From positions 3,583,168 to 3,647,167 of the forward strand of contig NZ_CP009528.1 of NCBI RefSeq assembly GCF_000970025.1: a stretch of DNA of 64,000 bases. Direction: 5' to 3'. Both the position numbers and the translations under genes were made by a program. The notes under the pieces are model-generated. The model had not been told where the DNA came from. It worked only from the letters and a program-made list of their open reading frames with translations, and did no database searches. Each line of letters opens with the position of its first letter. The first letter of the stretch is position 1. Source of the stretch: Methanosarcina barkeri MS (GTDB taxonomy: Archaea > Halobacteriota > Methanosarcinia > Methanosarcinales > Methanosarcinaceae). Positions 1 to 64,000 of this stretch are shown piece by piece.

Positions 1-661
1 TTCCGTTTTCAAAACAGGTGAAAACAGAAGGTGCATATTTTTTAACTTCGTCAAAGAAAAGTTCGGTATCAAAAAGGAACATACCACTGTTCCAGAGGCA
101 GCCTTCCTGAATATATTTTTCTGCAGTTTCCCGGTTCGGTTTTTCTCGGAATTCAGAAACCCTGTAACCTGGCCCACAGGCTTCTGAGGGTTTAATATAA
201 CCATATCCAGTGTGAGGAAAAACAGGAACAACACCGAAAGTAACCAGATAATCAGAAGCAAGATATTCAGCCGAAGCAATTGTTTGCATTGCAGCTCTAT
301 CAAGGACATGGTCCGAAGAAAAAATCCCTACTACAGAACGCCCATATTTGTTTTCAATTATTCTCATTCCAAAGAAGATCGCAGGGAGAGTATTCTTGCC
401 TTCAGGCTCGATTAAGACATTTTCTGGAGGGATTGAGTATCCTATTTCCTCAATCTGTCCGATTACGAAAAATTTTTGAGCTTCATTCGTTACAACGAAA
501 ATTTCGGAAATATCAGAAATATCAAGACACCGAAGGACGGTTTCCTGAAAAAGAGACGCATTTCCAAACTTTAAAAACTGCTTGGGATACATTTCCCGGC
601 TGAGAGGCCAGAGGCGTGTTCCTGAACCGCCTGCAAGAATTATGGATTTTATAACTGTCAT
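1..661 (-). CDS. Mannose-1-phosphate guanylyltransferase (GMP), N-terminal part, runs off the window
   Basis: Transfers GMP from GTP to mannose-1-phosphate to make GDP-mannose for surface glycans. The minus-strand reading frame is open from the ATG at 661 to the window edge, about 220 residues, with no stop. It starts MTVIKSIILAGGSGTRLWPL, the nucleotide-binding signature of sugar nucleotidyltransferases, followed by YPKQFL. Further on are FSSDHV (metal-binding region), GYGYIKP, FREKP and WNSGMF, all typical of the ManC/GMP family rather than glucose-1-phosphate enzymes. A GGAG sits immediately before the ATG, closer than usual, so translation may use it weakly. The C-terminal beta-helix or isomerase domain lies outside, so a bifunctional isomerase/GMP cannot be excluded. 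Confidence 0.9.
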   Translation of the reverse strand, partial: MTVIKSIILAGGSGTRLWPLSREMYPKQFLKFGNASLFQETVLRCLDISDISEIFVVTNEAQKFFVIGQIEEIGYSIPPENVLIEPEGKNTLPAIFFGMRIIENKYGRSVVGIFSSDHVLDRAAMQTIASAEYLASDYLVTFGVVPVFPHTGYGYIKPSEACGPGYRVSEFREKPNRETAEKYIQEGCLWNSGMFLFDTELFFDEVKKYAPSVFTCFENG

Positions 662-1066
662 CTCCTGTAGATATTGGTTAAAATGGATGCTATCTTAATA
701 ATCTAACTGAAGGTATATAGCTTAGATTTTATAATAGCTTAGATTTTTAATAGCTTAGGTTCTATAATGACTTAGATTCTATAGCTGGTCTACATTAGAC
801 TCCAGATAAAAAGATATAGATACGCTGAAAACACGAGATCAGAGCAATATATAATTTCAGAACCCTGTTTCTTCTCCATAAAGAATCTGTCGTTCTCCTT
901 CATCGTACTTATCACAGATTACGAGGGTTTTTCCTTTCTCTTGACCTCTTTTTCCATCGAGCCCGGAGCTTTAGTATTCGTCTTCTGTACCATAAGAGTT
1001 TCCTCTGATATTTCTTCAATCTTCCAGTGTCTTAATCGTCCGGCAAAAAAGTAAAAATAAGTGAGA
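662..1066. other. AT-rich intergenic stretch with short degenerate repeats
   Basis: No gene supported. Positions about 718-785 hold four degenerate copies of a unit like TAGCTTAGATTTTATAA. A frame of 71 codons on the minus strand (919-1134) has no ribosome site and no recognisable domain; it overlaps the better-placed small frame at 1067-1207. Confidence 0.4.
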
Positions 1067-1207
1067 TTATTTGCAGGTGTCAAGGAGCGATCTCTTTTTG
1101 CCACCCCTGACTTCGGTAGGATGGATAGGATCAACGTCAGCTACTTCTTCCCCGTCCTTTTTCTCTAACTTTTCTCCCTTTGTACCCTCTCTTCTTTCTT
1201 CAGGCAT
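1067..1207 (-). CDS. Possible small charged protein, 46 residues
   Basis: Not recognised. A 46-codon minus-strand frame starts with ATG at 1207, preceded by a G-rich ATGGGGGTT that could act as a ribosome site. The product begins MPEERREGTKGEKLEKKDGE and is very rich in Lys, Glu and Arg, with no membrane segment. Such short hydrophilic frames are common in Methanosarcina intergenic DNA; composition alone does not prove expression. Confidence 0.25.
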   Translation of the reverse strand: MPEERREGTKGEKLEKKDGEEVADVDPIHPTEVRGGKKRSLLDTCK

Positions 1208-1800
1208 TTGTTTAACCCCCATATATCTATAAGTTCATCTAAGTTATGTTTTCCTTTACGCCTGTCAGAGTGAAATCACTCAGCTTTTTATAGCCATTCA
1301 ACTTTTTATAGCAATAGAGTGAATGAATTTCTCCAGCGAATAAATTTCTCTTTCAGGCAAAGGTTTTAAATTTTCAAGCTCAAATACGGCCGTAAAATTC
1401 GGTTATCTATCCGGATATAGTTTGTACTGAGTTTGCTTTATCCCTCCTCTCCGCCGATTGACTACCTGATATAGTCTGTTCGGGGATTACCCCTTAATTT
1501 ATTATACCCATTAGATTTATTAAATTATTGCAACAACGGTCAAAAAGTTGAAGAATATCCAGACTCTTTTAAAAGGAAATATTGACAGAAAGATCGCTTA
1601 TAATTCAACAAAAAATAATCCAGACAGAAAAAATAATTAAAATTATTTGGGAGAATATATATCCCATTAATCAGTATAAGGAGAACGTCCAGGCGGAAAA
1701 GCTCGGGAATAGAAAAAATCCGTGAGGAGATCCGCGATATCAGAATTTACCTATTTATTTGCTCTAAAAAAATTGCTTTTACTCAGGAAAATGTGATCTC
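1208..1800. other. Intergenic region upstream of the SudBA-type operon
   Basis: No gene seen. A short hairpin GAGTGAAATCACTC lies near 1270 and a duplicated CTTTTTATAGC at about 1282-1312. AT-rich boxes around 1660-1680 (GAATATATATCC) are plausible promoter elements for the gene starting at 1801. Confidence 0.35.
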
Positions 1801-2646
1801 ATGGCATATAAAGTATTGAAAAAGGAAGAAATCGCTCCGTCGGTGCACAGGGTGGTAATAGAAGCCCCTGACGTAGCAAAGGCTGCAAAAGCCGGACAGT
1901 TCATAATTCTCAGAATTAATGAAAAGGGAGAAAGGATACCCCTTACTATTGCCGACTTTGACAAAGAGAAAGGCACAGTAGCCATAATATTTCAAGAGAT
2001 GGGCAAAACTACAAAACAGCTTGCAAAGCTTTCTGCAGGCGAGTTTCTTGAAGACGTCGTCGGACCTCTTGGCACTCCTTCCGATGTAAGAAAACTTGGT
2101 ACTGTTATCCTTGTAGGTGGCGGAGTAGGAGTTGCACCGGCTTATCCCCAGGCAAAGGCTTATAGCAAAGCGGGCAACAAGGTAATTTCCATTATAGGAG
2201 CCCGGAACAAAGACCTTCTCATCCTTGAAAAGGAAATGAAGGATGCCAGTTCCGAACTGTATATCGCAACCGATGACGGATCAAAAGGACACCACGGATT
2301 TGTTACCGATATAATGAAACAGATTCTGGATAGCGGGGAAGAGGTTGCAAGAGTTGTAATTATTGGACCCCCAATAATGATGAAAGTAGGGACAGGAGTA
2401 GCTTCTCCCTATAATGTTGAAATTCTGGTAAGCCTTAACTCTATTATGGTAGACGGGACAGGTATGTGCGGCGGCTGCAGGGTTACAGTTGACGGAAAAA
2501 CCAGATTTACCTGCGTTGACGGGCCTGAATTTGATGCACGGAAAGTTGATTTTGTTCAACTCATGAACAGGCTTGCAATGTACCGCGGCGAAGAGACAAA
2601 AGCTGTGGAAAAATACGATGACGAATGCAGGTGTGGACTGCACTAA
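1801..2646 (+). CDS. SudB/NfnA-type FAD/NAD-binding oxidoreductase subunit
   Basis: Small subunit of a cytoplasmic ferredoxin:NADP(+) oxidoreductase / sulfide dehydrogenase-like pair. The 281-residue protein has a ferredoxin-reductase FAD domain (residues about 1-95), a nucleotide-binding domain with GGGVGVAPAYP near residue 104, and a C-terminal [2Fe-2S] segment. In that segment D218, C223, C226 and C238 (DGTGMCGGCRV...FTCVDG) match the unusual Asp/Cys3 cluster described for Pyrococcus SudB. The C-terminus has an extra CRC pair (residues 276-278). The next gene starts 17 bp downstream and encodes the partner subunit. Whether the complex bifurcates electrons (Nfn) or acts as a simple reductase cannot be read from the sequence. 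Confidence 0.9.
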   Translation: MAYKVLKKEEIAPSVHRVVIEAPDVAKAAKAGQFIILRINEKGERIPLTIADFDKEKGTVAIIFQEMGKTTKQLAKLSAGEFLEDVVGPLGTPSDVRKLGTVILVGGGVGVAPAYPQAKAYSKAGNKVISIIGARNKDLLILEKEMKDASSELYIATDDGSKGHHGFVTDIMKQILDSGEEVARVVIIGPPIMMKVGTGVASPYNVEILVSLNSIMVDGTGMCGGCRVTVDGKTRFTCVDGPEFDARKVDFVQLMNRLAMYRGEETKAVEKYDDECRCGLH

Positions 2647-2662
2647 ATGGAGGGGATGAAAA

Positions 2663-4072
2663 ATGCAAGAATTAAATGGAGAAAAAACCGTAAAAGCAAA
2701 GAAAGAAAGGACCCCTATGCCAGAACAGCCTGCGGAAGAGCGCAGGAAGAACTTTAATGAGGTAGCTCTCGGCTACACGAAAGAAGATGCTCTTGCCGAA
2801 GCCTCCCGCTGTCTATCCTGCAAGGAACCGAAATGTGTTGAAGGCTGCCCTGTGAATGTGGATATTCCGGGCTTTATCAAGCTTGTCTGCGAGGAAGACT
2901 TCGCAGGGGCAATAGAGAAGATTAAAGGCACAAATGCCCTTCCTGCCATCTGCGGTCGTGTCTGCCCCCAGGAAACTCAGTGTGAAGCTCTCTGCGTACT
3001 CGGAAAGAAGGGACAGCCAGTTGCTATCGGAAGGCTCGAACGTTTCTGCGCTGATTATGAGCGCCAGCAGGGAGTAAAGGTTCCTGAAGTTCCGAAACCT
3101 ACAGGAAAGAAAGTAGCTGTTGTAGGTTCAGGGCCTGCGGGTCTCACTGCCGCAGCAGATCTTGCAAAGCTGGGCCACAAAGTCACTGTTTTTGAATCTC
3201 TACACAAAGCCGGCGGAGTTCTGAGTTACGGCATTCCGGAGTTCAGGCTGCCAAAGGAAATTGTTCGGCAGGAAGTTGAGTACATTGAGAAACTCGGAGT
3301 AGAGTTCAAGCCCAACTATATCATCGGCAGGATCAAGACCTTAGACGAGCTCTGTGACGAATTTGATGCGGTCTTCATGGGCACTGGCGCAGGTCTCCCG
3401 AACTTTATGGGAATTCCAGGCGAAAACTTCAACGGCGTTTACTCTGCAAACGAGTTCCTGACCCGTGTAAACCTCATGAAAGCCTATGACCCTGAATATG
3501 ATACCAGAGTCAGGCTTGGAAGGCACGTTGTGGTGGTCGGTGGCGGAAATGTGGCAATGGATTCCGCTCGCTCAGCCCTCCGCCTGGGCGCTGAAGAAGT
3601 CAGCATAGTCTATCGCCGTGGGGAAGAAGAGATGCCAGCCCGCAGGGAAGAAATCGAGCACGCAAAAGAAGAAGGTATAACCTTCAGGCTCCTTACAAAC
3701 CCCGTCCGCATTCTTGGCGACGATAAATTCAATGTTACCGCAGTCGAATGTATTAAAATGAAACTCGGCGAACCTGACAAATCAGGCAGAAGAAGACCTG
3801 TCCCTGTAGAAGGTTCGGAATTCACTATTCCTGCCGAAGTTGTTGTTATCGCCATAGGCACGTCCCCGAACCCCATGATTTTCAAAGGCTCGGAAGGCCT
3901 TGATAAGAACAAAAAAGGCACTGTTGTCGCAGACGAAGAAACCGGTGCGACCTCCAAGTGCGGAGTCTTTGCAGGCGGAGATGTTGTCACAGGCGCAGCA
4001 ACCGTTATCAGTGCAATGGGCGCTGGCAAGAAAGCCGCAAAAGCAATTGATGAATATTTGAAAGAACAGTGA
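2663..4072 (+). CDS. SudA/NfnB-type (GltA-like) NADPH-dependent oxidoreductase subunit
   Basis: Large subunit of the SudBA/Nfn-type complex, homologous to the small subunit of glutamate synthase. 469 residues. The N-terminal part has the cluster motifs CLSCKEPKCVEGCP and CGRVCPQETQCEALC for two [4Fe-4S] clusters. A first dinucleotide fold (VVGSGPAGLTAA) binds FAD and a second (VVVGGGNVAMDSARSALRLG) binds NADPH. The C-terminus has GVFAGGDVVTGAATVI, the usual FAD-ribityl motif. No glutamate synthase large subunit is adjacent, and the partner is SudB-like, so the annotation 'glutamate synthase small subunit' would be misleading. An intrinsic terminator begins at its stop codon. Confidence 0.9.
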   Translation: MQELNGEKTVKAKKERTPMPEQPAEERRKNFNEVALGYTKEDALAEASRCLSCKEPKCVEGCPVNVDIPGFIKLVCEEDFAGAIEKIKGTNALPAICGRVCPQETQCEALCVLGKKGQPVAIGRLERFCADYERQQGVKVPEVPKPTGKKVAVVGSGPAGLTAAADLAKLGHKVTVFESLHKAGGVLSYGIPEFRLPKEIVRQEVEYIEKLGVEFKPNYIIGRIKTLDELCDEFDAVFMGTGAGLPNFMGIPGENFNGVYSANEFLTRVNLMKAYDPEYDTRVRLGRHVVVVGGGNVAMDSARSALRLGAEEVSIVYRRGEEEMPARREEIEHAKEEGITFRLLTNPVRILGDDKFNVTAVECIKMKLGEPDKSGRRRPVPVEGSEFTIPAEVVVIAIGTSPNPMIFKGSEGLDKNKKGTVVADEETGATSKCGVFAGGDVVTGAATVISAMGAGKKAAKAIDEYLKEQ

Positions 4073-4096
4073 AACCAGAATATTCTGGTTTTCTTT
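4072..4096 (+). terminator. Intrinsic terminator after the SudBA-type operon
   Basis: A perfect 20-bp palindrome (4072-4091, arms AAACCAGAAT/ATTCTGGTTT) overlaps the last base of the stop codon and runs into a T-rich tract (TTTTCTTTTTTA). Confidence 0.7.
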
Positions 4097-4542
4097 TTTA
4101 GTTTAAAAGCTATTAAATTTTGCAATTTTCTATTTTTTGAGTGAGTAAAAACGCTAATAGAAGAAATATAAAAAGTGCCCTTATGTGTATCCCATACTTT
4201 TTTCTCTCAACCTTCGTTATCGGTCATAACCCTTGTATTTCTATAAGCTATGGAATAACCGAGTTAAGAGAAACATACTCCAGAGTTCAAAACTTATAAC
4301 ATGAATTTTAGAGAGTACAACGTAAAAATAATAAGCTGGTAATAAAAAATTGGTTCAAAACTCTTGTATCTGAAATTGAGGGAATGTTAATGCAACTTCC
4401 CTTATTCCGTGCAGGTAGTTATACACGCAACTTGAAGAAAAAGCCTGTAAATGGCAAAATAAAAAGAAAGATATGTGAAAGAGTTTCTATTGTAGAGCCT
4501 AATAATAAGAAAACGTAAAAAAGTTCTTTAATAACAGTCCTG
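4073..4542. other. Intergenic region holding one copy of a diverged dispersed repeat
   Basis: Apart from the terminator no gene is seen. The stretch about 4220-4440 resembles 17845-18030: both contain TATCGGTCA, TATGGAATAAC, then AAAACTTATAA, then GTGCAGGT with an ACCTG/ACG-type tail. The similarity is patchy and looks old. Confidence 0.4.
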
Positions 4543-5793
4543 GTGGAAACTTTGGCGAGAGTAATAGATATTTTTTATAAATGCTATGAGAAACAAAGAC
4601 AGTACCCTAAAATATGGATTTTTTTGGGTGTTATAATCGTTGTATGGTTGTTTTTTTGGTTTCCACATTGGGAAGTAGCTAAATATGGAATAACAGATCC
4701 TAAAGACGTATCTGATGCAGAAAATAGTCACCGTTCTACTTTAGCTCAAATATTAGGTGGTGTTGCTGTTGGTATCGGTCTTTACTATACATGGCGGCGG
4801 GTTAATATCGCCGAAAATAGTTTGAAACATTCTCAGGAGACTCTTGTAGCTAATCAAAAAATTGCTCAGGATAATCTAAAAGTACTGCAGGAAGGACAGA
4901 TTACTGAACGCTTCACTAGGGCTATTGATCAGTTAGGAGCTATTGACCAATTAGGTAATCCAGCAATTGAGATTAGATTAGGTGGAATATACGCTCTTGG
5001 AAGAATCGCAGACGAATCGAAGAAAGACTATTGGCCAATTATGGAAATTTTAACAGCGTATATTAGAATGAATTCGAATTGTCAATTTAACGAAAATGAT
5101 ATAAAAACCGAAGTTGTGACAAAAGTTATTCGAGATAATGACAACAAGTGTCCCAAAGTACTAGAAGTAACAAATTTTTCAGTCGATATTAATGCGGCTC
5201 TTACAATTATCGGAAAACATGAGAAGCCGGTTACTGTTATTAATGGAGAGAGTAATCATCTTCTAAGTTTAGTTGGAACTTATCTTAAAGGAGCTGAACT
5301 TATATCGGGTCATTTTGAAGATGTAAGCTTTAGGCGAGCTAATCTTAAAGGAGCTAACTTTAGTTATTGTTTTTTTAATTGTGCTTATTTTGGAGAGGCT
5401 CACCTTGAAGGAGCTAACCTTTCGAAATCTAATTTTTCAGAGGGTTCCTTTTATAAAGCTCATCTTGAAGGAGCTAATCTTATTGAGGCTCATCTCGAAA
5501 GTACATTCTTTAGAGAAGCAAATCTTGAAGGGACTAAACTTCTAGGAGCTTATCTTGAAAATGCAGACTTTGAAGGGACTTGTCTGAAAGGAGTTAAAAA
5601 CTTAACAATTGATCAGCTTTCTAAAGTAAAAACGCTTTACAATGCGAGATTAGATGATGAGCTTCGTATACCACTAGAAAAAAAGTATCCTGAACTTTTT
5701 ACAAAAAATGGTAAAAACTCCCGGTCCAGAAGAACAGTCGTGGAAAATAATACAGGCCTGGCCGCAGGAGAGACTTTAGAGTTAAAAAACTGA
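4543..5793 (+). CDS. Membrane-anchored pentapeptide-repeat protein
   Basis: Function unknown. 416 residues from a GTG start (no strong ribosome site, so the start is uncertain). One hydrophobic segment lies at about residues 24-42 (IWIFLGVIIVVWLFFWFP) and a second weaker one near 65-85. A coiled-coil-like stretch follows (NSLKHSQETLVANQKIAQ), then a conserved region RLGGIYALGRIADES. Residues about 240-350 are pentapeptide repeats A(N/H)LxG/xA (ANLKGANF, AHLEGANL, ANLEGTKL, AYLENADF), which form a right-handed quadrilateral helix. The family is widespread in archaea and bacteria with few known roles. Base composition is AT-rich and no operon partner is visible. Confidence 0.8.
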   Translation: METLARVIDIFYKCYEKQRQYPKIWIFLGVIIVVWLFFWFPHWEVAKYGITDPKDVSDAENSHRSTLAQILGGVAVGIGLYYTWRRVNIAENSLKHSQETLVANQKIAQDNLKVLQEGQITERFTRAIDQLGAIDQLGNPAIEIRLGGIYALGRIADESKKDYWPIMEILTAYIRMNSNCQFNENDIKTEVVTKVIRDNDNKCPKVLEVTNFSVDINAALTIIGKHEKPVTVINGESNHLLSLVGTYLKGAELISGHFEDVSFRRANLKGANFSYCFFNCAYFGEAHLEGANLSKSNFSEGSFYKAHLEGANLIEAHLESTFFREANLEGTKLLGAYLENADFEGTCLKGVKNLTIDQLSKVKTLYNARLDDELRIPLEKKYPELFTKNGKNSRSRRTVVENNTGLAAGETLELKN

Positions 5794-6877
5794 TATGTTT
5801 TACACCTACCACTATCAGAAAAAGCCTGTAATTGGGATAAAAGTAACACCAACAGTGTATTCCGTTATTTTCCGGAAACAACTGTATTCCTGCTATGATA
5901 TGACTGAAATTACGAGAAGGAATGTAAGATCCCCCTGCAAAAATCCAGTAGTTTACAAGGAATATTACTGCATTTTTGAGTTTTTCCTGAATTCCTTTCT
6001 CATTGCGTTTTTGTGTTTCCATTAACAGTAAAAAAGCCTATCATTCTAAGCCGCTTTGAGACATTTTTAAAATAAGACCTGAGTTTGACAGTTTGATTTT
6101 TATGTGGAAAGATTGTTTTCATATCCGTTGGAATGATAAGTAATATTATTTCAACAAATTTTTGCCCATTTTTTACGATTTAATTTGACAGATGATTCTC
6201 TTTCTCTTGATGGCCATTTTTATGATTTTTGACCAAATTTTTGGTATAGAATTTGACAGATAGCATGAATCTAAGATAAAATATAGATACTATCCAAAAA
6301 GTCAGGTCCAAAAGTGCTAAAATGGGACAAAAATTTATATTAATTTACCTTATAGCTGACTTTCCGCAGATGTCCATTCAATTTTCACAATTTTTCTTGC
6401 TATCGTTTTTCTGAAAATTACCTTGCTTATTCAAACTTCATTGAAAGCTTCTAACCTCTATTTCCGGAAGTTTCAGTTGGGATAATAATTGCAAATTATT
6501 GAACAAATGCACAAAAACGATAGCAGGAAAAATGTTCTTTTACTCAAGACATCTGCGGAAGGTAGGTTATACAGAAAGAATGAATAATAACTGTTTTGTT
6601 TTTATTCAAAATTATATAATATTAAAAAATAATATATGTTTCGAAAGGCTGATTACAGTTTTTACATGTCCTCTTAATCAGGGTTCCCTCTTTTTTCCCT
6701 GCCTGGGCCTTTCTAGGCTCCCTGACTGGATTCTCTTCTTGCTCCTTGGTTACCCCTTATCTCTTCAGTACTAGCCTCTAATCGCCTGTACTCAAAGCTC
6801 TTGAAGAATTGAGCATAGAAGTCAATACAGGAGCAAGAGAGCTAATTATAAATATTATAATCATTATAATGATTATA
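5794..6877. other. Long intergenic region with a miniature inverted-repeat element
   Basis: No convincing gene. Short frames at 5795-6025 and 6499-6774 have no ribosome site, and the latter crosses the right arm of the inverted repeat (6352-6571). Several TTTGACAG motifs occur at 6080-6260. The last part leads into the toxin-antitoxin operator. Confidence 0.4.
6352..6571. repeat. Miniature inverted-repeat element, about 220 bp
   Basis: The left arm (about 6352-6410, containing CTTTCCGCAGATGTC and CTTGCTATCGTTTTT) is matched in reverse complement by the right arm (about 6513-6571, AAAAACGATAGCAGG and GACATCTGCGGAAGG). The arms are about 55 bp and imperfect. The interior of about 100 bp codes for nothing. 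This is the architecture of a MITE or a collapsed insertion sequence. A related half-arm (CTGCGGAAAGTAGGTA) occurs near 52370. Confidence 0.7.
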
Positions 6878-6879
6878 AT
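6854..6879. promoter_or_regulatory. Perfect 26-bp palindrome over the antitoxin start, likely autoregulatory operator
   Basis: Positions 6854-6879 read the same on both strands (half-site ATTATAATCATTA). The palindrome ends inside the ATG of the antitoxin gene (6878-6880). Antitoxins of this type commonly repress their own operon by binding palindromes at the promoter or start, so an operator role is inferred. Confidence 0.6.
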
Positions 6880-7093
6880 GCAAGACGGAACCACAATTCA
6901 AATTTCAAAGAAAAACCGCGACGAATTGAAAAAAATCGGCTCTATGGGTGATGACTACAATACCGTCATTGAGAAATTAATCAGAGAGTATAAGAATCAT
7001 GAATATAGATTGAAGATAGACCGAATTGCGGAAGAAGCCAAAAAACACTTTAAAGAACACCGCGAAGAATACGTGAGCGTGGATGACCTTTAA
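6878..7093 (+). CDS. RelB/DUF7557-like antitoxin
   Basis: Antitoxin partner of the RelE-type toxin that follows. From the ATG at 6878 it is 71 residues: MQDGTTIQISKKNRDELKKI with a ribbon-helix-helix-like N-terminus (TTIQISKKNRDELKKIG), then YNTVIEKLIREY and an acidic, charged helix that would wrap the toxin. A longer frame starting at 6809 would cover the palindrome and is less likely. The stop overlaps the toxin start by 11 bp, the usual arrangement for translational coupling. Family assignment rests on size, fold pattern and context. Confidence 0.75.
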   Translation: MQDGTTIQISKKNRDELKKIGSMGDDYNTVIEKLIREYKNHEYRLKIDRIAEEAKKHFKEHREEYVSVDDL

Positions 7094-7350
7094 AGTTTTC
7101 ATAAAAGCAAAAGTTCTTGATGACCTGCCACAAAGTAGAAAAAAACAAGTTGCTGAAGCTTTAAAAGATCTAAAAAATGGGTTTCAGGGCGGTAATAAGT
7201 GCAGAATAGAAGGTTATAAAGAAGATGTGTACCGTCTTCGAATCGGGAATTACAGGGCGTTCTATACCGTTGATTTTGAAGAGAATGCAATTGTTTGTTT
7301 TTGACATCTTGACACAAGAGCAAGCGCACAAAAAATACGGCCGTCTTTAA
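7083..7350 (+). pseudogene. RelE/ParE-type toxin with a frameshift near its C-terminus
   Basis: RelE-family toxins cleave mRNA at the ribosome. The frame starts MTFKVFIKAKVLDDLPQS and continues with VYRLRIGNYRAFYTVD, the RelE core, but stops at 7304 after AIVCF (73 residues). If one T of the five-T run at about 7299-7303 is removed, the frame continues with FDILTQEQAHKKYGRL and ends at 7350, giving the normal length of about 88 residues with a typical RelE C-terminus. The gene is therefore disrupted by a +1 insertion in a homopolymer, or the base call is wrong. The truncated form lacks the last strand and the C-terminal residues often needed for activity. Confidence 0.8.
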
Positions 7351-7745
7351 TTCTCACTCATTACCTGACGTTTTGATTTAGCATGAAAGTACGGAATAAA
7401 AATGGCTTCCAATACTCCTTTTGATTTTCTGCTCCTTATCAAATTTAAGCCTTGTATGGCAATTCACTGATTAGTTTAGCGATGGTTTGAAAACCATAGT
7501 TAGGACAACCTTAATACCCCAAGGTAATGACGAGATCAATAGTCAAAAAAGGGTGAGGTGAAAAAGTACTTTCATTTCTTTGTGCCTGTTATTCGAAGAA
7601 TATCATGTGCGTTTAGACAAAAATCACAAATTTTCTTGCTGGTTGACAATACATCACCTAGATCGTAAGAAAAGATGATTAAAAAATATTTAAAAGCATA
7701 GGTGAAGAGAGTTAAAAGTCATAAAAAAAGGAGAGTGCAGTCAAT
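7351..7745. other. Intergenic region with no gene seen
   Basis: Contains a spaced inverted repeat ATGAAAGTAC (7383-7392) / GTACTTTCAT (about 7566-7575). No open frame of note and no RNA gene recognised. Confidence 0.35.
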
Positions 7746-7925
7746 TTAAAGATTTTCCAGCACAATTTTCAATAGTAAAATTACAACAAGAATCAATATG
7801 AGAGTCCACAAGAGTGGCAACACGATACGCAGCAAAAAGTACAGTACTATTGCTATGAGAATTAGCTGACCTAAAGATGAACCTCTTCCAGCACGCAGGA
7901 AGCGACGATTAAATCCTCTAGCCAT
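7746..7925 (-). CDS. Small hydrophobic membrane protein, 59 residues
   Basis: Function unknown. It starts at the ATG at 7925, preceded by GAAGGTG; a GTG three codons upstream would overlap that ribosome site. The N-terminus is basic (MARGFNRRFLRAGRG), followed by one or two close membrane segments (LGQLILIAIVLYFLLRIVLPLLW and LILILVVILLLKIV). The positive-inside rule puts the N-terminus in the cytoplasm. It is monocistronic as far as can be seen. Confidence 0.6.
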   Translation of the reverse strand: MARGFNRRFLRAGRGSSLGQLILIAIVLYFLLRIVLPLLWTLILILVVILLLKIVLENL

Positions 7926-8030
7926 TAAATACACCTTCTAACTTATATTCTGTTTTATTTCAGTCTTATACTTTCTGCCCGGCAAATAATGTAAAAAATG
8001 AAACCATACCTTACCAGATTTTTTAAGAAA

Positions 8031-8102
8031 CAGGTCTGCTGGGAATCGAACCCAGGTTCGGAGCTCCGGAGGCTCCAGTGATATCCTCTACACTACAGAC
8101 CT
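8031..8102 (-). tRNA. tRNA-Arg (anticodon CCG)
   Basis: The minus strand folds into a 72-nt tRNA: acceptor AGGTCTG pairs with CAGACCT, discriminator G; short D stem GTG/CAC; anticodon stem GGAGC/GCTCC with loop CTCCGGA; variable loop GAAC; T arm CTGGG-TTCGATT-CCCAG. The anticodon CCG (plus-strand 8067-8069) reads CGG, arginine. No intron and no encoded CCA are seen. Confidence 0.93.
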
Positions 8103-8130
8103 TCACTATCAAAAAGTCAAGATCAGTTCG

Positions 8131-8142
8131 CTAATATATAAA
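8131..8142 (-). promoter_or_regulatory. TATA box of the tRNA-Arg gene
   Basis: On the minus strand TTTATATATTAG lies about 30 bp upstream of the tRNA 5' end, the expected spacing for an archaeal promoter. Confidence 0.6.
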
Positions 8143-8278
8143 ACCATAATCAGTTAACTGGCTGGTTATAGTGCTAAATAGCTTATAAACTTAATCCTTA
8201 ATAATATTAAAATATCCTTTTATATTTAATATTTATAAACCATTAAAAGGAAATTTAGCCTGAGAATTTCAGGATAGT

Positions 8279-8821
8279 TTACTCTTCCCACTTCTGGCCG
8301 TACTTTTCATCAAACACTATTTCGGATAGAGCTCTACGTGTTGAAGTCCTTTCTTTTGGGACCGGTTCCCCGATTGCAAGAACTGCCATTAGCTCAAGAT
8401 CGGAAGGGCAGTCCAGAATGGAATTGACTTTCTCTTTTTGGTTCAGGATTTCTCCAAGCCAGACCCCACCAAGGCCAAGATCACAGCAGGTGAGGAGCAT
8501 ATTCTCGATTGCAGCCCCTATTGCCTCGAGATCTTTTGTCCTGTTGTAAGAAGTTTCATTGTCCAGGAAAGTCGCAATAAGCAGAGGAGCCCCTGCCACG
8601 ATACCTGTGTAATGAGTGCATTCCGAGAGTTTCTGGATAGTCTCACGGTTTCGAATAACAATGAAACGCCAGGGCTGGTTATTCAATCCGGAAGGAGCCC
8701 AATGGCCTGCATTAAGGATAGTGTTGATATCTTCCTTGCTAACAGGTTTGTCCGTAAACTCCCGGACGCTCCGTCTGTTAAGGATAGTGTTAATGACTTT
8801 GTTATCTCCTTTTACTGGCAT
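8279..8821 (-). CDS. Nitroreductase family FMN protein
   Basis: FMN-dependent NAD(P)H oxidoreductase of unknown physiological substrate, 180 residues. The N-terminal RRSVREFTDKPV and APSGLNNQPWRF motifs are the FMN-binding signature of the family; GLGGVWLGE and AIGEPVP are also typical. A good GGAGGG lies 6 nt before the ATG at 8821. It lies downstream of ilvC on the same strand with about 75 bp between, so read-through is possible but a functional link to branched-chain synthesis is not evident. Confidence 0.85.
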   Translation of the reverse strand: MPVKGDNKVINTILNRRSVREFTDKPVSKEDINTILNAGHWAPSGLNNQPWRFIVIRNRETIQKLSECTHYTGIVAGAPLLIATFLDNETSYNRTKDLEAIGAAIENMLLTCCDLGLGGVWLGEILNQKEKVNSILDCPSDLELMAVLAIGEPVPKERTSTRRALSEIVFDEKYGQKWEE

Positions 8822-8896
8822 ACTTTCCCTCCGGATTGAATTTTATACTTCCAGATTTATGAATTTTCTGTCTACAGGCTATTAATTACTGTAGAA

Positions 8897-9904
8897 TCAG
8901 TCATCGTCAATCTTCTTGTTGAGCCAGGGGATGTTTGCACGGATCTGCTTTCCGACAACCTCAAGCTGGTGTTCCTTTTCCTGGCGTTCCATGGCTTTGA
9001 GTACTGGGTGGTTGACCATGCCTTCGAGCACGAATTCCTTGGCAAATTCGCCGTTCTGAATTCTTTTAAGGGCTTCACGCATGGCTTCGCGGGACTCATC
9101 ATTAATAATCCTGGGGCCGACTGTCATACCGCCGTATTCTGCAGTGTTTGAAACAGAGTGCCACATTCTCTCAAGCCCACCTTCATAGATAAGGTCAACA
9201 ATGAGCTTGACTTCATGGCAGGTTTCGAAATAAGCCATTTCAGGCTGGTATCCGGCCTCAACAAGTGTTTCAAAAGCGGTCTTGATAAGAGATGAAAGTC
9301 CTCCGCAAAGGTCAACCTGTTCTCCGAAAAGATCGGTTTCGGTTTCCTCACGGAAAGTGGTTTCATAGACACCTGCCCTGGTTGCACCGATTCCCTTGAC
9401 ATATGAGAGAGCAATGTCCCTGGCATGTCCGGTTGCGTCCTGATAGACTGCAATAAGAGCCGGGACTCCGATACCTTCGGTATAGGTTCTTCTGACAATG
9501 TGACCAGGTCCCTTGGGAGCAGCCATGAAAACATCAACGTCTTTTGGGGGGACAATCTGGTTGTAGTGAATATTAAAGCCGTGTGCAAAAGCAAGTGCAT
9601 TACCGGCTTCCAGATTTGGTGCGATTTCAGAATAATAAACCGAGGCCTGATTTTCGTCCGGAAGGAGGACCATGATAACATCTGCAGCTTTTGCAGCTTC
9701 TGCCACAGTCATGACCTTCAGGCCGTCATTCTCGGCTTTTGCCCAGCTTGAACTGCTTTTTCTGAGCCCAACAATAACATTAAGCCCTGACTCATGGAGG
9801 TTGCGGGCGTGAGCGTGACCCTGGCTTCCGTAGCCCATTATTGCGATAGTCTTGTCCTTAAGTGCATCAAAAGTAGTTTCGTTATCATAAATTATTTTTG
9901 CCAT
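8897..9904 (-). CDS. ilvC: Ketol-acid reductoisomerase
   Basis: Second step of valine and isoleucine synthesis: isomerises and reduces acetolactate or acetohydroxybutyrate with NADPH and Mg2+. 335 residues, the class I length. The Rossmann motif [13 protein letters not shown] is followed by LRKSSSSW, whose serines/arginine favour NADPH. The knotted C-terminal domain carries the metal ligands in [13 protein letters not shown] and [18 protein letters not shown]. An AGGAG lies 9 nt before the ATG. It is separated from ilvN by about 290 bp with no gene, so it may have its own promoter. Confidence 0.97.
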
Positions 9905-10198
9905 ATTAGATTCTCCTGATGAATTTTTCAGTTTTTGAGCAAAGCTCCTAATATTTTTTTGGGAAGCATATTATTATTAAGTCCTTATTAAATCCGTTCA
10001 CTTCCCTGTGAATTAAGTTGACCTAAGTCGATTTATGGAAAGTTGCTTTTTTCGGATAGGGCAGCTTTTGAAGTTTTAGCAGAGACCTGAAACTTCAGGC
10101 TTACTCTTATTGAAGCTTCAAGGGGTTTAAAACGCTTTCGACTGCCCCAGTCTGTAAAAATAATTAAGCAGCTACCTTTCTTTACCTGCCCTTATTAT

Positions 10199-10684
10199 TT
10201 AAACCTTCTTTGGGCCGCGAACCAGAGCAATCTTACCTGTCCGGACCATTTCCTTAATCCCGAACTGCCTGAGGAGTTTTTCTATTGCCTGAATTTTGGC
10301 TTCGTCTCCAGTTACTTCGACAGTTATGGATTTAGGAGCTACGTCCACTATCCTTGCCCTGAAAATATTCGCAATCTGGATAATTTCGGTTCTCGCACTC
10401 ACGTCGGCTGAAACTTTAATAAGGGCGAGTTCCCGTTCTACAGAGTCATCTCCTCCGATGTCCGAAACTTTGATCACATCAACGAGCTTATTAAGCTGTT
10501 TTGTAACCTGTTCGAGCACATGGTCATCCCCATCAACTACTATAGTCATTCTGGAAGTTTTGGGATCTTCAGTGACTCCTACAGCCAGGCTCTCAATATT
10601 GTATCCGCGCCTTGAGAAGAGCGAAGCCACCCTTGAGAGAACTCCGGACCTATTTTCCACAAGGACTGCCAGTGTATGTTTCAT
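10199..10684 (-). CDS. ilvN: Acetolactate synthase small (regulatory) subunit
   Basis: Regulatory partner of acetolactate synthase; it activates the catalytic subunit and confers feedback inhibition by valine. 161 residues. The N-terminal ACT domain ([29 protein letters not shown]) is followed by the ALS_ss_C domain ending in [12 protein letters not shown]. The start codon overlaps the ilvB stop by one base (TAATG) and has GGAGG upstream, so the two subunits are translationally coupled. Confidence 0.96.
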
Positions 10685-12450
10685 TACTGTTCCTCCAGGT
10701 CGAGAACTCTATCAGCTTTTGCCTTACGCAAATCGGGCATAGCGCAGGGAGTGTCTGCATGTTCTTCCATATCAATGATTTCATTAATTGCAGCCCCTGC
10801 CGGCACCATTGGATAAACGTTTGCCTCGCATTCAACAATTACGTCGACAATAGCAGGCCTACCTGAATTAACAGCTTCTTCAATTGCAGGCCTTACTTCG
10901 GACGGCCTTTCCGCACGCAGTCCAAGTGCTCCGTAAGCCTCGGCAAGTTTGACGAAGTCAACACTGCCCTTGATAAATGTCTGAGAATACCTTTTGTCAT
11001 AGAACAGTTCCTGCCACTGTCTGACCATACCCAGATAACCATTATTAATGATCACAGAAACAACCGGAATGTCGTTCTGGACTACAGTTGCAAGCTCCTG
11101 AGAGTTCATCTGGAAAGAGCCATCGCCTGCAATGTTAATAACCGTTTTATCCGGCTTGCCAACCTTTGCTCCTATGGCTGCAGGGAAACCGTAGCCCATT
11201 GTGCCAAGACCGCCTGATGTAATGAAAGTGCGGGGGTTTTTATACTTGAAGAACTGAGCGGCCCACATCTGGTGCTGCCCGACCTCAGTAACTATAATTG
11301 CGTCCTTGCAAGCCTCAGAGATTTGCTCGATGACAAACTGAGGCATTATGACATCAGGTGACATCTGTTCATAGGTAAGCGGATATTCCTTTTTCCACTG
11401 TTTTATCTTTTCAATCCATGCTTCGGATTTGCAGCACTTGATATATTTATTCAGGGACTTAAGCACCTGTTTTGCGTCTCCGACGATTGGGATCTGGACA
11501 TTTACATTCTTTGAGATCTCAGCAGGGTCGACATCGATGTGAATAACCCTTGCATTGGGGGCAAAGGACTCGAGCTTTCCGGTAACACGGTCATCGAACC
11601 TCGCGCCCACGGCAATAATAAGATCGGATTCCTGAATAGCATAGTTTGCAGACTTGGTCCCGTGCATTCCAAGCATCCCAACATGCAGAGGGTGTTCAGT
11701 CGGAATTGCACCAATTCCCAGGAGAGTAGTCGTAACCGGAGCATTAATTGTCTCAGCCAGCTCTACAAGCTCAGCGCTGGCATTAGAACTTATCACACCG
11801 CCACCTGCGTATATAATAGGCATGCAGGAATTTGCAATTTCCTCGGCGGCTCGTTTGATCTGCTGAGTGTTGCCTTTGTAAGTTGGCTTATATCCTCTAA
11901 GCTCTACTTTGTCAGGATAGTAAAAGTCGATCTCCGCGTTCTGTACATCCTTTGGAAGGTCAATTAATACCGGGCCAGGCCTTCCGGTAGAAGCGATATG
12001 GAAGGCTTCTTTTACGATTCTCGGGAGTTCGTTTGCATCCTGTACGAGGTAGTTGTGCTTGGTAATGGGCTGGGTAATTCCCTTAATGTCGGCTTCCTGG
12101 AAAGCATCATTACCTATCAGGAAGGTTGGGACCTGCCCTGTTAAGGCTACAATAGGCACTGAGTCCATATATGCGGTAGCAATCCCTGTTACCAGGTTGG
12201 TTGCTCCGGGACCTGAGGTAGAAACACAGACCCCGGTCTTTCCAGTTGCACGGGCGTACCCGTCCGCAGCATGAGCTGCTGCCTGTTCGTGACGCACAAG
12301 TATATGGCGCAGATTCGAATCATAAATTTCGTCATAGAAGGGAATGATCTGCCCTCCTGGATATCCGAAGATGGTGTCAACACCTTCTTTTTCCAGGCAC
12401 TTAATCAAAGCCCTTGCGCCATTAACTTTTTCTGTTGACCCGGTTGTCAT
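10684..12450 (-). CDS. ilvB: Acetolactate synthase large (catalytic) subunit
   Basis: TPP-dependent condensation of two pyruvates, or pyruvate with 2-oxobutyrate. 588 residues. The catalytic Glu is in [19 protein letters not shown]; the FAD-binding middle domain and the C-terminal TPP motif [12 protein letters not shown]...IINN are complete. GGAG precedes the ATG at 12450. Possible TATA elements on the minus strand lie near 12545 (AGATAAATATTT) and 12590 (TGATATATTTAC). Order cimA, ilvB, ilvN, ilvC on one strand supports a pathway cluster. Confidence 0.97.
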
Positions 12451-12735
12451 TATTTAACTCCTATTTATTTCTTAATGGTGATTTAACTGGGTACTCACCT
12501 GAAGATGAGTATATTTCCAGTAAGGGTGTGTTCATTAGAAATATTTATCTTTCACACTCACATTTTCTCGTTATTAATTTTGTAAATATATCATAATCAA
12601 TCATGTATATATGGATACGGTTTTTCCTGATCCAGAAATATTAGTGGTGTGTGATTTCAAGAATTTTTCCAGCAGGAAAAAAAGGAGAGGACAGAACAGC
12701 CCTCCTGAAAAATCTATATAATTCATTTTCTGAAA

Positions 12736-14226
12736 TCACTCGGCCCGGATAAGGCGGTTCATACCGTTCATTACAGCTTCTACGGAAGCCATAATTATGT
12801 CCGTCCTGGCTCCGCTTGCGGTAACTTCCTTTCCATCCTTGGAAAGTTTTACCCTTACTTCAACAAGGGCATCGGTTCCGCCAGTGATCGAGTCTACATG
12901 ATACTCTTCAAGGATAATATCTTCCGCACAGGAACGTACAGCTCTCCGGATTGCGTTGATTACAGCATCTACAGGCCCGTTCCCGATTCCTGCCTGTACA
13001 ATAGCTTTATCTTTTACGTTAAGTTTTATCGATGCCGTTGGAGTCACACGGTTTCCTGACACAATGGTAAACTCTTCCAGTTTTACCAGAGGTTCCTTAT
13101 AAATATCAAGTACGTTTTCTGCAATGGTGTGCAGGTCAGCATCAGTTACGTGTTTTCCCTGGTCACCAATCTGCTTGACACGATTGAAAATTTCTTCGGT
13201 CTGGGCCTCATCAGCTACAAGCCCCATTTCCTTTAAGGCAAGAGTAATCGAGCTGCGTCCTGCATGTTTTCCAAGTACGATCTGACGCTGCCTTCCGATA
13301 TATTCCGGGCTCATCGGTTCATAGGTTGCCTTATCGGCAAGAAGGCCGTGAACATGGATTCCTGCTTCGTGAGTGAATGCGTTTCCACCTACAAGAGCCT
13401 TATTTGGTGATACGGGAATTCCTGTAAGCCGGCTTACAAGCCTTGAAGTCCGGTAGATCATCTCATGTTTGATACCTGTATTATACTTGTAGAGCCATTC
13501 CAGGCTCGTTACTACTTCTTCAAGGGATGCGTTTCCAGCTCTTTCACCTAACCCGTTAACAGTTACATGGGCCTGTTTTGCCCCTGCAGCCAGGGCAGCA
13601 ACCGTGTTCGCAGTTGCAAAACCAAAATCATTGTGGCAGTGAATGCTGAGAGGAGCTTTCAGTGAGGAAGTCAGGTCCCGGAAAATTTTGGTTGTCCTTT
13701 CAGGTACCAGAAGGCCTACAGTATCACAGAAGCATAACCTGTCAGCGCCTGCATCTATGCCGTCGGTAAAGATGGTCTTTAGAAACTCAGGGTCTGCACG
13801 CGAGGCATCTTCCCCGCTCAATTCCACAATCAGGCCGTGGTCCTTGGCATACTCAATTACATCAACTGCGATCTGCCTTACTGCATCCCGACCCTTTTTG
13901 ATTTTCGTCCTTATATGAAGGTCCGAAACAGGTGCTACAAGGTGAATAGAGTCAACATCACATTCCAGAGCACGGTCAACATCGGACTTTACAATCCTGC
14001 AGTAGCTGCAAATTTCAGCGTTAAGCCCTGCATTTGCAACAGCCCTGATGGATTCCCTTTCACCTTTGGAAGTGATTGCAGAACCAGCCTCAATTATTGA
14101 GACCCCCATTTCATCAAGCGCTCGGGCGATTAAAAGCTTCTTGTCCTTTGTAAGGGCAACGCCAGGTGTTTGTTCACCGTCTCTCAAAGTAGTATCCAGA
14201 AAGCGGACATTTTCGAATAATATAAT
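12736..14226 (-). CDS. cimA: (R)-Citramalate synthase (CimA) / 2-isopropylmalate synthase family
   Basis: Condenses acetyl-CoA with pyruvate to citramalate, the threonine-independent route to 2-oxobutyrate and isoleucine in methanogens. The DRE-TIM barrel has [15 protein letters not shown] and [11 protein letters not shown]; the C-terminal LeuA-type allosteric domain ends near 12736. The reading frame is open upstream to a TGA at 14230-14232 and encodes the conserved first strand ([14 protein letters not shown]). No ATG, GTG or TTG lies between that stop and the TTG of 'TTLRDGE' (14187), which would remove the strand. An unusual start (ATT at 14226 or ATA at 14223) after GAGGG is therefore proposed. 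Isopropylmalate or homocitrate synthase activity cannot be excluded; the ilv neighbours favour CimA. Confidence 0.85.
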
Positions 14227-14232
14227 CCCTCA

Positions 14233-14958
14233 GTATTTTTTTTATTGAGATAGTTTCTTCGCAATACAGGAAAATAATATCTATATAATATTTGTTATTT
14301 TATAATATTATATCCTATTTTGCAAGCTCCAATCTATTAATACAAATATTACATATATTTTTCTCAGGAACCCGGATTTTTCAGGAAGATTTCCTAGTTT
14401 ACGCCGTGGTTCTCTGAAACTTTTCCTCAATAGGTAGACCATAGTATTTTTAGTTTCCAGTTGACAAATAGAAGTTACACAATGCAATAACTCTTTGGAT
14501 ACTATTTTTAATTGGAGTACCTTTAGTCTTTTCAAATGCGATTTAAGTAATTTTGTTCGCTCACAGGATCATTCTGTGGTTGACAGCTTACGGCATTGGT
14601 TGAGAAATTCAATGCGAAGTATCTTGGCTTCAAGCAGGAGTTTGGGGAGCAAACTGTTTTTGATGTGGCGAATAAGATTAATGAATGGGTGGAATTGATA
14701 AAAAAGAGTTTTTAAAAAATCTCACTTCTTATTTACAGTTATGGAACTTATTAACCTGTACAGAGATTTTAAGTATGCTCGCATAAAGTGGACGGAAAAG
14801 TTCAGATATTGACCTTCTTAGTGTTAAGCGCAAAATTAAAATTTTTTTAATGTTTATGTAAACTTTTTATATTATAATATATAAGAGTAAGAAAGTAGGA
14901 AACCAGTCTATTCACTTCGTTTTCCAATTATTAGTTTTCTTGATTTTTCCATTTAGGT
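14233..14958. other. Region between cimA and the insertion sequence
   Basis: AT-rich DNA upstream of cimA with TATA-like boxes on the minus strand near 14280-14310, and the small coding remnant at 14584-14715. Nothing else supported. Confidence 0.35.
14584..14715 (+). pseudogene. C-terminal remnant of an unidentified gene
   Basis: A frame with no start codon follows a stop at 14581-14583 and encodes 43 residues: QLTALVEKFNAKYLGF, then KQEFGEQTVFDVANKINEW and VELIKKSF. This reads as real protein, with an amphipathic C-terminal helix, while an overlapping frame (14495-14698) with an ATG-like start looks like noise. It lies about 240 bp from an insertion sequence. The source family is not recognised. 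Confidence 0.4.
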
Positions 14959-16097
14959 TAGGAGTTACGCAGTTGGCTCCTAGCATATTGTTTTTTCCAA
15001 ACTTTCAAATATTTGAATTAATTTAACGTGTATTGGGGATTCCTTAAGTATTCTGTCACTGCCACTCTTCTAATTTTCATAGCACTTTCAAACCAGGATA
15101 TTCCACTTTTGATTCTTTGTAATTCCAGTCTAAGAAAAGCTCTTAATGAGAACATTATATGTGCTCTTTGTGATTCTTCCTTTCTTGCCTGACATTTTTC
15201 GACACCACAGAACTGTTTTATTCCCCTATGATATTCCTCAATTTTCCATGACTTCTTTGCCAAATCTTCACGTTTTGCTTCATCCATCTCTTGCACATCT
15301 GTAACCCAGTGTTGCGTGTCTCCATTTTTTGAAACTATCCTAAACACCTTTACAAATCCATATGCTTTGAGGTGAACCACACGTCCTTTTGGAGGAATAT
15401 CTACTGTTTCAAGTGGCACATTTCCCTTGTTGTCAGGATTTACCAAACGATTATTTTTCAATCTTGTAAGGAAATGCCACTCTTTCTGTCTAATGGCTTT
15501 AAGGTTTTTCACACTTGCATACCATGTATCAAATAAAACGAATTTGGGATTAAAACCACGTTCTTCGGCCTTGTCAAGCATATCACGGAAATGGTCATTC
15601 TTTGTTTTGTCGTCTACATCGATGTTATAAATTCGAAAATCGATAGGTATAACGGTTGTACCGTCAGTCCAAACTAAGGTAACCAGGCCTATTCCCTTTA
15701 CAGTACGATGATGTTTTCCACTCCACATACGACGAACAAAAGCAATTTCTTCTGCGTATGGTTTATCTAATGTTGAATCATCAACAATTAGGTATCCTCC
15801 CTTAAGCTTGACATAACTTTTTACTTCCTCCCATAGTGCTTCCGTGTCTGGAGGTTGCCTTTGAAGGCAACGAGTAAAAGCATCATGAGAAGGAGCATTA
15901 GCTATGTCTGGATAACATCTAGCAGCTTCAGTACAGCTAAAAACGTTAGAAGCCGCAATGAGAAAATTAATGTAGTCAATGTCGGTACACTTAGGTGGAT
16001 TTATGTCCATAACTCCGTACGTTTTTAGAGAAACACTAAGCCATAAGTATATTTATAAAGATATCAAGTTTTCGGCATTTTAACTGCGTAAGTCCTA
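14959..16097 (-). mobile_element. Insertion sequence, 1139 bp, copy 1
   Basis: Bounded by imperfect terminal inverted repeats TAGGAGTTACGCAGTT (left) and, in reverse complement, TAGGACTTACGCAGTT (right). The flanks show a 5-bp target duplication TAGGT (14954-14958 and 16098-16102). It carries one transposase gene on the minus strand. A second copy of exactly the same length lies at 39060-40198 in the same orientation. Confidence 0.95.
15018..16010 (-). CDS. DDE transposase (IS4/IS701-like), copy 1
   Basis: Cuts and joins the IS ends. 330 residues filling nearly the whole element. Candidate catalytic acidic residues: Asp in LIVDDSTLDKPYAEE, Asp in KFVLFDTWYASVKNL and Glu in KIEEYHRGIKQF, in the order and context of RNase-H-fold transposases with the Y-H-R-x-x-K signature. 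The gene is intact, without stops or frameshifts. The exact IS family needs a database comparison; IS701-like and IS4-like assignments are both plausible. Confidence 0.9.
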   Translation of the reverse strand: MDINPPKCTDIDYINFLIAASNVFSCTEAARCYPDIANAPSHDAFTRCLQRQPPDTEALWEEVKSYVKLKGGYLIVDDSTLDKPYAEEIAFVRRMWSGKHHRTVKGIGLVTLVWTDGTTVIPIDFRIYNIDVDDKTKNDHFRDMLDKAEERGFNPKFVLFDTWYASVKNLKAIRQKEWHFLTRLKNNRLVNPDNKGNVPLETVDIPPKGRVVHLKAYGFVKVFRIVSKNGDTQHWVTDVQEMDEAKREDLAKKSWKIEEYHRGIKQFCGVEKCQARKEESQRAHIMFSLRAFLRLELQRIKSGISWFESAMKIRRVAVTEYLRNPQYTLN

Positions 16098-16434
16098 TAG
16101 GTGAAACCTTTGACTTTTACACAGTTTCATAATTACTAAGGAATACTAGGTTTGAACTGAATAAAGAAGATGAATTACCAAAATTTCCAAAAAGGCTTCT
16201 TCTTTTCTCCAAGTGCTTCAATGATCTTTTGATTAATCAAGCTCTGAACCTGCACATCTGATTATTCCTTATTTGAGATATATAAATGGACTAAAAATAA
16301 TAGTAAATGACAAATAAAAATAGAAAAAAATCATTATTTATTTAAAAGATTTTCTTATAGAGATTAATATTATGTAATGTCACATTTTTAATTTTTTATT
16401 TGAAGGTTCAAATATTAATTTACAGAGGTTTAAG
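16098..16434. other. AT-rich upstream region of the YVTN protein gene
   Basis: No gene seen. TATA-like sequences near 16345-16375 (TATTATGTAATG) could serve the following gene. Confidence 0.3.
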
Positions 16435-17571
16435 ATGAAAGAGATGAAACGTGCTGAAACACGATGTGGTTATATCTTTATTTTAGAAATAATGGTGCTG
16501 GCGTTTTTAATGCTGGTCAGTATTGCAGGTGCCACACCTTTTGCATATATTACAAACTACGGAAACGACGATGTCTCTGAAATTGACACCGTCTCTGTAA
16601 TTGACACTGCAACAAACACTTTTATAACCACTATAGATGTAGGAAGAGGGCCTACCGGTGTTGCAATTACCCCTGATGGATCAAAAGTGTATGTATTGAA
16701 CAGCTTTGACAGCACTGTCTCTGTAATTGACACAACTACAAATAAGGTTATAGCCACTGTGGATGTAGAAAATGGACCTATTGGAGTTGCAGTCAGTCCA
16801 GATGGAACAAAGGTATATGTGACGCAATGCAGAGACGAAGATGGAAATACCGCTATCTCTATAATTGATACAGCAAAAAACAAGGTTACAGACACGATAA
16901 ACATAGGACATTATGACTCTCTTGGTGATATTGCTGTTACGCCTGATGGAAAAAGGGTATATGTTTTAGCTGAAGGAGGACCTACTTCTGTAATTGACAC
17001 AGCAACAAATACTATTATAGCCACCGTAAATGTAGGAAGCTATCCAGGTGGAATTGTGATCACCCCCGATGGAAAAAAGGCATATGTGGCAAATGGTTAC
17101 AACAATGTTTCTGTAATTGACACAGCAACAAACATTGTTGTAGCCACAGTGAGCGATCGTATAGGCTCTGTTTCTGGAATTGCTGTCGCTCCAAATGGAT
17201 CAAAGGTATATGTGGCAAATTACGGCTACGGGGCAAATAATATCTATGATGGGGGTGGAAACATTTCTGTAATTGATACATTAACAAATAAAGTTACAGT
17301 CATGGTACCTTTAGGAAAGTATACTTATGGAGTGGCAATTACCCCTGATGGAACAAAGCTTTACGTGGCAAATGATTATAGCAATGTTTCTGTAATTGAT
17401 ACATCAACAAATAAAGTTACATCGACTGTAAATATAGGAACCAGACATCTAGGAATTGCTATTGGAAATAAAAAAGTACAAAATGTTTCTCATACAACTC
17501 CCTCTGAATTCAATTCTTTGCTTGTTGTAATACTTATATTGTACATCTGGAGAAAGTCAACTAAAATCTAA
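16435..17571 (+). CDS. Secreted YVTN-type seven-bladed beta-propeller surface protein
   Basis: Probable cell-surface (S-layer-associated) protein. 378 residues. A signal peptide spans about residues 12-33 (FILEIMVLAFLMLVSIAG). Seven repeats each carry a version of SVIDTxTN and xxITPDGxKVYVAN, giving one seven-bladed YVTN propeller. The C-terminus (EFNSLLVVILILYIWRKSTK) is a membrane anchor with a basic tail; Methanosarcina surface proteins often end in a PEF-CTERM anchor processed by archaeosortase, and this tail is similar in layout but lacks a clear PEF motif. Ligand unknown. Confidence 0.85.
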   Translation: MKEMKRAETRCGYIFILEIMVLAFLMLVSIAGATPFAYITNYGNDDVSEIDTVSVIDTATNTFITTIDVGRGPTGVAITPDGSKVYVLNSFDSTVSVIDTTTNKVIATVDVENGPIGVAVSPDGTKVYVTQCRDEDGNTAISIIDTAKNKVTDTINIGHYDSLGDIAVTPDGKRVYVLAEGGPTSVIDTATNTIIATVNVGSYPGGIVITPDGKKAYVANGYNNVSVIDTATNIVVATVSDRIGSVSGIAVAPNGSKVYVANYGYGANNIYDGGGNISVIDTLTNKVTVMVPLGKYTYGVAITPDGTKLYVANDYSNVSVIDTSTNKVTSTVNIGTRHLGIAIGNKKVQNVSHTTPSEFNSLLVVILILYIWRKSTKI

Positions 17572-18362
17572 AAACTTAAAATTTCAAAATTCAAAACTCT
17601 AAATACGCTAATAGTAGCTACGATCTGACGTTCTCCAGACATCTTCAAAAAATAACATTTTTCATGTTATCGTTTGGAGAATTATTTGAAAATTTGCAGT
17701 TACGATCTCAACTGAAGATTGGGAAAATAGCTTCTGGAAGTTCTCAATGAAGACAAAGGGCCAAAAAGTTTGGAAATTTTCAAAAATACATGTTTGAGTA
17801 GCTAGGGCAGTTTTCAGAAAAAACGACCGCAGAAAAAAATATCGGTCAAATATTCTGGATTTCGGTATCATATGGAATAACTAAGTTCAGGGAAGCATAC
17901 CCTATGAGTTAAAAACTTATAATAGAAAATTTGAAATGTTTTGGGTGAAAATAGTAAGTCAATTCTTTTAATCATGTTCTCTGGAAAGACATTACTAGGT
18001 GCAGGTGGCTATTACCTGTAACTCCGAAAACTGCCTATTAGAGGCGATAATAGTACAGAAAAAGAAAATATGCCAGAATTAAAAAGCTTAAATCCAAGAA
18101 AAAGTATTAAGTTTTAATGAGCAAATAAGGGGTTTTGTCTTTGATATTCTTTGAGCCTATCCCGAAACTCAAAATTTGATTTTTGAATCTCATATTTGGA
18201 ACAATCAATTGGATACCTAATTACTAAAATGATCCTGAAAACTCATGACGATTTAGAATAAAATAGGTTTTGGGATAGGCTCTATTAATAACGATTCTAT
18301 GCCTAAATAAATGTTATACTCCAGGGATTTGTCAATGTTGATATTAGATATGGAATAAGTTT
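17572..18362. other. Intergenic region with a dispersed repeat and a miniature element
   Basis: No gene supported. It contains the second copy of the old repeat shared with 4220-4440 (about 17845-18030) and the 130-bp element at 18153-18282. A 69-codon frame on the minus strand near 17662-17871 is unconvincing. Confidence 0.4.
18153..18282 (-). mobile_element. 130-bp miniature inverted-repeat element, copy A
   Basis: Ends GAGCCTATCCC and GGGATAGGCTC are perfect 11-bp inverted repeats. In reverse complement the whole element aligns with copy B (19224-19353), which has the same length, at roughly three quarters identity by eye. It has no coding capacity, as expected for a MITE moved by a transposase elsewhere. 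Confidence 0.75.
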
Positions 18363-19124
18363 TCATTCAAATTCTTTTCTGAGCTCATTTGTATCGTATA
18401 TGTAATTAATAGAACCTTTATTCGTATCTAAGCCATTAAGAGAGATTCCTATAAAATACCCAAAATTTTTTGTTATAATAAATCTATCATGTATTTTCCC
18501 ATTTTGTTTATTGTCTTTAATTAAAGTTAATTTACGATTTGAAGGAATGTTTAAATTTTTATTATTTTCGTACTTGATTTTTATATCCAAATTAAGTGGC
18601 AATTTCTCAATCAAAGCACTATAATACCTATAATCGAAATAAGGATCTTGAATATAGACAAAATCTTGCGCATTCTGTATTATGTGTCCAAAAATCTCAG
18701 AAATTTTAGACATTAATTCAGGTTGTGAAAAATACACTTTGCTAGTTTTATCAATCAAAGTCTTCTTAGTTTCTTTAAACTCTTCTTCTTCAATTCTAAC
18801 CTCAGATCTGATAATCCCTTGGGATGTCTTAACATCAATTTTTAGGTCAAGCGCCCCCAGAAATGTATTAGATTCTTCAAACACTACATTATTTTCACAG
18901 TCAATAATTTCACACTCATAATAGCCAAAATTTCCCACATTAAATGTATATTTATCATCAAAAATTTCAATCACTTTTTTGAACAAATACTCATATTCAG
19001 CGCAATTTTCTTTAAGTCTTATTATTAACTTGTGGCCGTTATTAATATATTCTTCCGGTATGTTTTTAATAACAACATCTTTCTCTCTACGATACACAAT
19101 GTATTTTTCTTCGTCTTCTCTCAT
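18363..19124 (-). CDS. Phospholipase-D-like protein of unknown role
   Basis: 253 residues, AT-rich and unlike the neighbouring genes in codon use. The N-terminal half (about 1-125) is not recognised. The C-terminal half has QDPYFDYRYYSALIEKLP, then KIHDRFIITKNFGYFIGISL, which looks like the H-x-D and G/S core of PLD-like (HKD) nucleases, with the usual K of HxK replaced by D-R-F. Only one such motif is seen, so it may act as a dimer or be non-catalytic. The ATG has no ribosome site and a TATA-like stretch lies close by, suggesting a leaderless mRNA. It stands alone between two inverted copies of a 130-bp element. A defence or mobile-element function is inference. Confidence 0.6.
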   Translation of the reverse strand: MREDEEKYIVYRREKDVVIKNIPEEYINNGHKLIIRLKENCAEYEYLFKKVIEIFDDKYTFNVGNFGYYECEIIDCENNVVFEESNTFLGALDLKIDVKTSQGIIRSEVRIEEEEFKETKKTLIDKTSKVYFSQPELMSKISEIFGHIIQNAQDFVYIQDPYFDYRYYSALIEKLPLNLDIKIKYENNKNLNIPSNRKLTLIKDNKQNGKIHDRFIITKNFGYFIGISLNGLDTNKGSINYIYDTNELRKEFE

Positions 19125-19564
19125 ATATAAAAATAAATTTTCAACATTTAACTATTTTTTTATTTTTTTGACACTGCTTATAAAGAAACTAATTTCTTTA
19201 TGATTGATTTAAAAGTATTTATAGAGCCTATCCCAAAAGCCATTTAGTCCTTAATCATCAAGAATTTTCAGGATTGTTTTCATGATCAGAAACTTGATTG
19301 ATTATTCGAAATACAGGATTCAGAGAAGCAATTTTGAGTTTTGGGATCAGCTCATGTAGTGGGATACTGAGAAACGTTTACTTAAAGACTCAATTTCGAT
19401 ATGTGCCCGGACTTGAGGATTACCCTGACTTAGGATACATGTGAATAAAAGAGAAAAAAGTAAAAGAAAAGAGAAAAACTGCAAGAGTTTTTCCCGCAAC
19501 ACACAAAGCAAAGTGTATGCGACTCTTGCGTAAAATTACCTATTGCAGTTACTTCAAAATGGCT
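19125..19564. other. Intergenic region with miniature element copy B
   Basis: Apart from the element at 19224-19353, GCAAGAGTTTTT...GACTCTTGC near 19481-19530 forms a weak inverted repeat that may end the M42 peptidase transcript (minus strand). No gene seen. Confidence 0.35.
19224..19353 (+). mobile_element. 130-bp miniature inverted-repeat element, copy B
   Basis: Left end GAGCCTATCCC; the right end is degraded to GGGATCAGCTC. It aligns along its length with the reverse complement of copy A. With copy A it brackets the PLD-like gene. Confidence 0.75.
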
Positions 19565-20638
19565 TCAGAAATATTTGCCTACGTTTTCTATTGCTTTTAC
19601 AATAAGTGAAACGCACGCGTCAATATCTGCCACATCCAGGACTTCAACAGGTGAATGGATGTATCGGGTGGCTATGCTGACTGTACCTGTAGGGATACCT
19701 TCCTTTGTAAGGTGTATTGAGGTCGCATCGGTTGTGCCTCCCGAACCAACGCCAAGCTGGTAAGGTATCTCATTTTCAATGGCAGTTTCTTTAAGCCACT
19801 TAATAACCTGTGGGTGAGCTATAAGGCCTCTTCCGGACGCATCAGCCAATGTAATTACAGGGCCTTTCCCGATTTCCAGGCAAGAATCGGTTTTAGTAAT
19901 GCCCGGATGGTCTCCGGGAATAGTTGTGTCAAGGGCAAGCGCAAGGTCTGGAGAAACCCCAAAGGCAGAGGTCCTTGCTCCTTTTAGCCCGACCTCTTCC
20001 TGGACAGTGCCTACGGCATAGACATTTGCTCCAACTTTATGTTTGGAAAGCCGTTTCATAACCTCAATAAGGATAACAACGCCTGCACGGTTGTCAAGGG
20101 CTTTTGAAGTTATCTTTCCGTTTGCCAGAGACACAAAGTCCCGGTCAATAGAAACTGCCGTGCCTATCTCAATTCCAAGGTTCTCAGCATCTTCCCTGTC
20201 TTTTGCTCCGATATCGATGAACATATCGTCCAGCTTCACGGGCTTTTTCCTGTCATCCTCTTTCATTACATGAGGAGGCTTGGACCCGATGACTCCGGGA
20301 ATTGGACCGTTTTTGCCGTGAAGTACAACTCTCTGGTTAAGAAGGGTCTGGTCAAACCATCCCCCGATCCCGACAAACCTGAGGAATCCGTTATCATCAA
20401 TATACCTGACCATAAGCCCGATTTCGTCCATATGGGCAGCCAGCATTATGGAAGGACCTTTTCCTTTTTTGAGAGCTATAAGGTTTCCCATGCAATCTTT
20501 GCGCATGGTATCAACATATGGTTCAAGTTCCTTTTCAAGGAGTTCTCGGATGTCGTCCTCAAAGCCTGAGATCCCATGGGCATTGGTGAATTTTTCAAGT
20601 AGAGATTTTATCTTTTTAAGGTTTCCACCTTTTTCCAT
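19565..20638 (-). CDS. M42 family metallopeptidase (glutamyl aminopeptidase/endoglucanase M homologue)
   Basis: Cytoplasmic self-compartmentalising aminopeptidase, normally a tetrahedral dodecamer that trims peptides. From the ATG at 20638 it is 357 residues; AGGAG lies 9 nt upstream, whereas the in-frame TTG at 20662 would precede that site. Metal and catalytic motifs are present: LAAHMDEIG (His), ALDNRAG (Asp), VQEEVGLKG (catalytic Glu and metal Glu), LALDTTIPGDHPG (Asp) and RYIHSPVEVLD (His). The older label 'endoglucanase' is not supported by the family biochemistry. Confidence 0.93.
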   Translation of the reverse strand: MEKGGNLKKIKSLLEKFTNAHGISGFEDDIRELLEKELEPYVDTMRKDCMGNLIALKKGKGPSIMLAAHMDEIGLMVRYIDDNGFLRFVGIGGWFDQTLLNQRVVLHGKNGPIPGVIGSKPPHVMKEDDRKKPVKLDDMFIDIGAKDREDAENLGIEIGTAVSIDRDFVSLANGKITSKALDNRAGVVILIEVMKRLSKHKVGANVYAVGTVQEEVGLKGARTSAFGVSPDLALALDTTIPGDHPGITKTDSCLEIGKGPVITLADASGRGLIAHPQVIKWLKETAIENEIPYQLGVGSGGTTDATSIHLTKEGIPTGTVSIATRYIHSPVEVLDVADIDACVSLIVKAIENVGKYF

Positions 20639-20760
20639 TTTCGAATATCTCCTGAATATCAATTAATTTAAAGTTCAAATTGATCTTTATGAGACCAATT
20701 ATGATTTAATAAGGTTAATTATAATTATCCCCTTATTATTCCCCGTTATTATATGTTTTT

Positions 20761-20880
20761 TACAAACTCTTTGATAAATGATTTTTTACAAATTCTTTGA
20801 TAAATGATTTTTTACAAACTCTTTGATAAATGATTTTTTACAAACTCTTTGATAAATGATTTTTTACGATCTTTTTTGAT
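20761..20880. repeat. 26-bp tandem repeat, four copies plus a partial
   Basis: Unit TACAAACTCTTTGATAAATG followed by ATTTTT, starting at 20761, 20787, 20813 and 20839; a degraded fifth unit starts at 20865. One base differs in copy 2. Near identity suggests recent slippage or unequal exchange. Confidence 0.9.
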
Positions 20881-20960
20881 AAAGGGTTCTTTTATAATTA
20901 TTCATTCTCAAGCAATTTTTTCAAACCTTCGGGTTGGAGATTAACAAGGTCATTTATCTT

Positions 20961-21032
20961 CAGATATAATTCAGATATAACTCAGATATAACTCAGATAT
21001 AACTCAAATATAACTCAAATAGAACTCAAATT
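20961..21032. repeat. 11-bp tandem repeat, six copies
   Basis: Unit CAGATATAACT, starting at 20961, 20972, 20983, 20994, 21005 and 21016, with the last two drifting to CAAATATAACT and CAAATAGAACT. It lies about 160 bp upstream of the prefoldin gene. Confidence 0.9.
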
Positions 21033-21194
21033 AATAAATATTATACTGTTAGATCCAGGATTAATCTGTTATTTTAATTTCTGACAAAAGGGCTCAAGAT
21101 TAATTTCAAATGGCGAAGGGAAACTTTTCAGAAGCTGTAAGGACAGAAACATTAAAATCCCTTCAGGTTTATTGAGGACTCAGGTGAAAATCAT

Positions 21195-21548
21195 ATGACT
21201 GCAGAATTACCTCCTCAAATTCAGAACCAGATAGCACAGCTTCAGCAGATACAGCAGCAGATACAGGCTCTGGCTATGCAAAAATCACAGGTTGAAGCTA
21301 TGCAAAAAGAGTCAAAGATGGCTCTTGACGAGCTGGAAAGACTCACTGACGACGCAATAGTCTACCGAAATGTAGGGGAGTTAGTAATAAAAACGAACAA
21401 GGAAGAGTCCATTACAAAACTGAAAGACAGGGAAGAAACACTCTCACTCAGGCTTCAGTCCATATCCAGGCAGGAAGAAAGGCTCACATCTCGCTTTAAA
21501 CAACTTCAGGAGCAGATTCAGCAGGCTTTGGGACCCAGGGCACAATAA
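21195..21548 (+). CDS. pfdB: Prefoldin beta subunit
   Basis: Subunit of the jellyfish-shaped prefoldin chaperone (two alpha, four beta) that hands unfolded proteins to the thermosome. 117 residues of almost continuous coiled coil: IQNQIAQLQQIQQQIQALAM, then ALDELERLTDDAIVYRNVGE (the beta-hairpin region conserved in beta subunits) and a second long helix ending LQEQIQQAL. GGTGA precedes the ATG. Confidence 0.95.
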   Translation: MTAELPPQIQNQIAQLQQIQQQIQALAMQKSQVEAMQKESKMALDELERLTDDAIVYRNVGELVIKTNKEESITKLKDREETLSLRLQSISRQEERLTSRFKQLQEQIQQALGPRAQ

Positions 21549-21687
21549 TTTTATTTTTCATTCCAGCATAAAGGAATATTAAATAAAGTATAACTTTGCC
21601 AAAAGTCATAAAAAAACCATGCAAAAATCTCAAAATTCTTGAATCCAGGGAGATCAATGCCTATAAAAACGATAGCCAGAGTGGACA

Positions 21688-22695
21688 ATGGAAGTTGATG
21701 AAGCGGAGTTTTTCAACCGGCTCCTTGACTATCGGAATATTTTGTATTTGTGTCACCGGAATGCAGATCCGGACGCGGTTAGCAGTGCTTTTGCCCTTTC
21801 CGAAGCTATAGGAGGCACTGTCGGACTTGTGGATGGCTGCAACCGTGTAGCTGCTGTGCTTATAGATAGACTTGACATTGAAGTTGTGGATAAACCCAAT
21901 CCTGCGGATTACGGTTTTGTCGTTGTGGTTGATACCTCCACAAAAGCGCAATTAAATGATCTGGAGCTTACCAGGTATTGTGTGATCGATCACCATACAA
22001 CTACTGCTCTGACAGAAAATTCCGAATTTTTCCTGCATAGGAACAGTACTTCTACCGTAGAAATAGTTTACAATATCTTAAAAGCAATGGGAGCACCTAT
22101 TAACCGGCGGGTGGGGATCGGGATGCTCACGGGAATCGTAACTGATACCGGGCATTTCAAACATGCATCGGCAGATACATTCCGGACAGTATCGAGAATC
22201 ATAGAGGACAGCGGCATTGAGTACGGGGAAGTACTGGACCTTATGGCTGCTACCCCACAGGATATTTCCATGCGCATAGCTATCCTGAAAGCCGCAAGCC
22301 GCATCGAGCTCGACAGAGTGCAGGATATGTTGATAGCATCTTCCCATGTCAGCTCTTTTGGAGGTTCTGCGTCTTCCATGCTCATTAATATCGGTGCAGA
22401 TGTCGCTTTTGTTGGTACATCCAAAGGTGAAAGCGTCAGGATAAGTGCAAGAGCAAAGCGTGACGTTGTAAGTGCCGGGGTTAACCTTGGCCAGCTAATG
22501 GAAGATATAGGTAACGAATACAATGGCACAGGCGGCGGACATTCCGGGGCTGCCGGAATCGATGTGATCGGTGACATGAAAGAAGTGCTGGATAAATGCA
22601 GGGAAAGAACAAAGAAAATTCTGGAAACTTCTCTTGGAGGAACGTCAAAAGAGATCTCTTTTGAGGATGATATCGAAGAGTTTGAAAATGAGTGA
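21688..22695 (+). CDS. DHH family phosphoesterase (RecJ-like/NrnA-like)
   Basis: Metal-dependent phosphodiesterase or exonuclease, 335 residues. DHH domain motifs: CHRNADPDAVSSAFAL (motif I), VVVDTSTKAQL (motif II), CVIDHHTTTAL (motif III, the DHH itself) and TGIVTDTGHFKHA (motif IV). The C-terminal DHHA1 domain has GTGGGHSGAAG, which binds the substrate end. Archaeal members include GAN/RecJ-like nucleases and oligoribonuclease or c-di-AMP phosphodiesterases; the compact length fits the NrnA-like group. It lies about 140 bp after pfdB on the same strand. Confidence 0.88.
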   Translation: MEVDEAEFFNRLLDYRNILYLCHRNADPDAVSSAFALSEAIGGTVGLVDGCNRVAAVLIDRLDIEVVDKPNPADYGFVVVVDTSTKAQLNDLELTRYCVIDHHTTTALTENSEFFLHRNSTSTVEIVYNILKAMGAPINRRVGIGMLTGIVTDTGHFKHASADTFRTVSRIIEDSGIEYGEVLDLMAATPQDISMRIAILKAASRIELDRVQDMLIASSHVSSFGGSASSMLINIGADVAFVGTSKGESVRISARAKRDVVSAGVNLGQLMEDIGNEYNGTGGGHSGAAGIDVIGDMKEVLDKCRERTKKILETSLGGTSKEISFEDDIEEFENE

Positions 22696-23347
22696 TTTCT
22701 CCAAGTAAAAAGAGGTTACATTCTTCAGAATTGAATCAAAAGAAGTTTATTTTTCAGAATAAAATCAAAAGAAGTTCATTCTTCAGAATATACTTCAAAA
22801 ATCCCTAAATTCATAGTATACTTGAAATCTCATTTTGTCTCATAAAACCGGAAGTTCGAGAACTGAATCCAATAACTACATTCAGTAATTGAATCCGGTA
22901 ATTGAATCGTAATGGAATCCGGTAACGTAATCCGGGAATTATAGAATTTACCGGATGCGCAAACCTGCCGAATTATCACAAAATCCATATATTGATCACT
23001 CGGTGGACTTTCGCCCTTTATGCATCCAGCTTTCGGGCTTACATATAAAATCTTTTTTCGGCTTAACAGCTAATATTTATATGAGAATCTAGCTTAATCT
23101 TCATATTAATCCAGCCAATCTTCATATTATATTTGCCGGAAGTATATCTCCGTTGAAAATAATAAACTCGAAAATAATAAACTCCGGAGTAAGAAAGCAA
23201 TCGGAGTAAAAAAGCAATATTAGAGAGATGAAGAGAACTGAAACATGACCTTAAAGCGGCATGAAATGAGATGTGCAGGAAAAAAGCTAGAAAATGTCGG
23301 GCCTGATATCGAGAGCCCAGAACATAAGATATACAGAGTGTGAAAAA
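22696..23347. other. Intergenic region with short direct repeats
   Basis: Between about 22722 and 22800 a unit TTCAGAAT-N3-AATCAAAAGAAG occurs twice with a period of 29 bp plus a partial third. Between about 22865 and 22940 AATCCGGTAA-type blocks recur. No gene or RNA seen. Confidence 0.4.
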
Positions 23348-24652
23348 ATGCCAGAATACTGGGATCCTGAGATAGAGACAATGCCTGTAGAGAATTTGAA
23401 TAAGCTGCAGGAAGAAAAGTTGAAGCGACTTGTACATTATGTGTATGAAAACTCTCCTTTTTATAGAAAAAAGTTTGATGAACACGGAGTTAAGCCGGAA
23501 GACATCCAAACTCTTGAAGATATCAGAAAGTTACCTTTTACAGTTAAGCAGGATCTCAGAGATACCTATCCAACTGGTATGTTTTGCGTCCCTAACTCAA
23601 AACTCACTCGTTTCCACGCTTCTTCAGGTACTACAGGCAAACCTATAGTCGTAGGGTATACCCAGAATGACATTGATGAGTGGGCAGAATCTCTTGCAAG
23701 AGGATTTACTTCTGTTGGACTGGGGAAAAATGATATCCTTCAGGTAAGTTATGGGTACGGACTTTTTACAGGTGGACTCGGTGCTCATTACGGAAGCGAA
23801 AAACTGGGTGCAACCGTACTTCCTACAAGTTCAGGAAATACTGAACGCCAGCTTGAGCTTATGAGAGACCTTGACGTCACTGCTATAGCCTGCACGCCTT
23901 CTTACTTCCTTTATCTGATTGAGACTGCAAGGAAAGAAGGCATTAGTATCAGGGATGACACTAAATTAAAGATGGGATTTTTCGGAGCCGAGCCCTGGTC
24001 CGAAGAACTCAAGAAACGTATAGAAGACGAATCAGGGATTAAAGCTATTGATATTTACGGAACATCGGAAATGAGCGGGCCTCTCTTTACCGAATGCTCA
24101 GAACAGTGCGGAATTCATATATGGGCAGACAAATTCCTTGTTGAGATAATTAATCCCGAAACAGATGAGCCTGTTCCTGATGGCGAGATTGGAGAACTCG
24201 TAATCACGACTCTCAATAAAGAAGCTCTTCCTCTAATCCGTTACAGAGTAAGAGACCTTACACGAAAGATTTCGGAGCCCTGCGTGTGCGGAAGAACCCA
24301 TCCCAGGATTACACGCATCAGCGGGCGTTCGGATGATATGATTATCGTACGCGGCATCAATGTGTTCCCAGGACAGGTTGAATCGGTCCTCATGAAGATT
24401 CCTGAAGTCGGGAACCATTTCATGATCATTGTAGACAGGATTGGACCCCTTGACTCCATGAAAGTCCAGATTGAAATGAATGAGTCTGTTTTTAGTGATA
24501 AAATGTCAGACATGATGGCACTTAAAAAGAAGATTTCGAGTGCATTAAAAAGTGTACTTAATCTTGCAGTCCAGGTAGAACTGGTGGAGCACGGCTCTCT
24601 GCCCCGCTCTGAAGGAAAATCAAAGAAAGTTATCGATAAGCGAAAGATTTGA
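23348..24652 (+). CDS. Phenylacetate-CoA ligase (PaaK) family adenylate-forming enzyme
   Basis: AMP-forming acyl-CoA ligase. From the ATG at 23348 (MPEYWDPEIETMPVENL) it has 434 residues, the usual PaaK length; an in-frame ATG at 23294 adds 18 residues without conserved character. Motifs: the phosphate loop ASSGTTGKPIV, SYGYGLFTGGLG, DIYGTSEMSGPL (adenine binding), YRVRDLTR and SGRSDDMIIVRGINVFPGQV (hinge), and the catalytic Lys in RSEGKSKKVID. In methanogens its substrate is not fixed; indoleacetate or phenylacetate salvage via aryl-CoA is often proposed. The ACT protein gene follows, a recurrent pairing. Confidence 0.92.
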   Translation: MPEYWDPEIETMPVENLNKLQEEKLKRLVHYVYENSPFYRKKFDEHGVKPEDIQTLEDIRKLPFTVKQDLRDTYPTGMFCVPNSKLTRFHASSGTTGKPIVVGYTQNDIDEWAESLARGFTSVGLGKNDILQVSYGYGLFTGGLGAHYGSEKLGATVLPTSSGNTERQLELMRDLDVTAIACTPSYFLYLIETARKEGISIRDDTKLKMGFFGAEPWSEELKKRIEDESGIKAIDIYGTSEMSGPLFTECSEQCGIHIWADKFLVEIINPETDEPVPDGEIGELVITTLNKEALPLIRYRVRDLTRKISEPCVCGRTHPRITRISGRSDDMIIVRGINVFPGQVESVLMKIPEVGNHFMIIVDRIGPLDSMKVQIEMNESVFSDKMSDMMALKKKISSALKSVLNLAVQVELVEHGSLPRSEGKSKKVIDKRKI

Positions 24653-25110
24653 AAGCTTCAAAGAGCGAAAACAAAACCTGCAAATAAAACAAAACCTGCA
24701 AATATTACTGCCCTGCAGGTTTCACTTTTTTGGGGACGAACTTTTGAGTTTCATTTTCAATGCTGAGCCAGACGTAAAGTAAAGTTCTTAGATGTAATAT
24801 TAAGTTCATAGATATAATTAAAATTCACAGATGTAATATTAAATAGCCAGTGCAGAAAAGATTTAGGTTTATATACAAGAACAATACCAGTAGATAACAC
24901 TCTAAATAGACGATTTATTACTGAGTTGATTATAACTGGTCATAAGCTTAAAAACTGTATGTAAGCTTAAAGTATACATAGAGACTATATTATATTGACA
25001 TAGGAACTCATATTATACTCTGGCAAGAAGACTATAAAAAGAAGTAAGAGAGAATAAGGATAAACAGTATAATTACATAGAACAAGCAATATAAGGACAT
25101 GGGTGCTGGA
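24653..25110. other. Intergenic region between the PaaK-type and ACT genes
   Basis: Contains the terminator listed separately, a direct repeat of ACAAAACCTGCAAAT (about 24671 and 24690) and degenerate GATGTAATATTAA repeats at 24790-24845. No gene seen. Confidence 0.4.
24692..24731 (+). terminator. Intrinsic terminator after the PaaK-type gene
   Basis: Stem AAACCTGCA (24692-24700) / TGCAGGTTT (24714-24722) followed by CACTTTTTT. Confidence 0.7.
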
Positions 25111-25548
25111 ATGGAAGATAAAATTATAAAGCAGATTTCCCTTTTTGCGGAAAATAAACCTGGCAGACTTGCAAACGTCGCAAATAAACTGAAAAGCGCC
25201 GGCATAAATATCAGGGCATTTACCATTGCCGAGTCCGGAGACTTCGGAATAATCCGCATGGTTGTGGACAGATCCGACTATGCTCACAAAATACTCCATG
25301 ATGCAGGGTTTACCGTTTCCGAAACCAATGTTATGGGAATCGAAATGAACGATGTCCCAGGCAGCATGTCACGTATTGCAGAAGTGTTCGGAAAAGTCAA
25401 GATCAACATTGACTATGCATATGCTTTTGTCACCAAGGATCAGAAAGCCCTTTTAATAGTCAGGGTCAATGACATTGAAAAGGCAATTAAAACACTTGAA
25501 GAAGAAGGCATCAGGCTCATAAGCATGAAGGAACTTGAAAATATCTGA
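25111..25548 (+). CDS. Tandem ACT-domain protein
   Basis: Probable amino-acid-sensing regulator, 145 residues from the ATG at 25111, which has GGTG five bases upstream (an ATG at 25099 would be too close to its own AAGGA). Two ACT domains: QISLFAENKPGRLANVANKL and GIEMNDVPGSMSRIAEVFGK. No catalytic domain. Proteins of this kind sit beside PaaK-type ligases in many anaerobes, which suggests ligand-dependent control of that enzyme; this is inference. Confidence 0.88.
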   Translation: MEDKIIKQISLFAENKPGRLANVANKLKSAGINIRAFTIAESGDFGIIRMVVDRSDYAHKILHDAGFTVSETNVMGIEMNDVPGSMSRIAEVFGKVKINIDYAYAFVTKDQKALLIVRVNDIEKAIKTLEEEGIRLISMKELENI

Positions 25549-25605
25549 TTTTAACGAAAAAAACGGACTTTCCCAAAAAAGCGTTTTTAGAGAAAAACGA
25601 CATAA

Positions 25606-25655
25606 TCCAGGATCTGGCGCTCTGTGTTTCTGAGATCCTGGAGATACCTTTTTTT
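25606..25655 (+). terminator. Strong intrinsic terminator after the ACT gene
   Basis: A perfect 10-bp stem TCCAGGATCT (25606-25615) / AGATCCTGGA (25633-25642) is followed by a seven-T run. Confidence 0.8.
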
Positions 25656-25816
25656 ATAGCTTCTGGCTTCAGGACAAAACCTTGATAAGAAGGTTTATAG
25701 TCTGCAACACTTCTTTGAGATTCTAACCGGATAAATAGATATACGTGATAAATATAAAAACGACAAATAAGAAAAGGAAAAAGTTGTCAGGGGAACAGAT
25801 TACCGGTTTGACTACA

Positions 25817-26170
25817 ATGACGGAAAACAAAACTAACTTACAGGAGAACGCGCAAAGCTCCTTGAAAAATAAGCTTGGTGGAGTACATACGACAATCATC
25901 GGGGGAAGGGCTGGTAAAAAACTTGTAAAGCTTGTAAGCCAGCACCCTGAAGTAAAAAAAGTAATCCCAACCGTAATTTCTGTAAAAGGCGTTGCGGGAG
26001 GCAGCCTCACTGGGAAAGCACTGCGTGCGGATGCGAGAGGGAATTTGAGGCTATTGCTCTCTGAAGGCAGGAGTTTTCAGGAAATAAGACTGGTAACAAC
26101 AGTTGGAACCGCTGACGAGGGAGATAGAATTATGGATGAACTGAACGAAATCTTGAAAACTGCCTTCTGA
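25817..26170 (+). CDS. DUF2103 family putative metal-binding protein
   Basis: Function unknown; the family is archaeal and annotated as predicted metal-binding. From the ATG at 25817 it is 117 residues; the frame can extend to a GTG at 25745, adding a lysine-rich 24-residue stretch unlikely to be translated. Conserved core: KLGGVHTTIIGGRAGKKLVK, then VIPTVISVKGVAGG and RLVTTVGTADEGDRIM. It ends 23 bp before the methanogenesis marker 12 gene and probably shares its mRNA. Confidence 0.75.
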   Translation: MTENKTNLQENAQSSLKNKLGGVHTTIIGGRAGKKLVKLVSQHPEVKKVIPTVISVKGVAGGSLTGKALRADARGNLRLLLSEGRSFQEIRLVTTVGTADEGDRIMDELNEILKTAF

Positions 26171-26193
26171 GGCGTTAAAGGAGAGACAGGTAA

Positions 26194-27171
26194 TTGGCCT
26201 TTATAGGGATTGATCATGGCACAACTGCAATGCGTTTTGCTCTCATAGAAGGAGAAAGTACCCATACCTTTGAACTTGAGAGAGCTGAGGCAGCAGCCAT
26301 GTCCGAAAATGAGATTTTGACCTCGCTTGAGGAACATTTTGGAATTCAGCGTGAGAAAATCGACCTTATTGCACTGACGTATTCGATGGGAGATGGTTTT
26401 TCCACAATAAATGATATCAGGAATCTTGAAGGAAGAGGGCTCAAAAGTATTGAAGGAGCAGGAAAAAAGACAGGAGGGGGTACAAGAGTTTTTGATGCCA
26501 TTCGGAACTCTGGAATTCCGGCAATAGCAATCCCTGGACTTCATACGGAGAGCAAGGTAGATCCTAGAATGAAGGTATTTTCCCATCTAACAAGTCCCGA
26601 GAAATTAGGAATTGCTTACCACATCCTGCGCCTTGGTTATAATAACTTCGTGGTTTCCGATATAAGTTCAAATACTGTTACTCTTGCCATTGCCGACGGG
26701 AAGGTAATTGGAGCAATCGATGCTTGCATATTTGCCCCGGGTGTTCATCACGGGCCCCTTGACCTGCAAGCTATAAGGGACGTAGATAACGGATACCGCA
26801 CCGCCAACCAGGCTTTTATGGAAGCCGGAGCTTTGAAAATGACTCCATATAAAGATAGGGAAGAACTACTCCTTGCAGCCGAAAAAAAAGAAAGCTCTGC
26901 CCTCCTGGCTCTTGATACTATTTCACTGTTCGCCGCCATGGAAATTGCGTCAATGCAGCTTCTTCTTAAGGACTATAAAACAATCGGAGACGTTTTTCTT
27001 GCTGGATCCGTAGGCGAATTTGGATATGTACAGAAAAAAATCCATGCACATCTGGGGCAAGAATGTCAGTGTCTTGGAAAATGGCATGCTGCAATAGGCT
27101 GTGCCGAGATAGCACGTGATGTTTTTGCAGGAGAGAAAGAAATCCTTGGCGTAGAAGTTAACTACCATTAA
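26194..27171 (+). CDS. Methanogenesis marker protein 12 (ASKHA-fold, putative)
   Basis: Found almost only in methanogens; role not established. 325 residues from a TTG start preceded by GGAGAGACAGG. The N-terminus FIGIDHGTTAMRFALIEG is an actin/hexokinase-type phosphate-1 motif; DISSNTVTLAIADG and FLAGSVGEFG fit phosphate-2 and adenosine motifs. ASTKHA-type ATPase activity is inferred from these motifs. It follows the DUF2103 gene in a likely operon. Confidence 0.85.
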   Translation: MAFIGIDHGTTAMRFALIEGESTHTFELERAEAAAMSENEILTSLEEHFGIQREKIDLIALTYSMGDGFSTINDIRNLEGRGLKSIEGAGKKTGGGTRVFDAIRNSGIPAIAIPGLHTESKVDPRMKVFSHLTSPEKLGIAYHILRLGYNNFVVSDISSNTVTLAIADGKVIGAIDACIFAPGVHHGPLDLQAIRDVDNGYRTANQAFMEAGALKMTPYKDREELLLAAEKKESSALLALDTISLFAAMEIASMQLLLKDYKTIGDVFLAGSVGEFGYVQKKIHAHLGQECQCLGKWHAAIGCAEIARDVFAGEKEILGVEVNYH

Positions 27172-27209
27172 AAAAGTAAGAAAGGAATATCAAAAGGGAC
27201 AGGCATAAA

Positions 27210-27794
27210 TTAGGTTTTTTCTATGGACTCTTCGTACATACTGTCCTGATATTCCGATGCATCAATTTTTCCTTCACCGGACCCCATTTCATTGGACTCA
27301 TCATAACTGCTCATTCTGTCTTTCTTCATAAGAATAACATAGTCCGCAGAATTCTTTAACGCTGTGGAAAAACCGGGCTCAACTCCAAAAATGATAGTTT
27401 CTTTGCCATGCTCATTTGCTTTGTTCAACAAAGGCTTGAAGTCCGCATCCCTTGTAACAATTGCAAGAGTATCAATATTAGGATTATATACTAGCTCCAT
27501 GCCCTCTACTGCGAGGCGCACATCAACATCGCTCGAACAAATTATAGGTTCAAGCCCATGATTTTCGATAGCTTCCACAAGCTTGTCAGAGGCGTATTGG
27601 TTAAGAAAAACGCGCCCGATTTTGATATTCCCATAATCTTTCAGGACGTCCCTTATCTCCTCAAGATTTACATCAAATTCTTTTCTGAGAATATTCGGGC
27701 CATCCACTAAAAGTCCTATTTTCCGCCTGCCAACTTCTTTTTTCGAGCGGAGGTATTTTGATATTGAGTCGATTCCGCTTTTTACAGGTTTCAT
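27210..27794 (-). CDS. NYN-domain (PIN-like) protein, TIGR00288 family
   Basis: Predicted RNA-processing nuclease of the NYN/LabA group. 194 residues from the ATG at 27794, preceded by AGAGGAC; an in-frame TTG two codons upstream is less likely. The core IGLLVDGPNILRKEF, VFLNQYASDKLVEAI, SDVDVRLAVEGMEL and LAIVTRDADFKPLLNKANEH supplies the acidic metal-binding set (D in LVDGPN, DVDVR, TRDADF). The C-terminus is an acidic, probably disordered tail (DESNEMGSGEGKIDASEYQD). Gene and following region converge with marker 12. Confidence 0.85.
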   Translation of the reverse strand: MKPVKSGIDSISKYLRSKKEVGRRKIGLLVDGPNILRKEFDVNLEEIRDVLKDYGNIKIGRVFLNQYASDKLVEAIENHGLEPIICSSDVDVRLAVEGMELVYNPNIDTLAIVTRDADFKPLLNKANEHGKETIIFGVEPGFSTALKNSADYVILMKKDRMSSYDESNEMGSGEGKIDASEYQDSMYEESIEKT

Positions 27795-27799
27795 TATCA

Positions 27800-27955
27800 A
27801 TGTCCTCTGTGATCTTACAGTTCACGGAACCTGTACCTTATTTGCTTGCGCCATATGATTATATAGCACTAACTCTGGGGGAAGCTACACTTCCAGCAGC
27901 CCTCCAATCTGCCGGTACAGAGTTTATGCTTCCACGATCAGCATTTGAGGTTTAA
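27800..27955 (+). CDS. Possible small protein, 51 residues, divergent from the NYN gene
   Basis: Not recognised. The frame from the ATG at 27800 encodes MSSVILQFTEPVPYLLAPYD and ends GTEFMLPRSAFEV; its composition resembles real protein more than a shadow frame. It starts only 5 bp from the start of the opposing NYN gene, so it would lack room for a promoter unless the two transcripts overlap. It could be a remnant. Confidence 0.25.
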   Translation: MSSVILQFTEPVPYLLAPYDYIALTLGEATLPAALQSAGTEFMLPRSAFEV

Positions 27956-28201
27956 AGTTCCGAATTTCTAAGTTTATATCTTAATACCACAATTTTGCAT
28001 TCAATCCGATGATACCTTATATCTGCTTTTCTGTAGTAAAACATTTGCATATTAAGGCAATCAAAGTTTGCAACTCTATCCTTCTATGAACGACTGGATT
28101 GAAAAACCTGAGAGTCTTCCTGCGAACAGGAAGGAAGAAACTCCGGCAAAACAAAAATCCCGATCTATAAAACGTAGATCTATAAAACGTAGTAATTTTA
28201 T

Positions 28202-28624
28202 TTATAAATTGTTGGAAAAGAGTCCCTTTTTTACTTCCCGAATAACATATGGAGATTCTTTGAGTTCAAAAATGTTTTCCGTTTTTCTTCCTTTTTTGCG
28301 TCTGAGGTACTGGATTTCTCCAAGCCTTTCCAGAAAAGTCTCATAAACTTCCATGAACTGCTCAAACTCCGAATCAGTAAGCTCTATCACTCCTTCCCTA
28401 CCCGCAAGCCAATCATAGACGTGGAGAAGATTAATTTCCCGTACCCTTTTCAGATTTTCATCATCAGGTTTTTTTTCAAAGTACAGGGTCTTTTTCAATT
28501 CCGGAGACCAGGCTGCACATAGTCTCCTGAAATTCAAAACCAGGATAGGAATTTTCTCTCCTGGATAGGGTCTCGGATAGTAGTATGCGCCCTCTAGAAG
28601 GTCATTTCCTTCCAGAGTTACCAC
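28202..28624 (-). CDS. Conserved-looking hypothetical protein coupled to the rhomboid gene
   Basis: Function unknown. 140 residues, soluble, rich in charged residues: YYYPRPYPGEKIPILVLNFR near the N-terminus, INLLHVYDWLAGREGVIELT and FMEVYETFLERLGEIQYLRR in the middle. Its start overlaps the end of the rhomboid gene by 7 bp, so translation is coupled. The pairing suggests a shared role, for example as a substrate adaptor, but nothing in the sequence proves it. Confidence 0.65.
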   Translation of the reverse strand: MVTLEGNDLLEGAYYYPRPYPGEKIPILVLNFRRLCAAWSPELKKTLYFEKKPDDENLKRVREINLLHVYDWLAGREGVIELTDSEFEQFMEVYETFLERLGEIQYLRRKKGRKTENIFELKESPYVIREVKKGLFSNNL

Positions 28625-29292
28625 CTGCCGATGTATCTGGATCTCAGAGCATTTTCCTGAATTTTCTTTATGCGGAAACCCATATAAAGACCGACAAAGA
28701 GACCGCTAAGGTGGGCTGTATGGGCTATCATGTCCGATGAGTTAACCATAAGAAAATCAAGTAAAGCAAAAAGCACCAGGGCATGTTTTAGTTTCATAGG
28801 GACAAAGTAAACATAGACACGAATATCCGGCTCAATTATTGTAAGAGCTGCAAAGACTCCGTATATTGCTCCGCTTGCGCCAATCATTGGGCCAGGCGAG
28901 ATATTGAATATTGGCTGACTTAAAAAGGTATACCCTATTGCCGATAGAACTCCGGCAGTGAAAAAAATTGCCAGAAGCTGTTTGTTCCCGATCCGCCGCT
29001 CAAGTGCAGTTCCGAAGAAGTACAGGACGAGCATATTGAATAAAAGATGAACTAAACCGTTGTGTAGAAATATGTATGTAATAAGCGTCCACGGCCTTGT
29101 TACAAGATAATTAGGGTCAAAATAAAAAGCGTTAAAATAGGCATCACCTATGCCCGGAATCATTTCCAAGAAGAATGAAAGTGTACAAAGGACAATGATT
29201 GATAGTGACGGGCTTGCGAAAACAGAATTTTTACCTGCCACCTGTTCCGCCTCCAGGGATATAAGCTGCATTAAGGTTAAACATATTTCCAA
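28618..29292 (-). CDS. Rhomboid-family intramembrane serine protease
   Basis: Cleaves membrane proteins within the bilayer. 224 residues counted from the TTG at 29292 (GGAGAG just upstream); an ATG at 29271 is an alternative. Six membrane segments. The catalytic Ser is S140 in GPMIGASGAIYG and the His is H194 in DMIAHTAHLSG; H77-N78 in YIFLHNGLVHLLFNM is the conserved oxyanion-region pair. No extra domains. First gene of a two-gene minus-strand operon. Confidence 0.92.
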   Translation of the reverse strand: MEICLTLMQLISLEAEQVAGKNSVFASPSLSIIVLCTLSFFLEMIPGIGDAYFNAFYFDPNYLVTRPWTLITYIFLHNGLVHLLFNMLVLYFFGTALERRIGNKQLLAIFFTAGVLSAIGYTFLSQPIFNISPGPMIGASGAIYGVFAALTIIEPDIRVYVYFVPMKLKHALVLFALLDFLMVNSSDMIAHTAHLSGLFVGLYMGFRIKKIQENALRSRYIGRW

Positions 29293-29510
29293 TTACTCTC
29301 CGGTTTATATTCCAATTACTCTCCAATTTATGTTCCAATTATCTCCATTTAATATCATATTAATACTGCCTTGAAGTTGAAGCAATTATAGAACTTGAGG
29401 TGCTTAAAGTATCTCACCTGTAACCCAGATGAGAATCTCAGCTTAGAATGATATCGATCGGTAATATTGTTTTCATTGACTTGATCATTGATATTTATAT
29501 TACTTTAAAA

Positions 29511-29550
29511 CTCTTAATTCTGAGAACTGACTCTTAATTCTAAGAACCGC
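29511..29550. repeat. 20-bp tandem duplication
   Basis: CTCTTAATTCTGAGAACTGA is followed directly by CTCTTAATTCTAAGAACCGC. Confidence 0.75.
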
Positions 29551-29589
29551 TTCTGAATTAATAGAGTGCTTACTTAAATGCTTTATACG

Positions 29590-29669
29590 TATAGTCACGA
29601 GGATAAATAATGCAACTACTCAATAAGGTACAATGAGTTTTTGTTGCAATAATTGTAGGCGTGACTATA
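29590..29669. other. 80-nt nested inverted repeat, possible structured RNA or small mobile element
   Basis: Three nested stems are visible: TATAGTCACG (29590) / CGTGACTATA (29660), TGCAAC (29611) / GTTGCA (29643), and ACTCA (29618) / TGAGT (29634). The outer and middle stems are separated by an 11-by-11 internal loop. No coding capacity. Orientation cannot be told. Confidence 0.55.
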
Positions 29670-29799
29670 AGCCAGTAAATTATCCGGATATTATGGCTTA
29701 GACGTTCACCTTATTTAAAATTCCGCATTTCAGAGGCTATTATTAACTAAGCCAATTTACCCTCGTCCAAATCTTTGATGAAATAAAGAGACTAAAGCT

Positions 29800-29863
29800 C
29801 GTGGAAAGAGTAAAACCAATTCTTCCTGAAGCGTGGAAAGAGTAAAACCAATTCTTCCTGAAA
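29800..29863. repeat. 32-bp tandem duplication
   Basis: Unit CGTGGAAAGAGTAAAACCAA followed by TTCTTCCTGAAG, at 29800 and 29832, nearly identical. Confidence 0.8.
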
Positions 29864-30423
29864 AGTTATTTTCATAATGTTCAAAAATGAACCTGTTTAA
29901 GAGTGGACTTATTGGAGAATGGATCAATGCTTTTTTTATCCGAATATGTAGTATTTTTTTTAAAGAATAAATTGATTTATATTTAAATAAAAATTTTATT
30001 TTTATTTATTTTCTGTGAAAATACAAAAATAGTTTACGGCGTTTACTGTATAAAGCAGTATGGCAATGCTAAGCCTATAAATAATTTTCCATTTAATTAT
30101 TTAAGGGATAATTATAAAATTTAAAAAATTTATATGATTTTATATTATCTGCAAAGATATATTTTGAGTAAGAATTAGTACTTCATATAGTAACAAATAT
30201 TTACATAATAATTCGTAGTAAACATGAGTGAAAAATGTGATTGTTAACAATAAATAGCACAAAGAGATATAACACTAGTGTTATAACAGATTTTACTGAA
30301 AAAACCATATCTAAAGGCACTAATTTCTTTTTTGAAAGAATAGTTAAAATAAACTCATAAAGTCCACTGATTCTGAACATTCCCACTTTACCCATCTCGA
30401 AATGCGTGTTACAAATTAGAAAA

Positions 30424-30434
30424 TATTATATAGA
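30424..30434 (+). promoter_or_regulatory. Probable TATA box of the cdh operon
   Basis: ATTATATAGAT in an otherwise ordinary context. Transcription starting about 25 bp downstream would give a leader of roughly 360 nt before cdhA. Long cdh leaders have been described in Methanosarcina, which supports the choice. Confidence 0.45.
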
Positions 30435-30454
30435 TTTGGTACGTTAAGACATTT

Positions 30455-30818
30455 AATTAGTGTTTATTATCCATCGGTAGCGACCTCTGCTTATGATTAA
30501 GGTCTCAATCGTTGGCAAAAACGGTTTTTTTGAGACAATGGGCGTAAAAATGGTTTTGAAGAGAGATTAAGCCCTAAAAACGACTTTTATGTAGAGAATA
30601 TTCCCTCTAAAAACGACTTTAACTGGAAAAACGCTGGTAAAATACTTGTTATTTGAAAAAATTGACGAATAATATTTTGCCAGAAGTACATTTACTTACA
30701 CGGTTGTAACTTTAAGCAGACGGCAAGGAGTGTTTGGTAATTACAAACGCCGAAAAATTAAAAATTGCAATCGTCTTGGTAAAGTCGACTTTATACAAAT
30801 TTAGGAGGTAAAGCTCAA
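30455..30818 (+). promoter_or_regulatory. cdh operon 5' leader with repeated AAAAACGRCTTT motifs
   Basis: Between 30517 and 30640 a motif like AAAAACGACTTT occurs five times (near 30517, 30546, 30576, 30609 and 30626), the first four spaced about 30 nt. A stem GACCT/AGGTC lies at 30482-30505. No open frame of note. Known work on Methanosarcina cdh genes places post-initiation control in a long leader; the repeats are candidates for protein or small-RNA binding. The ribosome site AGGAGGT lies at 30802-30808. Confidence 0.5.
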
Positions 30819-33242
30819 ATGAGCAAACTAACTACCGGGAGTTTTTCTATCGAAGATCTCGAATCCGTTCAGATCACTATTAACAACATTGTAGGGGCAG
30901 CAAAGGAGGTTGCCAAAGAAGCAAAAGAGGAAGAGTCAGGACCGATGGGCCCGACACCTCTGGCAAATATGGCAGCTTATAGAAATGATTGGAACTTTAT
31001 CCTGCTCAACCGCTATGAACCTGTCTTGACCCCCATGTGTGACCAGTGCTGCTACTGTACTTATGGACCATGCGACCTGTCTAAAAATAAGAGAGGTGCC
31101 TGTGGTATTGACATGGCAGGCCACACAGGAAGGGAATTTTTCCTTCGTGTGATTACAGGTACTGCATGTCACGCTGCCCACGGTCGTCACCTGCTTGAAC
31201 ATGTAATAGAAGTCTTTGGTGAAGACTACCCGATAAGTCTCGGAGAATCGAACGTCCTGACTCCAAATGTCACAATCTGTACAGGATACAAGCCGAAGAC
31301 TCTTGGAGAATGCAGGGCTCCAATGGAGTATGTTGAAGAAGAGCTCACTCAGCTACTTGCAACTATCCATGCAGGACAGGAAAGCGCAGAAATTGACTAC
31401 GATTCAAAAGCCCTCTTCAGCGGCAGTCTTGACCATGTTGGTATGGAAGTTTCTGATATCGCTCAGGTTTCAGCATACGATTTTCCGAAAGCTGACCCCG
31501 AAGCCCCACTCATTGAAATTGGAATGGGAGCTATTGACAAGTCCAAGCCGCTCATTGTCGCAATCGGACACAATGTTGCCGGTGTAACTTATATTATGGA
31601 CTATATGGAAGACAACAACCTGACCGACAAGATGGAAATTGCCGGGCTTTGCTGTACCGCATTCGATATGACCAGGTACAAAGAAGCCGACAGAAGAGCT
31701 CCATATGCCAAGATCGTAGGGTCCCTGGCCAAAGAACTGAAGATTATCCGCTCCGGAATGCCTGATGTAATTGTTGTCGATGAACAGTGCGTCCGCGGTG
31801 ATGTTCTGTCAGAATCCCAGAAGCTCAAGATCCCTGTTATCGCTTCTAATGAAAAGATAATGATGGGCCTGCCGGACCGTACAGACGCAGATGTGGATTC
31901 AATAATTGAGGAATTAAAATCAGGAGCAATCCCTGGTTGCGTAGTACTTGACTATGAAAAACTTGGAGAACTTGTCCCGAAGCTTGCCCAGGTAATGGCT
32001 CCAATCCGCGACGCAGAAGGCATAACAGCAATTCCGACTGATGAAGAATTCAAGGTATATATCGACAAGTGTGTCAAGTGTGGAGAATGCAGGCTTGCAT
32101 GCCCAGAAGAACTGGATATCCCAGAAGCTCTGGAGTTTGCAGCTAAAGGAAGCTACGAATACCTTGAAGCTCTCCATGACCGCTGTATTGGATGCCGCCG
32201 CTGTGAACAGGTCTGTAAGAAAGAAATCCCAATCGTAAACGTGATTGAGAAAGCTGCACAGAAGGCTATCAGCGAAGAGAAAGGGCTGGTCAGAGCTGGC
32301 AGAGGACAGGCAAGTGACGCGGAAATCAGGAAAGAAGGCCTGAACCTTGTCATGGGAACTACCCCAGGTATCATCGCTATTATCGGATGCCCGAACTATC
32401 CAGCTGGTACTAAAGATGTCTACCTCATCGCCGAAGAGTTCCTGAAGAGAAACTACCTCCTGGCTGTAAGCGGTTGTTCCGCAATGGACATCGGTATGTA
32501 CAAGGACGAGGATGGCAAGACCCTTTACGAAAAGTACCCAGGTACATTCGCAGGTGGTGGACTGCTTAACACTGGTTCCTGTGTGTCCAATGCACACATC
32601 AGTGGAGCTGCCGAAAAAGTTGCCGGAATCTTTGCTCAGAGAAACATGACAGGAAACCTTGCTGAAATTGCAGACTATACACTTAACCGTGTAGGTGCAT
32701 GTGGACTTGCCTGGGGTGGATACTCACAGAAGGCTGCTGCAATTGGTACCGGCTGTAATATTTTTGGTATCCCTGCAGTACTCGGCCCCCATGGTTCCAA
32801 GTACAGGAGAGCCCTGATCGCCAAGAACTATGACGAGTCCAAGTGGAAAGTCTATGATGCCAGAGACGGTTCAGAGATGAACATTCCACCAGCACCGGAA
32901 TTCCTGTTGACAACTGCAGAAACCTGGCAGGAAGCAATCCCGATGATGGCAAAAGCCTGCATCCGCCCGTCCGATAACAGCATGGGAAGGTCCATAAAGC
33001 TGACCCACTGGATGGAACTCTCCAAGAAGTACCTTGGTGTAGAGCCAGAAGATTGGTGGAAGTTCGTCAGAACTGAAGCTGACCTCCCACTTGCCAAGCG
33101 TGAGGAACTCCTCAAGAGACTGGAAGCCGAGCATGGCTGGGAAATTGACTGGAAGAGGAAGAAGATAATTTCCGGTCCGAAGATCAAATTCGACGTCTCA
33201 GCACAGCCAACTAACCTCAAGAGACTTTGCAAGGGGGCCTGA
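30819..33242 (+). CDS. cdhA: ACDS complex alpha subunit, CO dehydrogenase
   Basis: Nickel-iron CO dehydrogenase subunit of acetyl-CoA decarbonylase/synthase: interconverts CO and CO2 and passes electrons to ferredoxin. 807 residues, full length. The N-terminal Cys-rich segment [20 protein letters not shown] holds the B- and D-cluster ligands. Two ferredoxin-type motifs [12 protein letters not shown] and [13 protein letters not shown] (clusters E and F, specific to the methanogen form) lie near residues 415-470. The C-cluster ligands are spread over [32 protein letters not shown] and [14 protein letters not shown]. The ribosome site is a full AGGAGGT. First gene of the operon. Confidence 0.98.
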
Positions 33243-33244
33243 AA

Positions 33245-33757
33245 ATGGTAGACACTACCAAAAATACCAAGCTCTTCACCAGCTACGGAGTAACAACTGC
33301 AAAAACAACAACTCCAGAGATCGCAGCTAAATTGATTGCAAAAGCAAAGAGGCCACTTCTTGTGGTTGGGACCAAAATCCTTGACCCTGAACTCTTGGAC
33401 AGGGCAGTGAAGATTGCAAAAGCAAAAGACATCCCTATTGCAGCAACCGGCAGCTCAATGCCTGGCTTTGTGGACAAGGATGTCAAAGCCAAGTACATTA
33501 ATCTTCACCAGCTCGGCTTTTATGTAACTGATCCTAACTGGCCAGGGCTTGATGGCAATGGAACCTATGACACACTCATTGTTTTAGGACACATAAAATA
33601 CTATATTAATCAGGTGCTGTCCGGAACAAAGAACTTTTCAGATGTAAAAGCAATAGCAATTGACAGAAACTACATCCAGAACGCAACTATGTCCTTCGGG
33701 AACCTGAGTAAGGCAGACCACTATGCTGCCCTGGATGAACTTATTAACGCATTATAA
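33245..33757 (+). CDS. cdhB: ACDS complex epsilon subunit
   Basis: Binds CdhA in the alpha2-epsilon2 CO dehydrogenase module; thought to assist FAD or ferredoxin interaction, no catalysis of its own. 170 residues from the ATG at 33245; an in-frame ATG 18 bp upstream lies inside cdhA. The Rossmann-like core [20 protein letters not shown] and [20 protein letters not shown] is typical. Its start is 2 bp after the cdhA stop, and GCAAGGGGG precedes it, so translation is coupled. Confidence 0.96.
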
Positions 33758-33781
33758 CTTTGATTTAGGAGGCAAAATATA

Positions 33782-35200
33782 ATGGCAGAATTCCCATTTG
33801 AGATTTCTCCAATGTTTGAAGGAGAAAGAGTAAGAAAGGATGGAATGTTTGTTGAACTCGGCGGCCCGAAATCCATGGGTCTGGAACTTGTCCGTGCAAA
33901 GGACATGGACGAGATCGAAGATGACAAAGTTACGATCGTCGGTCCTGATCTAAAGGAAATGGAAGAGGGCAAAACATATCCCTGGGCAATGATTTTCCAC
34001 ATCGGCGGAGAACTGGTAGAGCCTGACCTTGAGTCTGTCGTCGAAAGGCGTGTCCACGACTTCGTAAACTACTGCCAGGGCATTATGCACCTGAACCAGA
34101 GATACGATGTATGGATGAGAATGTCAAAGGACACAGCTGCAAAGATGGACTCCTTCGAACCTTTCGGAAAAGCTGTCATGATGCTCTTCAAGACAGAGCT
34201 TCCTTTTATTGAGAAGATGCAGGTGACCTTCTACACCGACGAGGCCGAAGTCGAAAAGCAAATGGTAGAGGCAAAGGAGATCTTCAAGGCAAGAGATGCA
34301 AGGACAAAGGACCTACACGATGAAGATGTCGATGTCTTCTATGGATGTACTCTATGTCAGGCTTTTGCTCCAACCAACGTATGTGTGGTTTCTCCAGACA
34401 GAATCTCACTATGTGGTGCAATCAACTGGTTTGACGGCCGTGCAGCCGCAAAAGTAGACCCAGAAGGCCCACAGTTCGCAATTGAAAAGGGTGAAGTTCT
34501 CGATGACAATACAGGTGAATACTCAGGTGTAAATGAGATTGCAAAGAAACTTTCAAGTGGTGAATTCGACAAGATTAAACTCCACTCATTCTTCGACTCA
34601 CCACACACCTCTTGTGGCTGCTTCGAAGTAGTCGGGTTCTATATCCCTGAAGTTGACGGTATCGGATGGGTTAACAGAGAATACCAGGGAATGGCACCAA
34701 ATGGACTTGGTTTCTCAACTATGGCCGGTCAGACAGGAGGCGGAAAGCAGATAGTAGGTTTCCTCGGTATTGGGGTCAACTACTTCTATTCACCCAAGTT
34801 CATCCAGGCGGATGGAGGCTGGAACAGAGTTGTCTGGCTCCCTGCCATGCTCAAGGAAAAGATTGCAGAAACCATTCCTGAAGACATCAAAGACAAGATC
34901 GCAACTGAGAACGATGCAACTGACATCGAGTCCTTGAAGGCTTTCCTGCAGGAGAAGAACCACCCGGTCGTTGCTAACTGGGCAGCTGCAGAAGAAGAGG
35001 AAGAGGAAGAAGAAGAGGAAGAAGAAGAGGAAACAGCTGTTGCAGCAGCTCCAATGATGATGCCTGCAGCAGGTTTCCAGATGCCTGCAATGGCTTCAAT
35101 GCCAATGATGCCTGCCGGTAAAGCTGGTGGAATAAAGATCACTTTCAAGAATGCAAAGATCTCCATTGACAAAATGATCGTCAGCGAGAAGAAGGAATAA
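33782..35200 (+). CDS. cdhC: ACDS complex beta subunit, acetyl-CoA synthase
   Basis: Carries the A cluster that makes or splits acetyl-CoA from CO, a methyl group and CoA. 472 residues. The five A-cluster cysteines are at 189, 192 and 201 (YGCTLCQAFAPTNVCVV) and 278 and 280 (TSCGCFEVV), matching the positions known for Methanosarcina CdhC. An uninterrupted run of 14 glutamates follows (residues about 404-417), then a Met/Pro/Ala-rich linker and a small C-terminal domain (GGIKITFKNAKISIDKMIV). TTTAGGAGGC precedes the ATG. Confidence 0.98.
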   Translation: MAEFPFEISPMFEGERVRKDGMFVELGGPKSMGLELVRAKDMDEIEDDKVTIVGPDLKEMEEGKTYPWAMIFHIGGELVEPDLESVVERRVHDFVNYCQGIMHLNQRYDVWMRMSKDTAAKMDSFEPFGKAVMMLFKTELPFIEKMQVTFYTDEAEVEKQMVEAKEIFKARDARTKDLHDEDVDVFYGCTLCQAFAPTNVCVVSPDRISLCGAINWFDGRAAAKVDPEGPQFAIEKGEVLDDNTGEYSGVNEIAKKLSSGEFDKIKLHSFFDSPHTSCGCFEVVGFYIPEVDGIGWVNREYQGMAPNGLGFSTMAGQTGGGKQIVGFLGIGVNYFYSPKFIQADGGWNRVVWLPAMLKEKIAETIPEDIKDKIATENDATDIESLKAFLQEKNHPVVANWAAAEEEEEEEEEEEEEETAVAAAPMMMPAAGFQMPAMASMPMMPAGKAGGIKITFKNAKISIDKMIVSEKKE

Positions 35201-35247
35201 ACGTAGTTGGGTGACGACAGGTAATCGCCTACAACGAAAAACAATCC

Positions 35248-36021
35248 ATGGGGTATTCTGTGACAAAAGTAATTGCAATAACGGGAAAAGGTGGGACTGG
35301 TAAAACAGCGGTAGCGGCTCTTCTGATCCGCTCCCTTTCCAAAAAAGGGAAGTTCTTATTGGCAGTTGATGCAGATGCAGATACTAACCTTCCTGAGACT
35401 CTTGGCTGTGAGAACGTAAAAACAATCGGAGATGCAAAGGAGTATTTACAGGCCGAAATCACAAAACCAAAGCCTGAACATCCCGACATGAATAAAGAGG
35501 CGGTACTTAAAAGCAAGATTTATGAGATCATCGAAGAAATGCCGGGTTATGACCTCCTGGTAATGGGAAGGCCCGAAGGGTCAGGATGTTACTGTTATGT
35601 AAACAACCTTCTCAGGGGCATCATGGATAAACTGATAGCGAATTATGATATCGTTATCATTGATGCAGAAGCAGGGCTTGAGCATTTCAGCAGGAAAATT
35701 ATCCGGGATATAGATGAACTGATTGTCGTAACAGACGCCTCTCGAAGGGGATTTAGAACTGCTGAGAGAATTCATGAACTTGTGGATGAACTGGACTCAA
35801 ACATTGGTAGAATTCACGTTATTGCAAATAAGGTTACAGATACTAACCGAGAAAAGCTTGTCAAACTGGCAGAGGATCTGAAACTTAGTATGATAGGTAT
35901 GATCCCACTAGACCCAAAAATAGAGGAAATGGATATAAAAGGCATACCTCTCTTCCAAATTTCGGATGACTCGGTTGCTGCAGTAGAAATCGAAAATATT
36001 ATAAAAAAACTGGGATTATAA
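35248..36021 (+). CDS. cooC: CooC-type nickel-insertion ATPase
   Basis: Dimeric P-loop ATPase that helps load nickel into CO dehydrogenase or acetyl-CoA synthase. 257 residues. The deviant Walker A GKGGTGKT is at residues 13-20; Asp of ADADTNLP and DAEAGLEHFSR follow. The nickel-binding CxC is in GSGCYCYVNN. It lies between cdhC and cdhD, as in other Methanosarcina cdh operons. A perfect palindrome overlaps its stop codon (36012-36025). Confidence 0.94.
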   Translation: MGYSVTKVIAITGKGGTGKTAVAALLIRSLSKKGKFLLAVDADADTNLPETLGCENVKTIGDAKEYLQAEITKPKPEHPDMNKEAVLKSKIYEIIEEMPGYDLLVMGRPEGSGCYCYVNNLLRGIMDKLIANYDIVIIDAEAGLEHFSRKIIRDIDELIVVTDASRRGFRTAERIHELVDELDSNIGRIHVIANKVTDTNREKLVKLAEDLKLSMIGMIPLDPKIEEMDIKGIPLFQISDDSVAAVEIENIIKKLGL

Positions 36022-36031
36022 TCCCGTTTTC
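36012..36031 (+). terminator. Possible internal attenuator between cooC and cdhD
   Basis: GGGATTATAATCCC is a perfect 14-bp palindrome followed by GTTTTCTTA. The stem is short, so it may only partly stop transcription or stabilise a processed 3' end. Confidence 0.35.
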
Positions 36032-36261
36032 TTATTAAACCTGTGATATTGCAAAAACCGTTCAGGAAATAAGATATAGATTCTTTGCCCGTTTTAAGGG
36101 CTTGAAATGACATTCAAAATCATGTGAAATATGGAGCAGGATTTGCTTCTGCCCCTAATTATTCTTTCCATAAAGGGAAGAATCTGGAAGTAAAATCTGT
36201 ATTATTTCTTTATTTAAGTAACTCATCAAAACGGAAAATTTACGGAAAAGGTGAGGTTTAC

Positions 36262-37587
36262 ATGGCAAAGAAAGCTAAATTATCAGAAATGACAGACATG
36301 TTCAAGGACATGGACATACTCTCCCTTGAAGGTGTAACTATTGAAGGGGACGTTGAGATTGAGCTCAATGGACTCGGAGGCGGCTTTGACCCGATGCTTG
36401 CTGCTCTTCTAGGACAGGAGAATGCAGTACTCGCACAGCACTTCGCAAGACTTGCTAGCATGTTTGGAGTACCTGTAGGCATTGGTGCCCCAGCTGGTGT
36501 TCCAGCAGCTGCTCCTGCAGTGTCCCCTGCTCTGGCAGCACCGAAACTTAAGGACCTCATTCCTGCCAAGTTCGATTTTGAAAACATTGCAGAATGGGCA
36601 AATCAGATTCAGGAAGTACCAATAGGCAACACATCTGCAGATGGTGGAAGCCGTGGAAAGAGGGTCATGCTTGGTGGAGAGAAAGCTCTGCCGTTCTTCC
36701 CGGATGCCGTAATGCCAAACAGGAATCAGGTTACAATTGATGTGTTTGACATGAGAATCGGGCTTGCAAAAGCCGTCAAGGTGAACTATGATGAAGTAAT
36801 GGACAGCCCTGGAGAATGGGCAAAGAAGAACGTGGAGAAGTTCAACGCAGATATGATCACAATCCACCTGATCTCAACAGACCCATTGATTAAGGACACA
36901 CCGGCAAAGGAAGCAGCAAAGACGGTGGAAGAAGTACTACAGGCTGTTGATGTACCAATCGCAATCGGCGGTTCAGGGAACCCACAGAAAGACCCGGAGG
37001 TTCTTGCAAAGGCAGCAGAAGTGGCAGAAGGAGAACGCTGCCTTATTGCATCTGCTAGCCTGAACCTTGACTACGCAAAGATTGCAGAAGCTGCATTAAA
37101 GTATGACCACGATGTTCTGTCATGGACTCAGCTTGATATGAACTCACAGAAGGAACTTAACAGGAAGCTCATGAAGCAGTGCAATGTCCCAAGAGACAGG
37201 ATCATCATGGATCCAACAACTGCAGCACTTGGTTATGGTCTAGACTACGCATACACCAACATGGAGCGTATAAGACTTGCAGCACTTATGGGTGACGATG
37301 AACTGACCTTCCCAATGTCTTCTGGTACTACAAACGCATGGGGTGCCCGTGAGTCATGGATGGTGAGCTCACCACTGAAGGAAGATTCGGACTGGGGACC
37401 AAGAGAATACAGAGGACCTATATGGGAAATCATTACTGGACTGTCACTTGCAATTGCAGGAAACGATCTCTTCATGATGATGCACCCAACATCAGTTGCT
37501 GTACTGAAGCAGATTACCCAGACATTATTCGGTTCAATTGAGGCAGAGCCGGTTGACATTGCTAACTGGATCGGAGCGGAGGTGTGA
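36262..37587 (+). CDS. cdhD: ACDS complex delta subunit (small corrinoid iron-sulfur subunit)
   Basis: Forms with CdhE the corrinoid/iron-sulfur protein that carries the methyl group between tetrahydrosarcinapterin and the A cluster. 441 residues from the ATG at 36262, which follows GGTGAGG; the frame is open upstream to a GTG at 36124, but those residues look non-coding. An Ala/Pro-rich linker (about residues 75-100, [20 protein letters not shown]) separates an N-terminal segment from the TIM barrel ([36 protein letters not shown]). About 240 bp separate cooC and cdhD. Confidence 0.97.
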
Positions 37588-37590
37588 AAA

Positions 37591-39000
37591 ATGAAGATAA
37601 ACAGCCCATTAGAAGCTTACAAATACCTCCCGCAGACCAACTGTGGAGAATGCGGTGAAGCAACATGTATGGCATTTGCTTCAAAGCTCATAGACAGGTC
37701 AGGAAAGACAACAGACTGCTCACCATTGATTAAAGAGAAGAAGTTTGCAAAGAAGCTTGCAGAACTTGACAGACTACTTGCACCTGAAATTAAAGAAGTG
37801 GAAGTCGGAGTGGGTGAAAGAGCAGTCAAGATCGGGGGCGACGATGTGCTTTACCGTCACAAATTGACTTTCTTCAATAAGACGAAGATGTTCTTCGATG
37901 TGACGGACACAATGGAAGAAGCCGCACTTGTTGAAAGAGTGAAGAATATTGCAAACTTCAAGAAGTTCTATGTCGGGAGACACCTGCTCCTTGACGGTGT
38001 GGCAATCAGGTCTGTATCAAACGATCCTGCAAAGTTCGCAGCAGCGGTTAAGAAAGTTGCAGAAGTTGGCATACCAATGATATTCTGTTCCTTTAACCCT
38101 GAAGTTCTTAAAGCAGGACTTGAAGCGGCAAAGGATGCAAACCCACTGCTCTACGCTGCAAACAAGGACAACTGGAAGGAAATAGGCGAACTAGCACTTG
38201 AATACAATGTGCCTGTGGTGGTTTCAGCTGTAAATGACCTTGATGCCCTCAAGACTCTTGCAAAAACATTTGCAGAGGCAGGTATTAAGAACATTGTACT
38301 TGACCCAGGAACTTGTCCAACAGGTAAAGGCATGAAGGAATCCTTCAGCAATTTCCTGAAGATCAGGAGAGCAGGCATTATGGGAGATACAGAGATCGCA
38401 TACCCGATCATGGCTCTGCCGTTTACTGCATGGATGGCTGGAATTTCGGACCCTGTCAGCGCCTCGTACTGGGAAACTGCAATGGCTGCCGTATTTACTA
38501 TCAGGTATGGCGATATTATGATTCTCCACAGTATGGAGCCATACGCCACCATTCCTGAGGTGCACATGGCCGAGACAATCTATACCGACCCGAGGACTCC
38601 TGTGGCTGTGGACTCAAAGATGTACAAGGTAGGAAACCCAACAGCGGATTCACCTGTACTCTTTACCACAAACTTTGCTCTGACTTATTATACAGTAGAG
38701 AGCGACCTTTCCTCAAACGGTATCGACTGCTGGCTTCTTGCAGTTAACACCGATGGTATTGGTGTAGAAGCATCTGTTGCCGGTGGCCAGCTGACTGCGG
38801 ACAAAGTAAAGGATGCTTTTGATAAATCAGGCTTTGACCTCAAGAAGGATGTTACACACAACACTGTAATCACTCCGGGTCTGGCTGCACGTCTACAGGG
38901 TGACCTTGAGGACAAACTCAGTGCAAATATTCTTGTGGGCCCAATGGATTCAGGAAGACTGCCTGGATTTATGGAAAAGAACTGGCCTCCAAAGAAATAA
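37591..39000 (+). CDS. cdhE: ACDS complex gamma subunit (large corrinoid iron-sulfur subunit)
   Basis: 469 residues. The N-terminal [4Fe-4S] domain has TNCGECGEATCMAFA with a further Cys in KTTDCSPL; the TIM barrel and the C-terminal B12-binding fold follow. The cluster keeps the cobalt in the active Co(I) state. Its start is 3 bp after the cdhD stop, with GGAGGTG overlapping the end of cdhD. Last gene of the operon; a terminator and then an IS follow. Confidence 0.98.
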   Translation: MKINSPLEAYKYLPQTNCGECGEATCMAFASKLIDRSGKTTDCSPLIKEKKFAKKLAELDRLLAPEIKEVEVGVGERAVKIGGDDVLYRHKLTFFNKTKMFFDVTDTMEEAALVERVKNIANFKKFYVGRHLLLDGVAIRSVSNDPAKFAAAVKKVAEVGIPMIFCSFNPEVLKAGLEAAKDANPLLYAANKDNWKEIGELALEYNVPVVVSAVNDLDALKTLAKTFAEAGIKNIVLDPGTCPTGKGMKESFSNFLKIRRAGIMGDTEIAYPIMALPFTAWMAGISDPVSASYWETAMAAVFTIRYGDIMILHSMEPYATIPEVHMAETIYTDPRTPVAVDSKMYKVGNPTADSPVLFTTNFALTYYTVESDLSSNGIDCWLLAVNTDGIGVEASVAGGQLTADKVKDAFDKSGFDLKKDVTHNTVITPGLAARLQGDLEDKLSANILVGPMDSGRLPGFMEKNWPPKK

Positions 39001-39028
39001 GTAGAAAATAAATTTGAATATTAATATT

Positions 39029-39060
39029 CCGTGTCATAAAGACACGGAAATTTCTTTTTT
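39029..39060 (+). terminator. cdh operon terminator, T-tract hit by an insertion sequence
   Basis: Stem TTCCGTGTC / GACACGGAA with loop ATAAA, followed by ATTTCTTTTTT. IS copy 2 begins within the T-run, and more T residues lie on its other side (from 40199). Confidence 0.85.
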
Positions 39061-40198
39061 AGGAGTTACGCAGTTGGCTCCTAGCATATTGTTTTTTCCA
39101 AACTTTCAAATATTTGAATTAATTTAACGTGTATTGGGGATTCCTTAAGTATTCTGTCACTGCCACTCTTCTAATTTTCATAGCACTTTCAAACCAGGAT
39201 ATTCCACTTTTGATTCTTTGTAATTCCAGTCTAAGAAAAGCTCTTAATGAGAACATTATATGTGCTCTTTGTGATTCTTCCTTTCTTGCCTGACATTTTT
39301 CGACACCACAGAACTGTTTTATTCCCCTATGATATTCCTCAATTTTCCATGACTTCTTTGCCAAATCTTCACGTTTTGCTTCATCCATCTCTTGCACATC
39401 TGTAACCCAGTGTTGCGTGTCTCCATTTTTTGAAACTATCCTAAACACCTTTACAAATCCATATGCTTTGAGGTGAACCACACGTCCTTTTGGAGGAATA
39501 TCTACTGTTTCAAGTGGCACATTTCCCTTGTTGTCAGGATTTACCAAACGATTATTTTTCAATCTTGTAAGGAAATGCCACTCTTTCTGTCTAATGGCTT
39601 TAAGGTTTTTCACACTTGCATACCATGTATCAAATAAAACGAATTTGGGATTAAAACCACGTTCTTCGGCCTTGTCAAGCATATCACGGAAATGGTCATT
39701 CTTTGTTTTGTCGTCTACATCGATGTTATAAATTCGAAAATCGATAGGTATAACGGTTGTACCGTCAGTCCAAACTAAGGTAACCAGGCCTATTCCCTTT
39801 ACAGTACGATGATGTTTTCCACTCCACATACGACGAACAAAAGCAATTTCTTCTGCGTATGGTTTATCTAATGTTGAATCATCAACAATTAGGTATCCTC
39901 CCTTAAGCTTGACATAACTTTTTACTTCCTCCCATAGTGCTTCCGTGTCTGGAGGTTGCCTTTGAAGGCAACGAGTAAAAGCATCATGAGAAGGAGCATT
40001 AGCTATGTCTGGATAACATCTAGCAGCTTCAGTACAGCTAAAAACGTTAGAAGCCGCAATGAGAAAATTAATGTAGTCAATGTCGGTACACTTAGGTGGA
40101 TTTATGTCCATAACTCCGTACGTTTTTAGAGAAACACTAAGCCATAAGTATATTTATAAAGATATCAAGTTTTCGGCATTTTAACTGCGTAAGTCCTA
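39060..40198 (-). mobile_element. Insertion sequence, 1139 bp, copy 2
   Basis: Same ends, length and orientation as the copy at 14959-16097; the encoded transposases are identical. The flanks are T-runs, consistent with a 5-bp TTTTT target duplication. It interrupts the T-tract of the cdh terminator. Confidence 0.95.
39119..40111 (-). CDS. DDE transposase (IS4/IS701-like), copy 2
   Basis: Identical in all 330 residues to the transposase at 15018-16010, with the same candidate DDE residues and no damage. Identity implies recent transposition or gene conversion. Confidence 0.9.
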   Translation of the reverse strand: MDINPPKCTDIDYINFLIAASNVFSCTEAARCYPDIANAPSHDAFTRCLQRQPPDTEALWEEVKSYVKLKGGYLIVDDSTLDKPYAEEIAFVRRMWSGKHHRTVKGIGLVTLVWTDGTTVIPIDFRIYNIDVDDKTKNDHFRDMLDKAEERGFNPKFVLFDTWYASVKNLKAIRQKEWHFLTRLKNNRLVNPDNKGNVPLETVDIPPKGRVVHLKAYGFVKVFRIVSKNGDTQHWVTDVQEMDEAKREDLAKKSWKIEEYHRGIKQFCGVEKCQARKEESQRAHIMFSLRAFLRLELQRIKSGISWFESAMKIRRVAVTEYLRNPQYTLN

Positions 40199-40669
40199 TT
40201 TTTTTTAAAAATTGTGAAATTATATGTTTAGTGTTTTTTTAGAGAGTTTCGTACTAAAGTAGCTTTGACTTTCAGAAAAACGAGACCTATGAAAATTAAT
40301 TTTTAGTATTTCTGATACTTTTGAATCCAAGAAATATTTATATAAGACAAGTACAAATTTAATGAACATTTAAAATATAATTAGTAAATAATTTATAAAT
40401 AAGTTACAAATAAATCATAACTTAGTCGATTAAAAAAGGACATATACTCTTTGCTAATTTTGCACTCAAATAATTGGGGGAGCCTGAATACTAAAAGGAA
40501 ATTAGCAACTCCAGCTATTTTTAAATAGCATGAGTAAGCTTAACAGGTCAATTGCTTAAATATACTGCAGAAATTTTCCTTCCTGATATTTTCAAAATTA
40601 TTCTTCCAGGAAGACTATTGTTCAAGAAGATTGTTACTACTCCAAGAAGACTATAAGTAAGGATTACAG
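40199..40669. other. Intergenic region between IS copy 2 and the NMD3-like gene
   Basis: Starts with the remaining T-run of the cdh terminator. A TATA-like ATATTTATATAAG at 40334-40346 is the likely promoter of the next gene, implying a leader of about 300 nt. No gene seen. Confidence 0.4.
40334..40346 (+). promoter_or_regulatory. Probable TATA box for the NMD3-like gene
   Basis: ATATTTATATAAG is the best TATA match upstream of the gene at 40670, though distant. Confidence 0.4.
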
Positions 40670-41734
40670 ATGAATTTTATTACATGCCCTAAATGCGGCA
40701 GAGAATGCTACAAGCTCTTTGACTCAGTTTGCAAGGACTGTTTTTTTGAGACTTTCAAACTGATTGAATTGCCCCATGTACTCCATGTAAGGATATGTTC
40801 AGCTTGCGGAGCACACTTTCATAGAGGCCGGTGGGAAGATGTTGGTAATATTGAAGATGTAGTGCTAAAGGCCGTAGAAGATACTCTTTTCATCCACAAC
40901 GAAGCCGGAGATGTGGAAGTCTACCTTGAACCCAGAGAGATTACGCCTTATATGTATATGGTAAGAGCTGAAGTCGATGCAGTGGTCAGGGAAGAGCCTG
41001 TGCACGCAGAAGCTGAGACTGAGGTAAGGATTCAGCGAACAGCTTGCGATATGTGCAGCAGGGAGTCAGGAGGATATTTTGAAGCGATTATCCAGATCAG
41101 GGCAGCAGGCAGGTTTCCTACAGAAGAAGAGAAAAAACGCTCTATGGCTATCGCCAGAGAAGCCACGGAAAGCATGAGAAAAAAGGGTGACCGACTTGCG
41201 TTTATAAGTGAAGAAGTCGAGCAAAAGGGAGGAATAGACCTTTACATGGGTTCCATGAATGCCAGCAGGCAGATATGTAGGCTAATCACCTCAGAACTTG
41301 GAGGTAACTTTTCCGAATCTCCTACCCTTGTCGGAATGAAAGATGGGAAGAATCTTTACAGGATTACTTTTGCTGTACGCCTTCCCGAATTCAGACCAGG
41401 AGATGTGATAAAGTTCAGAGGAAAGATTATTCAGATAAAGAGTTCCGGAAAAAAGGTTAATGGAACTTCCCTTGAGGACGGCTCAAGATTTATCTCAACC
41501 CCTGAAGAGTTAAAAGGAGCAGAGAAAATAGGCAACATAGGAGATACGGTTTTAACAGTGCTGGTCTCAATCGAAGACAACGCAATTCTGGTTCTCGACC
41601 CTGAAACGTATGAGACTGTTGCCATAAAGAAACCGATGTCGTTCAATGCAGAAGCAGGAAGTGAAATTCCTGTCCTGAAAACCCCTTATGGGATCTTTGC
41701 ACTGGCGCATTCTGAGATTCCGCAAGCAAAATAA
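40670..41734 (+). CDS. NMD3-family 60S/50S-associated protein
   Basis: Archaeal homologue of the eukaryotic 60S export adaptor NMD3; the archaeal role is probably in large-subunit maturation. 354 residues. N-terminal paired zinc motifs CPKCGRE...CKDCF and CSACGAHFHRGRW, a third CDMCSRESGGYFEA, then the NMD3 core (EVEQKGGIDLYMGSMNASRQ) and an OB-like domain (RPGDVIKFRGKIIQIKSSG). Followed 20 bp later by the ATP-grasp gene. Confidence 0.92.
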   Translation: MNFITCPKCGRECYKLFDSVCKDCFFETFKLIELPHVLHVRICSACGAHFHRGRWEDVGNIEDVVLKAVEDTLFIHNEAGDVEVYLEPREITPYMYMVRAEVDAVVREEPVHAEAETEVRIQRTACDMCSRESGGYFEAIIQIRAAGRFPTEEEKKRSMAIAREATESMRKKGDRLAFISEEVEQKGGIDLYMGSMNASRQICRLITSELGGNFSESPTLVGMKDGKNLYRITFAVRLPEFRPGDVIKFRGKIIQIKSSGKKVNGTSLEDGSRFISTPEELKGAEKIGNIGDTVLTVLVSIEDNAILVLDPETYETVAIKKPMSFNAEAGSEIPVLKTPYGIFALAHSEIPQAK

Positions 41735-41754
41735 ATAGTCCATAAAGAGGAAAC

Positions 41755-42930
41755 ATGCAGAATATCCTTGTAATCGGATTTGATACCCGGAATGTTGTCT
41801 GCTCTGCAAGCCGTGCTGGCTATACAGTCTGCTCTATAGATGCTTTCTGTGATCTTGACCTTCGGGAATGCGCCTATGCATCAGCATTTCTCGAGTGCAG
41901 AACCATACAGGAATTACACCAGCTCGAAGCTTCCCGGATAAAGGCTCAGATGGCTGAGTTTGGACTTGAGTTTGATGCCCTTGTTCCGGGCTCGGGACTG
42001 GAAATGCTTAACCATAATGATTTCCCCTTCCCTGTACTCGCCAGCAGTCCGAATGCCATGCAGAAGGCCTCAGATAAACTTTATCTCTCAAAAAAGCTTG
42101 AAGCCCTTGGAATCCCTCATCCACGCTGCTATTCCCCGAAAGAACTGGACGCAATAGAATATCCAGTTATGATTAAGCCAGCTTCAGGTGGAGGAGGAAT
42201 TTTCAACCGAATTGCCAGGAGCAAACAGGAGCTTTTAGCCATCCTTGAGGAGTTACAAGGACTTAATCCAGAGCTTACAGAAGAGACTATTGTTATTCAG
42301 GAGTTTCTGGAAGGAACACCTTCAAGTGTTTCCTTGCTTTCTACAAAGAACGAAGCTCTGTCAGTGGCTGTAAACGAACAGCTTATAGGAATAACCTGGC
42401 TTTCGCGGCTACCCTTTGCTTATTGTGGAAATATAACCCCTTTCAGGACAGATCAAGCTGAGGAAATGGAAGCCCTTGCTGAAGAACTGATGCTTGATTT
42501 CAAGCTCCTCGGCTCAAACGGAGTGGATTTCCTGACTTCAAAAAAAGGGCCTGTAGTACTTGAAATAAACCCGAGATTCCAGGGAAGTCTTGATACTGTC
42601 GAGAAGGCGATGAACATTAACCTTTTTGAAGCCCATGCTGGCTGTTTTAGAGGAGAACTTCCTGAGAAACCCGAAGCTAAAGGTTTTGCTGCACGAGGAG
42701 TTATCTACTCGGATCGAGAACTTTTTATAGATCAAAAGCTCATGGAGCTCATTCTAAGGGAAAAAGGCGCTGACATTCCCTTCCAGGGGACTGTTGTAGA
42801 GCCTGATGGGCCTCTTACTTCCCTTTTCGCGTGTACCTCTACCAGGGAAAAGGCAATTATATCGCTTGAAAAAGGGGCAAACAGGATAAGAGCTTTTATT
42901 GAAAACCAGCTGAAAAGAGAAGATACCTGA
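41755..42930 (+). CDS. ATP-grasp enzyme, COG2232-type predicted carboligase
   Basis: Predicted ATP-dependent carboxylate ligase; substrate unknown. 391 residues. A Rossmann-like N-terminus (NILVIGFDTRNVVCSASRAG), the ATP-grasp core with YPVMIKPASGGGGIFNR and IVIQEFLEGTPSS, and Mg2+ ligands in VVLEINPRFQGSLDT. RBS AAGAGGA. Probably co-transcribed with the NMD3-like gene (20-bp gap). Confidence 0.85.
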   Translation: MQNILVIGFDTRNVVCSASRAGYTVCSIDAFCDLDLRECAYASAFLECRTIQELHQLEASRIKAQMAEFGLEFDALVPGSGLEMLNHNDFPFPVLASSPNAMQKASDKLYLSKKLEALGIPHPRCYSPKELDAIEYPVMIKPASGGGGIFNRIARSKQELLAILEELQGLNPELTEETIVIQEFLEGTPSSVSLLSTKNEALSVAVNEQLIGITWLSRLPFAYCGNITPFRTDQAEEMEALAEELMLDFKLLGSNGVDFLTSKKGPVVLEINPRFQGSLDTVEKAMNINLFEAHAGCFRGELPEKPEAKGFAARGVIYSDRELFIDQKLMELILREKGADIPFQGTVVEPDGPLTSLFACTSTREKAIISLEKGANRIRAFIENQLKREDT

Positions 42931-43076
42931 GATTTGCCAAGAATATATGAAAATTAAAAGTTAAGAATGTTAAGAATGTTCAATTTTTTATGGCTAAGAA
43001 ATGTTTCCGGAAAAGGGGAATGTAAATTTTAATACTGGTATGTCCAATTCATACTGGCATTTGCGAGGTGAACATA

Positions 43077-43571
43077 TTGGTTGATTTAAATGACAAGGTA
43101 ATTAGAGGATACCTCCTGAGCCTTGTAGGGGAAGACGGGCTAAAAATGATTGAAAAAATGCCTGAAGGCGAGGTTACGGATGAAGAAATTGCGGCAAAGA
43201 CCGATGTTCTTTTGAACACCGTGAGGAGAACGCTCTTCATATTAAACGAAAATAAATTTGCAATATGTCGCAGGGAGAGAGATTCAAACAGTGGGTGGTT
43301 GACATACCTATGGCGCCTGGATTTTTCTGACATAGAGCACCAGCTTATGAAGGAAAAGAAAAAATTGCTCCGTAACCTGAAGACTCGCCTTGAGTTTGAG
43401 GAGAATAATGTCTTCTATATGTGCCCTCAGGGTTGTGTTCGCCTTCTTTTTGACGAAGCTACAGAAACCGAATTTCTCTGCCCTATGTGTGGAGAAGACC
43501 TGGTCTTCTACGACAACTCCCATTTTATTGATGTACTGAGAAAACGTGTAGATGCTCTCAGTTCAGCGTAA
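43077..43571 (+). CDS. tfe: Transcription factor E (TFE alpha)
   Basis: Archaeal TFIIE-alpha homologue that stabilises open promoter complexes. Starts at a TTG (43077) 5 nt after GAGGTGA; the upstream in-frame GTG lies inside that ribosome site. 164 residues. The winged helix covers about residues 1-85 (NTVRRTLFILNENKFAICRR) and the zinc ribbon lies near the C-terminus (MCPQGCVRLLFDE ... FLCPMCGEDLVFYD). Alone on its promoter, followed by the HD gene. Confidence 0.95.
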   Translation: MVDLNDKVIRGYLLSLVGEDGLKMIEKMPEGEVTDEEIAAKTDVLLNTVRRTLFILNENKFAICRRERDSNSGWLTYLWRLDFSDIEHQLMKEKKKLLRNLKTRLEFEENNVFYMCPQGCVRLLFDEATETEFLCPMCGEDLVFYDNSHFIDVLRKRVDALSSA

Positions 43572-43581
43572 GTGATCTACC

Positions 43582-44094
43582 TTGACTACCCGAGCCGAAG
43601 CAATAAAGCTGCTTGAGGAAAACGGATGTGCTCCAAATGTCATAGAACATTGCAAGGAAGTTGCATCACTCGCAGTCGAGATTGCAAATAAAGCAAAAGC
43701 ATCAGGGCATAACGTAAACCCGGAACTGGTGGAAGTCGGGGCTCTTCTTCACGATTTAGGAAGGTGTAAAACACATAAAATCGCTCATGCAGTAGAAGGG
43801 TACAGGTTAGCCAGGATTGAGGGAATCGAGCCAGAGATTTCTGAAATAATAAAAAGGCATATAGGAGCAGGGATCTCAAAAGAAGAGGCACGGAGTTTAG
43901 GGCTTCCGGAGGACGATTATTTTCCACGAAGCCTTGAGGAAAAAATCGTTGCTCATGCCGATAACCTTGTTAAGGGAACGAAAAGGATTACTGTAGCTGA
44001 GAGAACTGCGCTCATGCGGAAGCAAGAGGTACCTGAAAATGTGATTCAGAGAATAAATAAACTTGCTGAAGAGGTCGAGAGACTTTTTCTTTAA
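43582..44094 (+). CDS. HD-domain phosphohydrolase, TIGR00295 family
   Basis: Predicted metal-dependent phosphohydrolase of unknown substrate. 170 residues from a TTG start (GTGATC just upstream), 10 bp after the tfe stop, so co-transcription is likely. HD motifs: EHCKEVASLAVEIA (His), GALLHDLGRCKTH (the HD pair), IKRHIGAGISKEEA (His) and KIVAHADNLVKG (Asp). Confidence 0.9.
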   Translation: MTTRAEAIKLLEENGCAPNVIEHCKEVASLAVEIANKAKASGHNVNPELVEVGALLHDLGRCKTHKIAHAVEGYRLARIEGIEPEISEIIKRHIGAGISKEEARSLGLPEDDYFPRSLEEKIVAHADNLVKGTKRITVAERTALMRKQEVPENVIQRINKLAEEVERLFL

Positions 44095-44218
44095 ATTTTG
44101 GATTTTTCGAGGTATAAGGAGGTTTGAATCTCCTGTAAACGAAAAGAAATGAAATTATTTTGCCAAATCTTCCTTCGAATTTAAATATAGACGCTTTCAA
44201 TAAAAAAGAGAAGGAAAA

Positions 44219-44228
44219 CTTATATATA
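44219..44228 (+). promoter_or_regulatory. Probable TATA box for psmB
   Basis: CTTATATATA lies about 125 bp before the psmB start, implying a leader of about 100 nt. Confidence 0.4.
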
Positions 44229-44351
44229 GCGATATTAATAATGAGATAATGAAGTGCTAAATCCTGCTATTTAAGTTAAAAATACTTACCTCACTAAAAC
44301 ATTTTTTTTAGCGACATTTTCTCATTTTTAACTTATTATGAGGGTATGTTT

Positions 44352-44987
44352 ATGGATAATGACAAATATTTAAAGGGCACAACTACCGTAGGAGTAGTTT
44401 GTACCGATGGTATCGTGCTCGCAAGTGAACAGAGAGCCACAATGGGGAATTTCATCGCAAGTAAAACTGCAAAGAAGGTTTACCAAGTCGACGACCTTGT
44501 AGCAATGACTACCGCCGGTTCGGTAGGGGATGCCCAACAGCTTGTGCGGCTCGTAAATGTGGAATCACAGCTCTATAAGATGCGTAGAAACGAGTCGATG
44601 ACAATAAAAGGTATTGCAACTTTAATGTCAAACTTTTTAAATTCTAACCGTTACTATCCCATGATGGTCCAGCTCCTAATAGGAGGTGTTGACAAAAATG
44701 GGCCTGGGATCTACTCACTTGACGCTCTTGGAGGAAGTATTGAAGAGACAAGAATTTCGGCTACAGGCTCCGGTTCTCCCATGGCATATGGGGTACTTGA
44801 AGACCAGTATAGAGAAGATATGACTGTAAAAGAAGGCCTTGACCTTGCTATCCGGGCGATCCACAATGCGACTAAAAGAGATTCAGCGTCTGGAGAGAAC
44901 ATTGATGTAGTGGTGATTACTAAGGAGGCGTTCAGAAGGCTGGACCCTGAAGAAGTAAAATCCATAAGAGCTTCATTACCTAAATAA
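44352..44987 (+). CDS. psmB: Proteasome beta subunit
   Basis: Catalytic subunit of the archaeal 20S proteasome. From the ATG at 44352 the sequence [19 protein letters not shown] has the nine-residue propeptide known for Methanosarcina PsmB, removed to expose the catalytic N-terminal threonine (T10). 211 residues. Lys of [10 protein letters not shown] and the [12 protein letters not shown] segment fit the family; [20 protein letters not shown] is typical. An ATG two codons upstream would lengthen the propeptide by two residues and lies closer to AGGGT. Confidence 0.97.
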
Positions 44988-45095
44988 CTTAAACTGTTGG
45001 TTTTTATTTTAACACTAAACTAACATCTTTTTCACCCTATCGTTTTTCCAATATCTATATACTTTTCCATTTTTTGACAAAAAGGAAGATTCTTG

Positions 45096-47009
45096 ATGCC
45101 TATTGAAGATGTGCTATTAGACCTCAAACATAAAATTGAGAAAAATCTACCCGCGGGAGTTACAATCACCGACGTGGAATTTGAAGGGCCTCAGCTTGTG
45201 CTATATACCGAAGAGCCCCGCAAATTCGCGGACGACGGGAACATTATTCGCAACCTCGCAAAAGAACTCAGAACGCGGATTGCCATGCGCCCTGATCCCA
45301 GGGTACTTGCAACTGCTGAAGACTCTATTTCTATAATCGAAGAAGTTGTTCCAAAAGAATCCGTAATCTCAAGCTATTATTTTGACCCAGATTCCGGAGA
45401 AGTAATTATTGAAGCTGAAAAGCCTGGTCTTGTGATAGGAAAGCACGGAGCAACCCTCCGTGAGATCACAAAGCAGATTGGCTGGATTCCAAAGGTTGTG
45501 CGGACTCCCCCTATCAAATCCCGTACAGTAAAGAATGTAAGGGAATTTATGAGAAACAACCTCAAGGAAAGAAAAGAGATTCTTAAATCAGTGGGGAGGA
45601 AGATTCACAAAGAGTGTACCTCTAAAGATCAGTGGGTAAGGGTTACATCACTTGGGGGCTGCAAAGAAGTGGGGAGGAGTTGTTTCCTGCTCTCGACTCC
45701 TGAGTCCCGAATCCTGATCGACTGCGGAGTCAATGTAGGTTCGGACGAAAACATGACTCCTTACCTGTATGTTCCTGAAGTTTTTCCATTAAACCAGATC
45801 GATGCCGTGATAGTTACCCACGCTCACCTGGATCATCAGGGGCTTGTTCCTTTGCTTTTCAAATTCGGATATGAAGGGCCTGTCTACTGTACGCCCCCTA
45901 CACGAGATTTGATGGTGCTGCTCCAGCTTGACTACATCGACGTGGCAGCAAAAGAAGGGAAAAAGATTCCCTATGAGTCAGGCATGGTAGCAAAGACTCT
46001 CAAACACACAATTCCCCTGGACTACGAGGAAGTAACGGATATCGCTCCTGATATCAAACTGACTTTCCATAATGCAGGCCATATTCTGGGGTCGGCTATT
46101 TCTCATTTCCATATTGGAGACGGGCTCCATAATGTCGTCTTTACGGGAGACTACAAATATGAGAAGACGCGGCTTTTTGATCCTGCTGTCAATAAGTTTC
46201 CGAGAGTCGAAACTGTTATCAGTGAAGCTACTTATGGGAATTCCAATGCTTTCCAGCCCTCACTTAAGGACGCCGAAAGGCACCTGCAGATGGTAGTTAA
46301 AAACACTGTGGAAAGGGGAGGAATTTGCATCATCCCGGCTTTTGCAGTAGGTCGAAGCCAGGAAGTTATGATAGTGCTTGAAGAGTCTATAAGAAAAGGG
46401 CTGATTCCTGAAGTTCCGGTCTATCTGGACGGAATGATCTGGGAAGCAACGGCAATTCATGCTACACATCCTGAGTACCTGAATAATGATCTGAGGAAAC
46501 TGATCTTCCAGAAAGGCCAGAACCCCTTCCTGTCCGAATGCTTCAAGCCTGTTGATTCCCACGACATGCGCCAGAAGATAATTCAGAACCCTCACCCCTG
46601 TGTAATCATCTCGACATCGGGTATGATGAACGGAGGGCCGGTTATGGAGTATTTCAAAGCCTTTTCCGACGAACCACGTAATTCTCTGGTGTTTGTAGGG
46701 TACCAGGCCGATGGAACAATCGGACGTAGAATCCAGAAAGGATGGAAAGAAATTCCGATGACAGGAAAAGGCGGAAGTACTGAAACCCTGAAGTTAAACA
46801 TGGAAGTTCAGGTAGTTGACGGTTTCTCAGGTCACTCCGATAGGAGACAGCTTATGGATTACATCAAGAGGATGCAGCCTCGTCCGGAAAGGGTATTTAC
46901 TGAGCACGGGGACGAAAAAGCTTGCGTTGACCTGGCAAGTTCAATTTATAAGAAACTGAAAATTGAAACCAGGGCGCTTACAAACCTTGAAACCGTAAGG
47001 TTACTGTGA
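45096..47009 (+). CDS. aCPSF1/FttA, beta-CASP ribonuclease and transcription termination factor
   Basis: Archaeal CPSF73 homologue shown in methanogens and Thermococcus to end transcription by cutting nascent RNA. 637 residues from the ATG at 45096. Two N-terminal KH domains (GLVIGKHGATLREITKQIGW is the second), a metallo-beta-lactamase core with VTHAHLDHQG near residues 241-250, NAGHILGSAISHFHIG and VFTGDYKYE, and the beta-CASP insert (PAFAVGRSQEVMIVLEE, STSGMMNGGPVMEY, FSGHSDRRQLMDYI). A strong terminator follows its own stop codon. Confidence 0.96.
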   Translation: MPIEDVLLDLKHKIEKNLPAGVTITDVEFEGPQLVLYTEEPRKFADDGNIIRNLAKELRTRIAMRPDPRVLATAEDSISIIEEVVPKESVISSYYFDPDSGEVIIEAEKPGLVIGKHGATLREITKQIGWIPKVVRTPPIKSRTVKNVREFMRNNLKERKEILKSVGRKIHKECTSKDQWVRVTSLGGCKEVGRSCFLLSTPESRILIDCGVNVGSDENMTPYLYVPEVFPLNQIDAVIVTHAHLDHQGLVPLLFKFGYEGPVYCTPPTRDLMVLLQLDYIDVAAKEGKKIPYESGMVAKTLKHTIPLDYEEVTDIAPDIKLTFHNAGHILGSAISHFHIGDGLHNVVFTGDYKYEKTRLFDPAVNKFPRVETVISEATYGNSNAFQPSLKDAERHLQMVVKNTVERGGICIIPAFAVGRSQEVMIVLEESIRKGLIPEVPVYLDGMIWEATAIHATHPEYLNNDLRKLIFQKGQNPFLSECFKPVDSHDMRQKIIQNPHPCVIISTSGMMNGGPVMEYFKAFSDEPRNSLVFVGYQADGTIGRRIQKGWKEIPMTGKGGSTETLKLNMEVQVVDGFSGHSDRRQLMDYIKRMQPRPERVFTEHGDEKACVDLASSIYKKLKIETRALTNLETVRLL

Positions 47010-47036
47010 CCCCATCCGGGGTCCAATTCTTTTTTG
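47008..47036 (+). terminator. Intrinsic terminator after aCPSF1/FttA
   Basis: GACCCC-ATCC-GGGGTC hairpin starting inside the stop codon, followed by CAATTCTTTTTT. Confidence 0.8.
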
Positions 47037-47054
47037 AAGAAGTGACTAAATTTT

Positions 47055-47717
47055 TTATACCCTGAACCCGTGAGCTGGCTCAAGGCTTAGAAGATGTTGC
47101 ATTAGCTGTTTGTGATCTCCTACCACAAGGTCTGCCCTATCAAGCTGGGAAGGCTTCAGATATGTGGGAATCCCTATACAGTAGATTTCGGCTTTTTTTG
47201 CAGCTTCTACACCCAGAATAGCGTTTTCTATTACTATGCATTCTTCCCGCTGCACATTAAGGAGTTTAACGGCTTTAAGAAAAGGATCAGGGTCGGGCTT
47301 TGAATTTTTAACATCGTCTCCTGTAACCACAATATCAAATATGCCGGGGAAAAGCTGGTCAACTATCCCGTGAACAATAAGATGGTCAGAGCCAGAGACT
47401 ACTGATAGCAGGAAACGCTTTTTAAGGACTTCAAGACACTCTCTCATTCCGTCGAAAGCTTTCAGCTTAAATACTCGTTTGAACTCCTTCCTGTATATTG
47501 AAGTGATAGTTTCAAAATCATATGCTTCTGGTTTTTGTCTGGCTTTTCGGATAAGCAAAGGAAGGCCGTTTTTGGGATTTGAACCTTCGATTGCATAAAT
47601 ATCCTGGTCCTGGATTTCCATACCCATTTCAATGAAAGCCTTTTTCCAGGCTGCTGCATGGAAGGGCATGGAGTCCACAAGAACGCCATCCATATCGAAA
47701 ATTAATGCCTTTAACAC
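47055..47717 (-). CDS. HAD-family phosphatase, beta-phosphoglucomutase-like
   Basis: Predicted small-metabolite phosphatase or sugar phosphomutase. 220 residues from a GTG start with GGAGT upstream. HAD motifs: LIFDMDGVLVDS (nucleophile Asp), SVVSGSDHL (motif II), KNSKPDPDPFL (Lys) and CIVIENAILGVEAAKKA (acidic motif; the usual ED is EN here). The cap is of the C1 helical type. Convergent with the aCPSF1 gene. The E-N in motif IV is a mild departure that may affect metal binding. Confidence 0.85.
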   Translation of the reverse strand: MLKALIFDMDGVLVDSMPFHAAAWKKAFIEMGMEIQDQDIYAIEGSNPKNGLPLLIRKARQKPEAYDFETITSIYRKEFKRVFKLKAFDGMRECLEVLKKRFLLSVVSGSDHLIVHGIVDQLFPGIFDIVVTGDDVKNSKPDPDPFLKAVKLLNVQREECIVIENAILGVEAAKKAEIYCIGIPTYLKPSQLDRADLVVGDHKQLMQHLLSLEPAHGFRV

Positions 47718-48855
47718 AGTTTTGACTCCAGAATTAAAGCTTAGTGATTGGAATTAAAGTTCTAGGAAATAAGGTAACTAAGATTCCTGGAAATTAAAGT
47801 AAAAACGATTTTGAAGTCTTAAAGTTTTCCCGGAAAATCTCCGGCAGAACCGTAGTTTTAAATTGCTTCTTATATTTTTCAACTCATGTTATGAGTTAAA
47901 TGACTTTTCATAACCTTGTCAGGTTTACCACGATTTCAAACAGCTGATTAAAGTTTCAAAACGTTTCTTATGGCTTATAACACATTTTTTATGAATTTAC
48001 AAAGCTCTAGTGTATTAACATATAGTAGGAATTTAGCATGTTATATTGATTTTTCTTATTGATTTGGTATTTTTTTATGATTTTGTCATGCTATTACATT
48101 TTAATTTGCCTCTTTATCTGTACTTTCCAAAACACGAACACTGAATAAATTAATTCGAAGCTTTCTAAGCAAACAAAATTTAGGAAAAAATCTGAAGATC
48201 ATAAATATAGAAATGTTTATATTTATTTAGAAAACATTATATTAAAAAGTTAAGCAAGAGCCTCTAAATTCCAGGACGATACCGAAACAGTTTTTAAGAG
48301 GGGAATTCTACTTAAAAGTAATAATATAAACAGTCTGATTTAATTTCAAGATCATAGTAGAAAGTTTTATCAAGGAAGTTTTATCAAAAACGAATATCAT
48401 GACTACAGTGTTAGCCCCTGAAGTCAAGCATGGCATCAAAATAATAAAGAAAAGAAAATATGAAAATTGCCCTGACTTGGATAATCAGGAAAGCTTTGCT
48501 GAGGAAAATGGAACTTTCGGAAAAAAAAATTGTTTATATATATAAACATTTTGGCAGTTCCTCACCCTTCATCTTTGAGATTAAATGTTAAAGGAAAGTA
48601 AAAGAGTGGATATATTAGAGTTATGGGTGACATATTTAAACTTGATAAACAATTTAAGAGTATTATTTAAAAAGTCCGAAACATTTAAGTTCGGCAGAGT
48701 GCCAACTTATTAAAGATAACGGATGAAAATCTTTGATAGGTTCTGAAGGTTATCGCATAACTCCACTCAGAGTATTAAAAGATATGTGACCCCCGATGTA
48801 AAGGGTGGGGAGTCAAATGTAACAATCAAACACAAATCCAGTCGAGGGGATAGAA
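47718..48855. other. Long intergenic region upstream of ftsZ
   Basis: About 1.1 kb without a supported gene. AT-rich, with AAGTTTTATCAA duplicated near 48362-48385 and a palindrome TGTTTATATATATAAACA near 48532-48549. The last 150 bp includes CCCCCGATGTAAAGGGTGGGG (about 48791-48810) shortly before the ftsZ ribosome site. The ftsZ leader may start here. Confidence 0.4.
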
Positions 48856-50034
48856 TTGCAGTCAATAGTACAGGAAGCAATGAAATTCAGTGAAAAAGAG
48901 AAAGAATATCGGAAGAATTCTTCCTCTGATGACGACTTTGAAGATTTTGGGCAACCGCGAATCATGATTGTTGGATGCGGAGGCGCCGGAAACAACACTG
49001 TAAACCGTCTATATAATATGGGAATCGAAGGTGCGGAAACAGTCTGTATTAATACCGATAAACAGCACCTTGACAATGTCAGAGCTGACAAGAAGATCCT
49101 AGTGGGAAAAACTCTCACGCGTGGGCTGGGAGCAGGCGGTTACCCCGAGACAGGAAAGAAAGCTGCAGAACTTGCAAGGGGCACACTTGAAGAAGTGTTA
49201 AAGGATGTTGACCTGGTCTTCATCACTGCAGGGTTAGGTGGAGGTACCGGAACAGGAGTTGCACCTGTAGTTGCCGAAGTAGCAAAAGAGCAGGGAGCAA
49301 TCGTTGTAGGAATGGTCTCCAGCCCCTTCAGAGTTGAAAGAGCTAGGATATACAAAGCGGAAGAAGGCCTTGAAGATCTGCGCAGGGCAGCTGATACCGT
49401 AATTGTCCTTGATAATAACAGGCTGCTTAATTACGTGCCAAACCTCCCTATAGATCAGGCTTTTTCTGTAATGGACCAGCTAATTGCCGAGACCGTAAAG
49501 GGGATTACAGAGACTATCACAGTGCCATCCCTAATAAACCTTGACTACGCCGATATAAGAACTATCATGAGCTGTGGTGGGGTTGCAGTTATGCTTGTAG
49601 GTGAGTCTAAAAGCCAGGACAAGAGCACTGAAGTGGTACGGGCTGCCCTAAATCACCCCCTACTTGATGTTGACTACAAGGGCGCAACCGGAAGCCTTGT
49701 CCATGTAACTGGTGGGCCTGACCTGAGCCTTAAGGAAGCTGAGGAGGTCGCATCCATGCTTACTTATGAACTATCTCCAAGTGCAAATGTCATATGGGGC
49801 GCAAGGATCAGGGAGGACTATGAAGGTAAGGTCAGAGTAATGGCCATCATGACAGGTGTGCAGTCTGCCCAGATCCTGGGCCCTCAGGCAGAATCAGGAA
49901 TTCTGGAGACCAGAGCCGAAGCTGACTCTATGAAGGAAAGAAGATTCGGAAGAATGACAGCAGACCGATTAAGAAATTCCCCAGGGTCTTTTAGAAAGAA
50001 GCATGATGAGTCAATCATTGATTTTATAAATTAA
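48856..50034 (+). CDS. ftsZ: Cell division protein FtsZ
   Basis: Tubulin-like GTPase that builds the division ring. 392 residues from a TTG start ([20 protein letters not shown]) 6 nt after GAGGGG. Nucleotide-binding motifs [27 protein letters not shown] and the tubulin signature [19 protein letters not shown] are intact; [20 protein letters not shown] includes the T7 loop for GTP hydrolysis. The C-terminal tail ([14 protein letters not shown]) is the likely SepF-binding peptide. A SepF gene lies 11 kb away at 60888. Confidence 0.97.
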
Positions 50035-50047
50035 ATTAGGCTCAGGT

Positions 50048-50086
50048 AAAAGCCCGGATTATCAAAGCTGAAAGCTTAGGGCTTTT
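50048..50086 (+). terminator. Probable ftsZ terminator
   Basis: AAAAGCCC (50048-50055) pairs with GGGCTTTT (50079-50086), with an inner AAGC/GCTT stem. The downstream tract is only partly T-rich. Confidence 0.5.
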
Positions 50087-50159
50087 CATCCCCTTTATAT
50101 TTTTTGCCGATGCGTTTCAAACAGATACTCTTTTTTATTAGCGCTTCTATCTAAAAAAC

Positions 50160-51641
50160 ATGAAAATTTTGATTGCAACAGGGCGGCTTGCGGAAAATAC
50201 CGTCAGGAAAGCAATCGGGGAAAAAGCCGAGATCCTCGTAGCCGATATTGATATTGCTGCCTTTATCACCCCTCGAAAACTGATTAAAACGTTTCAGGAA
50301 GCTGAACTTTTAAAAGTTTATGACCTTATTCTGCTTCCAGGACTTGTAGCAGGAGATTTTTCAAAAGCTTCTGAAGAATTGGGGTGTAAAATCCGGCTTG
50401 GACCAAAGCACGCCTATGACCTTGGCTTTGTACTTTCTTTTGCCGGAAAAATCGAGTTTTCCGAAAAAGTTCCGGCCTGCGAACTCCTTGCTGATGTTCG
50501 AAAAGAGATGGCTCTCGAGTTAATAAAGAAAAAGGAAGAAGAAGCCTCCTCCCCCTTGACACTCAGAGGTGTAAAACTCGGAGGAAGGGCTCGCATGAAA
50601 GTTATGGGAGAAATTGTAGGGGCCCTGGAGATGGATGCTCTTACACTCCAGACAAAAATCGAAGCTTTTATCGCCCGTGGAGCAGATATAATCGACCTTG
50701 GGGCTACCCTTAATACCCTGCCAGAGCAGGCTAAAAGAGCCGTATCCCTTGCAAAAACCATTACAGAGACTCCAGTAAGCATAGATACCCTTGACCCTGA
50801 ACTGATAAAAGAAGGAGTAGAAGCAGGAGTAGACCTTGTACTGAGTCTCAACAGCACGAATCTTGAGACTGCAGGTCCGATCGTTGCCAGGGCAGGAATT
50901 GCAGCTGTTATAATTCCGGATGAGGAAAGAAGTCTGGAAAGCCTTATCAGGAACGTTGAAGCTGCCCGCAGGCTTGGAATTGAAAAAATTATAGCCGATC
51001 CCGTGCTTGACCCGGTGGGCCACAATATAACTGAATCCATCGTACGCTTTCATGAATTTCATAGGATGTACCCTGAGGTTCCCGTGTTCTTCGGAGTTGG
51101 CAATGTCACCGAGCTTATGGATGTGGATACCATAGGAGTCAATGCTACACTCTGCGGAATAGGATCAGATGTCGGAGCAAGCATCCTTTTTACCCCTGAA
51201 TTCAGTGACAAGGCGCAGGGTTCAATTATAGAATTGAAAAGGGCTTCCGAGATGATGTTGCTTTCCGGTATAAGAGAAAGCTCACCAAAAGACCTCGGAC
51301 TTGATCTCCTCTGCATTAAAGAAAAACGCAGGCGTCCAGATTTTCCTCTCCCTGAAAATGCGACTCAAGCCAGACTTTCGAAAGGTTGGCGTGTAGATCC
51401 TGCAGGCCCTATCCGTATTCGTACAGTACCGGACAGAATAAATGGAAATGGAGGATTGATTGTAGCCGAACACGAGAAAGCTTCAGTTGTGGGGAAAAAT
51501 GCCAGGGAAGTTATGGACACGCTGCTTGAACGGAAATTGGTCTCCCGCCTGGACCATGCCGCATATCTGGGAAGAGAACTGGAGAAAGCCGAACTTTCCC
51601 TGAAGTTTAATAGAAGTTATGCCCAGGACGATGTGTTCTGA
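50160..51641 (+). CDS. Dihydropteroate synthase-like protein (TIGR00284 family)
   Basis: 493 residues, longer than bacterial FolP because of an N-terminal domain of about 160 residues. The pterin-binding TIM barrel starts near residue 155 (MGEIVGALEMDALT, ARGADIIDLGATLNTLPEQA, PVSIDTLDPELIKEGVEAG, IADPVLDPVGHNI). Methanogens use tetrahydromethanopterin/sarcinapterin rather than folate; the family has been linked to that pathway or to another pterin step, but this is not shown. The start has no clear ribosome site. Confidence 0.85.
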   Translation: MKILIATGRLAENTVRKAIGEKAEILVADIDIAAFITPRKLIKTFQEAELLKVYDLILLPGLVAGDFSKASEELGCKIRLGPKHAYDLGFVLSFAGKIEFSEKVPACELLADVRKEMALELIKKKEEEASSPLTLRGVKLGGRARMKVMGEIVGALEMDALTLQTKIEAFIARGADIIDLGATLNTLPEQAKRAVSLAKTITETPVSIDTLDPELIKEGVEAGVDLVLSLNSTNLETAGPIVARAGIAAVIIPDEERSLESLIRNVEAARRLGIEKIIADPVLDPVGHNITESIVRFHEFHRMYPEVPVFFGVGNVTELMDVDTIGVNATLCGIGSDVGASILFTPEFSDKAQGSIIELKRASEMMLLSGIRESSPKDLGLDLLCIKEKRRRPDFPLPENATQARLSKGWRVDPAGPIRIRTVPDRINGNGGLIVAEHEKASVVGKNAREVMDTLLERKLVSRLDHAAYLGRELEKAELSLKFNRSYAQDDVF

Positions 51642-51676
51642 GTGCAAAAACACAGACAAAACAAAGAAGTGAAAAA

Positions 51677-52135
51677 ATGAGACTCGAAGATGAAGATAAA
51701 CAGGTAATTTTTGAGATAGTGGCATCCCGCTATTTCACAACACAGAGCTGGAAATGGGTAAACTTGAGGACGGATATTAACAAAATTTTCAAAGCATTTG
51801 ATGAGCTGAATGAACAGTATGCTTCCTACTCTTACGTAAGCAGGGACTGGTATGTGGAAAATATGGGGTCCAAGTATATTCACATGTGCAGCACCTGGGA
51901 AGAACTTAAAAATCTTGTTGCGTTCCTGAACACCCACGGAAGTGCCTTTAATTTCCTTGTAAACACGGGAAATCGGAAATCTTTCTGCATTGTAAGCGAT
52001 ACAAGGGAGCTAAGTGAAGCTCAGGCAAATGCAATTAAAGAAGTTCAAAAACTCGGGTACAATACGTTTATATTCCTGGCCACAGTCCCGGATGAGATCG
52101 AATTCCAGCTACTGCAGGTAAGGGGAGTTAACTGA
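51677..52135 (+). CDS. Conserved-looking hypothetical protein, 152 residues
   Basis: Not recognised. Soluble alpha/beta protein: VIFEIVASRYFTTQSWKWVN, AFDELNEQYASYSYVSRDWY, FLNTHGSAFNFLVNTGNRKS and EVQKLGYNTFIFLATVPDEI. GTGA lies 5 nt before the ATG. It starts 35 bp after the DHPS-like gene and may be co-transcribed with it. Confidence 0.7.
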   Translation: MRLEDEDKQVIFEIVASRYFTTQSWKWVNLRTDINKIFKAFDELNEQYASYSYVSRDWYVENMGSKYIHMCSTWEELKNLVAFLNTHGSAFNFLVNTGNRKSFCIVSDTRELSEAQANAIKEVQKLGYNTFIFLATVPDEIEFQLLQVRGVN

Positions 52136-52679
52136 GATTTCCAGACCTGTTTAACTTTGGACTGTCTATTTTCTGGTTTGACCGGAAAAATATAGATAGT
52201 AATTTTTGTCCTTTTAACTCTCTCATCCCACATTCCGCAAAGATACACAGATGTAGAATTTATTCACCTAATTGCCCAAAATGATCAATTAAAGGACGGA
52301 ATAATTTTTAATTTATTGCTAATCTATTGCTGTATTGAGACAATCGATGATATTTTTGTGTACAGCTGCGGAAAGTAGGTACCATATTTCCTATTTTTAA
52401 TTTTCAAGGTCCAGCACTTGCCTGATTATTCCAAATACTATGTTTAGAAAAGCAAGGTTGAGTTTTGGAACTAGTTTTAAAAGTAACATTTTTATTTTTA
52501 CTCAACATGCCGTTTGAAAAGGGACATAACACAACGTTTTCCTTTAGGCGTATAAAAGAATGGTGATTAAAAAATAATACAAGTTTCGAGTCGTGGAAAA
52601 GATATAAATAGTATAAGATAATACAACGGTTACCGGCTTCCTAAATTTAAAATATAGTAAATAAAACCAAGGTAAAAAG
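52136..52679. other. Intergenic region with decayed miniature elements
   Basis: Contains a half-arm like the 6352-6571 element (about 52367-52383) and a worn copy of the 130-bp element (52401-52474). A TATA-like GATATAAATAGTATAAG at about 52602-52618 precedes the NifH-like remnant. No gene seen. Confidence 0.45.
52401..52474 (+). repeat. Decayed partial copy of the 130-bp miniature element
   Basis: CTGATTATTCCAAATACTA, TTTAGAAAAGCAAGGTTGAG and TTTTGGAACTAG align with the second half of element B (GATTATTCGAAATAC, TTCAGAGAAGCAATTTTGAG, TTTTGGGATCAG). The first terminal repeat is missing. Confidence 0.55.
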
Positions 52680-53054
52680 ATGAGACAGACAACAATATAT
52701 AGAAAAAGTAGAATTGGAAAATCTACTACCACGCAAAATATGGTTGCGGTCCTTTCTACCATGGGCAACAAAATCTTGCTTGTAGGATGTGACCCGAAAG
52801 CAGATTCCACCAGAGAGATGCCTGGTGACCTGAACCAGATCGCACTTGATACTCTGAAAAGTGAAGGAGATGAAGGAGTTCACCTTGAGACTGCTGTGCA
52901 ACCGGACTTTAGCAACATAGAATGTGTGGAATCCAGAGAGCCTGAACCAGGTGTAGGATGCGCAGGCCGAGGAATTATCACTTCAACCGGGCTGATCGAC
53001 AAGGATCAGTTTAACGACATGGTAAAGAATTCTGTTTTCTTTAGTTCTTCCTAG
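52680..53054 (+). pseudogene. Decayed NifH/CfbC-like nitrogenase-reductase homologue
   Basis: 124 residues against about 260-290 for the family. The N-terminus [20 protein letters not shown] aligns with NifH, but the P-loop G8, G10 and G11 have become R, S and R, which should destroy nucleotide binding. [10 protein letters not shown] (switch I region) and [14 protein letters not shown] (first cluster Cys) remain. About 15-20 residues are altered or missing between them, and the frame ends after [14 protein letters not shown], losing the second cluster Cys and the rest of the fold. A TATA-like box and start codon remain, so a short protein could still be made. Best read as a remnant. Confidence 0.75.
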
Positions 53055-54047
53055 GAACCCGGAAACTTATTACCTTATTGGTGTGGTATATAAATATTTA
53101 AAAAATACAATTTACAAATAGAACTGCTTTTTTTTGTCAGAAATTTGTCGATATCTTTATATATATAGGAACTTAACTGAAAAAACATAGATCGGAACTT
53201 AACTGAAAAAACGTAGGATGAACCTGTTAAACTGTAGAATTCACAGGGCTTATCTCCCAGCAAACTCTTATTGTCGCAGTTCCATTTCTTTAGATTGTCC
53301 AAACAACATGCTATACATTTGTGTCTTGTTTGGATTTCAGATTGGAAATATATACCATCAGGAAAAAGAGAAAATTATTATAAAAATAATTTAGAAATTC
53401 TCGCTCGGAAAAAGGGCAAAAAGACTTATATAAAAAAGCAACTGATTACGCTTTTGTCAAAATCAGGCTTTAACAATTCAAAATTCAATTTGCATTAATT
53501 TATTATCAGAAAATTGCGAGCCGGATTAAATGATAGATTCAGGACTCATGAACATTTATAAGTTAGTATTAGAGCTGACTTTGCTGATCATGACTACCTA
53601 TCACTACTATAATTCCTATGATGTGCATAAGCATACTCTTTGCGACGAGGAGTACGTCACGAATTGCCATGTACTGCCCTTTCCATTTGAGGTAATTCCA
53701 TATGAAGCGCATCAGTAATAATGCAGATCAAATAATAGACTTAAGACTTATTTTTGAAGTTCTTGTTATGAGGTAAATCGTAATAGTGTAGACATACACA
53801 CTCTGACTCATAATACAAGAATCAAAAAAGCCTGAAAATCTAGTTTAAGTTATCTGCCAGTATAGAAATAATACTTTGGATTTTAGGTTTGCTGGGGAAT
53901 GGCAATTATATAGGTTTAACACCTTTAAAAGGTCTTAACTCCCCACAAACTGCACAAAACCATAAAGATAATTGCTTACACTTTCGTTGAAATTAATCTT
54001 TAACCAATTTATCTGTCAAAAATGTGATGAGAGAAGTGATCGGCTAA
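53055..54047. other. Intergenic region between the NifH-like remnant and the pyrophosphatase gene
   Basis: A 22-bp direct repeat GGAACTTAACTGAAAAAACR occurs at 53168 and 53194. Small frames at 53271-53498 and 53530-53718 (62 codons, MIDSGLMNIYKLVLELTLLI) have no recognisable domain and weak ribosome sites; I do not call them. Confidence 0.4.
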
Positions 54048-56489
54048 ATGGAGATTATAACCAAAAATAAGGTGGTCAAGGCAACATTAGAAAGCCTTCT
54101 TAGCCTGGCCGTAATGTCGCTAACACCGGCAATAGCAGCTGCCAGTGAGGCGAATCTTAAAATTCCGAATTTAAGCCAAGAGCAAAACCATTTGCTGCTC
54201 TTGGGCATCGTAGTCTGTATATTAGGTATGCTGTTTGGCCTTTACCAGTTTATGAAGGTGAAAAAAATCAGGGCTCATCAGTCCATGCTGGATGTGGCCG
54301 ACACAATCTACGAGACCTGTAAAACTTATCTTATCCAGCAGGGCAAACTGCTGTGCATATTATTTGTTTTCATCGGCTTATGTATAGCCTTTTACTTTGG
54401 CTTCCTTCAGAAAATGCCTCTGAGCGGAGTAATGCTTATCATGGCCTGGACCATTTTAGGGATACTGGGCTCTTACACGGTTGCCTGGTACGGAATTCGT
54501 ATGAATACCCTGGCCAACAGCAGAACCGCATTCGTTTCCCTGGAAAAAAAGCCCCTGAAACTATTAAACATCGCTCTCGATGCTGGGATGAGCATAGGCG
54601 TGCTTCTGGTCTGCGTTGAGCTAATAATGATGTTAATTATACTGCTGTTTGTTCCAAGGGACCTGGCTGGAGCAAGCTTTATAGGCTTTGCAATCGGTGA
54701 GTCTCTAGGGGCCAGCGCCTTACGTATTGCAGGTGGAATATTCACCAAGATCGCCGATATCGGCTCCGACCTGATGAAAATAGTTTTTGGGATAAAGGAG
54801 GATGATCCGCGTAATCCCGGTGTTATTGCCGACTGTACTGGAGATAATGCAGGCGATAGCGTAGGGCCAACCGCAGATGGATTCGAAACTTATGGTGTAA
54901 CCGGAGTTGCCCTTGTTTCCTTCATAGTTCTGGCTGTACAGCCTGACCTGACTGGCATCCTGCTTACCTGGATTTTTGTCATGCGTATACTCATGATTAT
55001 TACATCTGTAGCCTCTTTTTACATCAATAAAACACTTAGCCAGGCAAGATTCAGTAGCAAAGACGATTTTGATTTTGAACAACCTCTGACCAGTCTAATA
55101 TGGATTACCTCTATTTTTTCTATAATTGGAACCTTTGCTGTAAGCTATTACATCCTGGGACCTAAATCCGGAGTGCCTGCCGAGTTGGAGAATCTCTGGC
55201 TTGTACTCTCAATAATAATAAGCTGCGGTACCCTGGGAGCGGCTTTAATTCCCGAATTTACAAAAGTCTTTACCAGTCCAAATTCCAAGCACGTAGCTGA
55301 AGTTGTCAAAGCTTCCCGAGAAGGTGGCCCGTCTCTTAACATTCTTTCCGGACTGGTTGCAGGTAACTTCAGTTCATTCTGGATCGGTATGGTCTTCTTC
55401 TTGCTAATGTTCGTTGCCTACTATGCCAGCGGATATGGCTTGAGTGAGATAATGATTTATCCGTCCATATTCGCATTCGGACTAGTGGCTTTCGGGATGC
55501 TGGGCATGGGCCCCGTTACCATAGCAGTTGACAGTTACGGACCTGTAACTGATAACGCTCAATCTATTTACGAGCTGTCGCTTATAGAAACCATACCTAA
55601 AGTAAAAGAACAGATCCAGAAAGAATTCAATTTCAAACCGGATTTCGATACAGCCAAACATTATCTTGAAGCAAATGATGGGGCAGGAAATACCTTTAAG
55701 GCCACAGCCAAACCGGTTTTAATAGGTACAGCTGTGGTTGGTGCTACAACGATGATTTTCTCCTTGATTCTTGTTATTAGAGATGTTCTCGGGGTACAAC
55801 CTGAAGAAATCCTGACCCTGCTTAATCCCTATACCATCTTTGGATTATTAGCAGGCGGCTGTGTAATTTACTGGTTTACGGGAGCATCAATTCAGTCCGT
55901 AACTACCGGAGCCTACCGGGCAGTTGAATATATCAAGGGAAATATTCAGCTTGATGAAAACGCCAGCCAGAAGGCATCCACGGAAAAGTCAAAAGAAGTA
56001 GTAAAGATCTGTACCCAATATGCGCAGCAGGGTATGTTCAATATTTTTATTACCATATTTTCCTTTACTCTGGCATTTTCCTGTCTATCGGCTCCAATAT
56101 CCAGAAATGATTCGGTGGCGCTTTTTATCTCCTATCTGATTTCCATTGCGGTATTCGGACTGTTCCAGGCTGTGTTTATGGCAAATGCCGGTGGGTGCTG
56201 GGATAATTCTAAAAAAGTTGTGGAAGTTGACCTTCAGGAGAAAGGTACCGATTTACATGAAGCCACTGTGGTAGGCGACACTGTAGGCGATCCTTTTAAA
56301 GACACTTCATCAGTCGCCCTCAATCCAATCATCAAGTTTACCACGCTGTTTGGCCTGTTGGCCATGGAAATAGCGATTTCGGAGTCCTTCCGAAACGTGG
56401 CTCCCTATGCAGGTGGCTTATTCCTGTTGATTGGTCTGTACTTTGTCTGGCGTTCATTCTATAAAATGAGAATCCCGACAAAAGAGTAA
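54048..56489 (+). CDS. hppA: Membrane-bound ion-translocating pyrophosphatase
   Basis: Couples hydrolysis of pyrophosphate to H+ (or Na+) export. 813 residues, about 16 membrane segments plus a leading hydrophobic segment. Substrate motifs: EDDPRNPGVIADCTGDNAGD and SVGPTADGFETYGV (most relatives have DNVGDNVGD), GPVTDNAQSIYELS and GDTVGDPFKDTSS. GAGNTFKATAKP carries a Lys where K+-dependent enzymes have Ala, which predicts a K+-independent enzyme. The variant motif resembles a group common in bacteria, so transfer is possible. Ion specificity cannot be settled by eye. Confidence 0.93.
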   Translation: MEIITKNKVVKATLESLLSLAVMSLTPAIAAASEANLKIPNLSQEQNHLLLLGIVVCILGMLFGLYQFMKVKKIRAHQSMLDVADTIYETCKTYLIQQGKLLCILFVFIGLCIAFYFGFLQKMPLSGVMLIMAWTILGILGSYTVAWYGIRMNTLANSRTAFVSLEKKPLKLLNIALDAGMSIGVLLVCVELIMMLIILLFVPRDLAGASFIGFAIGESLGASALRIAGGIFTKIADIGSDLMKIVFGIKEDDPRNPGVIADCTGDNAGDSVGPTADGFETYGVTGVALVSFIVLAVQPDLTGILLTWIFVMRILMIITSVASFYINKTLSQARFSSKDDFDFEQPLTSLIWITSIFSIIGTFAVSYYILGPKSGVPAELENLWLVLSIIISCGTLGAALIPEFTKVFTSPNSKHVAEVVKASREGGPSLNILSGLVAGNFSSFWIGMVFFLLMFVAYYASGYGLSEIMIYPSIFAFGLVAFGMLGMGPVTIAVDSYGPVTDNAQSIYELSLIETIPKVKEQIQKEFNFKPDFDTAKHYLEANDGAGNTFKATAKPVLIGTAVVGATTMIFSLILVIRDVLGVQPEEILTLLNPYTIFGLLAGGCVIYWFTGASIQSVTTGAYRAVEYIKGNIQLDENASQKASTEKSKEVVKICTQYAQQGMFNIFITIFSFTLAFSCLSAPISRNDSVALFISYLISIAVFGLFQAVFMANAGGCWDNSKKVVEVDLQEKGTDLHEATVVGDTVGDPFKDTSSVALNPIIKFTTLFGLLAMEIAISESFRNVAPYAGGLFLLIGLYFVWRSFYKMRIPTKE

Positions 56490-56526
56490 CAAAGTAGCTA
56501 TTAGCTGCTAATCAAAATGTGAGATC

Positions 56527-56557
56527 AAGCCTTACAACATTAGATGTTGTGAGGCTT
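56527..56557 (+). terminator. Hairpin after the pyrophosphatase gene
   Basis: AAGCCTTACAACAT / ATGTTGTGAGGCTT with loop TAG: a 14-bp stem with one G-T pair, 38 bp after the stop codon. No T-run follows. Confidence 0.6.
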
Positions 56558-56700
56558 CTCCTGAACAGTGATTTCACGAAGCAGCAAATCTTATTTTCAA
56601 ACTTTTTTAAGTATGAAGAAGTTTCATTTTTGAGAAGATACTTATTTGGTAATCCTAGGCACCCATTGGTTTAATTTTGAAAGTGTGTTCATATTAATCA

Positions 56701-56818
56701 TAAAAATGTATTATATTAATCTTAAAAATGTATTATATTAATCTTAAAAATGTATTATATTAATCTTAAAAATGTATTATATTAATCTTAAAAATGTATT
56801 ATATTAATCTTAAAAATG
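56701..56818. repeat. 22-bp tandem repeat, five copies plus a partial
   Basis: Unit TAAAAATGTATTATATTAAT followed by CT, at 56701, 56723, 56745, 56767 and 56789, with a partial at 56811. Copies are identical, and a worn half-unit precedes the array. Confidence 0.92.
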
Positions 56819-57066
56819 AAATGTCATTGAACCTATGTTTTAATTTATTTTTTCGAAAAATAATTTCTGCAAAACCAAATTTCTGTAAAGACTGGTTTCT
56901 GTCAGAAAGTTCCGTTGATTTTTTTCTCTTCGATGGCAAGGCAAAAAAAGTTATGGAGTGACAAAAAGGAATTGTGGAACCTGAGAAATTAAATAAATAG
57001 AACTGTAATTCTAAAGAAATAATGGACTAAAAAGCTAAGAAGTAAGAAAAAATTTTAGAAATATAT

Positions 57067-57137
57067 AAAAAAGTTTGATTGTGAACATGTCTGTAAAAAA
57101 AGTTTGATTGTAGTTATATCTGAAAAAAGTTTGATTG
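57067..57137. repeat. Three direct repeats of AAAAAAGTTTGATTG
   Basis: Copies at 57067-57081, 57096-57110 and 57123-57137; a fourth truncated AAAAAAGTTT lies at 57222. Spacing 27-29 bp. Confidence 0.75.
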
Positions 57138-57166
57138 ATAGATATCAAATTGATAAGTAGAAGTAG

Positions 57167-57241
57167 TGTGAGCGGGTTGGGGAGTGGGGGGTCATATGGG
57201 GAGTGGGGGGTATGGTATGTGAAAAAAGTTTCCCGCTCACA
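57167..57241. promoter_or_regulatory. Inverted repeat enclosing a G-quadruplex-type motif
   Basis: Arms TGTGAGCGGG (57167-57176) and CCCGCTCACA (57232-57241) enclose G4-AGT-G6-TCATAT-G4-AGT-G6 at 57179-57210. The context is otherwise AT-rich. Location about 220-290 bp upstream of the MFS start suggests a regulatory or replication-related role; this is inference. Confidence 0.55.
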
Positions 57242-57527
57242 TTACACATTACCCCTATTCAAACTGATTATATAAATAGCTATGCATTCTATCCGATTTA
57301 TTATAATAAAAATGTTATAGTAAAGTATAAATTAGGGATTAACAATCAGATTTGATTTTTCTTATGCATATTTGTGTAACGGATATAAAAACTCTTTCAA
57401 GAGCTAAAAAACCATTAAAAATTGGCTCCAGGTATTTTAACCTCTGGGAAGCGGTTTTTTGAACGCCACTGCGGACAAGAAATTACGGACAAGAAACTAT
57501 AATACCTGGCTAAGGGTTTTTATTGCT

Positions 57528-58646
57528 ATGGAACTTCACAGGCTTTTGATTTACGGAGCAGCTTTTACTATAATGGGACTCTCGAATGCTGTTATCCCTA
57601 TCCTTCCGGAGCTTGCGAATCTGAGTAATAATTCCTCTGGCGGGTTCGCCTTAAGCCTGTTATTTTCCGCCTACTTTCTCGGAGCCCTGGGAACAATGCT
57701 ACCTTTTGGGATTCTTGCAGACAGGTTCGGTAATTTTAAGTTCATAGCACTAGGTATCATTCTTACAGTAATTTCAGGGTTGACAATTCTGCTTTCCAAA
57801 AACCTCTGGATTCTTTTGATTGCAAGGTTTATAGAAGGTTCTGCCTGCGGAGCCTTTTTACCGGCTTCCTTTGCCATATTATCCAAACTCAATAATCCAG
57901 GACGCTATCTAGGAGAGTTGACTTTTCTTTTCAATGCTGGCCTGGCCACAGGGGCATTTCTCTCTGGGTTGCTGGCAGACACCTACCTGAAAGGAGCGAT
58001 CCTGGTCTTTACAATCCTCACTTTCCTTTTGACCATCTACCTGTTTTCCAGGCACAGAAGACTGGCTGACCCTGAAATCTCAGAGAAAGCAAGTGCATTG
58101 AAAAACTCTGACCTTTTTAGAAAGCCTTACAGAGAAACTAAGAAACTCCTCAGCCGCAGCAATATTGGGCTCTGGCTCAGTTCTTTTCTGCTTAACGGAG
58201 CCATCGGAGTGCTTGTAGCCTACTATCCTGACTACAGCCTGGGCACTATAACAAAAACTCAACTTGGGATCTCGATTTCCAGCCTTTATGTCTGTGCAAT
58301 GATTACCTCTTTGTTTGGAGGACATTTCAAAGTAAAGGAAAAAACCTTAATACGAATTGGACTGGGGTTTTCAGCCCTTGGTGCTCTCTCTGCAATAAAA
58401 TATCCCTTGCTGGGATTTTCAAGCCTTGGAGGAGGATCAGGAGTTGCAACTGTAGGTTTTGCACTCGCTGTTGCCAGAATGAATACTGACAGAGGCCTTG
58501 CAATGGGGTTTTTCAACACGACTATATATGCAGGGCTTTCTTTTGCCCCAATTATTGCAGGAATTTTTATAGATTTTGTGAGTTTTGAAAAGCTGTTTAT
58601 AGCAAACGGGTGCATCCTTGCAGTTGGTATCATATTGAAGAGTTAA
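57528..58646 (+). CDS. MFS transporter, first of a tandem pair
   Basis: Twelve-helix major facilitator protein, substrate unknown. The ATG at 57528 (MELHRLLIYGAAFTIMGLSN) matches the start of its neighbour paralogue; a TTG at 57459 would add 23 hydrophilic residues. About 372 residues. The loop 2-3 motif is GILADRFGNFKFIALG, the MFS signature A. SNAVIPILPELA in helix 1 is shared with the second copy. About 310 bp separate the genes. Confidence 0.88.
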   Translation: MELHRLLIYGAAFTIMGLSNAVIPILPELANLSNNSSGGFALSLLFSAYFLGALGTMLPFGILADRFGNFKFIALGIILTVISGLTILLSKNLWILLIARFIEGSACGAFLPASFAILSKLNNPGRYLGELTFLFNAGLATGAFLSGLLADTYLKGAILVFTILTFLLTIYLFSRHRRLADPEISEKASALKNSDLFRKPYRETKKLLSRSNIGLWLSSFLLNGAIGVLVAYYPDYSLGTITKTQLGISISSLYVCAMITSLFGGHFKVKEKTLIRIGLGFSALGALSAIKYPLLGFSSLGGGSGVATVGFALAVARMNTDRGLAMGFFNTTIYAGLSFAPIIAGIFIDFVSFEKLFIANGCILAVGIILKS

Positions 58647-58954
58647 AGATTCCTCTGATAGAGGGATTTAACCAGGTTTTACTTCAATAAGTTTCCTTTG
58701 ACTGAATAGCAGAGGATATTGCGTAAGATATTTATCCCACGGAATTTTCTGATATTCAGGAAGAGGTTTTAGAAATAAGAGTACTCTTTAGAAACAGTAA
58801 CCGTTTTTAAAATAAAATTACTTTCTAGAATAATAGTAGGTCTCAAGATAAGAGTAATTTTTAAAAGTAAACGGCTTTAGAAACCAGGGAATAATAAACA
58901 TTGAATGAAATATCAGCATAGGGCTGAGTACATATAATTATAATTGGAAAATCT
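58647..58954. other. Intergenic region between the MFS genes
   Basis: No gene. Degenerate repeats like AATAAGAGTA-N-TTT recur at 58775-58865. An AT-rich TATA candidate (ATATAATTATAATTG) at about 58934-58948 suggests the second MFS gene has its own promoter. Confidence 0.35.
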
Positions 58955-60079
58955 ATGAACTTCAAAAAACTAACACTTTATTCTTCAGTTTTTGCGCTCC
59001 AGGGGCTTTCAAACGCAGTAATCCCTATTCTTCCGGAACTTGCTGGAGGAGATAGCGGAAGTGTTGCAGTATCAAGCCTTATCTTTTCCGGATACTTTAT
59101 GGGGGCTTTTCTTTCTCTTGTGCCCCTAGGAATTCTGGCAGACAGGATCGGGAACCTGAAGGTAATCAGATTTGGAATGCTCCTTACTGCTTTATCAGGT
59201 TTTGTTATTACATTTTCGGACATTCCATTGATTCTTGGGATTTTCAGGTTTTTGGAAGGAGTAGGTTGCGGGGCTTTTTTTCCTGCAGCTTTTTCCATAC
59301 TTGCAGAATGGGAAGACAGCCAGCAAAGCCTTGGGGAGTTTAACTTCCTGTTAAATGCTGGGTTAGCTGCAGGCGTTTTCTTTTCAGGAGTGCTTGCTGG
59401 ATTTGGAATTAAAACTGCAATAGCTAGCTTCACTTTCCTTGCAGGGCTTTCCTGCATTCTCCTTATCTCATACGGAAAAGAATTTACGCACTCAGAAAGC
59501 AAAATTCCTGCAAAAAGTCAGCAGGATACTTCTTTGCTTCCCGAATTAAAAAGTTACCTGATAAACGCCAGGAAAACCATGTTTCAAACCGATTTGGGAA
59601 AGATCTGGGGAATTTCGGTACTTCTTTATGGAACCACAGGTCTGTTAAATGCGAACTATGCGGATTACAGTGCTAGCTTTCTGTCAAAACCCGAACTCGG
59701 GCTGGCAATTTCAGTTTCTTATCTGGCTGCAATGCTTAGTTCCCTGATTGCAGGCAGGGCAGATTTCAATTATAAAAATATAGTAAGGACAGGAATAATC
59801 CTTGCAGCAGCAGGTATCTTTCTCTCGGTGAAACTGCCTTTACTGGCTTTCTTCCTTATAGGAGCAGGAGGAGGAGCCGCAGTTGTAGGGCTTATTACGG
59901 CTGTTTCCAGAACCAACTCAAGCGGCTTTGCAATGGGACTTTTCAATACCGGCATTTATGCAGGGCTCGGGCTGGGCCCGGTTCTTGGGAGCTTCTTCCT
60001 TGGGCCTTTAGGTTACGAGACCCTATTTTTTGGAAGTGCAGTTGCGCTGCTTTCAGTGTTCTTTGTAAAACTTGAATAA
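58955..60079 (+). CDS. MFS transporter, second of a tandem pair
   Basis: Paralogue of the gene at 57528, substrate unknown. 374 residues, twelve predicted helices. Shared features: GLSNAVIPILPELAG in helix 1, PLGILADRIGNLKVIRFGML (signature A), FLEGVGCGAFFPAAFSILAE and FAMGLFNTGIYAGLGLGPVL. Divergence is considerable, so the duplication is not recent. No binding protein or regulator adjoins either gene. Confidence 0.9.
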   Translation: MNFKKLTLYSSVFALQGLSNAVIPILPELAGGDSGSVAVSSLIFSGYFMGAFLSLVPLGILADRIGNLKVIRFGMLLTALSGFVITFSDIPLILGIFRFLEGVGCGAFFPAAFSILAEWEDSQQSLGEFNFLLNAGLAAGVFFSGVLAGFGIKTAIASFTFLAGLSCILLISYGKEFTHSESKIPAKSQQDTSLLPELKSYLINARKTMFQTDLGKIWGISVLLYGTTGLLNANYADYSASFLSKPELGLAISVSYLAAMLSSLIAGRADFNYKNIVRTGIILAAAGIFLSVKLPLLAFFLIGAGGGAAVVGLITAVSRTNSSGFAMGLFNTGIYAGLGLGPVLGSFFLGPLGYETLFFGSAVALLSVFFVKLE

Positions 60080-60231
60080 AAATACCCAATCCTGAACAAA
60101 CACTCGAAGTATAAATGCAAAAATATAACAAAAATTGATTTCAGATAACTCCAGAACTCCACATAAGTTTTAAAAAGCACAAAAACCCTATGCTATAAAT
60201 AAAATATAACATTTGAAAATCCGGTGATTAA

Positions 60232-60717
60232 TTGAAAGTAAAGTCAAGAGTCCAGCTAAGGAAGAATATCAAGAACAAAATGTTGAAAGATCTTGTGTCC
60301 ACTTTTGGCGAAGAGCTGTCATATCTGGAAGACAAAACCCTGGAAAAAATTACCCTTGAGGAATACTCCCTCATTCTGGTAGATGGCAAGCCTTTACTTT
60401 TTGAAATAGAAGGACATCTTTTTCCTACTGTCCGCGGAGCTCTTGAGATGGAACTTCAAAAGCGTGTTGTAACCGTGGATAAAGGAGCTATCCGTTTTGT
60501 TTCAAACGGCGCGGATATCATGGCTCCTGGAGTTGTAGCAGCTGACCCCGAAATAAAAGAAGGAGATCTCGTAATCATAGTGGAAGAGACTCATCAAAAA
60601 CCTCTTGCAATTGGAAAAGCTATTATGGGAGGCCCGGAAATGGTCGAAGCTACTTCAGGCAAAGCCATAAAGTCTATAACCCATGTAGGAGACAATCTCT
60701 GGAACACGGAATTCTGA
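60232..60717 (+). CDS. PUA-domain RNA-binding protein (MCT-1/DUF1947-like)
   Basis: Predicted RNA-binding protein related to eukaryotic MCT-1/Tma20, which act in translation reinitiation and recycling; the archaeal role is unknown. 161 residues from a TTG start with GGTGATTAA upstream. The N-terminal domain (KVKSRVQLRKNIKNKMLKDL) is followed by a PUA domain at about residues 78-155 (VTVDKGAIRFVSNGADIMAP, EGDLVIIVEETHQKPLAIGK). Confidence 0.88.
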   Translation: MKVKSRVQLRKNIKNKMLKDLVSTFGEELSYLEDKTLEKITLEEYSLILVDGKPLLFEIEGHLFPTVRGALEMELQKRVVTVDKGAIRFVSNGADIMAPGVVAADPEIKEGDLVIIVEETHQKPLAIGKAIMGGPEMVEATSGKAIKSITHVGDNLWNTEF

Positions 60718-60887
60718 TAGTCCTCATAAATCTACTTTCATTGAAAAAAACCTGTGGGCAGGAAACGCGACCTCCCTTAAATAGAATGAAAATCCGGATC
60801 AGCTTTATAATAGCAAAATTAATTAATATAGATTTCAATATAGGACATTGCGATTCGAATTTTAAAAAATATAATAGGTGCGCATAA

Positions 60888-61268
60888 ATGGCAAAACTCA
60901 TCGACAAGCTCCTTGGCAGCAATGTAAAAAGTCAAACCAGTCCCGAGGATTACACCGAGATTGATCTCAGCAAATATGAAGAAGTTCTCGAGGACGAGCC
61001 TGCAGAAACTTATGTGAAGATCGCAGAAGTCTCGAATATCAACCAGGTATCTCAGCTCAAGCAGGAAATTTATAACGGAAACATCTTGCTAGTAGATATT
61101 TCAAACATTAGAGGCGATGACCTGCTCAGAGATAGAGTTTTAAAAGAGCTGAAAGACGTTATTATCGATGTCCATGGGGATATCGCAGGGGTCAAAGGAA
61201 ATACCGTAATTGTAACCCCTACAGGCATTAAAATAGACAGATCCAAGATTTCTGGTGGAAAATATTGA
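60888..61268 (+). CDS. sepF: SepF, archaeal FtsZ membrane anchor
   Basis: Anchors FtsZ to the membrane in archaea. 126 residues. The amphipathic N-terminal helix MAKLIDKLLGS is the membrane-targeting sequence; a short acidic linker precedes the SepF fold (YVKIAEVSNINQVSQLKQEI, GNILLVDISNIRGDDLLRDR, GDIAGVKGNTVIVTPTGIKI). GGTG lies 7 nt before the ATG. Overlaps the start of the ZPR1-type gene, so the two are coupled. Confidence 0.94.
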   Translation: MAKLIDKLLGSNVKSQTSPEDYTEIDLSKYEEVLEDEPAETYVKIAEVSNINQVSQLKQEIYNGNILLVDISNIRGDDLLRDRVLKELKDVIIDVHGDIAGVKGNTVIVTPTGIKIDRSKISGGKY

Positions 61269-61906
61269 ATCAGGATTTTTTAAAACAGGAAAGGTTTGAA
61301 ACAAAAATTTGCTGTCCTCTATGCCAGGCAGATCTGGTGATGACCTGGCAGAGAGATAACATTCCCTATTTCGGGGAGATCATGTATATCAGTGCAAGGT
61401 GTCAGTGCAGTTTCCGCTTTGCAGATACCATGATTCTCTCGGTTAAGGAGCCCATGCGCTATGAGATGCCAGTTGAAACCAGTGAAGACCTGGATGCAAG
61501 GGTCATCCGTTCAACCTCAGGTACAATCCGCATCCCGGAAATGGGAGTTACCATCGAACCTGGATCAGTTTCGGAGTCATATGTAACGAATATTGAAGGC
61601 GTACTGCAACGGGTCCGGGATGTTCTTCTGACCACGAGCAGATGGGCACAGGGAGACGAAGAGAAATCCTCACGCAGCGAGGAGCTCCTTTGTATGCTTG
61701 AAGATGTGATTGAGGGCAAGAGAAAAATTACGGTCATAGTCGAAGATCCTCTTGGAAACAGTGCGATAATTTCAAAGAAGGTAAAGACTACTAGACTCTC
61801 CGAAAAAGAAGCCGAGAAGCTAAACACCGGCATGGTCGTGTTCGATGTTAACAAATCCGAGCTCGTAAACGATGTCTCAGACAATGTTAAGCCCCTCGGA
61901 GATTAA
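61265..61906 (+). CDS. ZPR1-type zinc finger protein
   Basis: Archaeal homologue of half of eukaryotic ZPR1, which chaperones eEF1A. 213 residues from a TTG (61265) that overlaps the sepF stop. One zinc motif CCPLCQADLVMTWQRDNIPY ... SARCQCSFRFAD, then the beta-helical ZPR1 core (VIRSTSGTIRIPEMGVTIEP, VTNIEGVLQRVRDVL, KITVIVEDPLGNSAIIS). The archaeal family is usually a single unit, as here. Confidence 0.92.
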   Translation: MNQDFLKQERFETKICCPLCQADLVMTWQRDNIPYFGEIMYISARCQCSFRFADTMILSVKEPMRYEMPVETSEDLDARVIRSTSGTIRIPEMGVTIEPGSVSESYVTNIEGVLQRVRDVLLTTSRWAQGDEEKSSRSEELLCMLEDVIEGKRKITVIVEDPLGNSAIISKKVKTTRLSEKEAEKLNTGMVVFDVNKSELVNDVSDNVKPLGD

Positions 61907-62242
61907 TTCTTTTTTCCGGTTTTTCGCAGCCTGATAAATTCCGAGGGCATACTTCCAATATAGTTATTAACTTCTATTTCATAAAGACAGGCATACTGAT
62001 GGCTATGAAAGTAATTTCACATCAGGATGCCACGTTCTCACGGTTCCATATCTCAAAATGTCACTCACTCAAAATATGACTTCCCGGAAAACCTTATATT
62101 AGAATTTCCGGAGAGAAAGAAAACCGGGTCAATTTAAAAAATTATTTAATTAGTTTAATAAGTTGTTTGATCAATTTGAAAGTTTGTTTGGTCAATTTAA
62201 GAGTTTAAGAATTATGTCAGATTGCTATAATACGGTGAAGGT
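61907..62242. other. Intergenic region upstream of proS
   Basis: No gene. Repeats of GTTTGRTCAATTT near 62165-62203. TATA-like CCTTATATTAG at 62091-62101 is a candidate proS promoter. Confidence 0.35.
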
Positions 62243-63685
62243 ATGGCAGAAAGCGAAAAAGAAGCAGCACTCCCCCCAAAAGAGGAATTCAGCGAATGGT
62301 ATAACGAACTCCTTTGGATGGCCGAAATAATGGATGTCCGCTATCCTGTAAAAGGATTATATGTCTGGTATCCTTTCGGCTTTGCAATCCGAAGAAACAC
62401 CTATAAAATTATAAGAGAAATTCTTGACAACAGTGGACACCAGGAAGCTCTCTTCCCTCTCCTTATTCCCGAAAATGAGTTCATGAAAGAAGCCGAGCAT
62501 ATTAAAGGCTTTGAAGATGAGGTATACTGGGTAACCCATGGTGGTAAAGATCCTCTTGACATCCCTCTGGCCCTTCGCCCAACAAGTGAGACTGCCATTT
62601 ATCCTATGTACAAAATGTGGGTCAGGTCCCATGCGGATTTTCCTATCAAAATCTATCAGATAGTTAATACCTTCCGTTACGAGACAAAACATACCCGTCC
62701 CTTGATAAGGCTTAGAGAGATTACTTCCTTTAAAGAGGCTCATACAGTCCATGCTACCTGGGAAGATGCGGAAGCTCAGGTTAAGGAAGCTATTGGACTA
62801 TATACTGAAATATACCGCAGGCTTGGAGTTCCTGTGCTTCACTCAAGGAGACCTGATTGGGATAAATTCCCGGGCGCAGATTATACCGATGCTCTTGATG
62901 CAATTATGCCTGACGGAAGGACCCTTCAGATTGGTACCGTCCATCATTTGGGAGATAACTTTGCAAAAACCTTTGACATTAAGTATGAAACCCCTGACGG
63001 TGAACAGCGTTATGCTTATCAGACCTGTTACGGGATTTCCGAAAGGTCAATCGCAGCTACGATTTCCATTCATGGAGACGATAAAGGGCTTGTTTTGCCC
63101 CCGGAAATAGCACCTGTACAGGTTGTAATTATCCCTATTATCTTCAAGAAAGGAGCCGAGGAGGTACTCGCAGCCTGCAAGGATGTCAAGGAACGCCTGA
63201 CTAAAGCCGGAATCAGAGTCGAAATCGATGCAAGTGACCTTCGTCCCGGAGCAAAGTACTACAAGTGGGAAATGAAAGGTGTACCCCTCAGACTTGAAAT
63301 CGGGCCCAGAGACCTTCAGAATAATGTCGCTGTAGCTGTCAGGAGAGATACCGGAGAAAAAGAACAGATTCCGCTCCCTGAGATCGAAACTGGCGTAAGC
63401 TCAAAGTTTGAGGCGATCCACGAACACCTGTATCAAAAAGCGAAAGTCGAACTTGAAAACCGCATATTTGAATGTACTGAACTTGAAGAAGTGAAGAAAA
63501 AAATTCAGGATGGAGTTGCAACAATTCCCTGGTGCGGAAAGAGAGAATGCGGACTTGCTATGGAAAACGTGATCGGTGCAGGAATTCTTGGAATTCCTCT
63601 GGAGCAAAAAAGAGGCAAAAAAGAAAAGTGCCCTATATGCGGGGAAGAAACCGAAACCCGTGTTTACGTGGCAAGAACATATTAA
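62243..63685 (+). CDS. proS: Prolyl-tRNA synthetase, archaeal/eukaryal type
   Basis: Charges tRNA-Pro. 480 residues. Class II motifs: motif 2 in [20 protein letters not shown] and motif 3 in [33 protein letters not shown] binds proline. No bacterial-type editing insertion. The anticodon domain starts near residue 285, and the C-terminal zinc-like domain has CGKRECG and CPICGEE and ends in the conserved aromatic Tyr (RVYVARTY). GGTGAAGG precedes the ATG. Confidence 0.97.
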
Positions 63686-64000
63686 AACAAAAAACTGCTA
63701 TGGCACAAGCGGAAAGCCGATCTAGCAAAAATTGGAAAGCAAATTATTAAGTGCCTGCTCCGGCTTTCATCTTTCTCTTTTTATTTTATGCATGTTATTA
63801 TTTGAGTCTTTACAGCCTGAACCTGAAAACAAACTATCAGGAATTAGTTATATATAAAAACGTACTCAATTGATCTTGAATAAATGATCAGTAGAGATCA
63901 AGTGACTGAGCCTGAAAAGAAAGAGAAATAAAGTAAACTTAACTTGAGTAATATTAAATTATATTTGTGTATGGATAAATATTAAATAGTAAGTTGAAGA
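63686..64000. other. Terminal AT-rich intergenic stretch
   Basis: No gene, RNA or clear terminator seen. A TATA-like AGTTATATATAAAAAC lies at 63846-63861 and could serve a gene beyond the window edge. Confidence 0.35.

What the first reader, a model, noticed from the sequence alone, without database searches (positions are those of the whole stretch)
18153..19353. PLD-like gene bracketed by inverted 130-bp miniature elements
Two 130-bp elements with 11-bp terminal repeats lie in opposite orientation on either side of a single AT-rich gene with a PLD-like HxD core, forming a 1.2-kb unit. This looks like a compound cargo element: a non-autonomous unit able to move a gene of possible defence or nuclease function. 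I do not know a described system of this form.
Basis: inference. Interest (0 to 1): 0.65.

Follow-up and report, generated by a model that had tools for sequence, protein, structure and literature searches.

The report
PLD-domain gene between two MITEs
A rare archaeal gene with a phospholipase-D-type (nuclease-like, possibly defensive) domain sits in a variable spot of a Methanosarcina chromosome and happens to lie between two common, independently inserted miniature transposons; the bracketing looks coincidental, so no new mobile element is shown.

Summary
Two 130-bp miniature elements (18153-18282 and 19224-19353, inverted) flank one AT-rich gene (18363-19124, minus strand). The compound-element interpretation is not supported. 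The two elements belong to two subfamilies only about 74% identical, one older and one recent, each scattered as solo copies through the genome. The unit has no outer target duplication (TTT/ATG, where the family makes 3-bp duplications). Pairs this close are expected by chance. The same genome has other genes bracketed by two such MITEs: one is the housekeeping gene ftr, and around another each MITE has its own perfect duplication. The only close homologue (62% aa, another Methanosarcina) lies at another locus, with a single degenerate MITE in the opposite orientation. The real insertion unit is larger: relatives G088, G077 and G095 lack the whole ~5 kb at 14468-19448. That site is a hotspot, holding a complete type I restriction-modification system in relative G104. 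The gene itself is real (dN/dS about 0.3). Its C-terminal half is a PLD-superfamily domain with DPY, HDRF and GxSLN motifs, shared with VPA1262/PDC-S05 and STAND-like proteins, which fits a nuclease-type defence effector. That function is inferred, not shown.

The parts
18153..18282 (+). MITE, subfamily A (older; about 90-92% identical to its nearest solo copies); flanks TTT / TAT
19224..19353 (-). MITE, subfamily B (young; 95-100% identical to about 20 solo copies); flanks on + strand ATA / ATG
18363..19124 (-). 253-aa gene: N-terminal part of unknown fold plus C-terminal PLD-superfamily domain (DPY, HDRF, GxSLN motifs)
18366..18770 (-). C-terminal PLD-like domain (135 aa), modelled and matched to NucT, SauUSI, TrmBL2, Zucchini and BfiI
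14468..19448 (.). strain-variable block absent from relatives (empty sites in G088, G077, G095; other cargo in G078 and G104)
14958..16098 (-). about 1.14-kb IS with DDE_Tnp_1 transposase (15018-16010), near-identical copies throughout the genome; unrelated to the MITEs
16435..17571 (+). YncE-like beta-propeller protein inside the variable block

Best explanation
An accessory gene encoding a PLD-superfamily (HDR-type) protein arrived as part of a strain-variable block (about 14468-19448) in an intergenic hotspot of a Methanosarcina chromosome. Two MITEs of two subfamilies, mobilised in trans by IS4/5-type (DUF4096) transposases recognising the same 15-bp ends, inserted separately on either side of it, as they do in many AT-rich intergenic gaps. 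The MITE pair does not move the gene. The protein most likely acts as a nuclease-type effector, probably defensive, using a PLD domain whose single catalytic motif would need dimerisation. Shown: MITE identities, the empty sites of the large block, purifying selection, PLD fold and motifs. Inferred: separate insertion of these two copies (from age, subfamily and controls, since their own duplications are each 1 base off), nuclease activity, and the defence role.
For: Two MITE subfamilies about 74% identical: the left copy is about 92% identical to subfamily A copies, and the right copy is 100% identical to one solo copy and 95% or more to about 20 others. Solo B copies have perfect 3-bp target duplications in 16 of 18 cases (my count). 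The outer flanks of the proposed unit, TTT and ATG, do not match; the per-element pairs TTT/TAT and ATA/ATG match 2 of 3 bases. 86 MITE-like sites in the chromosome predict about 1.8 pairs within 1.3 kb by chance, and 1 is observed. The same genome has MITE-bracketed APH-family, acyltransferase and ftr genes, with each MITE having its own perfect duplication in the APH case (ATT/ATT, ATA/ATA) and in the acyltransferase case (GAT/GAT, ATG/ATG). The homologue in G076 is at another locus with one degenerate MITE in the opposite orientation and none downstream. In relatives, window 14467 and 19446 are joined with about 80-150 bp between. A DUF4096 transposase element has the same 15-bp ends. dN/dS is about 0.3. 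PLD fold and motifs. PDC-S05 and VPA1262 partial matches. A type I RM system at the same site in G104.
Against: Neither MITE here has a perfect duplication of its own, so separate insertion is not proved directly. A MITE also lies about 75 bp upstream of the homologue in G076, a coincidence I put at a few percent. No genome was found that has the immediate flanks (16100-18152 joined to 19354) without the gene, so the 1.2-kb empty site could not be tested. Defence function rests on weak, partial family matches (NCBIfam 30.6 bits against a cut-off of 80), and the G104 RM system is only co-located in a relative.
Confidence: 0.85

Rival explanations
1. Compound MITE transposon: the two inverted MITEs and the gene moved together as one 1.2-kb non-autonomous unit by a trans-acting IS4/5-type transposase.
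For: Two related MITEs in inverted orientation around a single horizontally acquired, AT-rich gene. An IS with matching ends exists in the genome. MITE-flanked units are known in Acinetobacter (PMC3934969, PMC10969869).
Against: MITEs only 74% identical and of different age; no outer 3-bp duplication (TTT/ATG); no second copy of the unit in this genome or in 31 genus genomes; the homologue lies elsewhere without the pair; chance rate and similar brackets around other genes.
Confidence: 0.05
2. The 5-kb block 14468-19448 entered as one mobile island (integrative element, or transformation and recombination between conserved flanks), and the MITEs came with it or afterwards.
For: Clean absence of the whole block in G088, G077 and G095; different cargo at the same site in G078 and G104.
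Against: No integrase, att repeats or tRNA at the ends was found; the block contains an IS, dispersed repeats and MITEs, so stepwise accretion is equally possible.
Confidence: 0.35
3. The gene is a non-enzymatic PLD-fold protein (like TrmBL2/TrmB or FAM83), a ligand- or DNA-binding regulator rather than a nuclease.
For: TrmBL2, TrmB and FAM83 score as well as nucleases in the structural comparison. The motif is HxR, with K in place of the Asp of HxKx4D.
Against: The His of the motif, and the G and N of GxSLN, are invariant across nine divergent proteins in archaea and bacteria, many in effector-like C-terminal positions.
Confidence: 0.25

Closest known systems
MITE-flanked class 1 integron units in Acinetobacter (PMC3934969, PMC10969869)
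   Same: Accessory genes lie between two miniature non-autonomous elements.
   Different: There the MITEs are identical, in the same direction, and the whole unit has 5-bp outer direct repeats; here they are 74% identical, inverted, with no outer duplication.
IS4/5-type (DUF4096, PF13340) insertion sequences and their MITEs
   Same: 15-bp terminal inverted repeat GAGCCTATCCCAAAA shared with a DUF4096 element in this genome; 3-bp duplications at solo copies.
   Different: Only the ends are shared; the 130-bp interior is MITE-specific.
VPA1262 family / PADLOC PDC-S05
   Same: The C-terminal domain shares DPY, HDRF and GxSLN motifs; partial profile matches.
   Different: The window protein lacks the VPA1262 N-terminal part, scores far below the NCBIfam cut-off, and is a single 253-aa protein rather than part of a three-gene set.
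PLD-family nucleases (NucT, Nuc, SauUSI and BfiI PLD domains)
   Same: Same fold by Foldseek and VIA (NucT Z 9.4, SauUSI Z 9.0, BfiI Z 7.6), with one motif per chain here.
   Different: HxR in place of HxK and K in place of the following Asp; about 8-14% identity; model confidence only moderate (pLDDT 59).

Membership tests
MITE-flanked composite transposon-like unit | the two flanking MITEs are (nearly) identical | tested here: not met
   about 74% identity, two subfamilies
MITE-flanked composite transposon-like unit | target duplication of the family's length at the outer ends of the unit | tested here: not met
   outer flanks TTT / ATG; family duplication is 3 bp
MITE-flanked composite transposon-like unit | the same unit found at another site, or an exact empty site | tested here: not met
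   no second unit in own genome or genus; homologue in G076 without the pair. The exact empty site of the 1.2-kb unit could not be tested because its flanks are strain-specific
IS4/5-derived MITE | under 500 bp, non-coding, multicopy, terminal inverted repeats shared with an autonomous IS | tested here: met
   130 bp, 41 matches in the genome, ends shared with a DUF4096 element
IS4/5-derived MITE | 3-bp target duplications | tested here: inconclusive
   met for 16 of 18 other B copies; the two copies here match at 2 of 3 bases
PLD superfamily | PLD fold | tested here: met
   Foldseek and VIA top matches are PLD proteins; model pLDDT 59
PLD superfamily, catalytic members | HxKx4D(x6)GSxxN motif | tested here: not met
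   HDRFIITK...GISLN: H, G and N kept, K replaced by R and D by K
VPA1262 family (NF040700) | score above curated cut-off of 80 bits | tested here: not met
   30.6 bits, C-terminal stretch only
DISARM (DrmC PLD protein) | match to DrmC profiles | tested here: not met
   PADLOC scan gave only PDC-S05; DrmA and DrmB neighbours were not searched for separately

The most novel reading that the evidence does not exclude
The two MITEs can still be used together by the trans-acting transposase, so that the 1.2-kb segment is a mobilisable cassette for a compact single-gene PLD defence effector, with decayed outer duplications.
Probability: 0.05. Interest if true: 0.5.

Novelty: new member of a known kind. 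Interest (0 to 1): 0.2.

Why it matters
The result mainly removes a false lead: in MITE-rich Methanosarcina genomes, two MITEs around one gene is a chance arrangement and should not be read as a compound transposon without outer target duplications. What remains of use is a compact archaeal protein with a VPA1262/STAND-type PLD effector domain, and a variable intergenic site that holds a restriction-modification system in a sister species.

Tried and rejected
Compound transposon: rejected on duplication, identity, age and control tests. Full-length structure model: pLDDT 40, not used; replaced by the C-terminal domain alone. Homologue searches with the full protein in phages, viral contigs and genome contigs found nothing beyond the G076 record, and a phylum-wide search found only a distant domain match in G376. 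In plasmids only one weak domain match was found. Domain searches in viral contigs found nothing. Pfam found no family in the window protein. Rfam found nothing significant in the block. Looking for the 1.2-kb empty site through the left flank failed, because 16100-18152 is intact only here (other matches are propeller paralogues and a dispersed repeat).

Full report
Observation. The two 130-bp elements, their inverted orientation and the single AT-rich ORF between them are all in the sequence. The elements are real members of a dispersed family: 41 matches to the left copy in this genome, and matches to the right copy in all 31 genomes of the genus searched. The genome is a Methanosarcina: a genome of the same genus as the window's (G076) is the record titled 'Methanosarcina sp. 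ERenArc_MAG2'. From memory, a chromosome of 4,533,209 bp corresponds to M. barkeri MS; this is a lead, not a test.

What the elements are. They are MITEs. The 15-bp end GAGCCTATCCCAAAA also bounds an element with a DUF4096 (PF13340, IS4/5-type) transposase at G000:C2:2328180-2328994. Solo copies carry 3-bp target duplications: by my count, 16 of 18 other B copies are perfect. As RNA the left copy folds into one long hairpin (z = -6.2); the right copy does so less strongly (z = -2.6).

Do the two MITEs form one unit? The evidence says no. They are only 74% identical and belong to separate subfamilies. The left one differs by about 8% or more from its nearest relatives, while the right one is 100% identical to another solo copy, so they probably inserted at different times. 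The outer flanks of the proposed unit are TTT and ATG, not a duplication. The individual pairs are TTT/TAT and ATA/ATG, each one base off, so the duplication test does not by itself prove separate insertion. With 86 MITE-like sites in the chromosome about 1.8 pairs within 1.3 kb are expected by chance, and this is the only one observed. Control regions in the same genome show two MITEs 1-2 kb apart around other genes: an APH-family gene where each MITE has its own perfect duplication (ATT/ATT and ATA/ATA), an acyltransferase gene (GAT/GAT and ATG/ATG), and the methanogenesis enzyme gene ftr.

The gene elsewhere. In the family (112 genomes) one clear homologue was found: G076, 62% amino-acid identity (same contig). 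It lies at another locus, beside ORFs resembling STAND/TPR proteins. One degenerate MITE lies about 75 bp upstream in the opposite orientation relative to the gene, and none lies downstream. A MITE upstream of both copies is a mild coincidence that I could not explain further.

The true insertion. Comparing synteny, window 8001-14467 and 19446 onward are conserved in relatives. In G088, G077 and G095 they are joined with about 80-150 bp between. The whole block 14468-19448, with an IS (14958-16098, about 38 near-identical copies), a YncE-like propeller, a dispersed 220-bp repeat and the PLD gene with MITEs, is therefore variable. G078 has two membrane proteins there and G104 a complete type I restriction-modification system. 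The site is an accessory-gene hotspot.

The protein. dN/dS against G076 is about 0.3, so the gene is under purifying selection. Pfam finds nothing. PADLOC gives PDC-S05 (E 0.0014) and NCBIfam gives VPA1262_N (1.4e-7, 30.6 bits, below its cut-off of 80), both on the C-terminal half. An alignment of nine divergent proteins (window, G076, G376, Halobacterium pNRC100, Halorarius, Klebsiella, Burkholderia, Carnobacterium, Cytobacillus) shows invariant DPY, HDR and GxSxN motifs. The C-terminal domain model (pLDDT 59, pTM 0.53) matches NucT best (Foldseek E 8e-4; VIA Z 9.4, rmsd 3.4, 123 aligned), followed by TrmBL2, SauUSI, Zucchini and FAM83, with BfiI lower. The fold is therefore PLD-superfamily. 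Because TrmBL2 and FAM83 score as well, fold alone does not prove nuclease activity. The motif is HxR with K in place of the Asp. A role as a defence effector is plausible from the relatives and the hotspot, but inferred.

Literature. This locus does not meet its defining features.

Verdict. Observation confirmed; compound mobile element not supported; the gene is an ordinary but uncharacterised PLD-domain accessory gene in a variable island.

Noticed in passing
window 17623-17842: About 220-bp dispersed repeat, roughly 80% identical copies across the genus; no significant Rfam match in the block and no unusual RNA fold for its first 150 nt. Could be another MITE-like family.
   Followed up: partly
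window 14468-19448: Hotspot between a leuA-like gene and an M42 peptidase gene: empty in G088, G077 and G095, two membrane proteins in G078, complete type I restriction-modification system in G104.
   Followed up: partly
window 14958-16098: IS of about 1.14 kb with about 38 near-identical copies in this genome, including the plasmid contig; a very recent burst.
   Followed up: no
L122 (G000:C2:4523800-4526000): The methanogenesis gene ftr lies between two MITEs of the same family; useful as a control for bracketing by chance.
   Followed up: yes
L090 1554-4657: The G076 homologue lies next to TPR and P-loop ORFs resembling broken STAND defence genes.
   Followed up: partly
window 19213-19223: The inner end of the right MITE abuts a TATAAATA sequence about 95 bp upstream of the PLD gene start, so the MITE may affect its promoter.
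   Followed up: no
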